From Malus domestica (taxonomy: Eukaryota > Streptophyta > Magnoliopsida > Rosales > Rosaceae), in assembly GCF_042453785.1 (NCBI RefSeq), contig NC_091675.1:3608501-3672500 (forward strand): 64,000 nucleotides of DNA, written 5' to 3'. Both the position numbers and the translations under genes were made by a program. Below are positions 1 through 64,000 of the stretch, piece by piece (within the stretch, counting starts at the first letter, position 1; every line of letters begins with the position of its first letter). The notes beneath the pieces are model-generated. The model did not search any database and was not told the DNA's origin. It saw only the letters and a program-made list of their open reading frames with translations.

Positions 1-3000
1 GAAAAATCCTAATCGAAGGAAAAAGAGTACAACATGCATGTGTCATGAATGCTCCCCCTGATATATATCTTCCCCTTATTCCGCATTCTCCAAATTTAGT
101 TGTTTGGTTAGTCAACATAATCCGATACTTTGCACTAACTTTTGAAACGTGCATTTCGGTAGAGACTTGATGAACAAGTCTGTCAGATTTTCATTGAAAC
201 ATATTTGTCTGACTTCAATAACTTTAGCCTTCTGAAGCTCATGTGCGCTAAAAAAACTTTGGAGATATGTGTTTAGTCTTATTGTCCTTGATGAATCTTT
301 CCTTCATTTGGGCAACACAGACTGCATTATCTTCATGAATGACAGTTGGATTGTCTGTCTTCGAAGTTAGACCACATGAATTCCAGATATGATGGATCAT
401 TGATCTTAACCAAGAACATTCACGGTTTGCTTCATGTAAAGCAAGTATTTATGAATGATTTGAAGATGTAGCAACTAATGTTTGCTTTGTTGAGCGTCAT
501 GAGATTGTTGTATCTCCATTCTTGAACACATATCCAGTTTGTGAGAGGGTTTTATGCGGATCAGAAAGAAAACCAGCATCTACGTATCCAACAAAGACCT
601 AGTTAGTTGTGGAGTTCTTTGAGTATAAGAGATCCATGTCTGTTGTCCCACGAAGGTATCGCAATACACCTTTGACACCTTTCCAATGATGAATTGTTGG
701 AATAGAGCTACACCTTGCTAACAAGTTGACTGAAAAAGCTATATCTGGTCTAGTATATTGTGCTAAATATAATAAAGTACCTACTGCGCTTAGATATGGT
801 ACTTCTAGACCAAAGACCAGTTCATCGTCTTCTTTTGGACGAAATAAATCTTTCTGAATGTCTAAATAACGAACGATCATTGGCGTGCTAAGTGGATAAG
901 CTTTGTCCATACCAAATCGCTTCAGGATTTTTTCCATGTAAGCTGATTGGTGGACCAAAATTCCACTAGCACAATGCTCGATCTGCAAGTCGAGAGAAAA
1001 AATTGTTTTTCCAAGGTCTTTCATTTCAAATTCACTTTTCAAATATTCAACAGTTTTATTGAGCTCTTCAGTGGTTCCAACTAGGTTCATATCATCGACA
1101 TATACTGCCACTATAGCAAATCCTGTGTTGGATTTCTTAATGAACACACAAGGGTAAATGACATTGTTGGTATACCATTCTTTGATCAAATACTCACTGA
1201 GACGATTATACCACATTAGTCCATATTGTTTCAGCCCATACAATGATCGCCTTAATTTGATTGAGAGCATACCTCGTGGTTTGTTAATTGTTTCAGGCAA
1301 CTTAAGTCATTATAGGACTTTCATATATATGTTAGTATCTAATTCTCCATATAGATACGCGGTGATGACATCCATAAGTTGCATGTCAAGTTTTTATGAA
1401 ACCACTAAACTTATTAAGTAATGAAATGTAATTGCGTCCATTACATGATAGTATGTCTCCTCATAATCAATTTCAGGTCTTTGCGAAAAACTTTGTGCAA
1501 TGAGTCGTGCTTTATATCTTGCAATCTCGTTTTTCTCATTGCGTTTCCTTGTAAATACCCATTTGTAACCCACGGGGTTTACACCAGACGGGGTTTGGAC
1601 TATTGGTCCAAAAACATTTCGCCTTTCCAAGGAATTTAATTTTGCCTAGATTGTATATTCCCACTTAGACCAATCTTGTCTCTGTTTGCATTCATCAACA
1701 GAGCGGAGCTTAAGATCATCACTTAATATGATTTGAGTGGCTACTGCGAATGTGAATATATCATCGATAATTATTTCATTTCGATCCCACAATTCATTAG
1801 TACAAGCATAATTTACAGAGATTTCTTTGCTTTCAAATAACCTCTGTTTCTTCAGCTACATGTGTCTCATCAATGACATTTTATTTTTCTAAAGGTATAA
1901 AATCATGAATTGTGGATTTGTCATTCATTTTTTCTTCTTGAATGATTTAATTTGGATTCAGTTGTGCCTTCGTCTTTCTCTTTCGAGGGGCTGAAATTTT
2001 TGAACCTGGGGGTCTACCACGCTTCAGGCGTGCACCAGATGAATCATTCGCTACCACTTTATTTTGTCTAACAGGGACATCAATCCTTGCAGGTGCATTT
2101 GCAGCTGGTATATGTAATTTTGTCACTTTCATAACATCATTAAATGCTCTAGCATTTGATTGGCAATGCTTTGAAGATGAATGATCTTTTTCAATTCATT
2201 TTCACATTGAGTGCTACGTGGATCAAAATGAGATAATATGGGAACAACCCATGTCACCTCTTTCCATTTTTCTAGAACGGTTTTGCTCCCCCTAACGATG
2301 GGAAGATTGTCTCATCAAAGTGACAATCAGCAAAACGAGCTGTAAACATATCACCTATCAAGGGTTCCAAATATCTGATGATAGATGGTAAATCAAAACC
2401 CAAATAAATTCCTAGTCCACGCTGAGGTCCCATTTAAGTGCGTTACAGCGGTGCAATAGACACATAAACAGTACAATAAAAAACTCGTAAATGTGAAATG
2501 TTTGGTTGATGCCCAAATACGAGTTGTCCTGAAGAGTATTGGTGGTTGGCTATAAGTCTCAATCGTACCAATGATGCAACATGTAAGATGACATGTCCCC
2601 ATGCAGAAACTGGCAATTTTGTTTTTATGAGTAGAGTGCGAGCTATTAACTGAAGCCGCTTGATCAATGCTTCTGCTAGACAATTTTAAGTATCGACATG
2701 AGGAACATGGTGTTCAACATCAATACCCAATGTCATGCAGTAATCATCAAACGTTTGAGATGTAAATTCACCAACGTTATCAAGTCGGATTGACTTAATG
2801 AGGTAATTTGAGAACTGTGCTCGTAACTTAATTATCTGAGCAAAAAGTCTCGCAAAAGCTACATTTCGAGTAGACAAAAGATAAACATGTGACCATCTGG
2901 TAGATGCATCAACCAAAACCATAAAATATCGAAATGGCCTACAAGATGGTTGAATAAGTCCACAAATATCCCCTTGAATTCTTTGCAAAAATGATGGGGA

Positions 3001-4976
3001 TTCAGCATCAACCTTTAGTTGTGATGGTCTAATTACCAACTTCCCTTAAGAACAAGCTTTGCAAGGGTTATAATTTGTGATAGCAATATGTTTGCTCAAT
3101 AATGGATGTCCATTAGAGTTGGTAATGATTATACGCATCATGGTGGATCCTGGATGAACCAGATGGTCATGCCAAAGCATGTAAACTTTTGAATCAATGA
3201 ACTTCTGGTTCATGACAGTATGTGATTCAACTATCTTTATGTATGTATAATACAATCCACTCGACAAACCACACAACTTCTCCAATATACGTTTCTGGGT
3301 ATCATCGGAGGTAATGCATAGATACTCCACATTTTCTGCACTTTTCGTTTCAATGTGGTATCCATTTAAACGTATGTCTTTGAAACTCAACAAATGTCGA
3401 GTAGATCGAGTAACATACAACGCATTTTGTATAGCAATATTGTTCCATTTGGTAACATAATCTGGGCTTTCCCTGAGCCTTCAATTACATATGATTAGCC
3501 TGATATTGTTGTTACCCTTACTCTTGTAAGCATCAAGCTTAAGAAATACTTTCGATCACGAAGTATTGTATGTATGGTTGCGCTGTCTACAAGATAAATA
3601 TCTCTGCCTTTTCTCATGTTCTGAGAATAACCATAGTTTTTATCCATGTTTTCTTAGTAAAAGGGGATCACGATTAAAAACAACTTATAACATGAAATTT
3701 GAATGCCACTTTTATTGAATCGAAATGTTAGTTTTAAACTACAAGTTCAGAATAATAAAAGTACATCAAAAATAAATGATTCAGTCAGACTGGTATACTT
3801 CATTCCCTATTTCCACAATAAATTCTGAAACATCTAGGTGAGTTGTGTTCAACTGCCCTGATAAGTCGCACACTGGATCAGGTATATCCATTGGTTTAGC
3901 CTAGTCGAGAAAATTGGTCTCGACAACCTTCTCCTTGATGGAGGCTTGATATAGATCCACGAGATGTTTTAGGGTACGATAAGTACGCGCCCAATGCCCA
4001 TGACCACCACACATATGGCAGGCTCCTTCAGAATTTCTAAGAGCATTGTTCATGTGAGCTTTGCCTTTGTGGAGATTCACATTTTTGAAGCCCAGGCCTG
4101 AATTATGCCTCGGAACCTGATTATGAAACTGGACACCATGATTCTTACCTTTCCCGTTTCACCGTCCTCGCCTGTGGCCACGTTCTCATTTATGATTATT
4201 TGCAACAGATGATGTGGCGTTCATTTTGAGGGAAGCAACATTCACTTTTAAGAATGATGCAGATCCAATAGGTCGGGACTGATGATTTTTCATCAGGAGC
4301 TCATTGTTTTGTTCAGCTACCAAAAACACAGATATCAGCTGGTTGTATTCAGTGAAGCCTTGCACTCTATACTACTGCTGTAGGGGTACGTTAGAGACAT
4401 GAAATGTGCTGAAAATCTTTTCCAACATATCTTCCTCAGTAATGGTATCCCAATAGAGCTTCATCTGAGAGGTAATTCTGAACAACGCAGAATTGTACTC
4501 AGCCACTGACTTGAAATCCTAGATCCTTATGTGAGTCAACTCATAACGAGCCTTTGTAAGAATCACCGTTGTCTGGTGATTGTATCTGTTTCTCAATGTC
4601 TTATAGAGAGCTAACGAATCTTCAATCGTTAAGTACTCACTCTTTAGTCATTCATTAAGATGACGACGAATAAAGATCATGGCCTTCGCCCGATCGTGAG
4701 AGGATGAGCTATTTTCTTCCTTAATGGTATTGCTTCCAGATGGATCTTGGTATCTAGTACCCAGGTAAGGTAATTATTCCCTGTAATGTCCAGGGCAGCA
4801 AAATCAAGTTTTGCCAAGTTTGCAATTTTCTTTTCTAAAAGAAAAATGAGATGCGTAAGAACTTGCAATAATATGTATTATAGAGGTATGTAGTGTTAAA
4901 ACTTTTGGTTCTTACAAGTTTTTCATTTTAATCTTCAGACCAAAATGATAAGCACTCGAAACTTGAATCTAGAGAT

Positions 4977-5345
4977 TTTCAAGATGAATGAGGAGGGCGA
5001 TTGTACCGCACCATTCTCATTGAAATAATATAACATAGGATGGGCGATTATTCCGCACCACTCCAATAGCAGGAAAATTTAAATACGTATAGCAAGGTGG
5101 GCGATTATACCGCACCACCTAAAATTACAATGAAATTAAATAGCAGACAAATTTAAATATGCAGAGTAGGGTAGGCGATTATACCGCTCCACCTAAAATT
5201 TACAGTAAAATTAGATATGCAGTCCAAGATAGGCGATGATACCGCACCATCTTGAATTGCAGTAAGATTAAATTTGTAGTTCAAGATGGACAATTGTACC
5301 GCACCATCTTGGATTGCAGTAAAATCAACATAAATAAATATTGGG
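4977..5345 (-). repeat. Six hairpin-forming tandem repeats in copia leader
   Basis: Six copies of a unit with core GCGATTATACCGCA (variants) sit 47-74 bp apart, between the LTR and gag start. Each core is flanked by arms that can pair, for example AGGTGG with CCACCT and AAGATGG with CCATCTT. Arm sequence changes from unit to unit, mostly with matching change on the other side. Their location is the untranslated leader. Confidence 0.8.
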
Positions 5346-5575
5346 TTAGTAATCAAGATCTACACCAAACAAGAAATCAAAGATGTATGTAACTGTTAGG
5401 TTGAGAACTAAAAGCAGGCATGAAGCAAATAGTTCGTCGCGAGGGCATATCGCGCAGTTGAGGTAAAGGAAGAAGATGAATAGTAAAATCCTTAGAGGAA
5501 ACATTTTTTCTTTCTTTCTTTCGTTCGGCGAAGAGAAATGAGAAATTGTTAGGTTTTAGAGACTTGTGCTGATAA

Positions 5576-5929
5576 TGTTATAATTATGTAAAAGTTAGAG
5601 AGAACCTTTACTAGTGATAGGAGCGAAGTAGGTGTAAAATATCATATTGAAACTATAGCACAAGAGAATGACAAATAAAAGAAGGAGGAATAGATACTGA
5701 AGTTATTAATCTTCCCTTTCTTTTCAGTATATCTCTGTTATTTAACAGCAGTCAGAGCGCTCTATTTATAGAACGGCTCCATACAAACAGGTTCTTACAG
5801 CTTGAAATTTACAACTCATAACTTTGAAAATACAATCATTTTGTTTCCAAAGTCTACATCACATTTGTGGGCATTGAAAAATCTATCACAACACTCTGGG
5901 CATACACTAACCCACCAGCATTTTCAACA
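5576..5929 (-). repeat. 5' LTR of the old copia element
   Basis: The segment starts TGTT and ends AACA. On the element strand it carries a TATA-like box (CTATAAATAG, near 5762-5773), expected in an LTR promoter. It abuts the primer-binding-like site. Length is about 354 bp. The partner LTR is beyond the left edge, so age cannot be measured here. Confidence 0.75.
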
Positions 5930-5943
5930 TTGCAGTTATTTTA

Positions 5944-6110
5944 AGGGAACTTTAACAAAAAGCATCCGGTACTGTTCATTTTAACGAAAAACCATATTTT
6001 TACACAAAAATGTCAATCATGATACTATTCACTTTACACTTTATTTTATCTTTATAATTAAAACTTAAAATTTTCAAGCCAGTTTCATTAGTTTTCTTTA
6101 TTTTAAAGCA
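5944..6110. repeat. Dispersed AT-rich repeat, copy 1
   Basis: This stretch (ACTGTTCATTTTAACGAAAA...) is clearly related to 13208-13370 in this window. Shared blocks include TATTTTTACAC, the TATTCA..TTTATTTT run and TTCATTAGTTTT. It ends just upstream of the PPR gene. I associate this repeat with apple and pear genomes. No terminal inverted repeat or coding capacity is evident. Confidence 0.6.
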
Positions 6111-6172
6111 CTTACAAACGAATACCGACAACGCCACCTTCTACTGTGGGAGGAAGGGCTTTGAGGAAATCA

Positions 6173-7879
6173 ATGGCTACACCAGGCAGAGCCCTAATCA
6201 ACCCATCTCTCACATCTACAGATTTCAATGTGGCAGTCCGCATAAACTCCCTTCTGAAAATTCTAAACCCACAAAAACCCGACCGCTCTAATCTGGGTTT
6301 AGCGGCTCTCAACCGTTTCTCGCCTCTCCTGAAGCCAAGCCTTGTAATCCACGTAATCAAATCTCAGGCCAACCCTCACCGTGCCCTCTTCTTCTTCAAC
6401 TGGGCTTCAAACCCTAACCCTAATCCCAACAACTATTCCCACACTCACCATTGCTACGTGGCCATCACCGACCTCCTCCTCTCCCATTCTCTCTTCTCCA
6501 CCGCTGCCTCACTCCTTCAAGAATCCAATAGACTCAATGATTTCTTGGTCAGCAGGTTTATCGCAGTTCATGGCGGACGAGGGGATATCGGAGCCGCCAT
6601 GGATTGGTTTCACAAGGCGAAGTTGATCGAGAATGGGAAATGCTTGTTTTCGTACAATGCGATTTTGGGTGCTCTGGTTAGGGCTGACAGGATGAGTGTA
6701 GCTAAGGAAATATATGATCAGATTGTGAAGGAAGGTATGGTGAAGCCCGATGTCTCGACTTGTAGCGTAATGATTAATGGGTTTTGCAAAATGGGTGAAA
6801 TGGAGAATGCCCAGAAGGTGTTTGATGAAATGATTTGTGAGCCAGATGTGATTACTTACAGTACCATGATTCGTGGGTTTTGTAAGATGGGTGATTTTGT
6901 TAGCGCAAGGAAGGTTTGTGGTCAGATGAGGGAGAAAAAGGATTGTTTGCCCAATACAGTAACATATTCAATTTTGATTGACGGGTATTGCAAGAAAGGC
7001 GAGTTGGATGAGGCGATCAAGTGTATGAATGAAATGGAGGAGCAGGGATGTGAGCCCAATCAAGTTACTTACAGTGCTCTGATTCATGGATTTTGTAAAA
7101 AGGGTGATCTTGATAGTGCAAGGAAAGTGTTTGATAAAATGATTTGTGAGCCAGATGTGATTACTTACAATACCATGATTCTTGGATTTTGTAAAAAGGG
7201 TGATCTTGATAGTGCAAGGAAGGTGTTTGATAAAATGATTTGTGAGCCAGATGTGATTACTTACAATAACATGATTCTTGGATTTTGTAAAAAGGGTGAT
7301 CTTGATAGTGCAAGGAAAGTGTTTTGTCAGATGAGGGAGAAAAAGGATTGTTTGCCCAATACAGTAACTTATTCAATTTTGATTGATGGGTATTGTAAGA
7401 AAGGCGAGTTGGAGGAGGCGATCAAGTGTATGAATGAAATGGAGAAGCAGGGTTGTGAGCCTAATATGTTTACTTGCAGTTCTTTAATTCATGGTTTCTG
7501 TAAGACAGGTGATTTGGATAGGGCGAGGCGAGTTTTGAGTCGGATGAGGGAGAGCAAGGATTGTTTGCCCAATACGGTAACTTATACAACTTTGATTGAC
7601 GGGTATTGTAAGAAAGGCGAGTTGGAGGAGGCGATGAAGTGCATGAGTGAAATGGAGAAGCAGGGATGTGAGCCCAATCAAGTTACTTACAGTGCTCTGA
7701 TTCATGGATTTTGTAAAATGGGTGAAATGGAGAATGCTCAGAAACTGTTTGATGAAATGACCGGCGACCCTGATCTGATTACTTACAATACTATGATTCA
7801 TGGGTTTTGTAAGACGGGTGATTTTGATAGCGCGAGGCGAGTTTTGAGTCAGATGAGGAAAGAAGGGCGAGTTGGATGA
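6173..7879 (+). CDS. P-class pentatricopeptide repeat protein, C-terminally truncated
   Basis: Predicted RNA-binding PPR protein of 568 residues; family members act on organelle transcripts. I chose the ATG at 6173 (MATPGRALINPS) because the frame further upstream has only a GTG. Residues 1-150 hold helical N-terminal sequence, then about a dozen PPR motifs follow (typical stretch VTYSILIDGYCKKGELDEAIKCMNEMEEQG). Standard 35-residue units alternate with shorter 32-residue units of the form GFCKKGDLDSARKVFDKMI. Three consecutive short units starting at 7088, 7184 and 7280 are 96-bp near-copies. The frame closes at 7879 after a deletion inside a repeat, and decayed but recognisable coding sequence continues to 8269. 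It may be a pseudogene or a shortened functional protein. Organelle targeting is inferred only from the family. Confidence 0.85.
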   Translation: MATPGRALINPSLTSTDFNVAVRINSLLKILNPQKPDRSNLGLAALNRFSPLLKPSLVIHVIKSQANPHRALFFFNWASNPNPNPNNYSHTHHCYVAITDLLLSHSLFSTAASLLQESNRLNDFLVSRFIAVHGGRGDIGAAMDWFHKAKLIENGKCLFSYNAILGALVRADRMSVAKEIYDQIVKEGMVKPDVSTCSVMINGFCKMGEMENAQKVFDEMICEPDVITYSTMIRGFCKMGDFVSARKVCGQMREKKDCLPNTVTYSILIDGYCKKGELDEAIKCMNEMEEQGCEPNQVTYSALIHGFCKKGDLDSARKVFDKMICEPDVITYNTMILGFCKKGDLDSARKVFDKMICEPDVITYNNMILGFCKKGDLDSARKVFCQMREKKDCLPNTVTYSILIDGYCKKGELEEAIKCMNEMEKQGCEPNMFTCSSLIHGFCKTGDLDRARRVLSRMRESKDCLPNTVTYTTLIDGYCKKGELEEAMKCMSEMEKQGCEPNQVTYSALIHGFCKMGEMENAQKLFDEMTGDPDLITYNTMIHGFCKTGDFDSARRVLSQMRKEGRVG

Positions 7880-8269
7880 GGCGATCAAGTGTGTGAATGA
7901 AATAGAGAAGCAGGGTTGTGACCCTGATCTGTTTACTTGCAATGCTCTGGTTCATGGTGGAAGTTGAAAAGCTTGTTCGAGTCATGCTTTTGAATGGTCG
8001 CGAGCTTGATACCCCCTCCACGGTTGCATAATAAAGAGGTACTGCAAGGATGACAACGTGAATATGGCAATGCAGACTTTCTGTGGAACAATTACATTTT
8101 CAGTTTGGAGAGCTTCTCGGTTTTGGTCAAGGAAAAAGCGATGGCAGTTGAGGGTAAGAGGATATTTGATGATAAGCGTAAGAGATGCACCGTGCCTGAT
8201 GCTGATAGTTGCCGAAGGGTGCTAGTGGAACATTTGTCTGTGTGTAGGGAAAGAATGGAGGTTACTTGA
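7880..8269 (+). pseudogene. Decayed 3' end of the PPR gene
   Basis: Beyond the stop, another frame continues PPR sequence (VNEIEKQGCDPDLFTCNALVHGG) to a stop near 7966, then LVRVMLLNGRELDTPSTVA. From 8111 to 8269 a clean 53-codon frame reads into KRCTVPDADSCRRVLVEHL and ends MEVT-stop, which looks like the ancestral C-terminus. Comparison with the internal repeats suggests a deletion of roughly 60-70 bp within the last repeat near 7855 shifted the frame. Further lesions separate the remaining blocks. Only this tail supports the idea that the gene was once longer. Confidence 0.7.
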
Positions 8270-8283
8270 TCGTGAAACAACAG

Positions 8284-8960
8284 TAATGCAGGTTTTGATG
8301 AGTATGATGGGAGTCATGAAGAAGTAAACTCATCGATTTTTCGTGTTTTTATATCGTCCGCCTCATATTTTCCTCCGACGTGAAGCTCAAGTACGCGTTA
8401 ATTAGGGACGAATCGATTGTCTGACGAATTGCGTAATGAAGCAGAAGCCAAATTTTCTTGATCAAAATCAATGTTGTTCTCCAGTCGGGGAAGGAGACAA
8501 ATGGGTTTCCCATGGGCTCTCATGTCATAGCTCATACTAATTGTATAAAATAAATTCAAATTGCTAAATATTTATGAAATATTAATCAATTGCTATTTGA
8601 TTAAAATTGAGAACAACTATCGAAGGTTCAATTTTTTTTTAATTTTAATGGAAAAATAATAAATAAAGATGTAATGAATGATATAAAAAAAAAAAAAAAT
8701 TACCAAAAGTGTTTCGTTAAAACTCATTTCAAAATTGAGAGACTCGTCAAGTGTAAAATTTTCACAAGATGATATTGCGTCAATAAATTAGACTGTTACT
8801 TTAATTAAGTTGAAACCCTACATGATTTATGTAAATTACAATTTACTCCCTGAAATCTGTCAAAACCAAATTTGCCCAAAAGCCCTGTCGAGTCGTAGTC
8901 TATCGGGGACCCACAACAAACTGAAAATTTCGATTTGTTAGGTTATTTATTTATTTATTT
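8284..8960. other. Intergenic, no gene seen
   Basis: AT-rich spacer between the PPR remnant and the Alfin-like gene, with poly-A/T runs near 8630 and 8685. It should contain the Alfin-like promoter at its right end. I see no coding signal. Confidence 0.6.
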
Positions 8961-9185
8961 AGTGAATATATTTTGGGCCTGTTAGTTCGTCAGCCTCACG
9001 GACTCTTCCCCCTTTATCAAATTCGCTTTATTAATCCATTTCGTTCCGATTCAAATCCGTCCCATCTCTCTCTGTCTCCCACACGCCCACTCTCTCTCTC
9101 TCCTCTCTCAGACTCAGAGTCAGAGGTCAAAATATTTCCCAACCTTTCCCTCCTCTTTTTTCCCCCTCTCTGCAATTGTGAAGAC

Positions 9186-11840
9186 ATGGACGGCGGTGCT
9201 CCGTACAACCCGCGCACGGTGGAGGAGGTCTTCAGAGACTTCAAAGGGCGGAGGGCCGGCATGATTAAAGCTCTCACCACCGGTAACCTTTTCGCTCCAA
9301 TTTTCTTCTTCAACTCTGTGCTCTTGCTTCAAAATCTATGGAAATTCGATGAAATATTAAATTTTCTCAAATTTTTGTGGTTTCAGAGGTCGAAGACTTT
9401 TTTCAGCAGTGTGACCCTGGTTAGCGTTTTTTCCTTGATTTTATTTCTGTTTTTTTTAATTGTTTAATTTTAGTGCAGGCGCTGTTTGGTTATTTGACAG
9501 AATGGACTTTTTTCCTGAAGGAACTGAATTAGGGTTTTTGTTTAATAATTTCTGGTGTATTTGACACGTGTATGAAAGAGAGGATTTTTTAGTAATTTAA
9601 GAAAATAAATCATGTAAATAATCTAATTTTTAACTTAAAGTTGTTTCCTTTTACAGTTTACTTCATGAATTTTGTACTGGTAGTGGCTTTTCACTTTTAT
9701 TAGCATTCAGTTTTTGGTTTTTTTACTGTTAGTAAATTTACTTGCATTATGCCGACCCTCGTAAAGCGGTGAGCCTTGGGGAGCCTTGTTGGGTGGGGTT
9801 GCTCTTTTTTTATTTTTCAATAATGCAGTATCGGTTGAGTGTACAAAAACTGAGAAAGTAAATTCTTTTTTCTTTTGAAAATTATTAGAGCAATGAATTT
9901 AATTGTGTTTATACGTCTAATTCAACTTTCAAAAGTTGAATTGAATTGTTGCGGTTTGATCGGGTATTGACAGAAGTTGTTTGAATTCCCACCTCAAAGA
10001 CAAAAATCAATGTTTCTCAAGGCAGATGAGTTGAAGTGGGGGGTTTTGGGTTCTTTTGTTAAAAAAATTGAAATTTTGATGAAAAATGAGAATGCAACTG
10101 TTGAAAGCTTCTGTAGCGGTTAATTCTAAAGCCTGAACGTTACCTTAAACATCTTTAATGACAGAGAAGGAAAATCTTTGCCTTTATGGATTTCCAAGCG
10201 AGCAGTGGGAGGTTAATTTGCCTGCGGAGGAGGTTCCCCCAGAGCTTCCGGAGCCAGCGCTTGGTATCAACTTTGCGAGAGATGGGATGCAAGAAAAGGA
10301 CTGGTTATCCTTGGTTGCTGTCCACAGTGACGCGTGGTTGCTTGCAGTGGCATTTTATTTTGGTGCTAGGTTTGGATTTGATAAGGCTGATAGGTATGCT
10401 TCTTTGTACCATATGATAAATGCGTGGTTTGATTCTGTATGATTCAGTGGATTCGAATTGTGGGTTCAGAGTTGACGTATCACTTGTTTTTAGGTCAGGC
10501 CAACGGTCCTGCGTATGGGCATTCGAAATGCTTTCTTTATTCCCATGAAGTCAAGTCAGGGCAAAATCACCGTCCTGACGTTATACTTTGCTGTTGTTAT
10601 CTGTTTTTAAACTTTTATTGTTCCAATATATATGCACACGCCCATGTGTGTGTTTGCTGTGTAATTCTTCTTTTCAGGAAAACTCCAATGGCCTAATCTT
10701 AAGTTTTGGGTTGAGCTGTAGTACAGTTGATACTTTGTGGCCTACTTCCTTGACGACTGTCCACAGCTGTTTTGAATGATTGATTCTGTTCTTTTTGGAA
10801 GATGTAGGAGCTGATCGTGCCATAGTTGTGTTATTTTCTTCTGACGTCTTTATTAGGAATGTAGTTGAAGGTGTTTGGATTTTGGATTCTTTTTTCGGTT
10901 ACCTTTTCTGGATTCTTTTACTTCAATTTCTGATGTATAAGGTCACGTGGCCTATTAATAAAGAGCATCGCCAGAAAAGAGGAATTTTGTATTTCCTTTC
11001 TGAGATTGTACTTATGTACCATTGCCTTCATGTGGTGGTTTGGGGTGCTGACTACAATCCAAATCTCATTTTCTTGTGACCTCTTCTAGTTTCGTGTTGC
11101 AACTCTGTCGTATTAGCGATCTTGAATTCACTTACCAATACGATGTTGGTATCTACATTGCAGGAAACGCCTTTTTAATATGATAAATGAACTTCCAACA
11201 ATATTCGAGGTTGTGACAGGGACAGCCAAGAAACAAGTGAAGGAGAAGTCATCAAATTCAAATCATGGCAGCAACAGATCTAAGTCAAACTCTAAGGTTT
11301 GGAAAAAGATTGATTGCTAGTTTCTGGATTGTTTGATGTTTCTGCTTATATTTTTTATTTTTTAAGTATAGTTGTGCCCATGTTGAAACTTTGGTCTATA
11401 CATAACATATTTATAATGGAAAAATTAACTCTGAAATTTCTGTAAATATTGTGATGCCGTTCCAACATCAGAGTGGAAGATGAATACATTAGTTTTTGGT
11501 CTCTGAACAACGTGGCTACATTGTAACTTATTTCATATTCGGTTGGCAAATGCAGCGAGGTTCTGAGCCTCAACCCAGGCATTCAAAGGCATTGCAATCA
11601 AAGGACGCGGAGGAGGACGAGGAAGAAGGTGTGGAAGATGAAGAAGAGGATGAGGATGAGCATGGGGAGACACTGTGTGGGGCCTGTGGAGAGAACTACG
11701 CAGCTGATGAGTTTTGGATTTGCTGCGATATCTGCGAGAAGTGGTTCCATGGTAAGTGTGTCAAGATCACACCAGCAAGAGCCGAGCATATTAAGCAGTA
11801 CAAATGCCCATCTTGCAGCAACAAGAGAGCCAAACATTGA
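9186..11840 (+). CDS. AL: Alfin-like PHD-finger protein, five exons
   Basis: Histone-reading nuclear protein; Alfin-like proteins bind H3K4me2/3 through a C-terminal PHD finger and act as transcription cofactors. Exons by splice sites and phase: 9186-9282, 9387-9419, 10165-10393, 11164-11296 and 11556-11840, giving 258 residues, the usual family length. The N-terminal Alfin domain begins [20 protein letters not shown] and includes [21 protein letters not shown] variable acidic and serine-rich linker follows. The PHD finger near residues 200-252 has the C4HC3 pattern ([31 protein letters not shown]). All introns are GT-AG. The 5' leader (about 9060-9180) is CT-rich, common in plant housekeeping genes. 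The second exon is only 33 bp. The gene appears intact. Confidence 0.95.
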
Positions 11841-12486
11841 TGGTTTTTCTGTGGATACGAATTCTCGTGGTTGACTGCTAATTATCTAGGTCAGGTTTTC
11901 TCTCGGTCTCAAGCGTGTAACTTTAGGAAATTTTATCTCGGATCCTTATATGTTGTGTAGGTTGCAAGTCTGCTATTTATTTCAATTGAAGTTAGGATAT
12001 TTAAACTTGGGTCGGAAACGTTTTCCTCCCTGTGAGTGTGGGACTTGTTATCTGTCTGCGTGAATGTAGTCCAGTGTTTATAAAGTTCGCGTGTCTATTT
12101 CTCATTTGGATTTTCATCAGATTGTGTCCTATTTGTCTCTGAACTTCGATTCTGAGAGGCGTAAAGCGTTTTGTCGAGGGGTGTTAAAGAGAGGCGAATC
12201 TGTTTTTTCTTCATTGCACTCGTGCTTCGAACTGGAATCAAAGACCTCTTTGGGATATGAAGTGAAAATTTCGAAGTATAATGAAAGCGCTTCTGTTAGA
12301 AGCGCTTTGTTGAATCGGGGCTCAGTGTCCAGTCTCTGTATAGGTAATGAATTGGCCCTGCCCAAGCCCAAAATGGTGTTTGATTTCAAAGACAATAATA
12401 AAGCGTATGTGCTAAAAAACTTGGTCCTTTTTCGTTTAGGGCCTCCATGTCTTAGGAAATTCACCGATTATAAAAAGTTATGTTGA
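11841..12486 (+). other. Alfin-like 3' flank and unassigned open stretch
   Basis: The first few hundred bases should be the 3' untranslated region. A frame of 131 codons at 12091-12486 resembles nothing I recognise. It contains a perfect short inverted repeat (AAGCGCTTCTGTTAGAAGCGCTT near 12287), so it is more likely non-coding or repeat-derived than a gene. Confidence 0.4.
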
Positions 12487-12756
12487 TCTAACGGTTCAGA
12501 CTTCTGTTCGTGTGTCATATATATTATATTAAACACTGTTACTCTTAACGATGATATGAAGCATGTACACTATCACTTTGGTGTCTCGAGCAAATAGTGC
12601 AATATTTGATGTAAAAAACTTACATATTACATTGCATTATCGACCTGTGACCCGAAGAGCCTCAATATCAGTATATTTATGTTATACAAATCCTTTCAAT
12701 GGACATTTCAGGGTCAGACAGTGTTACATGAATGGACTGTTGAATAAAATTTCAAA

Positions 12757-12813
12757 GTTCTAAATCATTTGAACCGGTGATCTTGGTGAAAGAAATCCGG
12801 AAATAATCTCTTT
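12757..12813. mobile_element. Single arm of a foldback MITE
   Basis: The stretch ending AATAATCTCTTTCC matches, with mismatches, the terminal arm of the foldback MITE at 45859-46046 (GGAAAGAGATCATCTCCGGAT on the other strand). No opposite arm is visible nearby, so this is a remnant. Confidence 0.5.
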
Positions 12814-14170
12814 CCAGTGTCACATTAAGGATAAGACAGTAAACTGTGAGGGAGAGTGTCACATTGGGGATAAGACAGAGCACGTGAGACAGTGAGACAG
12901 TAAGCTGTGAGGCAGGGAAAGAAAAGAGAGAGAATATAGTGACAGAGCACGTGAGACCCACTCTTTCCTCTGATGGTCCATAGAAATTTGAGAAAATGTC
13001 CAAGATTTGATGGTCCATGGTTATTTGCATTGCACCGGATTCGCACCTGGTTTTGGAGTTCCGGTTCATTTTAAAAACAAAAAGGCTGTTCCATTCCACA
13101 CCGCACGCATATGCTGTCATGGCCGTTCCACACCGTTACCACCTCCTCTTCTATTGTTTTTGTTTTATTGCAAGTTTGTTGAACTCGTAGTGTGATCTAA
13201 TGAAGTTGATTATAAAAAACTTCCAATACTGTTCATTTTTAACGAAGAATCATATTTTTACACTAAAAAATTAATAATAATATTATTCATTGTACCATTT
13301 ATTTTGTCCCTATCGTTAAAATTCAAAGTTTTCAAATTCTTTTCATTAGTTTTTCTTTTAAATTATTCATCACGCGACCTAATAAAACGTTCATTGAGAA
13401 GTACACATTTTCATTAAACATGCTTGGCCAACTGGCAGCCAGACATTTAAATCAAAGCATATCTATCCCCTTGTATTCAAATCACTTACATAATGAAGCG
13501 TTTGTTGAGCCAAAAATTCACGTAGCATTAAGAAAGCTTTGCGAAATGACAACGTGACAAGTTAAATCGAATTCAAACCACTCATCACGTGACTTGATAA
13601 ATGGTTGTTGAGCCTGAAGTTCATGTATATATTAAAGATGTTGAGGACGCCGAGCAAAAATATTCTCTTTTTTAACTTGTGAGGGGCTAGAGCCGAACCA
13701 CCCACCCAACTCCACCCATCAAGTTTTGCACAAGATTTCTGCCTACATTTGTTATTTCTGGATAGTGGGCTTACCCACAATAATATCAAGGTAGTTCCAA
13801 AAGTGTCTTACATCAACAGATTCTTTCAATCAACATGACAAAGAGATACCAATAGATGATTGCAAGCATATAATTCAAAGCTTAACCCTAATCATAAATG
13901 AAAACTTCACTTCTTTCCCATTCTACTGTTCATCCCCTTCACATTGGACTAACCATAACAAGTCTCAAGACCATTTACTTGGGGTCAACGACCGACACGC
14001 AGTGTTACCAATCTACTAATGCCATATCGTTAGAGCGGAATGAAACTACTTGCACAAAGGGGCAAAACAAATGAAAGAAACCCTCTACACTATGTACAAC
14101 GTTACATTACCAGATATGGCAGTAGGCATGCCCATATAACCTAATCAAGGCAAGAAGGATTTGAAATGGC
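12814..14170. other. Intergenic region with short repeats
   Basis: No gene seen. At 12814-12960 a block with GTCACATT, TAAGACAG and AGCACGTGAGAC is internally repeated two to three times. The second copy of the dispersed AT-rich repeat lies at 13208-13370. The remainder to 14170 should include the 3' end of the carrier transcript. Confidence 0.5.
13208..13370. repeat. Dispersed AT-rich repeat, copy 2
   Basis: Same order of blocks as 5944-6110: CCAATACTGTTCATTTTTAACGA, then TATTTTTACACTAA, then TTTATTTTGTCC and TTTTCATTAGTTTTTC. Divergence between the copies is substantial, so both are old. Confidence 0.6.
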
Positions 14171-14174
14171 TGCT

Positions 14175-15212
14175 CTATTGATTCTTGGTAGACATTCTTT
14201 TGAGAAACTCATAGGTAGTAACCATGGTTGTGGAAGACATTGCCACTGAAGCCCACCTAGGCCCTAGCCCTCTGTAACAAGCAGCAAACCCTCCTTCCCT
14301 CACCAGATTTCTCACCGTCTGCATTATTGTCAGCGGTCTTCTTTGCCCGTTTTCTTCTGCATCCAGAACTTGCAAGCGCGTCTTGACAGTATCCAGCGGC
14401 ATGGTAATCAGAGCAGAAAACCCACTTGCCATGCCAGCACTGAACGCCTGCACTGCCAGCATTGCTTTGCAATCAGGACGCAAATTAGACCCATTGCCTG
14501 AGCCACTCTCATCTTTCTTACACATATAGCAACCGTAACCATCCCAAATGAGTCTGTGTGCAACAGAGTAAGAAGCCCACCAAACCGCATTTGAAGGCGC
14601 ATAAGTCAGTGACGCAATCCCAAATCCCCTGTACAATCCTCTCAATCCATCGGCATGTAAAATTTTCCTAAAAGCATCAAGGCCATTTCTGTACTTATAA
14701 GAATTCACACTGGGGAGGATGTGTCCGGTGCTGCTGGTGCAGCCCTGAACCATGAGTCTCTGGCTCACAACATCGATCGGGGTCCAAACTAATTGGGCCG
14801 CCATGGCTGAGCTCAACCCTGCAGCAGCATTCGCTATTGCCATAGCTGTAGTATCCGAAAATCCTAATCTAACAGTCACAGTCCCAACATTGCTCTTGGT
14901 AACTTCAAGCGCCGCCATGTAAAGCGCTCGAGCCGGAATTGTTCCCATCAGAGAGGTCCCAAAACCTCTGTAAAACCCTTTAGGACCTTCGTAGCGCATG
15001 ATAGCAAAAGACATCTTCAAGCAAGAAATCTGAGTGGGTGACACTTGCTGACGGGTTTTTAACACCACAATTGGATACAGAGCACCTGATACACCAGAAA
15101 ACAAAGCAGCACCCAGAAAGAAAAACTTGGACTTGTCCAGCATATGCCAATCTATATCAGCTGGGATGTGGATTTCCGAAGCCGAATCGTCCTCGGCCGC
15201 GCTCAAACTCAT
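14175..15212 (-). CDS. Mitochondrial carrier family protein (SLC25A44-like), single exon
   Basis: Six-helix solute carrier of the inner mitochondrial membrane or another organelle membrane; 345 residues from the ATG at 15212 (MSLSAAEDDSASEI). The longer open frame upstream begins with TTG, so I rejected it. Three repeats carry signature motifs PxxxxKxR or variants: PIVVLKTRQQV near residue 48, TPIDVVSQRLMV near 150, and MPLDTVKTRLQV near 272. Each is followed by a YRGFG or YRGLG box. Sequence and length fit the SLC25A44 group, whose animal member carries branched-chain amino acids; the substrate in plants is not shown by this sequence. There is no intron in the coding part. A 5' untranslated intron is possible upstream. 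Confidence 0.93.
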   Translation of the reverse strand: MSLSAAEDDSASEIHIPADIDWHMLDKSKFFFLGAALFSGVSGALYPIVVLKTRQQVSPTQISCLKMSFAIMRYEGPKGFYRGFGTSLMGTIPARALYMAALEVTKSNVGTVTVRLGFSDTTAMAIANAAAGLSSAMAAQLVWTPIDVVSQRLMVQGCTSSTGHILPSVNSYKYRNGLDAFRKILHADGLRGLYRGFGIASLTYAPSNAVWWASYSVAHRLIWDGYGCYMCKKDESGSGNGSNLRPDCKAMLAVQAFSAGMASGFSALITMPLDTVKTRLQVLDAEENGQRRPLTIMQTVRNLVREGGFAACYRGLGPRWASVAMSSTTMVTTYEFLKRMSTKNQ

Positions 15213-15259
15213 CTTCGCCACCTTTAAAATCCGATCAGGATACAAAATCCAAACCCCTC

Positions 15260-15900
15260 TTCCGACTAAAAATTTCCAAATCCTTCCCTACCCAACTAAA
15301 GATGTCGACAAATTTTCAAGCACGAGTTCAGCAAACACTCAAACCCGATAATAATCAGCATAAGAAAAGAGTAATTTAGATTTTGAAATGAAGTAAAAAT
15401 ACAATCTTGTAACTTTACAAGTGAACTTTTGCTAAGAAATGAACTGTTAGTAAGAAAATGAAAAATTCAAGACGTGATTTGAGAGCTATGGGATTAATTG
15501 GGATGTGGGTTTTGCTGGATTTTTAGGGTTCTTTTTCCTCTTGCGCAACCAGATTAGGGACCGCACGTGGATCACCATAAATGGGTCGAACATTTCTTCA
15601 TGTAAAAACCCCAATCGGTAGTGATGGCTCTTACCAGCAGAGGAAGAAGATCATGGGGGCTCATCTTCATCGTCTTCAGGACTTCATCCCTCCAGAATCG
15701 ACGGCGGAGATTGATGGAATCCCAGCTGCAAATATCTAGAGTGAGGAGTAACACAGAAAGCGAAGTGGATTGAGCAAAAGGATTGAGGGCTGAGAGAGAG
15801 GGGCTCGAAGGTGAGAGAGAGGACAAGATTTCTGGAGTGTAGCGAGGGTTTTTCGGATCGAGAAAGCGGACACGTGTCGATTATCATTTCGAGGACTTTC
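15260..15900 (-). promoter_or_regulatory. Likely 5' untranslated exon and intron of the carrier gene
   Basis: On the minus strand, a CT-rich, leader-like stretch (about 15900-15640) ends in a good donor (CTGCTG then GTAAGA, near 15637). An acceptor-like TTTTTAG lies near 15268, just before the carrier leader. This fits a 5' untranslated intron of roughly 370 bp. It is an inference from splice-like signals only. Confidence 0.35.
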
Positions 15901-17600
15901 CAAGATATTTACCGGTTTTGGGCTTGTGTCAAGGCTTAGGTTGGGATCGGTTTGACATTGATCCGTATTCAATGATGGGTTCATATGTGGGATTATGATA
16001 GGCATCAATGCCACAGTCAGTTGCACATCAGTGCCGACACGTAGGTGGAAATTTTGGGTTCAGCATCTAGACCGCGAGTCCATATGGCTCCAAATACAAT
16101 ATTTTATACTTATCCTAACTTCTAACGTCAAGGCCCATCACTACCTTATGTAATGAACCCACCCCCTTTCACACCACATTCATGGCCCATTACATCCGGG
16201 TTCTGGATGGAAGGATCTCTCCACACGTTCGTGTATCAATTTGCAGGAGAAAGACTTGCATGGCACGTGTACACTATCGTTTGGCATCCTATGCTAATAA
16301 TGTAAAGACATATGTTCCTTGCATTATTGGTACGAGACGACACATGACGATGTACTCATATTATATAAGTTGTGCTGAAGAACAACTTGCATGAAATAAG
16401 TTCAGTGTCACTTGGTGTCGTGATTTATTAGTACAATATCATGCAATAAAACGATGTACTCATATTATATAAGTTGTGCTGAAGAACAGCTTGCATGAAA
16501 TAAGTTCAGTGTCACTTGGTGTCGTGATTTATTAGTACAATATCATGCAATAAAACATATTATGACAATTAATTTGTTTTATGTAAGTCATTTTTCTTAC
16601 TATAGCTATGGATCGTTGTATCATTCATAGCAAGTATTTAACATATCGTGTACTAACAGGTGCTTTGACGAAATGAGATTTTCATTCCGAAATCTCCAGG
16701 TGATAACATGAACTAATTCTGAAAAGATTTGTTCTTAATTACATCCAGTTGTCATAGTTTAAGTATTAATTAACAACCTGTAAAGACTTGTGTTTCATTG
16801 ATGTCAGAGACTCCCCAGAGCTGTGCCATCCACTGCAACGAATCCTTCACGACCGAATCACTCTCCGCCGTTGAAGAATTTAGCGCAAACTATGTCTTCT
16901 AGCTCTAGGAAAGTCGATAATCTTGACAAATCCACACTTTGATTTCATTACATATGAAATATGGACCAAATTAAACAGGCGAGTTGAATTCGCAACGTTC
17001 GTTGCCTCTTCACTTGGCAGCAGCAAAAGGGGATGTTGAATAGTTAAACAATGGTTGACAGTCAGTACTGACATGTGCCTCGCAATTGATCTTGACTGAA
17101 GAACCCCCCTCTTCACCTCTCAGCCACGAGAGGCCGGCAGGGTTAATGTGTTGAGGGAGCATCAGCAGCTTGGGCCACTGTTTGCGAGGGAGAGAGTACG
17201 TACACTGTACGTATTGCATTTGTATGCATGTTTGTAAAACATAAATGGTCAGCCGGAGGCTCTCAATCAGCTTATAAGACTCAACTTTCTAACTGATCAC
17301 TTTATCCGAGAATTTTGTTACATTTTTATTGTAACGCATGCTTCCGATATAAAATAAATTGGCAATAAGTGGACCAGAGGCTCAAGATCTTTTAACACGA
17401 GTTTCATCTCTAATGTAGGATGTTCTCAACAAAGACTCCTCACATGGGACCGTTCGTATTCAGTAATTTTTCATCGATCTGCAGACGGTAAAGTTTTTGC
17501 TTATGACTGGTAAAGTGGTAGCTAATGCTGCAAACGTAAACGCTTTAAAATATTGGACTTTGGACACTCTCACACAAACCCACTGAGATTTGATTACAGA
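15901..17600. other. Intergenic region with one recent tandem duplication
   Basis: No gene recognised. A 34-codon frame at 16801-16902 (MSETPQSCAIHCNESF) has no recognisable homology. A 104-bp tandem duplication lies at 16347-16554. The remainder appears to be unique spacer, ending at the left border of the lectin-kinase duplication near 17600. Confidence 0.5.
16347..16554. repeat. 104-bp tandem duplication
   Basis: Two adjacent copies (16347-16450 and 16451-16554) start ACGATGTACTCATATTATAT and differ by one base (AACAACTT against AACAGCTT). The near-identity means a recent event. Confidence 0.95.
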
Positions 17601-17848
17601 AAGCGAAACTGTTTTTTTTTATTCTTTTTTATTTTTTTCAGAAAAAGAAAGAGAAAAAGGAAATGGCAGCAAAGTCACTTTTAATTTGTACTGGCCAATA
17701 TAAATTAATTTAAAAAATACCATTATTTGAAAAAGCAAAACCACAACCATCAATAAATAACAAGAACATAAAAAACGGTAGGGACCTGGGTAGCTTAAGT
17801 GGTGAGAGAGTAGAAAAATATATTACAGTGAAATACGTTATACAAATA

Positions 17849-19352
17849 CTACGGTATGTATGAGGAAGAAGTAGTAGTGTTGTAAGATCCATGGCATGAC
17901 GCTTCAGTTTGTCCTCCTCCAGTAACATTATTATCAAAAAACAACATTGAAAGTGATCTTGGAAGAGGAAAATAGGTGGCCACCGGCATCTTTGACGGGA
18001 GAATGGGCAACGGAACCTCGAAGGTGAACATTTGCATCACTTGTTGCATTGAAGGCCTCATACTGTAATCTGGATGAGGCCACCATAACCCTACAATCAT
18101 CAAGCACTTGACTTGTTTCTTATCGAAAACTCCACCAAGTTTTGGATCAGCTGCTTCAAAAACTTTATCTTCTCCAAAGAGATCCCAAACCCACTCCACC
18201 ATGTTAACTCGAGTATGATCAATGGGTTTCCGCCCGCACGCAATCTCCAACGCAACAATTCCGAAGCTATAGTCATCCGACTCCTTGCTAGCCTTTCAGG
18301 AGATAATGTATTCAGGAGCCATGTATCCCATCGTTCCAGCTAAAGCCGTTGTCTGTGGTTCCTTTCCATGGTCTGCAAGTCGTGCTAACCCAAAATCGCT
18401 AAGTTTTGCGTTGAAATTCGAATCCAACATAACATTGCTGGATTTAATGTCCCTATGCAGCATTGCTCCCATTCTTGATGAAGATATTGCAACCCGGCTG
18501 CCACGCCTTGAGCAATTTTGTATCTTACCTCCCAAGTCAAGAAGCTTGTTTCCTTGAACAAATGAGAATCTAAGCTTCCATTGGACATGAACTTGTATAC
18601 GAGAAGAGATTTTTTAGTGTGACCAGTACACGGGTGGTACATCACGTGTCACTATACAAATGGTGGGATATATGTGCCAAAAAGTTAATAACTTAAAAAA
18701 TAAAATTTCCCATCACTCCTATTAAAACACGTGGTGTACCATTTGTATTCCCGTCATAACTAAAAATTTCTCGTACATGAGTAGCAGTTTTTTTTGTGGC
18801 ACCAACCGATGAGTTGAACCAAATTCCAATGCCTAAGTCGACCAATGATCTTCACTTCTGCCGTGTACTCCTTCAATCATTGTTTTGACGCTCTCAATAT
18901 CCTCTTAACCGCAACAAATGAGTTCAAGTCTTGTATGAAGCCTCTGTAACACCACCGAACCCTCCATCTCCTAGCTTTTCTTCCTTGGAAAATCACTCGT
19001 TGCGTGAGCCAATTCACTATATGGAAACTTCCTTGGGCCAGAGGTTATGATCCCCTTTTCAAAATCATCGTCGATGATCAAGTCATGAACGGTAGAATCT
19101 TCATAATCACTACTAATTTCTTCTCTTTCTTTCTTCTTCAACAAGATCTTGGACCAAACCAACTGTAAACCACAAACCAAGATAATTAGAGACCCACCAA
19201 TACCCATCCCAACCGCCAGGCGGCCATTTCCTGATGATTTGGTGGTGCTCTTGTGATGTACATCATCAAGCAGTGAAGTTGAATCAAAAGTTAAAACTCT
19301 ATGAGTTGATTTTGTGCATAGCATTTAAATCAGCCGTTCCGCAAGTGAACCC
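17849..19352 (-). pseudogene. L-type lectin receptor kinase, copy 1: kinase half (broken)
   Basis: The transmembrane segment (GIGGSLIILVCGLQLVWSKI) is at about 19160-19220, with juxtamembrane sequence to 18971. Kinase pieces follow: [12 protein letters not shown]- and DFGLARL-type blocks inside 18296-18535, and the C-lobe at 17849-18250. The reading frame is interrupted by a small frame change near the start of the kinase domain, by a 169-bp MITE at 18604-18772, and by further lesions near 18290 and 18460. The lectin half lies at 29083-29798 on the far side of a 9.7-kb LTR element. Compared with copy 2 at 33979-35187 it is clearly a pseudogene. Confidence 0.9.
18604..18772. mobile_element. 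169-bp MITE, copy A, inside the kinase pseudogene
   Basis: Imperfect terminal inverted repeats (AAGAGATTTTTTAGTGTGAC against GAGAAATTTTTAGTTATGAC) are flanked by a 9-bp target duplication, GTATACGAG at 18595-18603 and GTACATGAG at 18773-18781. The intact sister gene shows the empty site (GTACACGAG). A 9-bp duplication suggests a Mutator-type origin. Copies B, C and D are at 46434-48217, 54880-55049 and 55248-55415. Confidence 0.9.
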
Positions 19353-21011
19353 TGTTCGCGGCAGGAATTCCCGTCGGGGGTGTTTCCTGGCCGACGAGCA
19401 CACAGCTCCCCTGGAGGTTCGGCGTCAGTTGAGGGCTGCTGTCGGGCTTCTGCTTTCCTGTCGGGCTTTGTCGGGCAAGTCTCGTCGGGCAAGACTAGTC
19501 GGGCAAAACTCTTCGGGCAAGGTTGAAAGAGAAGGACAACGTTAACTTTGAGAGGTGCCTTTGTGGGGCCTTAGGTGTAGGCCTTGAGGCTCACAATCAA
19601 GGTTAACATTTTGGTGCTCAGGCGTGCCACTGCCATCTTCATTATGGCAGATGTCGAATAGATGTCAAGTTTTAGTTGTGAATATGCATATGCCCGAGAA
19701 ACCGTGTTAGATATAACAGGTGCCTTTGTGGGGCCTTAGGTATAGGCCTTGAGGCTTTCTGTCAAACTAAACCAGTGCTTGAGCATATTATATTTGGTCT
19801 TTATGGTTGTCGGGGTCTTATAACTATTATATTTCTGATTATCCGAGTCTGAGAGGTAGAGCGAACCCAAATAGGTGCCTTTGTGGGGCCTTAGGTGTAG
19901 GCCTTGAGGCTTCCCATTAGAGTCCGTTCTTATACTCAAACCATCTAGACTGCAGAATAGAATAAATCCAAATAAGTGCCTTTGTGGGGCCTTAAGTATA
20001 GGCCTTGAGGCTTCCTATTAGAATCCATTCTATACTTAAGCGTTCTATAATAATCATGATATAATAGAAATAAAACCAAGAGGTAGGTCGATTACTTGCG
20101 CCCCAAGTAACTTCGGACTTCTCGTTTATCAAGGATTGTCGTGGATGGGTTAAGTCCACATAAAGTTCTTTTTTATGCCTTGAGGCCAAGGACTTTTAAA
20201 CTAATCAGATTTACATGCCTGAGGGCTTAGGACTTGGATCTGATTTAAACACTGAAGATATATTCAAATCGGATCCAAGTACTGAGAACGCTTTGTCATT
20301 GTGATTTTACTAGAAACAACTTGCATATAACTGGAAATATACAACATATTGCTAGACTTTAAAGAAAGAGAAGACAAAGACAGAGCAAAGCAGGTCGGGC
20401 AAGATTAAACCTTATCAATTAAGGCTGATCGTCTTGCAGGTCCCTATCTTTGTAGTTCTGTCAAAGGTCTGAAAGCTTAGAGGGGGAGAGGGGAAATGAG
20501 AATACAAAGGGTGAATCGATACTACAACTTGTTCGAACAAGGTAGCAGAGCTATTACAGGGGTTGGGAGAAAAGATTATCCCGCGGGGGATGAAGGCTTG
20601 GGCTGACTACAGCTTCGTTTTGAAAGACAAATATGGCTTTTTGAGCAGAGTTTGTGCTTTTGTTTATTTGATTGAGTGTCTTTATTCCTGTCTTCTCTTC
20701 CTCCTTTTATAGACGACTCGGTTTGGCTCTTGTAGCGACAGCTTTGCCCGAATGCGGTCTGAGGGTGATGACTCATCAGCTTTATTACATGTAATGCCAC
20801 CATAAAGTACTTTATGGGCTGTGCAGTCTGATCAGTCTACACCACTTGGTCCTTGGGTAGGTAGGCAAGTGGCCCTTATGAATTGTATCAAGTCAGAAAA
20901 GGCCATTTCCTGCTTTCCCAAGTTTCGGTCGGGCCTTGATCTTCTATTCCTTCAGGCCTCCTTTTGGGCCGACTCCATCCTTGGGCCAAAAATCAATTTT
21001 TAATCCAAACA
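19353..21011 (-). repeat. 3' LTR of the 9.7-kb element
   Basis: TG...CA bounded and equal in length to its partner at 27419-29077. It contains four spaced copies of a block of about 38 bp, TGCCTTTGTGGGGCCTTAGG plus GTGTAGGCCTTGAGGCT, at about 19552, 19711, 19876 and 19976. Each includes a GGCCT...AGGCC dyad. Confidence 0.95.
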
Positions 21012-21121
21012 GTGCCCCCTTCATTTGATATTAAACCTGGAATTCCAGGCACCAATATTAATTGAAAATAAACTCCTTATTACTCACACGAAACCCTCGC
21101 GATTGATCTTCTCAATTTTCT

Positions 21122-24100
21122 ATGTTCCGTAGAAAGAAATCCCTCTGTGATAAAAAAAAAACTTTCCTGCTTCTCCCCACCATTCTTCTCTGTTGCCCGA
21201 CAAGGTTGCATCCTTATCATCTCCCTTGTTTTCTTTCTCGACCTTCGTCAAATGGCTTCAGGATCCAGCCAAACCCCACCATCTTACGAGTCCGGCGACG
21301 GAATCGCCACCCTACGCCGTCTACTCAACGGGCTGCATCGTCCGCGGGCAGGTTTACATTCTGAACTATTCTTTGAGATGCATGGAGTACAATCATTGGG
21401 CCCCGCCTGGATTTCTCGGGTCCCCTCAGTGGTGGAAAGCAACATGCCTAGGGAGAACTGGTTTACCCCAAATCCCTATTCGGCTAGTTCGGGCATCTCC
21501 TCTTCGAAATGGTCATCATATCGTCGAGGCTTTCCCTTGATGAATGATCCAACCTGGGCCTAGTGGGTTGACGAATTAGAGCCTTCCTTCAAGCAAAAAT
21601 GGATGAGTAACGATATTTATGAACTGATCATGCTTTCGAAGACTTCCATTATCTCTAAGCCCGAATTAGTTACTTATGCCCTCCTCTTTTGGAATACGGG
21701 CATAAATACTTTTGATTTCCGTATGGGCCCCATGTCTCCCACCATTCTTGACATGGCCTAGGTCTTCGGTTTAAGGCCATCAGGCAGGATAGTGGACGTC
21801 ACTCAAGACTGGGTTCCGTCCCCTACCACCGGGAGCTCGAGTTCATCTATCTCCTTCCTTCCTCTGAGTTATAACTCCGCCACTTTCAAGAGTTATGGGA
21901 CCTCCTTCAAAGGATTCATTCCTTTTGTAAAGGCAAATTTTGGGGCAGGCTCCCTTCGGGCTGACAAAGATCAAGAGCATATGTATTTTCTTTTATACTG
22001 GCTCAACAAGCACATCTTCCCCAACAAATCTAAAGGAGTGAGGGTAGAATGGATCCCTTTGGTAGAGGTTCTTCACAATTTTGATGATGTAGCCACAGGT
22101 CCATTCCTTCTTTCTCATCTCTATCACCTTCTTTTTGAAATGACTCGAGACGAGCCATTCGAGACCAACTTGAATGGACCTATCTGGATGATACAAATAT
22201 GGCTGTAATGGTATTTTCCAGAATTTCGGGCTGCTAATCTGGAGTTCCCAGAGGGTGTGGCTCCTGCCCGAATCCTGGCTGAAGCTCCCCCTGTAGACCA
22301 TTCTACCTTCGCCTGCTTTTACTTTTTCAGAGTCTGCAGGACTCGATCAGACTTGGAATGGGGTGCGTCAGTCTTGAGGAGATATCTTTGGTTCTCTGAC
22401 CAAGCCTTCCAAGATGCCCCTGGTGAGGACGCTACCCCCTTTTGCAGGGAAAAATTTATCAGCTGCATTCAACCGAGAGACTTGGCCTGGGGGGTTCGGG
22501 GCAATAGATATGATCGAGGCTTGGAAGTGTACCATCCTAACTTCTGCAGCAGGCAGTTAGGATTTAGGCAAGCCATACCTGTCCCATTCTTTGACTCTGT
22601 CCATTGTGGCACCTCATTCCGGTTACAAACTCCATCTGAAGTGACATTCCAAGCCGCCCGACGCAGCCTGGATGTAATGAGTCAAGCAGCCCGAAATTCC
22701 GTTGTTCTTAATTTTGAATGTACCTCGCTGTTTTCCTCTTGGTGGGAGGACAAATGGACTAAAAAGTATGGAGGAGATTTGAAGGTGAATCACGATCGCA
22801 TCTTCAGCCAGCTTTCTCTTAAATCATATCCTGGCTCGGGCGAGCTTGCAAATTGGAAGGAGATGATTCAGGAGAAAAACCGGTCACTTCTGATAGGTAC
22901 TTCTCTTTCAACTCGATTTGGCTTCCCTTCTGAAGTCCTTCTATCCTTACTTTTGCTGAATTCTGCAGCTTCAGTGGATGTTGAATCGGAAGTCATTGAA
23001 TCCGAAGATGACTCTGCTGATGCTGCAATTCTTCATGGTGCTGCCGCAGAGGCTGAGAGACGAGAAGCCAGGGAGGGGACGGACATCTCAGAATCCATTG
23101 GGGATTCAAGGGCTGAAGGAACACCCAAGGCAATCACTAAAGCCCTCAAGCGAAAGAAAGTGGTCATGGCTAAAGATTCCGACCCTGATTCTGCACCTCT
23201 TCTGACAACCACAAGACCAGTTCTTTCTTGAAAGAGTAAGCGGGCAAGGATTACTATTCCTCCTAAATCAGGAGTCCCATCCGCTCCAGTTCCTGAGGCA
23301 GGCAGAAAGAAGCAACAATCTTCAAGTGAGTCTTTTTTTTTCTATATCAAACGGCTACCTTTCTCTTTTATCTAATTGTCTCTTTTATCGATTAACAGGA
23401 CCTCAAGCATCTAAAAGGCCAATCCTTGCTTCTAAGGAGGAACCACTACGGGCTGCTATGGTTAAAAAGGCCGAAGAATTGCGAAACACCGCCCTTCGAG
23501 AACTCGAGGTATAGCTGATATTATTGTATACCTTCTTACTTTCATACAACCCTGAATTTGATTACTCTGATCAGGCTGCGAGAAATGAAATTCTCTCTTC
23601 GCCCCGAGGCTTCTCCATAACCTGCCCGAAAGAAAAATCTTTCCCCCTCCCAGACTAATCCTGCTGAGGTACTTTCTCTCATTCCTTTCTACTTCTTGGC
23701 TAACTCTCCAATTTATTGATCTAATGGCTAAGGACTTTTCTTTCCTTTATTTTGTTTTCCTAGGCTGGTGCATCTGCCTCTTTGCCTAGTCATGGACCCC
23801 CTCTGAGATCTATGACTTCTTCTACTGCTTTGGATGCGACCCCTTCCTCTCAATTTGATCCGTCCACAGGAGTTATATTGCACTTCGTGGATGAGGATGA
23901 TCCCTTGGTAAATTATTATTTCCTCATTGAAATTTTGCACATTGCTACCCAATTAACTCCTTTTTATGTTTCCTGCAGCCATCTTCAGTATATGAGCCAC
24001 CTCCCTCACTAGTGGTCTCGGATAAGGAACCCATAGTTCCTGAGATCCCTGTAGCTTCAGATGCAGCAATTTCGCAGGTGTTTGCTCGCCCGATAATTGA

Positions 24101-25247
24101 TGAACCTTCTTCTCCTCCCCAAGATCAGACTCAAGTACTGGAATATTTTCTTTTTGCTTCTTCCTCTGGTGACCTTTTTGCTGACAATTATTGCTTTCTT
24201 TGGATATATCCAGGATGCAGGCACAGGTTCAGGCGCAGCTTTTTCCCCTCCTGCTGGCGGTGAAGAATCTTCACCCCAACCAAGAATTAGTACATTCTCT
24301 GGTGAAACTCCGGGGCTGAGTCAGGTAAATTTCTTCTCTCCAGAACCTCTTTTTGCTTCAACTTGTATTCAGATTACCCTGACCTAGTCTTTTGGTTTTT
24401 GTAGCAAGCTTCAAAAGAAACTTCCCCTCCTCCATTGGCTCGTAAATCAAAGCGCCCTCATCCTCATTCATCTTCTGGAGGTATTGATACTTCCCCCTCT
24501 GGAGTTGAGCAGACTAAACAGGCAGAGGTTACCCCCTCAATAGGCATTGTCTCATCGGAGGGAACTGTCACGCCGGACCCTCATCCTTTCCCATCCTCTG
24601 ATCCTGCCAAGTTGCCCAAACTCTTCGAAGCACTCGGGCGACTTGAGACGCGGTTGAAATCTTCAACACAGCCCCCAGCAACCTCCATGTCCTCGGAGCA
24701 ACAGCGAATCTTTCAGGAATGGGCAAAGAAAGAATTCACCGCGGCATTTAGTCTCAAGGCTCTCTGTGATCTTGAGAAAGTCATAACTAAATTTTTCAAA
24801 ACCGGTCGTTTGTCCAAGCCTCAGCACGATTCTTTTCTTTCTTTCTTCGAGAACCTGAGGGCTCTGAAGGAACAATACCAGAGAGCGGATAGACAGGCTA
24901 ACCGGGCAAAATGCTTTATGGAAAAGGAATCAAACTCTTCTACCCAAGTCAACCGACTGATGGAAGAAAGCATGCAGACTAAAGAAAGGGTTAAAGTGAT
25001 TTCTTCTGAAATCCAAAAGCTAGAAGAGCAACTGGTTGCCCTTAAGGAAGAACAAGCCACTCTTCTGGACACCCTTGAACACCAAATCGAAGGGGTAGAG
25101 AAAGCAACTTCGGAGTTAGAGCAAGCCAAGTCCCAACTTGTAAACCATCATACTGTCTTGGCCGAACCCAATAGGATTTTTACCATCATGCGAACATATC
25201 ATTCCAGAATAATCACTCTATGTGAAGATGTAAAGTTTTTAGAATAG
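21122..25247 (+). pseudogene. Antisense plant-mobile-domain-like gene with introns, carried by the LTR element
   Basis: On the strand opposite to gag, frames at about 21150-23230 resemble the plant mobile domain (aminotransferase-like) family. The signature stretch is FWNTGINTFDFRMGPMSPTI followed by LDMA and a FGLRPSG block, and later WWEDKWTKKYGG. From 23.3 to 24.4 kb at least six short exon-like segments are separated by clear GT-AG introns; three have lengths divisible by three. A final long segment (24405-25247) is a predicted coiled coil of about 270 residues (EEQLVALKEEQATLLDTLEH). About four breaks interrupt it. Plant mobile domains are known both in host genes (MAIN/MAIL1) and in transposons. 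Function here is unknown; a captured host gene or an element accessory gene are both possible. Confidence 0.75.
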
Positions 25248-25425
25248 AATGATTTGTAACTCTTTTTTGTATTAGAATGAACATGTAATTTGCTTCTTGC
25301 TCTACCATATCTGAATTGACTTTGGGCAACTCTTTGCCCCCTCTGTCTACGCACTTTTCTCCTCCATCTTCCCTGTTGACAACCTTATAATCTGCCCCTG
25401 GTCCTCCGGTCTCCTCGTGGCACCT

Positions 25426-27300
25426 TTATTCAGCCAATACCCCTGGCTCCTTAAAAATGAGGTTGATCATATTGATAGGAGCCTCCGGAAAAGGGTTAGT
25501 GTCCACCATCATACTGGCTTGGGGTGAGTCAAGCAATAGTTTCCCCTTCACTATAAGATCTTGTACCCAATCTCTAAACTGGACACAATTAACTATATAA
25601 TGGTTGAAGGTATAATGCAACTTGCAATACTTTTTCCCCCTGAGTTCTTTGGGCTTGGGCATCTTTTTGGCACTGTCGGGTAAAATTACTCTCGCCCGCA
25701 CCAACTCTTCATAGATCTCCGGTGCCTTGGTTAAATCAAACGAATAGCTCTGATACTTTGGGGGTTTCATGGGGACGAAACCACCATCATTCATCACGAT
25801 CTTCTGATCCTTGACAGGTTGAACTAATCCTTTGATCGTCAATGGTTTGAAGGGTGTGGTCATCTCAGCAGCACATACATCTATATTTTCTTCCTCATGA
25901 CCATCCTCGTGTTCGGGCCTGGTTTCTCCCACCTCCACATGGTGAATAGTAGCCTTGCTTTTGTAGAAATGAGGGACTTTGGAAGTGTGCTTCACTTGAT
26001 GTTCCTCTTGCAACAACCTATCGTACTTCGTGGCAGCAATCACGAGTTCTTGCAGCTCATTGAACTGTGCATCATAAAACTTTTTCCTCAAAGGTAATTT
26101 TAAAGCCCTTTGAGCAATGGATATGAGCTGTGCTTGATTGACGGGGAATTGGCATTTCATCTTGGTCCTCCTGAACCTCATCATGAAGTCTTCCGTGGAT
26201 TCATGATCGTATTGTTTTACCTCCACTAGATCATTGATGGTCAATTCTGGCTCTATTCTGTAGAACTGTTCATGGAAAGCCATCTCCATTTGCCCCCAGT
26301 TGGCAATAGAGTTGGGGGGTAATAGAGAATACCATTGAGACGCCAATCCTGCCAATGAATTTCCAAACAACCTCAATTTGTAGTTTGGATTGTCCTCATA
26401 CACCATACAATGATTGGAGAATTTGAAAATATGGTCTCTGGAAGACACACTGCTGTCTTCACCTGTGAAGGTAGGGAATGCGGGCATCTTGAAGTTGAGA
26501 GGGAATGGATTTAGCTCGTTGATATATTCAGGATACGGCTTCTGGTAAGTAATCCTGAATACTGGGTGAGCCCGCGGCTGGGCGTTTTGAGTCACCGTTC
26601 TTCTTAACTCAGCCAATTCCTCCCTTAGTTGCTGAGTGGCTAAATTATCATTATGACCGAGGATAGCTGATCCAATCTTCGGGCTCCGGTCATTGCCCGC
26701 ATTCGCTTCTCTCCTTGGTTCGGGCTTCCTCCAGTTAGATCATCCACCTTTATTGACCATCGGGGGTGGCCTATAGGGTGGAGGTTTATCTGAAGTAGTA
26801 GTGGTAGCAGTAGTGGTAGTCTCATTTCCACTAGTTTCTCCCATCATACCTGGCATTCCGTACCTCGTCATTTCTTGTTCGTTCTGCCCCTTATTATTAA
26901 ATGATAATAATGGGAAACTGGGAAACTCTTTCTCCGGAATCGGCTCCATTACTGGTTGACTTCCTTCAGGAATTACCTTTTTCTTTCCCCTGTCTCCTGC
27001 TTCTTCTAGTAGTGGGAATAAGGGAATGATTGGCTCATTTCTCGTGATAACCTGGCTCATTCCACTTCCTTGAGCACCCTTTGGAGTAGAGAACTCCAAA
27101 TCAAGCCTTCCTTGTAGATTCCCTGTGAGCATACAGAGTCTGCTTACTTCTCCCTTTGTTTCCAGGGAGATCCTTTCCATGCTCTTTAACACTTGGATCA
27201 TCGTAGCTTATAGCTCTTCATTGCTTCCTTTTCCTTGTGATCTTTCAGATGCAGTCGGGCTATCTGAAACCACCTGTCCAGATGGGGATGAAGGATTTTC
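25426..27300 (-). pseudogene. Ty3-type gag of the 9.7-kb element
   Basis: The main frame (25426-26616) contains a retrotransposon gag domain (FPTFTGEDSSVSSRDHIFKFSN, LFGNSLAGLASQWYSLLPPNSI, FMMRFRRTKMKCQ). Further gag-like or leader frames lie upstream at 26740-27201. It appears broken about two times. No CCHC knuckle or pol follows; the downstream space is taken up by the antisense gene. Confidence 0.8.
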
Positions 27301-27418
27301 TGATTGTTCTGCCATTTGGAGAAGACCTTCATTTGGATTCTTTTTACCAAGTTTATGGTTCTTCTTTTTGGACATGCAAGATCTGGAAGTCTAGATCCCA
27401 CCGGGCGTGCCAAAACTA

Positions 27419-29077
27419 TGTTCGCGGCAGAAATTCCCGTCGGGGGTGTTTCCTGGCCGACGAGCACACAGCTCCCCTGGAGGTTCGGCGTCGGTTGAGG
27501 GCTGCTGTCGGGCTTCTGCTTTCCTGTCGGGCTTTGTCGGGCAAGTCTCGTCGGGCAAGACTCGTCGAGCAAAACTCTTCGGGCAAGGCTGAAAGAGAAG
27601 GACATCGTTAACTTTGAGAGGTGCCTTTGTGGGGCCTTAGGTGTAGGCCTTGAAGCTCACAATCAAGGTTAACATTTTGGTGCTCAGGCGTGCCACTGTC
27701 ATCTTCATTATGGCAGATGTCGAATAGATGTCAAGTTTTAGTTGTGAATATGCATATGCCCGAGAAACCGTGTTAGATATAACAGGTGCCTTTGGGGGGC
27801 CTTAGGTATAGGCCTTGAGGCTTCCTGTCAAACTAAACCAGTGCTTGAGCATATTATATTTGGTCTTTATGGTTGTCGGGGTCTTATAACTATTATATTT
27901 CTGATTATCCGAGTCTGAGAGGTAGAGCGAACCCAAATAGGTGCCTTTGTGGGGCCTTAGGTGTAGGCCTTGAGGCTTCCCATTAGAGTTTGTTCTTATA
28001 CTCAAACCATCTAGACCGCAGAATAGAATAAATCCAAATAAGTGCCTTTGTGGGGCCTTAGGTATAGGCCTTGAGGCTTCATATCAGAATCCATTATATA
28101 CTTAAGCGTTCTATAATAATCATGATATAATAGAAATAAAACCAAGAGGTAGGTCGATTACTTGCGCCCCAAGTAACTTCGGACTTCTCGTTTATCAAGG
28201 ATTGTCGTGGATGGGTTAAGTCCACATAAAGTTCTTTTTTATGCCTTGAGGCCAAGGACTTTTAAACTAATCAGATTTACATGCCTGAGGGCTTAGGACT
28301 TGGATCTGATTTAAACACTGAAGATATATTCAAATCGAATCCAAGTACTGAGAACACTTTGTCATTGTGATTTTACTAGAAACAACTTGCATATAACTGG
28401 AAATATACAACATATTGCTAGACTTTAAAGAAAGAGAAGACAAAGACAGAGCAAAGCAGGTCGGGCAAGATTAAACCTTATCAATTAAGGATGATCGTCT
28501 TGCAGGTCCCTATCTTTGTAGTTCTGTCAAAGGTCTGAAAGCTTAGAGGGGGAGAAGGGAAAGGAGAATACAAAGGGTGAATCGATACTACAACTTGTTC
28601 GAACAAGGTAGCAGAGCTATTACAGGGGTTGGGAGAAAAGATTATCCCGTGAGGGATGAAGGCTTGGGCTGACTACAGCTTCGTTTTGAAAGGCAAATAT
28701 GGCTTTTTGAGCAGAGTTTGTGTTTTTTTTTGTTTGATTGAGTGTCTTTATTCCTGTCTTCTCTTCCTCCTTTTATAGACGACTCGGTTTGGCTCCTGTA
28801 GCGACAGCTTTGCCCGAATGCGGTCTGAGGGTGATGACTCATCAGCTTTATTACATGTAATGCCACCATAAAGTACTTTATGGGCTGTGCAGTCTGATCA
28901 GTCTACACCACTTAGTCCTTGGGTAGGTAGGCAAGTGGCCCTTATGAATTGTATCAAGTCAGAAAAGGCCCTTTCCTGCTTTCCCAAGTTTCGGCCGGGC
29001 CTTGATCTTCTATTCCTCCAGGCCTCCTTTTGGGCCGACTCCATCCTTGGGCCAAAAATCAAATTTTAATCCAAACA
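27419..29077 (-). repeat. 5' LTR of the 9.7-kb element
   Basis: 1659 bp and about 98 percent identical by eye to 19353-21011. It carries the same four spaced GGGGCCTTAGG blocks and ends at the AACCC target duplication. Confidence 0.95.
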
Positions 29078-29082
29078 AACCC

Positions 29083-29798
29083 TACAACGACCAAATCGGG
29101 CAAGTAGCGAGTCAGATCAACCGTGTAATCGAGATAGCTCATTACTTGGACACCATTTGCATTATAAGTAGTGAAGGCAACGCTAAGATTTTTTGATTTG
29201 GAATCGTAACTGATGAAAGCACTGTTGACTCTTCCATTAACAATACTTCCATTCCAAGGCTTTGTAACCCTAGACACGACCGAATTGACGTAGATACCAA
29301 CATGATCGCCGACGGGGTCTTTGGATGTCCGACCAGTTGTTATGGAATATATCAAACTCCACCGATACATAGGGATACAGACTCGTGTTCATGGCGGCCG
29401 TTGAGTATGGAGCCGTTTAGTGCTATGAAGAATGCGAAACCGTTGCTGTAGTTAGTTTCGTTTTGTGAGTCGATGACAAATGTGAAGTTTGTGGTGAAAT
29501 CAGCGAGCCTTCCTGTGGCGTTTTGGCGGAGGAGAAAGGGTTGGCTATAGGTGGCTCGACCAGCGCTGCGAGTCTTGTTGTCGTCCACAGCGCCTTTGGT
29601 GAGCCGGAGGAACTCGTCTGTGTAAGCATCTCCCTCTACATATATATTGGCCCTGGGGATACCGGCTTGAAAACTCTAGAAATTGACTGTCAACGGAGTT
29701 GCACTAAGGTTTAAGAGAAACAAGAGAAGGAGGAGGAGGAGGAATATTTGAAGTTGTTTTTGCTTTGGTGAGAAATACAATTTACTGACAAATTCCAT
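29083..29798 (-). pseudogene. L-type lectin receptor kinase, copy 1: lectin half (broken)
   Basis: Minus-strand frames match the legume lectin domain of copy 2: RSAGRATYSQPFLLRQNATG, then ADFTTNFTFVIDSQNETNY, and GSIVNGRVNSAFISYDSKSK. The start codon corresponding to copy 2 is at 29798. The frame changes near 29360-29400, where some sequence present in copy 2 is missing, and the signal peptide region has small indels. The rest of the gene is beyond the 9.7-kb element. Confidence 0.9.
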
Positions 29799-29855
29799 TT
29801 TTGTTATTTGAAGCTTTTCAGTGATCAGCTTTGCTTGCAGAAATATTATTACTCT

Positions 29856-30370
29856 TATTGATGCACAAAATCAATGAGAACTTTAGTACAATAGAAATTG
29901 TCAAGTTTGTGACCTTCGTTAGATTACTCCGGTCACTAGTGTGGATAAGTATGTAAATGGATAAAGATAGGAAAGCAAACACAAGATGTACGTGGTTCAC
30001 CCAGATTGGTTATGTTTGCGGAGTAGAGGATTTCTCATTAATTGTGGAGGGTTTACACAAATACATAGGTTCAAGCTCTCATTTAGTGAGTTCTAGCAAA
30101 TGATTTAGTACAAATGGCATTAAGGATTATTGTGGGATAATGATCTCCTTTTATAGAAGGGAGTTTCTAGTTTTGTTCTGATATTGACACGTGTCATGTT
30201 GTGATTGGCCTCTGATGTTAACACATGTCGTGTTGTGATTGGCCTATGATGTTGACACATGACGCGCTGTGATTGGCCTCTTGGTTGGAGGGAAACTCTT
30301 TTGGGTCCTTGATGGTATAACGTTGACCGGTACTTAGTAGTTTCAGGATTGGTCAAGTATAGTACAAACA
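29856..30370 (-). mobile_element. Solo LTR, family S, copy 1
   Basis: 515 bp flanked by the 5-bp duplication ACTCT (29851-29855 and 30371-30375). It is the reverse complement of the family at 51851-52366 and 52945-53459. No internal region remains, as expected after recombination between two LTRs. It lies just upstream of lectin-kinase copy 1 and is absent from copy 2, so it inserted after the duplication or was lost from copy 2. Confidence 0.9.
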
Positions 30371-30375
30371 ACTCT

Positions 30376-30629
30376 CATCCTAAAACTTAGTGGATCCTAT
30401 CAGTGCGAAAATCGAAATAAATACTCAGATGAGGTAGGGTAGCTAGGTATGCACTAGGTAGCCCTTCACTTTCTTTAATTCTACTTTTTGGACTAATTAA
30501 AAATGCTGGTTGGTTTTTTTTTTTTGAACGATAGATTAATTAGATTAAGTGTTAGATTAGATTAGGAAACTGTCGAATGTCGAATTGAAGCCGTGCTACA
30601 AAAGTAATACTCCTCCGGTGGAAGGTCAC
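30376..30629. other. Upstream flank of lectin-kinase copy 1
   Basis: Sequence matches 41054-41310 upstream of copy 2 (ACTTAGTGGATCCT, ATGCACTAGGTAGCCCTT). It presumably carried the promoter of the duplicated gene. No gene. Confidence 0.7.
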
Positions 30630-31951
30630 ATACATTCGTGGTTTTCAATATTTAGTACATGAAGTTTTTTTTGTCCCAGAATCATACCTAAAGTGTAAAT
30701 TTTGGGACAATCTCATACATCCGTTAGTCAAACTGTTAAGTCTCCCGTTAACTGTGACATGGTGCCCATGTGGACAATGACTAGGCGCCATGTGTCATCC
30801 ACGTGGAAATTAAAAAAAAAATTAAACTATTAAAATAATTAATTAAATAAAAGTAAAAATAAATAAAAATTCCCCATATCCCCTTTGTCATCCCCACACA
30901 ATCCCCTTCCCTTCTCCCTCTGCACCTCTGCACATCCGCTCTCACCCTCACTCCCCAGATCCCCAGATCCCTCTGCACCTCTACACATCCATCCTTCTCC
31001 AGATCCCCTTTGTCTTCCCCACCCCGATCCCTCACCCCGAAAGACTTGCTGTGACACGTACCTTTGCACATTCGTTCTCACCCTCACTCTCATCTCTCTC
31101 TCTCTGTTCTCACTCCCCAGATCCCCAGATCCTCAGATCCTTATGCACCTCTGTACATCCATCATTCTCCAGATCCCCTTTGTCTTCCCCACCTTGAGCG
31201 ACTTGCTGTGACACGTGCGACGATAGAGGCCTTTCTGTGGAAGAGAGGGTCGCCGTGCTTCCATCCGAAGACGAGGGACTTGTCGGGTTCCTAGAGCTCA
31301 ACGGAGTGAAGCGTGTGGGAGTTGAGGATGGTGCGGACGACGTTGAGTTCTTGGATGATGAGGGGGTCAAGAAGGTGGGGGGGTGTCGGAGCTATGATTT
31401 TTGAGGCGGGGTGTTGGGATAGGGGGTTTGGATTGGATGCGGTTTTTTGAGGAGTACCAGGCGGAGTTTGTTATGCAGTCGAGGAGGTTTGAGACATACG
31501 GGCGGGGCGTAAGGGAGGTGGGACCAAGTGAAGAGAAGGACTAGGCCTATGCAGAGGGAAAGGGAGAAAAAACACAGGAATCTCCGATCTTTCGTGGATT
31601 CTGTGTTTCAGAGTTTGAATTTGAGGAAGGGGGAATGATGGATGTGCAGAGGTGTAGAGGGAGAAAGGAGGGGAGTCGGGGTGGGGAAGACAAAGGAGAT
31701 TTGGGGATTTTTTTTTTTACTTTTATTTAATAGTTTATTTTTTTTTTAATTTCCACGTGGATGACATGTGACGCCCAGTCATTGTCTACATGGGCGCCAC
31801 GTCACAGTTAACGGGAGACTTAACAGTTTGACTAACAGATGTATGAGACTGTCCTAAAATTTACACTTTAAATATGACTTTGGAACGAAAAAAACTTCAT
31901 GTACTAAATGTTGAAAACCACGAAACATGAGGGTAGTAAACAGTCTTTTGC
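30630..31951. mobile_element. Long-TIR (Mutator-like) non-autonomous element, copy 1
   Basis: Inverted arms of about 200 bp: left 30630-30820, right 31745-31951. The right arm ends GGGTAGTAAACAGTCTTTTGC; the outermost 20-30 bp of the left arm are missing. The arms match those of the element at 46511-48116. The interior (30870-31700) differs: CT-rich repeats of CAGATCC/CCTCTGCACATCCATC on both sides and a GC-rich piece (31200-31560) that could be captured gene sequence. No transposase is seen. Confidence 0.85.
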
Positions 31952-32399
31952 TCATATTTTAATTATGCCAACAAATTAAAGAAAGAGAAATAGTGGAATT
32001 CTTATAATTAAAATTTTTAGTTTTGAGTCCGAGTGAAATGAGAAGATTAGTGATAGGTTAACTAATTCTTTTTAACAGTATTTTAATCATAATTAATTCT
32101 TGCAAACTGGATATGAGTCACCGGCTCATGTTTGGTATTTAAGCAAAGAAGCCAAGTTCAACTCAATTACTTGCATGCGAATTTACACATACCATTCACA
32201 TGCAATATTTTTTTCTGATAGATGACAAGCTACCGTTGATTGACTTCGTATGAATTTACTAAGCATAATCTTGGTTCTGATTGTACGTAGGGTTACCCTT
32301 CAGGCGCAGCGTTTTCATGTAGCTTTAGCGGTATAGGGTTGGCAATCACATCCATGACCCTTGTTTTGTCAAGATAAGTTTGTATCACAAGTTTGCCAC
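31952..32399. other. Shared upstream sequence of the duplication
   Basis: Matches 41490-41940 nearly base for base, for example TCATGTTTGGTATTTAAGCA and GGTATAGGGTTGGCAATCAC. No gene. Confidence 0.75.
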
Positions 32400-32402
32400 T
32401 AA

Positions 32403-33441
32403 GGCCATCTCTAACCGAGGGCTGACCAGATGGCTCGTTTTAACCCTCTGGCCCTCCAAGATTCTCCAAGATATTAATATTTTAATGAACAGTACATGAC
32501 CATATTTGCCTCCATCTCCAACCGAGGGCCAGAGGGCCAGAGGGCTCGTTTTAGCCCTATCACAAAAAACCGTCTCCAATCGAGGGCCAAATGGCCATAG
32601 GGCCAAACATAATTTATTATTTAAAAACTATAACTAAAATGTTGTTTAAGTTTCATGTTGTATAATTTTTATGTTGGTTAATTTTATTTAATGTTGTTTC
32701 ATGTTACTTAATTTTATTTAATGTTGTATAATGGCTTAGGAAGTTATAGGAAAAAAAATAGAATTTAAAAAAAATATGAAACAAATTTTGTGAAATAGAA
32801 GTTATAGGAAAAAAATGGAATTTAAAAAACAATATGAAGTAAATTTTGTGAAATAGAAGTTATAGGAAAAAAATGGAATTTAAAAAAAATATATGAAATA
32901 AATTTGTGAAATAGAAGTTATAGGAAAAAAAAATATGAAACAAATTTTGTGAAATAGAAGTTATAGGAAAAAAATGGAATTTAAAAAAAATATGAAACAA
33001 ATTTTGTGAAATAGAAGTTATAGGAAAAAAATGGAATTTAAAAAAAAACCAAATTTTGTGAAATAGAAGTTATAGGAAAAAATAGAAGTTATATGAAAAA
33101 TTTTGTAAATAAAAAATAATAATAATAATGTAAAAAAAAAATTAAATCAAATGCAACGGCTAGTAGCCGTTTCATTTGAATTTTTTTAAAACAATCATGT
33201 TGGTTATAACCGACAGGAATACACCATTATTTAGTATATTAAATAATAGTATGTATTCATGTCGGTTATAACCGACAGGAATAACAAAACTATAAAAAAA
33301 AAATAGCCAGCCCTCCAGCCCTCTTTGATCCCGTGGGGCCCTCCCAGATTCCAAAGCCCTCTGGCCTAGCCCTCGGTTGGAGACGGTTTTAAGGCTATTT
33401 TAGGCCATCTGGCCCTCTGGACCCTTCGGTTAGAGATGGCC
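32403..33441. mobile_element. PIF/Harbinger-like MITE, 1.04 kb
   Basis: Terminal inverted repeats GGCCATCTCTAACCGA (left) and TCGGTTAGAGATGGCC (right) are flanked by TAA on both sides (32400-32402, 33442-33444). A 3-bp TAA/TTA duplication is typical of PIF/Harbinger. Sub-terminal arms also pair (AGGGCCAGAGGGC type). The interior has AT-rich tandem repeats (32740-33090) and two palindromic GTCGGTTATAACCGAC-type boxes at about 33200 and 33261. No transposase; it is missing from unit 2 of the duplication. Confidence 0.88.
32740..33090. repeat. AT-rich tandem array inside the Harbinger-like MITE
   Basis: About six copies of a unit of some 50-60 bp containing GAAATAGAAGTTATAGGAAA and AATATGAAACAAATTTTGTG, with length variation in A runs. 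Confidence 0.85.
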
Positions 33442-33978
33442 TAAGTAATAGTCTAGTGGATTTATCTTCATTTGTAAGAGAGATTTTAGGTTCGATTTTC
33501 ATCAAATGCAAATTTGAATTACATTATTGCTAGTTCATTGTGAGGCTCAATCCAATGTCTCAACCTTTTAGTGTAGATTATTTGTTAAAAAAAACTTGTA
33601 TCACGGATTTTACAGAATTTCACAAAATAATTTGATAAATGTGAACTATAGCTTATGATTTTTATTTTTAAATGCAGTTGTTGAGTTTTCCTAAATTGTT
33701 TAGACGGTAAGGAAAATAGAAAATTAGCAAGCAAATGGCCCCACATAAGGGAAACTGTATTTTTTGATAAAATAAAAAGGAAATGGCAGTAAAGTCACTT
33801 TTAATTTGTACCGGCCAACATAAATTAATAAAAAAAGGACCATTATTTTGAAAAGCAAAACCACAATGATCAATAAACAACAAGAAAACAAAATAAAAAC
33901 AGTAGGGACCTGGGTAGCTTAAGCCTAAGTCGTGAGAGAGTAGAAAAATATATTACAGTGAAATACGTTATACAAGTA

Positions 33979-35187
33979 CTACGGTATGTATGAGGAAGAA
34001 GTAGTAGTGTTGTAAAATGCATGGCATGACGCTTCAGTTTGTCCTCCTTCTTCAGAGCCAGTAACATTATTATCAGAGAACAACATTGAAAGTGATCTTG
34101 GAAGAGGAAAATAGGTGGCCACCGGCATCTTTGACGGGAGAATGGGCAACGGAACCTCGAAGGTGAACATTTGCATCACTTGTTGCATTGAAGGCCTCAT
34201 ACTGTAATCTGGATGAGCACACCATAACCCTACAATCATCAAGCACTCGACTTGTTTCTTATCGAAAACTCCACCAAGTTTTGGATCAGCTGCTTCAAAA
34301 ACTTTATCTTCTCCATAGAGATCCCAAACCCACTCCACCATGTTAACTCGAGTATGATCAATGGGTTTCCGCCCGCACGCAATCTCCAAGGCAACAATTC
34401 CGAAGCTATAGACATCCGACTCCTTGCTAGCCTTTCCGGAGATAATGTATTCAGGAGCCATGTATCCCATCGTTCCAGCTAAAGCCGTTGTTTGTGGTTC
34501 CTTTCCATGGTCTACAAGTCGTGCTAACCCAAAATCTCCAAGTTTCGCGTTGAAATTCGAATCCAACATAACGTTGCTGGATTTAATGTCCCTATGCAGC
34601 ACACATTGCTCCCATTCTTGATGAAGATATTGCAACCCGGCTGCCACGCCTTGAGCAATTTTGTATCTTACCTCCCAAGTCAAGAAGCTTGTTTCCTTGA
34701 ACAAATGAGAATCTAAGCTTCCATTGGACATGAACTCGTACACGAGTAGCAGTTTTTTTTCATGGCACCAACCGATGAGTTGAACCAAAATCCGATGCCT
34801 AAGTCGACCAATGATCCTCACTTCTGCCGCGTACTCCTTCAATCCTTGTTTTGACGCTCTCGATATCCTCTTAACAGCAGCAAATGAGTTCAAGTCTTGT
34901 ATGAAGCCTTTGTAAACACCACCGAACCCTCCCTCTCCTAGCTTTTCTTCCTTGGAAAACTCACTCGTTGCGTGAGCCAATTCACTATATGAAAACTTCC
35001 TTGGGCCAGAGGTTATGAACCCCTTTTCAAAATCATCGTCCATGATCAAGTCAAGACCGGAAGGATATTCACAATCACTACTAATTTCTTCTCTTTCTCT
35101 CTTCTTCCACAAGATCTTGGACCAAACCAACTGTAATACACAAACCAAGATAATTAGAGACCCACCAATACCCATCCCAACCGCCAT
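33979..35187 (-). pseudogene. L-type lectin receptor kinase, copy 2: transmembrane and kinase half
   Basis: An open frame of 402 codons, similar to the LecRK-IX group of plasma-membrane receptor kinases that couple a lectin ectodomain to Ser/Thr kinase signalling. Residues 5-27 are the transmembrane helix. The kinase has the glycine loop GEGGFGG (84-90), catalytic lysine in AAVKRI (106), HRDIKSSN (198-205), DFGLARL (218-224) and [10 protein letters not shown] (238-247), so all catalytic residues are present. HRI replaces the usual HRN at 131-133. The lectin half sits at 40131-40994, separated by a 4.9-kb copia element (35214-40130). The host coding sequence looks otherwise intact, so the gene was disabled or altered recently. 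The kinase half could in principle be expressed alone from the LTR or a cryptic promoter. Confidence 0.9.
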
Positions 35188-35213
35188 GCGGCCATTTCTT
35201 GATGATTTGGTGG

Positions 35214-38200
35214 TATAGAAAACCTTAATGTATATTTCATTGTCTCAAACAGTTTACAAGATTAAGCATAAATAGAAGAATAATCGGGAAAGAGAGAGGA
35301 GAGTAGGGGACAATGGCAGCTAAGCAAGTCAGCTAAGCAAGCATGAGAGTATGATGACCTCCACACTCTCTAACACATGCATTACAGCTTATTAACAAGC
35401 TTTACACAGAAGAGGGAATAACACAGCTCACTAAACCCTAGCTTAAACACAGCTTTACAGCTATTAGGGTTTAAAGAATATTCAATAATATTCAATACTC
35501 CCCCTCAAGCTGGATCGAGAGATTTTCTGGATCCAAGCTTGAAGAGAATACGATCAAGTTGAGAAGAAGGAAGGGGCTTGGTGAACACATCGGCTAGTTG
35601 ATCACTGGAGCGAACAAATGCAGTTTGTAACAGCTTGGACTGGACTTGGTTGCGGACGAAATGACAGTCAACCTCGATATGCTTTGTTCGTTCATGAAAG
35701 ACGGGGTTGGCAGCAATATGCATCGCTGCTTGATTGTCACAGTGGAGGAGAATTGGCTTGGAAGAGATGATGTCAAGATCATGTAGCAAACTCTTTAGCC
35801 AAATTAGTTCGCATGCAGTAGATGCCATTGCACGGTACTCAGCTTCTGCGCTGGACCGTGCTACAACAGATTGCTTTTTGCTCTTCCACGTGACGAGGTT
35901 ACCACCTACAAGAGTGCAGTAACCAGTTGTGGACTTGCGATCAAGGACGTTGCCTGCCCAATCAGAGTCTGTGTATCCTTCAATGGTGAAGTGTCCGTTG
36001 TTTTGCATGAAAATCCCGGTAGACATTGAGCTTTTTAAGTATCGAAGGATCCTTTTAACTAGTTGCAGATGATGAGATGTGGGAGAATGCATGAACTGGC
36101 TGACAAAGCTAACAGCATAAGCAATGCCAGGTCGAGTTATAGTCAAATAGATAAGTTTTCCTACCAACCTTTGATACTCCGATGCATTTTCAAGCTGGAT
36201 GCCTGAGGTTTCATGCTTGAAATTTGTTGGTAGAGGTGTTTTAGCAGGTTTGCAGTGCATCATATTGGCTTCTTCTAAAAGATCGAGAACGTACTTTTGT
36301 TGATTTAGAAACAACCCCGTTGGAGATTGATCCATTTCGATTCCGAGAAAGTATCTAAGTCTGCCGAGATCTTTGATTGAGAATGTTGAATGTAAGGTGG
36401 CTTTGAGAGCATTGATTTCTTCTGGATTATCTCCTGTGACAATGAGATCATCAACATAAACAAGTACCACCAATCTTCCATGTGTGCCAAGCCTAGTGAA
36501 CATTGAAGAATCTGCATTGCTTCTTTTAAAACCGGATGACATAAGGACAGAGCTTAGTTTTGAGTACCAAGCCCTTGGAGATTGCTTGAGACCGTAAATG
36601 GCCTTGTGAAGCTTGCATACTACTCCTTGTTCCTTCTCTCGTTCATGACCAGGTGGTAGGCGCATGTACACTTCTTCTTCCAACTCTCCATGAAGAAAAG
36701 CGTTTTTTACATCCATTTGATGTAGAGACCATTGTGAATTGATAGCCACCGAAAGAAGAACTCTAACTGTGTTCATCTTTGCCACCGGGGCAAAGGTTTC
36801 TTTGTAATCTAGCCCGTAGGTTTGCGTGAAGCCCCTTGCAACTAACCTTGCCTTGTGCCGCTGGATGGTTCCATCTGAGTTAAATTTTGTCTTGTAAATC
36901 CATCTTGCCCCAACCACACGTTGATCTTTTGGCAGAGAAACAATGCTCCAAGTTTTAGTTTCTTCGAGTGCCTTCAGTTCCTCAAGCATAGCACATCTCC
37001 ATACAGGAGATTGGTTTGCCTCTTCGAAGGATCGAGGCTCCGAGTGTTGAGATAACTTAGTGACAAATGCTGCATGAGATGGGGAGGTCTTGCTATGTAA
37101 AACCATTTGTCCAATAGGATATCTAGGCATGTAGATTTCAAAATCATCAAGCCTGGCTGGAGGTTGTCTGTTTCGAGAAGGATTCCTTCGTGGATGAGTA
37201 GGTTGTTCAAGGGGCTCTCTCCTTTCGTGGAGGACTTCTTCATTATTTGCTTCCATATTTTCATGAGCTGGCTCTATCTCAATTGCTTCATTGTGCGGCG
37301 TTGACAGTCTTGGATCATCAAGGACGAGAGGAGTGGGAAACACTTCATATGAGAGCTCCCCCTGAGGTTCATCATCATGCTTCTGAAAGAAGAAGTGTGT
37401 CTCATCAAACCGTACATCCCTGGATACAAACACCTTTCTGGTTTTAGAATCATAGCATTTGTATCCCTTTTGGGAAGTTGAGTAGCCTACGAATGCACAC
37501 TTGATAGCCCTTGGATCAAGTTTATCTCGGTGAATAGTTTGAATATGCACATAGCACACACATCCAAACACACGGAGATGACTTATGTTAATATCTCTCC
37601 CCTTGAGAATTTGACAAGGAGATTTAAACTTCAAGATTCTGCTAGGAAGTCGATTTATGATGTATGCAGCGGTTTGTATAGCTTGAGACCAGAACTTCTT
37701 TGGAAGGTTTGCTTGTAACATTAGTGATCGTGTTTTCTCAAGCAAATCTCGGTTCTTCCTTTCTGAAATACCATTTTGTTGTGGTGTTCCTACACAACTA
37801 GTTTGTTGCAAGATTCCATGCTCACTTAAGTAAGTTGTCATGATTTTGGAAGTATACTCAGAGCCATTATCAGACCTTAAGATGCCAATATTAGAGTTAA
37901 AATGATTTTGAACTAAGTTATGAAAATTTTTGAAACACTGGAAAGCTTCGTGCTTGAATTTAAGTAAATACACAAAGGTAGTTCTAGAGAAATCATCAAT
38001 GAAAGATATAAAGAATCTGTAGCCATCAAAAGACTCTAAGGTTGCAGGTCCCCAAATGTCGGAATGGACAATTTCAAAAACTTTGGTAGCTCTAGAGAGA
38101 GAATGGGGAAAGGGTAACCTGGTGGACTTAGATTTTTGACAAACTTCACAATCTGAAATCTCTTTACAGAAACTAGGAAAAATAAAAGACATAACATGGG

Positions 38201-40130
38201 AAGAAGGATGAGCTAATCTCATGTGCCACAGCTGCTCCTTGTTTACTGTGTTTGAGTTTACGTAGAAACCTTTTGGAAAACTTGAAGAGAAGTTGACATA
38301 GTACAGTCCATTGAGGAAGAAACCTTTACCAATCGTTTCCTTCGAAACTCGGTCCTGGAAAATCACACAGTGAGTGGAAAAAATTGCAAGACAATTTAGC
38401 AATTGTGTTATTCTTGCTACTGACAGCAACTTGAAAGGAAAGGAAGGGACATGCATGACAAGGGATTCCTTTTTATTTGAGAAGATTTTGAGTTTTCCTA
38501 TGCCTACTATACTAACTTTGGTGCCATTAGCTACGGAGACAAAAGAAGGAGTGGAGAAGTTTTGAAAATCATTTAGTAAAGATGCATCGTTAGTCATGTG
38601 ATCAGAAGCTCCTGAGTCGACTATCCAAAAACCACGGCTATTACTAAGATCCAATGCAGTGGAAATAGTTGCAACAATACCTGGCACATCATTTTGTGAC
38701 ACTGAGCTTGATTGTTCGAGGAAGCCAGCAAACTTGCCGAGCATGGCTGCAGGATTTTCATGATTTGTTGTCCCTTGTTTCTGTTGCAAGAAGTTAGCAA
38801 ATTCATTTATGAGAGTAATGGGACTAGAAGAAGAGTTCATCACATTTTTGGAGACATTGTCGCAAACAAGGTTTCCTTGAGGAGTGTAGGCAGGCTTCAT
38901 TTGGTTTCTTGGTGCTCTTCCATCATCATTGAACTTGGGTTTAAGTTCTGGATGAAGAATCCAGCACTTTTCTTTTATGTGTCCAATGCCTGGACGACCT
39001 ATTTTCACACAGTGAGAACACTTTAAGTCTGGTCGTTTTCCCTTGTATGGTCTGAAAGAGGTGAAGGCTCTTGCTTCTGATGGCCTAAGATCTGATTCTC
39101 CAACAACAACGACTGCATTCATGACCTTCTTCCTTATTTCTTCGCGTTGAATAACATTGCAGACCATCTGGAAGGTGGGAAGTTCAGGTGTCATCAGGAG
39201 ATGACTTTTAAGGTCCTCATATTCTGGTCCGATGCTGGCAAGCAACTGGAACACTTTGTCTTCTTCAGCACGCTTTAAAAGAATGGTTGTGTCTGTGGTA
39301 TGAGGTCTGTAGAGATCCAATTCATTCCATTTGGCCTTCAAGTTGCCAAGATGTTGAACAAAAGAGAGATTTCCCTGTTGTAATTCTGTAAGATCTTTCT
39401 TCAGCTGGAAGACTCGCGCAGCATTGTTTAGATCTCCATACATGTCTCGTACAGAAATCCAAAGGTGATGAGATGATACTGAATAACTGAAAATCTCAGC
39501 CATCTTTGGTTCCATAGAATTCAACAGCCAAGACATGATAAGTTGATCTTGGGACACCCATGCTGCATAATCTTGTGAAGTTGTTTCGGGCATGATATCA
39601 TCCTTTTGAATGAACTGGAGCTTTCCACGTCCTCCAAGAGCGAGAGAAATAGCTCGTGACCAAGGCAGATAGTTGAATTCGTTTAGGAGCACTGAGCTCA
39701 AACGTTGAATTGGGTTGGTATCCATAGTTTCGTTTTTTGAAACTTTCTCTGATGATGTTGCCATAATGGCTTTAACTGGTTTGAATTTGGTAGGATTTCG
39801 GAAGAACACAGATGCAGGTCCACGATGGATCACTGCTCTGATACCATATAGAAAACCTTAATGTATATTTCATTGTCTCAAACAGTTTACAAGATTAAGC
39901 ATAAATAGAAGAATAATCGGGAAAGAGAGAGGAGAGTATGGGACAATGGCAGCTAAGCAAGTCAGCTAAGCAAGCATGAGAGTATGATGACCTCCACACT
40001 CTCTAACACATGCATTACAGCTTATTAACAAGCTTTACACAGAAGAGGGAATAACACAGCTCACTAAACCCTAGCTTAAACACAGCTTTACAGCTATTAG
40101 GGTTTAAAGAATATTCAATAATATTCAATA
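35214..40130 (-). mobile_element. Whole-looking, very young Ty1/copia retrotransposon
   Basis: LTRs of 284 bp at 35214-35497 and 39847-40130 differ by a single base by eye. They are flanked by a 5-bp duplication around ACCAC on the minus strand; the exact last base is ambiguous. The primer-binding site TGGTATCAGAGCAGTG is next to the right LTR and the purine tract TTGAGGGGGAG next to the left LTR. One uninterrupted frame fills the interior. It looks whole with no evident break. It splits lectin-kinase copy 2. Confidence 0.97.
35505..39764 (-). CDS. Copia gag-pol polyprotein
   Basis: A single frame of about 1420 residues from MATSSEKVSK. Order from the N-terminus: gag with an LSSVLLNEFNYLPWSRAISL start; protease around WIVDSGASDHMTND; GAG-pre-integrase (LWHMRLAHPS); integrase core with HSDIWGP, LRSDNGSEY and the TPQQNGISERKN block; reverse transcriptase with VYVDDLIVTGDN; RNase H with YTDSDWAG and SSAEAEYRAM near the end. 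This order defines Ty1/copia. The frame extends further upstream without an ATG. Lineage assignment would need a tree. Confidence 0.97.
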   Translation of the reverse strand: MATSSEKVSKNETMDTNPIQRLSSVLLNEFNYLPWSRAISLALGGRGKLQFIQKDDIMPETTSQDYAAWVSQDQLIMSWLLNSMEPKMAEIFSYSVSSHHLWISVRDMYGDLNNAARVFQLKKDLTELQQGNLSFVQHLGNLKAKWNELDLYRPHTTDTTILLKRAEEDKVFQLLASIGPEYEDLKSHLLMTPELPTFQMVCNVIQREEIRKKVMNAVVVVGESDLRPSEARAFTSFRPYKGKRPDLKCSHCVKIGRPGIGHIKEKCWILHPELKPKFNDDGRAPRNQMKPAYTPQGNLVCDNVSKNVMNSSSSPITLINEFANFLQQKQGTTNHENPAAMLGKFAGFLEQSSSVSQNDVPGIVATISTALDLSNSRGFWIVDSGASDHMTNDASLLNDFQNFSTPSFVSVANGTKVSIVGIGKLKIFSNKKESLVMHVPSFPFKLLSVARITQLLNCLAIFSTHCVIFQDRVSKETIGKGFFLNGLYYVNFSSSFPKGFYVNSNTVNKEQLWHMRLAHPSSHVMSFIFPSFCKEISDCEVCQKSKSTRLPFPHSLSRATKVFEIVHSDIWGPATLESFDGYRFFISFIDDFSRTTFVYLLKFKHEAFQCFKNFHNLVQNHFNSNIGILRSDNGSEYTSKIMTTYLSEHGILQQTSCVGTPQQNGISERKNRDLLEKTRSLMLQANLPKKFWSQAIQTAAYIINRLPSRILKFKSPCQILKGRDINISHLRVFGCVCYVHIQTIHRDKLDPRAIKCAFVGYSTSQKGYKCYDSKTRKVFVSRDVRFDETHFFFQKHDDEPQGELSYEVFPTPLVLDDPRLSTPHNEAIEIEPAHENMEANNEEVLHERREPLEQPTHPRRNPSRNRQPPARLDDFEIYMPRYPIGQMVLHSKTSPSHAAFVTKLSQHSEPRSFEEANQSPVWRCAMLEELKALEETKTWSIVSLPKDQRVVGARWIYKTKFNSDGTIQRHKARLVARGFTQTYGLDYKETFAPVAKMNTVRVLLSVAINSQWSLHQMDVKNAFLHGELEEEVYMRLPPGHEREKEQGVVCKLHKAIYGLKQSPRAWYSKLSSVLMSSGFKRSNADSSMFTRLGTHGRLVVLVYVDDLIVTGDNPEEINALKATLHSTFSIKDLGRLRYFLGIEMDQSPTGLFLNQQKYVLDLLEEANMMHCKPAKTPLPTNFKHETSGIQLENASEYQRLVGKLIYLTITRPGIAYAVSFVSQFMHSPTSHHLQLVKRILRYLKSSMSTGIFMQNNGHFTIEGYTDSDWAGNVLDRKSTTGYCTLVGGNLVTWKSKKQSVVARSSAEAEYRAMASTACELIWLKSLLHDLDIISSKPILLHCDNQAAMHIAANPVFHERTKHIEVDCHFVRNQVQSKLLQTAFVRSSDQLADVFTKPLPSSQLDRILFKLGSRKSLDPA

Positions 40131-40994
40131 AGTGGTGCTCTTGTGATGTGCATCATCAAGCAGTGAAGTTGAATTAAAACTCCATGAGTTGATTTTGTGC
40201 ATAGCATAGTAACGACCCGTTTCACCAGTGAACCCTACAACGACCAAATCGGGCAAGTAACGAGTCAGATCAATCGTGTAATTGAGATAGCTCATCACTT
40301 GGACGCCATTTGCATTATAAGTAGTGAAGGCAACGCTAAGATTTTTTGATTTGGAATCGTAATTAATGAAAGCAGTGTTGATCCTTCCATTAACAATACT
40401 TCCATTCCAAGGCTTTGCAATCCTAGACATGACCGAGTTGACGTCGATACCAACATGATCGCCGGCGGGGTCTTGGATGTCCGACTGGTTGTTATAGTGG
40501 ATATCAAACTCCACCGCCACGTAGGAATACAGACTCGTGTTCACGGCGACCCCAAGTGGATGTACGGGAAGGCCCATACTGAGAGTGTGCTTCGCTAGTT
40601 TGCGGTTGAGTATGGAGGCGTTTGGCGCTATGAAGAATGCGAAACCGTTGCCGTAGTTGGTTTCGTTTTGTGAGTCGATGACAAATGTGAAGTTTGTGGT
40701 GAAATCAGCGAGCTTTCCTGTGGCGTTTTGGCGGAGGAGAAAGGGTTGGCTATAGGTGGCTCGACCAGCGCTGCGAGTCTTGTTGTCGTCCGCAGCGCTT
40801 TTGGTGAGCCGGAGGAACCCGTCTGTGTAAGCATCTCCCTCTAGAGATATATTGGCCGTGAGGGGTGGAAAACTCGAAAAATTGAATGTTAACGGAGTTG
40901 CACTAGGGTTTAAGAGAAACAAGAGAAGAAGGAGGAGGAATATTTGAAGTTGTTTTTGCTTTGGTGAGAAATACAATTCACTGACAAATTCCAT
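40131..40994 (-). pseudogene. L-type lectin receptor kinase, copy 2: lectin half
   Basis: Frame of about 288 residues from the ATG at 40994 (MEFVSELYFS). A hydrophobic signal peptide (LQIFLLLLLLFLLNPSATPL) is at residues 14-35. The legume lectin domain follows (FNFSSFPPLTANISLEGDAY, then VAVEFDIHYNNQSDIQDPAG, GDHVGIDVNS, and LVVVGFTGETGRYYAMHKIN). Many N-glycosylation sequons are present. It ends at KSTT, where the copia element begins, before the transmembrane helix. If transcribed it could give a secreted lectin domain ending in LTR sequence; that is speculation. Confidence 0.9.
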
Positions 40995-41054
40995 TTTTGT
41001 TATTTGAAGCATTTCAGTGATCAGCTTTGCTCGCAGAAATATTATTACTCTCAT

Positions 41055-42470
41055 CCAAACACTTAGTGGATCCTGTCCGTGCTGAAATCAAAATAAATAC
41101 TCAGTGGAGCTAAGGTAGCTTGGAATGCACTAGGTAGCCCTTTACTTTCTTTAATTCTACTTTTTGGACTAATTAAAAGTGTTGGTTGATTTTTGTTTTC
41201 CAAACAATAGATTTGTTAGATTATGTGTTAGATTAGGGAGTAGTCAAGTTTCAAACTTACGTCTACGTTATGGTACAAGGGCAACACTCCTCTAGTAGAA
41301 CGCCACTTGTATGAGTTGTTTTACTATATAAAGATTAGCAGTACGAAAGTGCAAGTAGCTTTCTCATTTTGACAACAACCCAAAAAAAAAAAAAAAAAAA
41401 AAAAAAACCTTCTACTCATGCCATGTGTATGGGACCAACACACAAAACTAATAAATTTGATTACTTTTTTTATTGACAAATTAAAATTTTAATTATGCCA
41501 ACAAATTAAAGAGATAAATAGTGGAATTCTTATAATTAAATTTTAGTTTTGAGTATTGACCAAAAAAAAAAAATTTAGTTTTGAGTCCGAGTAAAATGAG
41601 AAGATAAGTGATATGAATAATTAATTTATCTTAATATTATATTAATCATAATTAATTCTTGGAAAGTGGACATGAGTCAACCGCTCATGTTTGGTATTTA
41701 AGTAAAGAAGTCAAGTTCAACTCAATTACTTGGATGCGAATTTACACATTCCATTCACATGCAATATTTTTTCTGATGGATGACAGGCTACCGTTGATTG
41801 ACTTCATATGAAATTTACTAAGCATAATCTTGGTTCTGATTGTACGTAGGGTTACCCTTCAGGCGCAGGGTTTTCATGTAGCCTTAGCGGTATAGGGTTG
41901 GCAATCACATCCATGGCCCTTGTTTTGTCAAGATAAGTGTATCATGAATTTGTTACTTAATAATACAGTCTAGTCACTTGTAAGAGATATTTTATATTCG
42001 ATTTTTTCTAAATACGAATTTGAATTACATTATTGTTAATTTATTGTGAGGTTCAGCTTACTCTCTCAACCCTTTAGTACAGATCGTTTGCTTAAAAAGA
42101 TTTGTACCGCAGATTTTACGAAATTTCACAAAGTAATTTGATAAATGTGAACTGTAGCTTATGATTTTTTTATTTTTTTTTTCAAATGCAGTTGTTGAGT
42201 TTTCCTAAATTGTTGAGATGGTAAGGAAAATAGAAAATTAGAAAGCAAATGGCCCCCATAAGGTTTCTAGATGAAAACCATTACTTGTCCCTCGCACGTG
42301 TGGTTTCATGTTGACTCAGCCTCAATTGGTCCAACTTGAAGGCGCAGAAAGGTCTATAAAAAAATTAAGAAAATTTAAACAAAAGTAATTCGATGTTAAT
42401 CAGAATTAGAATTAGAATTTAATATATATAAATTATTTAAATAAAATATAACGTCAAAACAAAAAATAAA
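41055..42470. other. Upstream region of lectin-kinase copy 2 and spacer
   Basis: No gene. A poly-A run of about 26-28 bp at 41380-41407 lies where unit 1 has its long-TIR insertion. 41490-42261 matches unit 1. From 42262 the sequence is unique and leads to the ankyrin gene. Confidence 0.6.
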
Positions 42471-42661
42471 TGATCGGAATCCAAGTATTCTCTCATATAA
42501 CTTGGACGGTATTCTCGACCCAAATAAACGTCGACGGTAACTTTGACGGTTTGACCTCCCCTCTTTGGTACCATCAAACTAACGGCGTCCGTCAACTTCT
42601 GCTCGCCTCCGTCTCCGTTTTGTATTTCGCACGCAAAGCATCAGAGAGACAGAAATAAAAA

Positions 42662-44648
42662 ATGAAGCTGCTGAGTTTGTTGGAGGAACAGAGAGAAGAA
42701 GAAGCAAAACAGAGAGAGAAGGTCATGCAGAAAGAGCTCCATCGAGCCGCCGTGCGGGGCTCCGTCGACGCCCTCCTCGAACTCCTCACAGAAGACCCTC
42801 AAATCCTCAGTAAGCCCGCCCCATCTCTCTCCGACACCCCCTTACACGTCGTCTCGCTTCTGGGTCACTCTGCTTTCGCCAAAGAGTTACTGAGTCGGAA
42901 TCCCGAACTCGCCGCCCAGTTGGATTCCCGCGGCTCTTCCCCTCTTCACCTGGCGGCGGCAAAAGGGTCGGTGGAGATAGTGAAAAGTCTGGTGCTGGTC
43001 AACCCAGATCTGGGTTTGGTCTGGGATCGCGATGGATTCACTCCCCTGCATCTGGGTGTGATCAAGGGGCGAGCTGCGGTGGTGGCTGAGTTGGCTCAAG
43101 TCATACCGGCGGCGACTCGGGTTTTGACTCAGGGAGGCGAGAGTGGGCTGCACTTGTGTGTGAAGCATCACAGGCTGGAGGTATTGAAGGTTTTGGTGGA
43201 ATGTATTGGGCGAGGTGATGAGTTTGTGAATTGGAGGGATGGCGATGGCAACACAGTCTTACATGTTGCTGTGGCCAAGAAACAATTAGAGGTAATATTT
43301 CCTTAATTTTTGTCTTTTGAAATCAAAATTAGTTAATTAGTGGGAATAATTAGACTTTTATCTGAAAGAAGAAAACTTTTTAAAATTTCAAGAATTCTAT
43401 GAATATTAGTGAAGAAAAACTTCAATTCCATTTAACTCACATTGTAGAGAAGAACTTCCATGTACCTGGAACGCTACGATGCTGGAATTTAAAGCTAATC
43501 ACGCAGTGCTTTGTGTTTGGCAATGCGTGACAGAATTGGGATGCTACCGTAGCATCCCAAGCCAATCATGCGGTGTTGTTTTTGGAAATGCATGACTGAA
43601 TTGGGATGCTACCATAGCATCCCAATCCATTCGTGCATGCTGTGGTTGGTAATGCGTGATTGGGCCGGGATGCTGTCGTAAAATCGCAAGCTAGTCATGC
43701 AAACTTGTGTGTTTTGCAATGTTTCGCAATGCGTGATTAGACTGAGATCGATGTCAAATTTTTTCATTCTAAAGGATAAAGTGTGGAAATTTTGTGCAGG
43801 TTATAAAATATTTGCTGACTAATACAAAGATAGATGTAAAAGCCCAGAATGCGAATGGTTTCACTGCATTGGACGTCTTATCTCATAGCACTAGAGATTT
43901 AAGAGACTTGGAAATCAAACAGTGTCTTCAGAAAGCTGCAGCTCCAGGAATCAACAAGTCACGATCCGTTGCATACGAGCCGGAAATGGATTCGGTTCGA
44001 GTCTCCAACTCGATCTCAATGCACCCACTAATGTCGAAGAAAATGAGTATAAAGGAAATAGTAAAGAAGAAGGACATTGATTGGTTGGGAAGGAAACGAA
44101 GCTCGTTAATGGTTGTGACTTCCCTAATTGCGACAGTGGCATTTCAAGCTGCATTATCCCCGCCAGGCGGTGTATGGCAGGATGACTATTTCGAATACTC
44201 CAATGGCACGGCCGTGGAGCGTCCGCACACAGCCGGGCAGTCAGTGATGGCAAATACAGAGCCCCGTAATTATGGACAGTTCATGATCTTCAACACGATT
44301 GCTTTCCTTGCATCATTGAGCATAATTCTACTGCTGGTGAGCGGATTGCCTATGAGGCGGAAGAGATTGATGTGGCTTCAGATGGTGATCATGTGGATTG
44401 CAATAACGGCACTAACGGGTACCTATTTTATCGGATTAATCATCATGACACCGAATAAGAGAAAGGGTAGCTATCTGTATTATGTGACACAAGTTTCTGT
44501 GCTGATATGGCTGGCGTTGATGGGGATCGTGTTCATTGGTAACGTGATTCGGGTAATCATATGGCTTCTTAGAAAGTATGGATACATGGAGCAGAAAGAA
44601 ACAGATGATTCACTCTACGAAGACTACGAAGACAATGACGAAATTTGA
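42662..44648 (+). CDS. Ankyrin repeat protein with PGG domain, two exons
   Basis: Plant ankyrin-transmembrane protein (ITN1/ACD6-related group, members of which act in defence and salt signalling at membranes). Exons 42662-43291 and 43800-44648, phase 0, GT-AG intron of 508 bp; 492 residues. The N-terminus has a short charged helix (LLEEQREEEAKQREKVMQKE), then about five ankyrin repeats from residue 22 to about 235 (SPLHLAAAKGSVEIVKSLVL, FTPLHLGVIKGRAAVVAELA). The PGG domain (SSLMVVTSLIATVAFQAALS, then PPGG) starts near residue 312 and opens a four-helix membrane region. The tail is acidic (DDSLYEDYEDNDEI). It looks intact. Specific function is not determinable here. The intron carries a small satellite array. 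Confidence 0.93.
43470..43745. repeat. 65-bp satellite with palindromes in ankyrin gene intron
   Basis: Roughly four diverged units of about 65 bp. Each has AATGCGTGA and a TTGGGATGCTAC...GTAGCATCCCAA motif. The unit at 43536 is a near-perfect palindrome; those at 43601 and 43664 are progressively imperfect. Confidence 0.8.
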
Positions 44649-44771
44649 ATACGAAGATTGTACTGATAAATTTTGAGTTGCTGCTCTTCTTGTTGCAATG
44701 GGATGTTCTTGTTTCGTTTTGCTTTGCAGCCTCTAGAACTTTTGCATGTTCTCTGTAATTCCTTATCACTC

Positions 44772-44779
44772 TATAAATA
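44772..44779 (+). promoter_or_regulatory. TATA box of first small heat shock gene
   Basis: TATAAATA, 75 bp upstream of the ATG at 44847. Heat-shock-like GAA/TTC blocks (CTAGAAC, GTTCTC) lie 30-50 bp upstream, close to the 3' end of the ankyrin gene. Confidence 0.6.
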
Positions 44780-44846
44780 CATCAATCTGATCCTCCATTT
44801 TCCACACTAATAAATTCTCTACTAATCTCACACAATTTACGTTAAC

Positions 44847-45302
44847 ATGGATTTGAGAAACGCGGGAAACAATTTCTTCACATTATTGGAAGACATGCCG
44901 GACTTGGCCGATCAAGAGCCCGAAAAGTCCCGAAACCCCAAGAACCCGTCTCGGTCGAATGTCTGCGACGCGAGGGCAATGGCGGCCACTCCAGCGGACG
45001 TGGTGGAGTATCCAAACTCGCACGCGTTTGTGGAAGACATGCCCGGAATCAAAGCCAATGAAATTAGAGGAGAACGACAACGTTTTGGTGGTGAGCGGGG
45101 AGAGAAGGCGAGAAAAAGAGGAGAGGGTGGGATGAAGTATTTGAGGGTGGAGAAGTTTATGAGGAAGTTTGTGCCGCCGGAGAATGCAAATTTGGAGACG
45201 ATTTCGGCGGTGGCTCAAGGTGGCGTGCTGACGGTGAGGGTGGAGAAATTGCCTCCGCCGGAGCCCAAGAGGGCCAAGAGCATTCAGGTCAACGTTGCTT
45301 GA
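44847..45302 (+). pseudogene. Class II small heat shock protein, frame-scrambled but still open
   Basis: 151 codons. The start MDLRNAG, the block [20 protein letters not shown] and the end ENANLETISAVAQGGVLTVR..PPPEPKRAKSIQVNVA are class II cytosolic small heat shock sequence. The middle (about residues 72-97, EIRGERQRFGGERGEKARKR) is not. A neighbouring frame there reads [13 protein letters not shown], the true alpha-crystallin strands, so two indels cancel and leave an open frame with about 25 foreign residues. Four residues around the ERRVG position are also missing. The beta-sandwich is therefore damaged; chaperone function is unlikely. The TATA box is intact. Confidence 0.85.
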
Positions 45303-45305
45303 GGT

Positions 45306-45846
45306 TGAAGATACAAATTTGAACTTGATTGCAGAGGAGAAAACACAATATTTTACCTAGTCAACTTAATCAAGTTCAAAATGCAAGAACATTTTACTAG
45401 TTGGCACTTGGCACTTTGCTCTAACAATTGTGATACCTTTAGCATTGGCAATTTTGGGCCATATCCCGTGAGCTTACACGTACAATCTGAGATTTGGGTC
45501 GCTTTTACGTTGAACCCATGGCTCCAAGCCATGTCATTGTTCACACCCGTGGCCCTTAATCCATCCTTGTCTAGATTTGGTTTTCATGGATTTTTTAACT
45601 TATGAAAGGGTAAGCTACGAAGACTAAATTTGTAGATTAAATTTGATAATTAATCATGTATCATTAATTGAAATGAGCATGTTTATCAACGCTTAAGTAA
45701 TAACTCAATCATTAACTTTCATGTCACATAATTTACAAAATTTTATCTATAAGTTTAGTTTTCCTATAATTATCCTTATAAAATTCTAAATTGACTTAAG
45801 ATAAAGCGTGATAGTACATAGGATGATATTAAAGTAAGTAGTTGTT
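45306..45846. other. Intergenic, no gene seen
   Basis: Spacer following the first small heat shock gene. Short frames here have no recognisable features. Confidence 0.5.
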
Positions 45847-45858
45847 CTTTTTGCCATA

Positions 45859-46046
45859 AAGAGATCATTTTGGATCTCTTCCACCAAGGTCATCGAATCA
45901 AGTGATCCGGACCTTTGAAATTTCATCCAACGGCCAAAAACTATTATAGTTTTTAAGAGGTCAAAACAAGTGGGCTGAAATTTTAAAGATCCAGATCACT
46001 TGATCTGATGAACTTGATGGAAAAGATCCGGAGATGATCTCTTTCC
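45859..46046. mobile_element. Foldback MITE with about 57-bp arms
   Basis: The left arm (AAGAGATCATTTTGGATCTC...) pairs with the right arm (...CCGGAGATGATCTCTTTCC) over almost 60 bp, leaving a short loop. A 12-bp direct repeat CTTTTTGCCATA flanks it (45847-45858, 46047-46058), probably a 9-11 bp target duplication. A single related arm lies at 12757-12813. Confidence 0.85.
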
Positions 46047-46179
46047 CTTTTTGCCATACTAAATTTGAATGTTAATCATATTGATTTGCCTCGATATTGT
46101 GGTAAATATTAGGAAATTAAGTGAGGAGGGCCAATGTCATAGCGAAAATCAAGCACTTTTGTTCCGAGATATAAACTCC

Positions 46180-46403
46180 CAGAAAAGGATATGGCAAGGA
46201 TCATTTTTCTGGGGATCCTAGGGATTCTGTAATCGTGACCGTTCATCATACATCATGTGGTCAATTTTCATTAAGTACTATTTATATTTAGTTTTAAATT
46301 TTAAAATTTAAAATGATTTCTGACCGCATGATGTACAATGAATAGTCACGAACACAGGATCCCTAGGATCCCCAGGAAAAGGATCTGGCGAGGATCCTTT
46401 TCC
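46180..46403. mobile_element. Foldback MITE with about 80-bp arms
   Basis: Arms AAAAGGATATGGCAAGGATC...GGGGATCCTAGGGAT and their near complement on the right (ATCCCTAGGATCCCC...GGATCCTTTT) extend inward to TGACCGCATGATGTAC. TAAACTC flanks both sides (about 46172 and 46404), likely an 8-bp duplication. Confidence 0.8.
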
Positions 46404-46510
46404 TAAACTCTCCACTTCCTTTCTCCCTCCTCTAAGATTTTTTCATTGTGACCGGAACACGAGTGGTACATCACGTGTTTTTATATAAGTGGTGAAAAGT
46501 TTTATTTTTT

Positions 46511-47137
46511 AGGGCAAAAGACTGTTTACTACCCTCATGTTCCGTGGTTTTCAACATTTAGTACATCAATTTTTTTTCGTCTCAAAGTCATACCTAAAGT
46601 GTAAATTTTGGGACAGTTTCATACATCCGTTAGTCAAACTGTTAAGTGATGACGTGGTGCATACGTGGACAATGACTGGGTGCCACGTGTCATTAAAAAT
46701 ATTAAATAATTAATTAAATAATTAAAATTTTAAATTTTAAATTTTAAAAAAAATAAATAAATAAATAACAAACCAGCCATTTTCCCCCTCTCCCCCCACG
46801 CCCCCAACCCAGAGGAAGAAGAAGGAGAAAAAAAAAAGAAAAAAAAATTGTCTGCCAACCCAGAAGAGGAAGAAGAAGGAAGAAGAAGAAGGAGAAGAAG
46901 AAGAAGAAGAAGAAGAAAGAAAAAAGAAAAAAAAAAAAAAAACAAACCAGCCATTTTCCCCCTCTCCCCTCGCGCCCCCAACCCAGAGGAAGAAGAAGGA
47001 GAAAAGAAAAAAGAAAAAAAAAATTGTCTGCCAACCCAGAAGAGGAAGAAGAAGGAAGAAGAAGAAGGAGAAGAAGAAGAAAGAAAAAAAAAAAAAAACA
47101 GAATCTGCAACACCAGAAGAAGAAGAAGGAGGAGAAG

Positions 47138-47170
<33 letters not shown>

Positions 47171-48116
47171 GTCTGCCAACCCAGAAGAAGAAGAAGAAAA
47201 GGAAGAAGAAGAAGGAGGAAGAAGGAGGAGGAAGAAGGAGAAGAAGAAGAAGAAGAAGAAGAAAAAAAAAAAAAAAAAAAAAAAACCTGAATCGGCAAAG
47301 ATGAATTCGTCCCCCCCCCCCCGACCGCGACCCACTTGTTCCAACGCCTCCACAACTGCTTGGGCTTTGTTCCTGGGTTCTACGGGAGTCTAATGGTGGT
47401 GGTGGTTGACGAGATTTACTTCAAAAATGGCGGATCGCCGTCACACCACCTTCGCCGCACATCACCACCAAATCTCTCCAAATTTGGGATGTAATAGGTA
47501 GAGGGAAGGTCATGAAGTTGATTCGAGGTGGTTAGGTAGTGCAATTTGCCGGAAAAATGGGTGAAAATTTGTCGAAAAACAAAGAATGATGCGGGTCGGG
47601 TTGCGGGCCAAGGAGAGACCCGGCCGTTCCCCTCCTTCTCCTCTCCCTCCTTTCTCTCCTTTCCTCCTCCCTCATTCGCCACCTCATTTCTCTCTCCTCC
47701 TCCCCTTGGCCGAAACTCTCCCCTTTCTCTTCTGAAACTCTCTTCTTCCTCTCTTTCTTCTTCTTCCTCCTTCTTCTTTTTCTGGGTTACAAACGGCTTT
47801 TTTTTTTTTTTTTTTTTCTCCTTCTTCTTCCTCTGGGTTGGGGGCACGGGGGAGAGGGGGAAAATGGATTGTTAATTTTTTTTTAATTTTAATTATTTAA
47901 TTAATTTTTTAAATATTTTTAATGACACGTGGCTCCCAGTCATTGTCCACATAGGCGCCACGTCATCACTTAACGGGAGAACTAACAGTTTGATTAACGG
48001 ATGTATGAGACTGTCCCAAAATTTACATTTTAGGTATGACTTTGAGACGAAAAAAAATTGATGTACTAAATGTTGAAAACCATGAAACTTGAGGGTAGTA
48101 AACAGTCTTTTGCCCT
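46511..48116. mobile_element. Long-TIR (Mutator-like) non-autonomous element, copy 2
   Basis: Inverted arms of about 220 bp start AGGGCAAAAGACTGTTTACT at both ends. A 7-8 bp target duplication ATTTTTT(A) is present but low-complexity. The arms match 30630-31951. The interior is dominated by GAA-type purine tracts on the left and TTC-type tracts on the right, plus a GC-rich middle (47310-47620). No transposase. It is inserted in MITE copy B. Confidence 0.88.
46810..47835. repeat. GAA/TTC purine-pyrimidine tracts
   Basis: 46810-47285 is almost pure purine (AGAAGAAGAAGG blocks with poly-A), including repeated units beginning CTGCCAACCCAGAAGA. 47690-47835 is almost pure pyrimidine. The tracts can pair as a large hairpin, and long mirror-like purine runs can form triplexes. 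The apparent long frames here are only low-complexity translation. Confidence 0.85.
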
Positions 48117-48725
48117 ATTTTTTAAGTTATTAACTTTTTAACACACGTATCCCACCATTTGCATAATAACACGTGGTGTACTATCCCGTGTACGGATCAC
48201 ACAGTAAAAAATCTCTCCCCTCCTCCTTCGTAATCCTACCTAACTGTTGGCCAAAAAATCAGGCACTCGTGTTATGAACTATATATACATGGCCAAGAGA
48301 GCTTTTATATGGACCTTAACATATTGAAGTGATATTTTTGATGTCACGTTTATGATTTTGAAGTCTATGTTGAAGGGAAAATTTTGCATTTCCTTGGTGG
48401 TCATATCTATTACTTTTTATAGATACAAAATATATAATTCCTTAAGTTAAAGTAATTTTGTACTGCATGCATGCAACAAAGAAATAGCATGCACGTGTGC
48501 GGTGTATGCTTGCCACATCTGCTCATGCATTAGTATCAGCTCCGATAGCACCTGGCACGCGGATCCCAAACCTCTATATGAACTCCCACGTAGCAGATAT
48601 CCAAGACAAAAACAACCGATCTCCATCTCCACGGAACAAGTGAAGAACAGACCACACAAACAGTTGTCAAATGTACAAATTACTCTTAATTTACAATTAC
48701 CACCGCTTCATATTTTCCCTCATTC

Positions 48726-48733
48726 TATATAAA
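48726..48733 (+). promoter_or_regulatory. TATA box of second small heat shock gene
   Basis: TATATAAA 109 bp upstream of the ATG at 48842. GAA/TTC blocks (GGAACAAGTGAAGAAC near 48632, CATTCTAT near 48721) may be weak heat-shock elements. Confidence 0.5.
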
Positions 48734-51700
48734 CTCTCCAAAACCCTAGACAAACCCACCAAAAACAATCTCCATATATTTTCCACCTTAATTTGTTCAA
48801 TCATTTTTCAGGAGTTTTATATCTGATCATCGTTGGAGGTGATGAGCCAGGTTATGAGCCTGAGGAACATGGGGTTCGATCCCAACCTTCTGGAGACCCT
48901 GCACGACTTGCTTGACTTCTCCGACGAGCAGAACCAGCAGAGCCACCTGACCCCTTCGCGCCAGTACGTCCGCGAGGCCAAGGCCATGGCCGCCACGCCC
49001 GCAGATGTGAAGGAGACTCCAAACGCCTACGTTTTTGTGGTGGATGTGCCTGGGCTGATATCGGATATGATTGATGTGAAGCTTGAGGAGGACAACGTTC
49101 TGGTGGTGAGCGGGGAGAGAAGGAAAAGGGTCAGGGGGTCAAGTATTTGAGGATGGAGAGGAGGCTCGGGGAGTATTTGAAGAAGTTTGTGCTGCCGGAA
49201 AATGCAGACACTGAAAAGATTTCGGCCGAGTGTCTTGACGGGGTGCTGACTGTCACCGTGGAGAAGAGGCCGCTACCCGAGCCTAAGAAATCGAAGACTA
49301 TTCTGTAAGAATAAACTAAACTTAAAAGATTAATACACTAGCCAAGAACACAAGGATTAATCAACTAAATCACAATCCTTAAATTATGTATGTAATATAA
49401 GTGCAAGAACTGCAGCAATTATATTACACATATTTGCAGCCACGTTCATGGATAAGAAGCCATGAAAACCTGCACACAACCTTCTTCTCTCTGCAAAACT
49501 CAATGCTTTCTAAGTTATAGGTAATTGGAACAATAAGAGCGTGTTTTGTGAGAGCAGAGGCTTATGGTTTTATACTACAAGACCTGGATCGCTCTATAAT
49601 AATCCCACAAGAAATACAAGACTGCATTCTTTATATCAATATGAGTCCTATAAATGAGCAAACACAGGAGTCCTCAATATATCAATATGATTGGTTAACT
49701 CTTGTCAACATGATTTAGACTTATTTATAATATCAATTATCTCAAGACTTGTAAGAATCATAAATAATATCAATTATCTCAAGACAAGAATCATACTCAT
49801 ATTCTTACATTCTTCTACTTGAGTATGATTCATCACAACAGATAATCATCTCAAATTATTATAAAGGTGATCACATAATTCATTCAACACCACACTAGTA
49901 CATAGACACAACCAGCTTACATAAGCCAAAATAATGAATTTATAATTGCCTTTGGAACATAAAATACAGATTTAACTTACAAATCACAATGTTCCGTTCA
50001 TGTTCATAGCAATGTATCTAAGTTCAAGAGTAAACCAAGATGTCTACTTCCACTCATATAGCCCAAAATTGATATAAAAATACCAAACATTCTTGACAGT
50101 AGGCTGTCAATGTAAAATTATTCATAATTGTATGAATAGCACAGTTATATCAATCAATAACTTTATCATAACACCAAATCTTTTGGATAACAAAAGCTTA
50201 ACCTCACATATAACTTACTTATGCATTTTAAAGTATTAAACTTAAGAATCTTTTCTGTTACATCGCAGAATTAACTAAAAAGTCACAACATACTTAATTT
50301 GCACTTTGAAATTATGTGAACCAATATAGCAAAACCAAACTTATTTGTTCCCACTTATCTAGGCCATACTTAACACAACCAAGTTAAGTACAGGTTAATA
50401 GCAACTATATTAACTAAAAATCATTCCAACACAATGAATGACTAATCAGAATCCATATGGAAACCAAATTCGTTTCCTTTTGAATGCTAACATAATATGA
50501 TCCTTCTCATTACTTAAACAAATTAAGTAACACAAATAATTCAACCAATTGCTTCAATAAAACCATAAAATGGTTTTTATGCATCCAAATGAATTATAAT
50601 GGCCGGCTTAAATACTCTTAGCCTTATGCTTACATTCGAACATATGATTCTCCTACTTAAGCATAAGCATAATGTACTGCATAGCCGATAAGGAAACCAG
50701 AGATATGAACCAATTGGTTCCCAGTTCCTCACCAATTGCATAATCTCAGTTTAGTCATATACACCTAAACCATTATGCAAACAGTCTATGTATCAAAAGA
50801 TAGTCACAATCCATTCGGAAAAACTTATCTCACATAAACCCAAAATCACTAGTTTCAACAATGATCAAAATCAGAATAGCAAGCACAATATTTTTGCATT
50901 CAATTTGATCATAACTAGTTCAATATCCATCGAGCAAGATCAACTAAAAATTGATAATGTTTGGACATAGAAGCACAAGTTATCTCGATTAAAACGAGAT
51001 AATCAAGATCTCAACTTTTCAACAATATGATTTACATATAATAATTCTTTAACAAGATTGACATGTATCATAATTCAATCTAGTCCAAAAATCAATTGCA
51101 AAAATACTAATTGACGCTTCAAAATCTCAAACAATTCCAATCAATGGAAAACCCATAAGTTGTCAAAATTTCAAAATTAATATCTTATGAACTTTGAGAT
51201 CGCATAAGATATGAATTAAAGGATACATACCAATTAATCAGCAAATTTTCATTAAGAGCAGCAGAAGCAAACGAGAAACGAAAATTCCATACCAAATCTT
51301 GCCAATTGATGAGTTCCACTATCACAGCGAAATAGAATGCATTATTGCCAATCAAGGCTTCACCAAAACAATTTATATCATTCCATACAAGGTATAAATA
51401 CAAGAGCCTTCACATGTTTTCGGTTATACACTGCAAAAATTGACATTTATCGAATCCAAAGATTCCTAACTCCACCATTCATATGTACGGCAACACCCCC
51501 AAAACATATTATATGTAGTCTAACCAAAACTAGGGATATGAATTATACTTTTTTTTTTTAATAATTCAAAACAGACCAATGCTTTTAATTATATGTATCA
51601 TAAATACAAACAATGGCATCCAAATTCCATTAGTTTAGTATTAGGAACGCTTGGTCATTAAGCATACTTGCCCAGACAATATCAATTCATGGAGTACTCG

Positions 51701-51850
51701 TGCAGTCAGATTGATTCCATTCCAAATTGATATTCATCATATATGGCCCAAAACAAATAGACAAAAGAGAACGATAGGTGTTGTATATGAACACTTTTTA
51801 TCCTCCACCAAGATTAATTTAATCAGAACTATAGACTCTTTAATGAAAAA

Positions 51851-52366
51851 TGTTTGTACCATACTTGACCAATCCCGAAACTACTGAGCACCGGTCAACG
51901 TTATACCGTCAAGGACCCAGAAGAGCTTCCCTTCAACCAAGAGGCCAATCACAATGCGACACGTGTCGATATCAAAAGCCAATCACAGCGCGACACGTGT
52001 CAACATCAGAAGCCAATCACAACACGACACGTGTCAATGTCAGAACAAAACTAGAAACTCTCTTCTATAAATAGGGATCATTCTCCCACAATAATCTTTA
52101 ATGTCATTTTGTACTAAATTATTCACTAGAACTCATAAAAGGAGAACTTGAACATATGTATTTGTGTAAACCCTTCACAATTAATGAGAACTCCTCTACT
52201 CCGTGGACGTAGCCAATCTGGGTGAACCACGTACATCTTGTGTTTGCTTCCCTGTCCCTATTCATTTACATACTTATCTTCACTAGTGATTGAAGCAACC
52301 AAGCGAAGGTCACGAACCTGACACTTTCTGTTGTACCAAAGTCCTCGCTGATTTTGTGCATCAACA
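51851..52366 (+). mobile_element. Solo LTR, family S, copy 2
   Basis: 516 bp, TGTTTGTACCATACTTGACC to TTGTGCATCAACA, flanked by AAAAA on both sides. It contains three tandem units of about 35 bp with CCAATCACA and a GACACGTGTC box (51949-52040), followed by a TATAAATAGGG box near 52067. Confidence 0.92.
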
Positions 52367-52944
52367 AAAAATAAAGAGTATACATAGACTAAATGTTACA
52401 CTAACTTATTTATGCATCAAAAGATGATTTCAAACATCCCACACAAATCACAAGTTGGCATCCATAGGGATTTCGAGTTTAATCATGCCCTCACAGTATA
52501 TAATTAAACAGGCATACTCAAAATAGCAAAAGCCCTAATTCATCATGCTCAAACTCATCACATTATAATCATGCGTATAAGAGAACAATTAATCATGCAT
52601 GATACAGTGAACCAAGTTACCTGAATGCATCATTGGATCCATATTCGTCAACCCGATTGCAATTCCTTGGCTCCAAATAAATGAAACAAATTATCCATCA
52701 ATGCTTGAGACCTATCCATGCAGATTGCCTTCATTGCAGACAACCGTAGACCCCATATCATTGAGAGTCAGCAATAAACCAATGTCTTGCCTCCACTTCT
52801 TGTAATTACTTCCCCAATGGGAATAAGCACACTTGCAAGATTAAGTGAAATTGCAGACAATTGAAATCTCAAAAGGAGAACCAAAAGTTCTTGATTTCAA
52901 TCTACTTTCACTTAATGCACACTGATATGAACCAACTTAGTCAT

Positions 52945-53459
52945 TGTTTGTACAATACTTGACCAATCCCGAAACTACTGAGCACCAGTCAACGTTATAC
53001 CATCAAGGACCCAGAAGAGTTTCCTTCCAACCAGAAGGCCAATCACAGCACGACACGTGTCGACATCAAAAGCCAATCATAGTGCGACACGTGTCAACAA
53101 CAGAAATCAATCACAACACGACACGTGTCAATGTCAGAACAAAGCTAGAAACTCTATTCTATAAAAGGAGATCATTCTCCCACAATATTTCCTAATGTCA
53201 TTTGTACTAAATCATTCACTTATACTTACTAAAAGAGAACTTGAACCTATGTACTTATGTAAACCCTTCACAATTAATGAGAACTCTTCTACTCTGTGGA
53301 CGTAGTCAATCTGGGTGAACCACGTACATCTTGTGTTTGCTTCCCTGTCTCTATCCATTTACATACTTATCCACACTAGTGACCGGAGCAATCTAGCGAA
53401 GGTCACAAACTTAACACTTTCTGTTGTACCAAAGTCCCCACTGATTTTGTGCATCAACA
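52945..53459 (+). mobile_element. Solo LTR, family S, copy 3
   Basis: 515 bp, same family and orientation as 51851-52366, flanked by GTCAT (52940-52944, 53460-53464). It holds the same three CCAAT plus ACACGTGTC units. It is nested in the 5.2-kb element. Confidence 0.92.
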
Positions 53460-54541
53460 GTCATATATATAGATTTTTCATCATGAATGAAAAGTATATA
53501 TAGATTAAACAACTCATCAGTGAAGGGATAACTCTTAATGCAGATGTAGATTTCAGTTTCAATTAAAACAGAAAACAATTAAACAACGAATAAGTCAATA
53601 TCAATATGAAGAATCAGAAAGATAACACGATCTTCGTTCAATGATTTTTAACAACATAATTAGTTGATCTAAATACAAGTTTATTCATTACACTAATAAC
53701 ACAAGGAGGATTAATAAACCAAAATCACCTCAATCTGCAGACATCATAATCAACACAGCGGAAGCAATAATTTCAAAAATTAGAATTATGATGTTTAAGA
53801 GAGATGATCAAATAAGCAAGCATGAAAAAGTTTTCTCAACCCCATATTGACAAAACACGAGTTTCTCCCTTTCCAAACTGACCACGGTCAAAAATTGAAC
53901 TAAAGGTTATTTCTTAAACGATGTCATACCACTTGTCTTTAAAAACCAATTAAACGGACTTGTTCTTCAAACTAGTTCGTTTTTGCAGTTTTTTAGGAAC
54001 CAATTTATGATCGAATTTAGTTGTAAAATCCAATGGCTCTGATACCACATGTAAGAATAAACTAGACTTAAAAGATTAATACACTAGCCAAGAACACAAG
54101 GATTAATCAACTAAATCACAATCCTTAAATTATGTATGTAGTATAAGTGCAAGAATTGCAGCAATTATATTACACATACTTGCAGACCCGTTCATGGATA
54201 AGAAGCCATGAAAACCTGCACACAACCTTCTCCTCTCTGCAAAACTCAAGGCTCTCCAAGTTATAGGTAATTGGAACAATAAGAGCGTGTTTTGTGAGAG
54301 CAGGGGCTTGTGGTTTTATACTACAAGACCTGGATTGCCCTATAACAATCCCACAAAAAACACAAGACTGCATTCCTTATATCAATATGAGTCCTATAAA
54401 TGAGCAAACACAAGAGTCCTCAATATACCAATATGATTGGTTAACTCTTGTCAACATGATTTAGACTTATTTATAATATCAATTATCTCAAGACTTGTAA
54501 GAATCATATTGATACTCTTACATATTCAAGTCCAAATAAGC

Positions 54542-54856
54542 AATGGTCAAGGCGGCGGCCAAGAAGGCAAAGTTGGCCAAAGTGGCAGTCAAGAATGGCA
54601 AGGCGGTGGCCAAGGAAAACATGGTCAAGGTAGCGGCCCAGGTGGACAAGGTGGTGGTCAAGAATGGCAAGGAGGACGCCAAGGTGGTGGTCAAGGGGGA
54701 CAGGGTGGTGGTCAAGAATGGCAAGGGGGACGCCAAGGTGGTGGTCAAGAATGGCAAGGAAGACGCCAAGGTGGTGGTCAAGAATGGCAAGGTGGAAGCC
54801 AAGGCGGGCAAGGAGAAGAAGGGAAAGTCGCGGAGCCGCGTCGCCGCTTGCTCTGA
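54542..54856 (+). repeat. 33-bp coding repeats, GGGQEWQGGRQ tail
   Basis: About six imperfect copies of an 11-codon unit (GGGQEWQGGRQ, GGGQEWQGRRQ, GGGQEWQGGSQ and a shortened GGGQGGQ). No stop occurs in the sense frame over 104 codons. Substitutions mostly fall at third positions of Gly codons, suggesting past selection on protein sequence. The end is basic (EPRRRLL). Confidence 0.85.
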
Positions 54857-54879
54857 TGGTCTGCACGATCAGTTTGTGG

Positions 54880-55049
54880 AGTGATTTTTCAATGTGACCG
54901 TCACACGAGATGGTACACCACGGGTTCATATATAAATAGTGGGTTATGTGTGTTAAAAGGTTAATAACTTAAAAATTAAAGTTTTACACCATTTGCATAG
55001 AAACACATGATATACCATTTGTATTCCTGTCACAATTAAAAATTTCTCT
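54880..55049. mobile_element. 170-bp MITE, copy C
   Basis: Starts AGTGATTTTTCAATGTGACC and ends AAAAATTTCTCT, with target duplication AGTTTGTGG (54871-54879) and AGTTTGTGA (55050-55058). It lies about 25 bp beyond the small heat shock tail. Confidence 0.88.
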
Positions 55050-55247
55050 AGTTTGTGATTGCTCACCATTGGTGATGGTATGTGTGTAAATAAAGTTGCA
55101 TGCATTCATGCACGCATCGTTCCTTGTGGTTTTCTGTGTCTGTAATTTCGTATGCTTTGGTCATGTCTACCTCACTAGGTTTTTGCCTTTTGGGTTTTCA
55201 CAAAAATAAGAGAAAGGAAGGAAAGCTTGGATGTGGTCCTGAGCATG

Positions 55248-55415
55248 AAGAAATTTTTAATTATGATGAGAATAAGGATGGTACACTACGTGTTTTTATG
55301 TAAGTATGGAAAAATATATTTTTTAAGTTATTAACTTTTTGACACACATATCCCACTATTTATGTAATAACACGTAGTGTACCATCCCGTGTGACGGTCA
55401 TACTAAAAATCTCTC
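55248..55415. mobile_element. 168-bp MITE, copy D
   Basis: Starts AAGAAATTTTTAATTATGAT and ends AAAAATCTCTC, with target duplication CTGAGCATG (55239-55247) and CTGACCATG (55416-55424). It is the same family as copies A to C. Confidence 0.88.
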
Positions 55416-55424
55416 CTGACCATG

Positions 55425-56107
55425 TCGGTATGTATTGCAGTCTTCCTTTTGGTATATGTATGCTTAGTGTCGTGTCGTTTAATATGTGGATCTATAATAA
55501 ACACATTATGTGGATTTATAATGTAATTTTAGTGTTTACATTTGAAATTATGAGGTAATACGTAATACCTGTGGTATTGGTCGTGTTCATTATTTATATA
55601 GCTGGACTTGAATCAATTTTATCGCTGCAAAACAAAATTAAAAAAGGAATTAAATAGAGAAAAAAACTACTGCCCACCCTGATAGTGGCAGTCCGACAAG
55701 TAGTCGATCCCGGCCTCCAACCCGACATCCATCTGTCTGTCGTCCCTCCCTTTCATTTCTTCTCATTCTCGCGTATCTGTTTGATAATGATTTTGTGGTC
55801 ATATATGTGCATGGTTTTGTGGTCGTGTGTTATTTGCGAATGATGCATGTTGCGTTAATGTCTGTCTCACGCTCTTAATACGAGTATCATGAGTGAAACT
55901 ATATATTAGCGAAATAAGTGTACTGGTTAAGCGTTGCAAATCAAGTACTAGTGAAACTATACATATGCTACTTCCTTATGTCAAATAAAATTTAGAAATC
56001 CCTATCACCATTTTTCTTCGGCTGCACATTGTTTTTCGGTTCTTATAAATTATAACATTAGTTTGTATAATAACATGTGATGTTCAAACTCTTTTAGGTA
56101 CATATAA
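55425..56107. other. Intergenic, no gene seen
   Basis: Spacer between MITE copy D and the Helitron-like element. It is AT-rich, with no recognisable coding or repeat structure. Confidence 0.5.
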
Positions 56108-59100
56108 ATTATATATACTAAAACTCAGTTTCTGAACACTGTTCATTAACAATGATTTGACGAAATTGCCCCTCAGTTTCTTCTTGATCACCCGTTGGGT
56201 GGCCTCTTTTACACAGTGAAATGACCACTTTGTCCTCGCTGGCCACGTGTTCTTCATTGATGGCCTTTCCTGTTGGATTTCTCTGCTGTTTCATTCTCTG
56301 CCTTCCATTTCCTGCAATCGCTTTTTTTTCTTTTCTGCTCCACGTCTACACGTGTTGGTCATCGCGGAAAGAAAAGGGCATCCCCCATCGCCGACGAAAG
56401 CAGTGGAAAAACCATTTGCTTCCATTCGCCGATCTTAGAAAGGGCATCCCCCATCGCCGTTCTCGAGTTCTTTTCTTATTTGTGTGCCAATTGTGGTGCT
56501 CTCTTGGGGTTTCTGTACGCGTTGGTCATCTGGAAGGGAAAGAAAAATCTGTGCAACTGGGGTCTCTCACTCATTCCACTCTGTGTAATTCCACTTTTCT
56601 AAAAAAAAAAAATTACAAAATTGGCTCTCCAGGACTGGAACTGGAAGTATGAGGTACCCTTTTCTTTTTTCGGTATTTTTTTGTTTAATTTCTTTATTTC
56701 ATGCATGGTGGATTTCTCTTTGGTGATTATTGAATTGCTTATATATTTGCTTGGTATTTAGGGTGATCTAATTTTTCTGGCTTTTCAAGAGCAGCGGCAT
56801 GAGGTACACCTTTTTTTTTTTTTTCCTTTTCTGGTTTTTCTTTTTTTAATTTTCTAATTTTTATGTAATGGATGGAGGTGGATTCTCTGAGTATTCCTGG
56901 GATGGTGAGAAATTGGAGCTCATATGGGGCCAGATCCATTTGGATTTTGGTGTCTAATAGGAGGAAAATAAAATAAAATAAAATTGGGGTTTGTATTGAT
57001 TTGGTGTTTGGTTTTATTTAATTTTTATTCTTGCATGTTTGCTTTTTCTGATTTTTCACTGTTTGTTTTGTTAGTTGAAGATTACGGTGTTCGATTGATT
57101 TCAATGGGGTGAGTTGTTAATTTGTCCTTTATTTATTCATGTTATTTTATGAATGCTTGCATAATATAGATGAAGATTACAGTGTTCGATTGATTTCAAT
57201 GGGGTGAGTTGTTAATTTGTCCTCTATTTATTCATGTTATTTTATGAATGCTTGCATAATCTGTATCTCATTTCACTAACTCTTTGGGTGTATTTTTGAT
57301 AAATTGTCACTGTTTTTTTTTTTTTTTGTTAATTTTTAAGTCTCTGTGTTTGTTGTTTACCCCAGACTTTGGACATCAATTTGTTCTGTTTTCTTGGTGG
57401 TTTGATGCGTTTTGTGTTGTGTTTTTCGGTCAATTGACTCAGTTCATATGATTATTTTTCATGGTTTCCATGCCATATTGGTTGAATTTATTTTAACCAT
57501 ATTTATTTTTGTTGCAGCCATATCTCATATAAACAACAAGTGAAAGGTTTACAGGACATTAACCAATTACTTGGGCTATTAGTTCCTTTACTTTGTGATG
57601 TCCCTGGTGTGAGTAAAAAAATGTTCAGGTACTTTATAGTTAGGAAGATTTAACGATGCCTTTTCTATGTACTTTACTTTATTATGTTTTGATAAACCAA
57701 GGTTCAGCAACAGGTTACTGAAATTATCACTTAAATATATAGCCTCCACCACAAAGTAATTTCCTAAGAAATATGTAGTACTTTGTCTTATGGGTTAGTG
57801 TTCTCTAATTTAGATTAGACATTAGGGCGAGCTTGGTAAGGTTTCTTTTCTTGATATACCTCATTTTTTTATTCATTATTTTTCTTTTTGGAATTTTTGA
57901 TTTACGGATATATTCTACATTTAAATTCTCTTTTTGTGATCCTGCAGATTTTGTCTCTGTAATCAGATGGTTGATATCACTGATTGATTTCATTGTTCTT
58001 CACTTTCAAGAAGCATCGGTGTTTATTGAAGGTATATAATCCGTTTAGACATTTAGTTTCTCTTTTCTGTTAAACTTTTGTTGCTGCCTCCCCCCCTCTC
58101 TTTTTTTCCGTTTTTACCCACTTCTCTTTCACTTTTGTGCAACCCATTGTCCTCAGTTTATAATCTTTCGTTGGATAATCTGATCGCCCAATCTATTCTC
58201 AAGCGATATCTTTGGTTTTAAACTGTTCTAATCAGTTTAATCTTTAGATTGTTCAATGTTAACCCCAACATTTTATTTTCGTTCTATACCCATTGGAACC
58301 AAACTTAATTGGCGCTAAAAACGTAAAAAACCTTTAACTATACCATGAATGCAATGTTAGCCAATAAATAATTATAAAAGTAACTTCGTCGTGGGCTATA
58401 ATCATATCCAGCATCGTTCCATTGTTACCAACCTTTAAAATAAAATTTAGCATCAGTATGTTTTACCTCTCTGTTTCAATCTTAACCACTAGCAGCTACA
58501 ATTTTGTATTAATCACCGTTATCGATTGTTCTTAACATATGATCATCAGATCCCAATATGTCAACCGTCGTTTTCCCTACCTTATCATATGTGAAACGAT
58601 TATATTTGCACTCACTTTTATTCATTGGAAACAATATTTGTGTCTCTCTCTATATCCAATTCTTGGTGCAAAATGTTTACAATTTGATCTGTTTCAGGTT
58701 CCTACAGCCAAATTGGAATCAATCTGAAAGAACTGTGTCTATTCGCCGTCTTCAAGGTATAATCACTCTCAACTTTTAATTTCTTTTTCAACATTTTTTC
58801 GTTTTGCATTTCTAAAAAATCCTTTATTCAATAGATACTGATATGGTCACTTACGGCATTAAAAAACTTCATCTTTTTTGTCAATATTTAAGTTTTTCTT
58901 ATTTTTCTTCATGAACCAGGTCAGCCCATAACTCTGTAACCATCCACGTGTATAACTTATCCATTTTTATCATTGTGGTCTCAATACAAATTTACTCTTA
59001 TTTTTTGAGGTGGGATTGGTCTTAAAACACAAGAACCAAAATTTAATTGATCCCATTGTTCTGTACACAAAAATTCCATCGACCCAAAAACCTCACATGG

Positions 59101-59900
59101 AAAACAAACGTATTCATCTCTTTTTTTTTCCTGCTTCTCCTTAGTTTTAACCTATTTTTTTTCATTTTTTTTTCACAGCATTTTTTCCTTCATGATTAGG
59201 TTTAGCACACAGTTTTTAAACCTGTTAAACCATATTCGTTTTAAGTGTTTTGCTTCGGATTTGTGATTGATATCAACTTGGTCAGGTTTTCATCACTTGC
59301 AAAGCATGTTTAGAGTAATGCCTTTAAACTGTGTCAATTTTTCAATGAAAAGTCTTGAATGCCTTGACATTTATCCATTGGATAAATTCATTACATTCTT
59401 TTGGGTGAAACACTAAAGGTCCCATACGCCAGTCTCTCTTTTATCATCATTAGTAAACTATCTTATCATTTTCAGCCCAACTTCAGCAATCCGCATTTAC
59501 TAATGAAATGATTGTTTGTTGACAGTTTGACTCGAGTACCTCTAGAAAATATCTATGCATGGACCACTACTGTAACCCGTTCTCAACCGATGAACTTCAA
59601 ACTATGGTGCGTATCGCGTCATTTTGCCTTCCTCCCTATTTATTCAGCTATTACATATCCAATTGTATTGATTCCTACATAACAATGTTTACTTTTCTCG
59701 GCAACCTCTTTACAATGTTTTACAATTTCTTTCCTGCTACATTATAATAGAAATGTGAAGTACAAAGTCAATTTAAAAACCTAATATCTATCTATTTTCT
59801 TAGTATAAAAACATAATATCTATCTATGTTCTTCTTTGTACCAGAAATTTTTTCATTACAAAAGTATAGCACCGCAGCAACGCGCGGGCAGCCTAGCTAG
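56108..59900 (+). mobile_element. Helitron-like non-autonomous element
   Basis: The right end reads GCACCGCAGCAACGCGCGGGC followed by CTAGCTAG and T: a GC-rich short hairpin shortly before CTAG-T, typical of plant Helitron 3' termini. The left end near 56108 (TATATATACTAAAACTCA) resembles plant Helitron 5' ends but its first base is uncertain. No Rep/helicase is seen. The interior contains intron-rich, exon-like pieces, for example 57932-58032, 58698-58756 and 59525-59606 with AG/GT borders, which may be captured gene fragments I cannot identify. Confidence 0.65.
57076..57265. repeat. 95-bp tandem duplication inside the Helitron-like element
   Basis: Two copies starting TGAAGATTACGGTGTTCGAT (57076) and TGAAGATTACAGTGTTCGAT (57171), differing at only a few positions. 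Confidence 0.9.
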
Positions 59901-61060
59901 TCTCTCCTAATTTAGAGTTGCCTTGCCTCGCTGGCTCACAATTAACTAAAAGACTGGTTATGGTGAACAAAATTAGAGTGATCATTTTTACACTATTTAT
60001 GGAGGTTCACTCAACTTCTTATCCCCATATATATAGAGGTAAAAGCTTATTTTATTAAACACCAACAACAAGCATACATCACACCAAAGGCCCAAAGAGT
60101 ATCAACAAACAAAAGTAGGCCTAAAACACTAGAAAATACAAAATGAGCCCAAAAACAGTTAGGCCCAAACTTAACATCAAGCATCTGAGACCAGAAGCTT
60201 CAACAGCTTTCCACAGCTTTCTTCACCATTCTAGTGCCAATCAATCCATATGATTCCTTGTCCACCGCCGAGCACCGCCTCAACAGACGCCATATAAACC
60301 CTGATTCGCTACCTGAGCACAACCATAAATTAGGGATAGTCGACAACTAAGCGAGAGAAGCTAATTATCAATATGAAGCTCTTGGAAACCCATGAACGAC
60401 ATTGTTGGAACTGACATACAACAAAGAGAAAGTGGTGGTGTTGCACACACCCGAGCTGGTGGATGTGCTGGAAGTCTACGCACGATCTTAGTAGGATGCA
60501 TGGAAGAACATCGGAGCAAGAAAGAGCCATGAAGAGTAATACCCTGGAGATAGAGGAAAAGAAAAGATCGGAGTAGAAATTTGGGAGACAAAGCAGTAGA
60601 AGCTAGGAAAACAAAAGAGAAAGAAAGTAAGAAGGAAACAGTAACCGACCCTCGGCCGAAGCTAGGGCAGGCATCACCGAGTTTTCTTTGGTTTGAACGC
60701 CTCACACAGAAACTGAAAATACCTCTCAACTTGAGAGAAAAGCTCTCACCATGGGAAGAATTTTTTTTCTCCTTCTATATAATTTGAACTTAGAAAAATA
60801 CCTTTAGTTGGCAATTAAAATGTCCATTTAATTTTTATTTGGTATTCGAACTGTTATTAGCATTTTAAAAATCTCATTTTGTACATTCACAAATGTAATA
60901 TTTCTAGTTATAAAAATTTTAGATTGCAAAATAAAATATTGGAATGCCACCAATAATCCTCTTTATTATTTAATACTATTTTCCAAATATTGTCCTTTTT
61001 ATTTTCCCAAAAAATCTGGAGAATGACTAAAGAAGCACTGCCTTTAGTAAAAGTTTTAAA
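59901..61060. other. Spacer with an unidentified transcript-like segment
   Basis: On the minus strand, 60780 to 60040 runs from a CTATATAGAAGG box through CT-rich and GC-richer sequence to a TTTAATAAAATAAG polyadenylation-like end, interspersed with GGGCC motifs. It lacks a convincing frame. It may be a non-coding gene, a gene remnant or a LINE/SINE tail; I cannot tell. The rest, 60790-61060, is AT-rich promoter flank. Confidence 0.35.
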
Positions 61061-61071
61061 CCTTCCAAACC

Positions 61072-61206
61072 GTTCTAGACGCTCATAGAAGAATTAGAAT
61101 TTAGACGAACCTACTGGAACCCCCTGCTATATTCCCCGTGTCTCCAGAACCTTCCTTCTTCCCTTCCCGCTAACCCGCGTCCCCCACTCAACTCCTCCTA
61201 TAAGTA
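61072..61206 (+). promoter_or_regulatory. Heat-shock elements and TATA box of intact small heat shock gene
   Basis: A perfect nGAAnnTTCn element, AGAACCTTCC, is at 61146-61155. A partial TTCTAGA element is at 61073-61079 and GAAGAA near 61088. A TATA box, TATAAGTA, is at 61199-61206, about 115 bp before the ATG. This arrangement is typical of heat-shock-factor-driven promoters. Confidence 0.75.
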
Positions 61207-61318
61207 CGCATCCACCGCCCCCCTCCATCACAGCGACTAGAAATTCCTACTCAAAAGTTCACCAAAGCCTGCAAATCAACACCGAAAAGCGAAAATTCCA
61301 CCCACCAAGAAGCGAAGA

Positions 61319-61789
61319 ATGGACATCAGAATCCCCGGTTTTGATGCCCCACTCTTCTCCACACTGCAGCACATCATGGACGTCGCCGACGACGCCGAGA
61401 AGTCATTCAACGCCCCCACCCGGACCTACGTCCGCGACGCCAAGGCGATGGCCGCGACGCCAGCCGACGTCAAGGAGTACCCTAACTCCTACGTGTTCGT
61501 GGTGGACATGCCAGGGTTGAAGTCCGGGGACATAAAGGTCCAGGTGGAGGACGACAATGTACTTCTGATCAGCGGCGAGAGGAAGCGGGAGGAGGAGAAG
61601 GAAGGGGTTAAGTACGTGAGGATGGAGAGGAGGGTTGGCAAGTTCATGAGGAAGTTTGTGCTGCCGGAGAATGCGAATGTAGATGCGATTTCTGCTGTTT
61701 GCCAGGATGGGGTTCTGACTGTGACGGTTGAGAAGCTGCCGCCACCGGAGCCAAAGAAGCCGAAGACAATCGAGGTCAAGATCGGTTGA
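61319..61789 (+). CDS. Class II cytosolic small heat shock protein
   Basis: ATP-independent holdase chaperone, 156 residues, of the usual length for cytosolic class II. The N-terminal arm is [20 protein letters not shown]. The class II block [20 protein letters not shown] is followed by the alpha-crystallin domain (residues about 45-138): [49 protein letters not shown] and the GVLTVTV motif. The C-terminal extension is [18 protein letters not shown] with the conserved I-x-V anchor. No intron, as usual for the class. Heat-shock elements lie upstream. It is the only intact member of the three in this window. Confidence 0.97.
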
Positions 61790-61799
61790 GACTTTAGAG

Positions 61800-62374
61800 T
61801 GCTGTTCCTGTGATTTGGGTTCTGAGAGTAATCATGCGGGGACTATAAATTAATGGTTTGCGGGTAGATTTTAGTGCTTCGTTGTAATTACTGAAGGTGT
61901 GTACGTGTTTTCTTTGTGTTTTGGTGTTCCAAGCATGTTTGGTTTTTCAGGTCAATGAAGCATATCGTGTATTAATACCTACTTCAATCTCTGTTAATCC
62001 TTTCGATTTCTGTTGGTATCTTTAACAGAATCTGTAAAAAAAATGTGCATTAGCGGAATAAATGACGCGAATAATTGAAGGGAAGTGATATTTACAATCT
62101 TATTTTACTTTTTACCCATCTTTTTAATTTTCGATCCGACATCTTAATTTTTGATTGTCAGATCTGATGAACTGAAGAAGATGAACGAATAGAAATTATC
62201 AAAAGTATATGAGAAGTAAAATAGGAGTGTATGGTCGGACCCGAATAATTGAATCATCGGACAACAAATTACACGACATCATATGAAGAACAGAATCGTA
62301 GGTTTAGTTTGTCTCAACTACTACAAAATTTTGATTAGAAGAAAGGCTTTTGAAACAATGGTGAGTTAGATGTT
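61800..62374. other. Convergent intergenic spacer
   Basis: 3' flanks of the small heat shock gene (plus) and the NSUN5-type gene (minus). No other feature seen. Confidence 0.6.
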
Positions 62375-64000
62375 TCAACAACAATGGCAATGACTGTGAA
62401 TGTGTTTGGAATTATTACGCCACATCCGTTGCGCATGTGTCCACGTTTTAAACAGATTGAGATGAGGTACTGCATAATTTCTCTGCCTCTTCGAGGCTTC
62501 GGTGGCGTCTCTGCCGGTTCCATTAGGCGCCTCCTGTTGGTTGCTGGAGCTCCTGGAAAACAGAGCGATGAAGAAGCCTTCTTTGTCCTCCTTCGGATCG
62601 GTCCTAATCAAGCATTCGGCTGCAAGGGCAAGATAACGGCAGTGATTGAGACGCTATCTGAACATGTTGTCACATTTTGTCAAGATTTAAGGATGCTACT
62701 TACCGCCCTCGATAACGGGGAGACCACGGCGGTGCCATTTCGGGAAGGGGGTTTCCAGTTGGAAACCATTGGATGCAGCAAGTGGTAGCACAGATTTAAC
62801 GACATCTTCGTTTTCGACTTGGTTGACAGAGCATGTGCTGTAAACGACTCTCTCCACCTCCGGAACTGGCAAAAGCGGTACACACATCAATTCATATGAT
62901 TGAAATAAATCGGATTATTAACGAATTGAACAAAGCAAGCAGTAGATAATTGGTATCTGAGCGACTACTGGATAGAAAGGATCAAGTTTTGGCCACGATT
63001 TTGGGATTCAGAAAACGTTTTTTTTCCCTCACATTTTTAGGTAAACAACTGATGGTAGAAACAAACTTACAAGATAAAGCATGAGCCAGTGCTTTTCTCT
63101 GAAAGGCGGCGAGCTTGTTAAGTCTTTCTGTGCTGGCAAAATCGGCACCCTGACCTACGTATTTTAAAAGAACATAGATGTTCGATCAATTCGTAACTCT
63201 GCACAAGCAGACTAATGATCTGGGAACGTTAAATAAGCTTCCTTGCATATTGAATAAGAGTTACGCACATCTTGCGACAGCGTAAATTTTTTTTTTTAAT
63301 TTTTTTGTTGGTCGGATATACCAGTAGAAATATCTAATTGGGTAAAATTCAGCAATTACAAGAAGCTATCTAAAGGGCACCTGGAGCAGAAGATGGGAGC
63401 AAATGATCTAATCTTGCAGAAGCAGTCCCAGATCCAGAGCAGGAAGGATCTAAAAGAATGGCCCGGACCTGTAACATTGAATTTTGTTGTAAGCATGAAG
63501 GGAATGTATTTGAAACATTGTAAAATGCGAGTTTGCAACCAAGAGGAGAAAAGTAACGACGGTTTGGAAGTTAAGTCTTCTAACCTTGGAAAATTGAGGA
63601 TCTTCAGGGTTTAAGTCTAAGAAATCTCCATGCACAACCTTAATATCTAAGCCCAAGTTAAGTCAAATGGCTTATTATGATACGTTAATGCTACAATAGC
63701 ACAAGATATGATCAGCGACCGGCATAATCTAAACATTATAAACATAAACATAACGATGTATCATATTTCAGATTACTCGTTAGATTGCCGTAGTTCCACT
63801 ACTTTCAAGGAAAAGAGAACAAACAGAAAGTAAACGGAAAGATGAAGGCAGAAGGATACTAGAAGCACCAGAAAGTCTGATAGTCTCTTTTAAACGTTTA
63901 ACCCTTTCTTCATTCAGTTCACATGCTATCACTTTTCCCTCTCCTCTCATAAGAGCTGCAAGGTGCACAGTTTTGTTTCCAGGAGCCGAGCATGCATCAA
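62375..64000 (-). CDS. NSUN5: NSUN5-type RNA m5C methyltransferase, 3' exons (partial)
   Basis: S-adenosylmethionine-dependent cytosine-C5 methyltransferase; NSUN5/Rcm1 relatives methylate large-subunit ribosomal RNA in the nucleolus. Six exons are visible, continuous in phase: 63860-64000 (runs off the edge), 63585-63646, 63381-63468, 63071-63154, 62704-62865 and 62375-62619. The first visible exon has SAM motif I and its continuation (ACSAPGNKTVHLAALMRGEG, then KVIACELNEERVKRL). Next is IKVVHGDFLDLNPEDP. Then come motif IV with DPSCSGSG (first catalytic Cys), the helix LNKLAAFQRKALAHALSF, and VYSTCSVNQVENEDV with the second catalytic Cys (TCS). The final exon adds TDPKEDKEGFFIALF and a basic tail of about 60 residues, ending at 62375. 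The N-terminal half lies outside the window. All introns are GT-AG; it looks functional. Confidence 0.92.

Follow-up and report, generated by a model that had tools for sequence, protein, structure and literature searches.

Within the window, the 64,000-nucleotide stretch of Malus domestica DNA that we analysed, there is an LTR retrotransposon at 19353-29077 with paired LTRs, a target site duplication (TSD), a primer binding site (PBS) and a polypurine tract (PPT), and its sense strand is the minus strand. Because the LTR pair and the TSD mark both ends, the length of the element is taken as 9,725 bp. The 3' LTR (19353-21011) and the 5' LTR (27419-29077), named in element sense and both on the minus strand, are 1,659 bp each and 97.95% identical to each other, with 34 mismatches and no gaps. 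The TSD is the 5-bp AACCC, present on both flanks of the element at 19348-19352 and 29078-29082. The PBS, TTTTGGCACGCCCGGTGGGATC, lies on the minus strand at 27394-27415, and the PPT, with the core GGGGGCA, adjoins the 3' LTR on the same strand at 21012-21028. A pattern derived from the PBS, with one mismatch allowed, gave no tRNA match for the primer.

An open gag frame with a Retrotrans_gag domain (PF03732, E=8.9e-13) is located on the minus strand at 25426-26739, and the frame continues upstream at 26740-27207, separated by a stop. The scan for pol covered the listed minus-strand frames of at least 90 aa; the five of these that lie opposite the antisense gene described below have no Pfam match at E<=0.1, which speaks against a leftover pol, among frames of that length, on the minus strand opposite that gene. 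This agrees with the sequence-only reading, which had described an element of about 9.7 kb with gag on one strand and no pol. TR-GAG elements consist of LTRs and gag without pol, and the element in the window is a non-autonomous, gag-bearing element of this type, with LTRs, PBS, PPT and gag present and no pol domain found, but its family differs in adding a conserved antisense gene.

The antisense gene occupies the plus strand at 21252-25247 and has eight exons, with a plant mobile domain (PMD) first and a coiled-coil-like end last. Its start codon at 21252 falls within the gene as drawn from the letters alone, which had been started at 21122. That reading had also suggested a multi-exon antisense gene with a PMD-like part and had named a profile search against PF10536 as the way to check it; the search gives a plus-strand match at 21762-22208 that exceeds the curated cut-off (53.7 bits vs 34.9, E=2.5e-14), and the end of the profile is also found in 22209-23231, below the cut-off (E=0.0045). 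The Pfam matches in exon 8 are weak and all below cut-off, several of them to coiled-coil families.

Based on the profile match and on comparison of 30 aligned copies, the gene is laid out on the plus strand as follows: exon 1 (21252-22896), which holds the PMD and has three in-frame stops here, intron 1 (22897-22968, 72 bp, phase 1, GT in 30/30 and AG in 30/30 copies), exon 2 (22969-23325, one in-frame stop here, phase frame open in 21/30 copies), intron 2 (23326-23398, GT 29/30, AG 28/30, lost from one or more of the 30 copies), exon 3 (23399-23508, phase frame open in 27/30), intron 3 (23509-23574, GT 30/30, AG 29/30), exon 4 (23575-23668, 94 bp here, the 30 copies having either 93 or 94 bp, two frames tying at 27/30 open), intron 4 (23669-23763, GT 30/30, AG 29/30, gone along with the adjoining sequence from the four more distant copies L049-L052), exon 5 (23764-23907, phase frame open in 25/30), intron 5 (23908-23978, GT 29/30, AG 28/30), exon 6 (23979-24134, phase frame open in 26/30), intron 6 (24135-24213, GT 28/30, AG 28/30), exon 7 (24214-24324, phase frame open in 23/30), intron 7 (24325-24404, GT 30/30, AG 27/30), and exon 8 (24405-25247), an open frame with the coiled-coil-like end and the stop codon, whose first 296 bp are open in 13/30 copies. 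At least six GT-AG introns had been seen in the letters alone, and seven are supported by the 30-copy comparison: 28-30 of the copies keep GT and 27-30 keep AG, against a background in which 29% of 703 dinucleotides reach 27/30. The most open frame is the splice-phase frame in 7/8 exons, exon 4 being the two-frame tie. A stop at codon 554 of the contiguous reading, which is present in many copies, does not represent decay, since its position falls inside intron 1. The copy in the window is nevertheless a pseudogene: exons 1 and 2 are interrupted by the three stops and the single stop noted above, and exon 4 differs in length by one base. Only 11/30 copies have an exon 1 without stops. This pseudogene state, and the selection on the gene described below, go beyond what the letters alone had suggested.

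A genome search for other copies combining gag with the antisense gene, also proposed at the outset, returned the PMD exon block in at least 40 scored copies, the one in the window included (84-100% identity), and the last exon likewise in at least 40. An opposite-strand gag is listed for 31/40 PMD copies and a same-strand gag for none, 33/40 last exons have a listed opposite-strand gag, and the distance from gag to last exon is 177-282 bp in all 33 of the 33 listed pairs. Pairing counts use 65 of the 96 gag matches, and 50 of these 65 have a listed antisense block; the unpaired matches in the list are 9/40 PMD copies and 7/40 last exons without gag, and 15/65 gag matches without the antisense block. 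In most copies, then, the gene is antisense to gag and adjoins the 3' LTR (the aORF-3R arrangement). Among the best 40 of 1,750 LTR candidates six pairs can be formed, with 4.95-9.94 kb from one start to the other; the other matches among these 40 have no listed mate, and no pol-bearing element with the same LTR is found among them. The 96 gag matches are spread over all 17 large contigs, whereas HODOR, a high-copy apple LTR-type repeat of 9,716 bp (KX869746), gathers at putative centromeres according to the portion of its report available to us (PMC13334179). The lengths of HODOR and the window element are within 9 bp of each other, a comparison that covers length and LTR type only.

The copies also allow some observations on short motifs. 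TATAGA at 20708 is kept in 30/30 copies and may hint at a promoter. An LTR palindrome has 17 of its 18 bases exact in 17/30 copies, and a leader palindrome has 13 of 14 bases exact in 27/30 copies. Both palindromes, which we considered as protein targets, are missing from L039, L048 and L049-L052, the last four of which extend about 320 bp into the LTR side.

Raw Nei-Gojobori dN/dS is 0.14 in the gene frame; the two remaining plus-strand frames give 1.3-1.4, and LTR frames give 0.59-0.73. Because transitions outnumber transversions, we replaced this ratio by a comparison of 4-fold sites, 0-fold sites and introns. The minus-strand frame in register with the third positions of the gene has a low ratio too (0.22), which we take as a mirror of the gene-frame signal. 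In exon 1, K is 0.048 at 0-fold sites, 0.312 at 4-fold sites and 0.268 in introns (435 pairs), and in exons 2-8 (exon 4 omitted, exon 8 partial) it is 0.148 at 0-fold vs 0.309 at 4-fold sites; the LTR stretch has a K of 0.145, below intron divergence. The 105 pairs inside group A show the same pattern (0-fold 0.041 vs 4-fold 0.193), as do the 91 pairs inside group B (0.023 vs 0.122). The K0/K4 ratios across deeper groups are 0.098 (PMD part, 8 pairs), 0.121 (exon 1, 8 pairs) and 0.095 (gag, 16 pairs). These divergences indicate that exon 1 is under strong purifying selection, near the level of gag between the deeper groups, and that the later exons are under weaker selection. Since the first 296 bp of exon 8 have 91 gap runs per kb, equal to the LTR and introns, and are open in fewer than half of the copies, good preservation of the coiled-coil end does not extend to every group. 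The PMD core is near-unchanged across many copies, which suggests that the element needs the PMD protein.

The same genome contains a distant relative that bears pol, with a protease-like stretch, reverse transcriptase, two RNase H types (RT_RNaseH and RVT_3) and integrase, and with an LTR pair about 12.5 kb apart start to start. It has a nearly identical PBS, the PPT and the LTR start in common with the window element, and the two gags compare at 36%. The relative has its own antisense gene with a PMD (E=1e-30), about 30% identical to that of the window family, and a phase-1 intron, read by eye, directly behind the PMD. In a tree built from rows of this genome only, without reference PMD-A/B/C and with open forks and long branches flagged, the PMDs of both element families form one clade (98/95) apart from L001-L004. 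A PDB sequence search gave no match for the element PMD and three chance-level matches (E 0.1-0.2) for L001. The sequence-only reading had proposed that the gene is stable cargo moving with the element, and this is borne out in that the gene moves with the element and its introns are kept. Two of the outcomes that would have refuted that reading, no PMD match in a profile search and no further copies with the antisense block, did not occur. Because the pol-bearing relative has a homologous antisense gene, however, the PMD gene does not seem to be cargo peculiar to a non-autonomous element.

Several known systems resemble parts of this arrangement, as far as the portions of the sources available to us describe them. 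A PMD extra ORF is reported in 57% of Ogre elements (Neumann et al. 2019, PMC6317226), Tat-group Ty3/gypsy elements whose extra ORF matches PF10536 as the gene here does. The window element is linked to this group through its relative with two RNase H domains, with which it has primer site and gag in common, but its family is without pol and its gene has seven introns. Gypsy-encoded PMDs form clades PMD-A1 and PMD-A2, separate from genic PMD-B/C (Ikeda et al. 2017, PMC5418596); the likeness to the PMD here is one of carrier, as our tree held this genome's rows only. In Retand elements, some of them non-autonomous, a protein is also encoded antisense close to the 3' LTR, and some members of that lineage lack coding domains (PMC11963269), but the main antisense domain there is Transposase_28, and the text in hand has no mention of an intron or PMD. 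Gene23 of maize Grande, likewise an accessory gene that runs antisense close to the 3' LTR, is reported to have a promoter of its own and a nuclear product (PMC7264820), which for the gene in the window are putative; Grande has pol, and that text mentions no PMD. PMDs and antisense ORFs in such elements are therefore each known from the literature, and our searches listed no report of their combination.

We consider it probable, at roughly 0.6, that the window holds a decayed copy of a pol-less Tat/Ogre-type Ty3/gypsy family that keeps gag and an antisense eight-exon PMD gene, the protein of which aids its own element. Because there are many copies, kept splice sites, purifying selection and a pol-bearing relative with a homologous gene, the comparisons indicate that the family has retained an old accessory gene, not accidental cargo. 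We propose that the gene, which sits between gag and the 3' LTR and would encode a PMD and coiled-coil-like protein, is transcribed from a putative antisense promoter in or adjoining the 3' LTR. Its introns would be spliced solely in the antisense transcript, so the genomic RNA would pass them on unspliced, and reverse transcriptase and integrase would be supplied in trans by relatives. The protein would work in the nucleus in favor of the element that encodes it, the likeliest routes being opposition to host silencing or an influence on the element's chromatin. As pol is dispensable, yet the PMD is kept about as strictly as gag, the PMD protein can probably not be fully supplied in trans. Tentatively, with the PMD kept as strictly as the capsid gene, it may be a cis-preferring accessory factor, most likely with an element-specific anti-silencing role, harder to replace in trans than either reverse transcriptase or integrase.

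A special case of this explanation is that the protein acts as a decoy or competitor against host PMD-dependent silencing of the MAIN/MAIL1/PP7L kind. MAIL1 and MAIN act in silencing, and the available text of Ikeda et al. 2017 (PMC5418596) already speculates on an anti-silencing use of a PMD captured by a MULE, so the idea for transposon PMDs is a published one. Even with its counterpart in the pol-bearing family, however, the element PMD shares about 30% identity, and it stands apart in the tree from the best-scoring PMD rows (L001-L003), so we regard the decoy role as possible without favoring it.

We think it unlikely that the selection really acts on autonomous masters, a scenario in which unseen pol-bearing copies with the same LTR keep the gene intact and repeatedly give rise to pol-less copies that lead nowhere. 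The pol-bearing relative does share this layout and our copy lists are lower bounds, but the uniformly short spacing in the listed gag and last-exon pairs leaves no room for pol, the six LTR pairs among the best 40 of 1,750 candidates are shorter than the pair in the relative, and constraint is seen inside each of groups A and B. We give far less weight to the idea that the product that matters is an antisense RNA, pairing with genomic RNA and regulating via small RNAs. Vicient and Casacuberta 2020 (PMC7264820) discuss such a role of antisense ORFs, and tea PMD genes are described as giving phased small RNAs (PMC10673657), in the parts of those papers available, but codon-level constraint with introns and 4-fold sites far more diverged points to a protein; antisense RNA and protein roles may also exist together. 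Recent capture of a host PMD gene by one element as accidental cargo, for which one could cite the other genomic PMD matches, some tightly clustered, that we take for host genes, is, on these data, contradicted by the copy number, by the homologous gene in the pol-bearing family and, with its long-branch warning, by the tree.

If the main explanation is correct, the family, pol-less but with gag and the antisense PMD gene retained under selection, amounts to a deletion experiment done by nature, one that tells which functions an element has to encode itself. It bears on the function of antisense genes in plant Gypsy elements and on a possible origin of MAIN/MAIL1-like silencing proteins from PMDs carried by elements, and the comparison of 0-fold with 4-fold and intron divergence is a simple sequence test that is applicable to other pol-less families.

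An intron-bearing plant mobile domain (PMD) gene, antisense to gag in an LTR element that lacks pol, had been proposed from a sequence-only reading, and that description is right. The gene has eight exons and seven introns on the plus strand (21252-25247) and matches the PMD profile PF10536 at 21762-22208 (E=2.5e-14), with the end of the profile matching 22209-23231 under the cut-off (E=0.0045). Gag is encoded by the minus strand of the element (PF03732, E=8.9e-13), and no Pfam match was found in the five minus-strand frames of at least 90 aa opposite the antisense gene.

The element is 9,725 bp long, its genomic strand is minus, and AACCC is found at both outer flanks. Its LTRs (19353-21011 and 27419-29077, 1,659 bp each) have 34 differences and zero gaps (24 transitions and 10 transversions, K 0.021), which would mean an age of about 0.8 to 2.6 million years under two assumed substitution rates. 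The insertion splits a lectin receptor kinase gene that is likewise on the minus strand (17849-19324 and 29059-29675), with a kinase match (18296-18613) on one side and a legume lectin domain on the other. Stretches of 17649-18949 are repeated at about 33.8-34.9 kb, as expected of a tandem paralogue. Also in the window are a mitochondrial carrier protein gene on the minus strand (14175-15287, a single open frame, PF00153 E=2.3e-53), a 104-base tandem unit in two copies that are 99% alike (16347-16554), and an inverted repeat (30635-31924) whose two 217-base arms show 87% complementarity and have 856 bases between them.

The layout extends beyond a single copy, making it more general than could be seen from the window. 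In the 651 Mb genome (19 contigs, with the window on C15), at least 40 scored copies of the PMD exon block were found, including the window, at 84-100% identity (350 candidates), along with at least 40 scored copies of the coiled-coil exon and at least 96 of gag (8,149 candidates). We compared 40 PMD exon copies, 40 last exons and the best 65 of the 96 gag matches. Among these listed matches, 31 of the 40 PMD copies have gag on the opposite strand within 6 kb, none has it on the same strand, and nine have none. For the last exon, 33/40 have opposite-strand gag, always 177-282 bp away, leaving no room for pol, and seven have none listed. Conversely, the antisense block is listed beside 50 of the 65 gag matches and not for 15. 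At least one copy without gag among the matches listed, that on contig C7, has part of a gag in the locus L041, so missing partners partly reflect the scope of the listed matches.

An alignment over window positions 20262-24830 covers the window and L010-L038, which are 29 of the 39 further copies listed (n=30). The GT and AG of the seven plus-strand introns are kept in 30/30 and 30/30 copies for intron 1 (22897-22968), 29/30 and 28/30 for intron 2 (23326-23398), 30/30 and 29/30 for intron 3 (23509-23574), 30/30 and 29/30 for intron 4 (23669-23763), 29/30 and 28/30 for intron 5 (23908-23978), 28/30 and 28/30 for intron 6 (24135-24213), and 30/30 and 27/30 for intron 7 (24325-24404). These counts are not an independent test, because the sites were picked for conservation, and 29% of 703 non-coding dinucleotides reach 27/30 as background. 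In each of exons 1-3 and 5-8, splice phase calls for the frame that is stop-free in the largest number of copies; in exon 4 two frames tie, each stop-free in 27/30 copies. This agreement may be taken as more independent support for the splice model than the dinucleotide counts. Intron lengths differ among copies, and intron 2 has zero length in at least one. In four distant copies (L049-L052), six of seven introns are kept, one acceptor is changed in one copy, and intron 4 is absent with its surroundings.

Selection on the gene was estimated from Kimura divergences between the 30 copies (all 435 pairs, which are not independent). Exon 1 has a 4-fold divergence of 0.312 and a 0-fold divergence of 0.048, and non-coding divergence is 0.268 in introns, 0.227 in the leader and 0.145 in the LTR stretch. 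The 4-fold value of exon 1 is close to that of the introns, and amino-acid changes are limited to about 15% of that level. The LTR stretch (20262-21011) is less diverged than both introns and 4-fold sites. The PMD part has 0-fold 0.043 versus 4-fold 0.322, and exons 2-8 (without exon 4, and exon 8 in part) 0.148 versus 0.309; constraint downstream of the PMD is weaker than in the PMD part. Exon 8 is stop-free over its first 296 bp in 13/30 copies and has 91 gap runs per kb there. There are 4.3 gap runs per kb in 21252-23331 (exon 1, intron 1, exon 2 and the start of intron 2), whereas the LTR stretch has 77, the leader 108 and the segment 23332-24404 has 63. The 0-fold and 4-fold values are 0.041 and 0.193 within the group of the window and L010-L023 (105 pairs), and 0.023 and 0.122 within L025-L038 (91 pairs). 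In exon 1 of the single pair L040/L049, differences are seen at 68/236 4-fold versus 54/1,064 0-fold sites (Fisher p=3e-23). As frame controls, raw dN/dS is 0.14 in the gene frame, 1.38 and 1.35 in the other plus frames, 0.22, 1.66 and 1.18 in the minus frames (the value 0.22 belongs to the frame whose register matches third positions of the gene), and 0.59-0.73 in LTR frames. When the window's group is compared with the distant copies (L049-L052, with L053-L056 as the corresponding gag pieces), exon 1 has a K0/K4 of 0.121, the PMD part 0.098 and exon 8 0.297 (8 pairs), and gag has 0.095 (16 pairs). The gag ratio is 0.270 in a set of five close copies.

Individual copies are often broken. The window copy has three in-frame stops in exon 1 and one in exon 2, and its exon 4 is 94 bp, compared with 93 bp in 10/11 comparable copies. 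Exon 1 is stop-free in 11/30 copies. Across the 30 copies it holds 34 stops at codons where the majority is not a stop, and 26 of them correspond to one C-to-T or G-to-A change, as expected for decay in methylated DNA. Of 16 copies compared, at least one keeps all its exons stop-free up to the last codon, but an acceptor is altered.

Inside the LTR, TATAGA at 20708 on the plus strand, which is also the coding strand for the antisense gene, is kept in 30/30 aligned copies and is no more than suggestive of a promoter element. The LTR also has a 74-base motif four times (core GTGCCTTTGTGGGGCCTTAGGTGTAGGCCTTGAGGCT; at 19537-20031 and at the corresponding place in the second LTR) at spacings of 165, 155 and 101. 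Perfect palindromes occur in the LTR (CCATAAAGTACTTTATGG, 20800-20817) and leader (CCTGGAATTCCAGG, 21036-21049); three 14-base palindromes fall in 990 bp versus 0.06 in simple shuffles. The LTR and leader palindromes are absent from L049-L052, L039 and L048.

A pol-bearing relative is found on the same contig. It has 937-bp LTRs that are 99.4% alike, a gag with 117/326 residues identical to the window gag, and a pol with RT, RT_RNaseH, RVT_3 and integrase, plus a protease-like stretch below the cut-off. Dual RNase H is given as a hallmark of the Tat family in PMC9289625. After the integrase comes an antisense PMD gene (PMD E=5.9e-40) with a 150-aa helical-looking end that has weak Pfam matches only. 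The PMDs of the two families match at E=1e-30 with 30% identity, and the elements have in common the primer site, polypurine tract and initial LTR bases. Reading by eye, we noted a TATAAATA box somewhat more than 100 bp upstream of the PMD-gene start codon of the relative and, directly behind its PMD, an apparent GT-AG phase 1 intron in the place and phase of window-gene intron 1. A tree built from 14 PMD rows of the genome groups the two element families together (98/95) and places L057 with them (100/99), separate from L001-L004, L058 and L059; long branches were flagged by the program.

Among the PMD rows of the genome, 99/118 score 126-139 bits. One of these is L039, the PMD of the pol-bearing relative, with which L060 and L061 group, pointing to a family that is young and high in copy number. 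Of the 99, L058 at least is placed elsewhere in the tree. Six PMD matches lie in about 50 kb at G000:C3:27566370-27616344, as of a tandem PMD gene cluster.

This kind of system is known already. Of Ogre elements, 57% are reported to carry a PMD (PMC6317226), and a survey names PMD as the commonest extra domain in Gypsy elements (PMC9289625). PMD-A clades are found exclusively in Gypsy elements and host PMD proteins function in silencing (PMC5418596, PMC7156037), and a review deals with antisense ORFs in plant elements (PMC7264820). Retand elements have antisense Transposase_28 genes, with some members non-autonomous (PMC11963269). Steinbauerova et al. 2011, cited in this literature for PMD in Gypsy elements, may describe antisense PMD ORFs. 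Our search by title, with subscription papers mostly outside its scope, found none on an element without pol that carries an antisense PMD gene of several exons. By length alone, the element is near the apple repeat HODOR (9,716 bp, PMC13334179); the gag copies (at least 96 listed) are on all 17 large contigs, which is somewhat against identity. As far as our searches go, what is new is the combination of a lost pol with a spliced antisense PMD gene in which the core is under constraint as strict as that on gag.

We consider the best explanation, at a probability of roughly 60%, to be a pol-less Tat/Ogre-type family keeping an antisense spliced PMD gene under selection; our confidence is slightly lowered because exon 8 is less well kept. 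The antisense gene would predate the split of this family from its pol-bearing kin and probably had at least one intron before it, and the family would then have lost pol and retained gag and the antisense gene under selection. The gene would be expressed and spliced, and its PMD protein may enter the nucleus and act on silencing.
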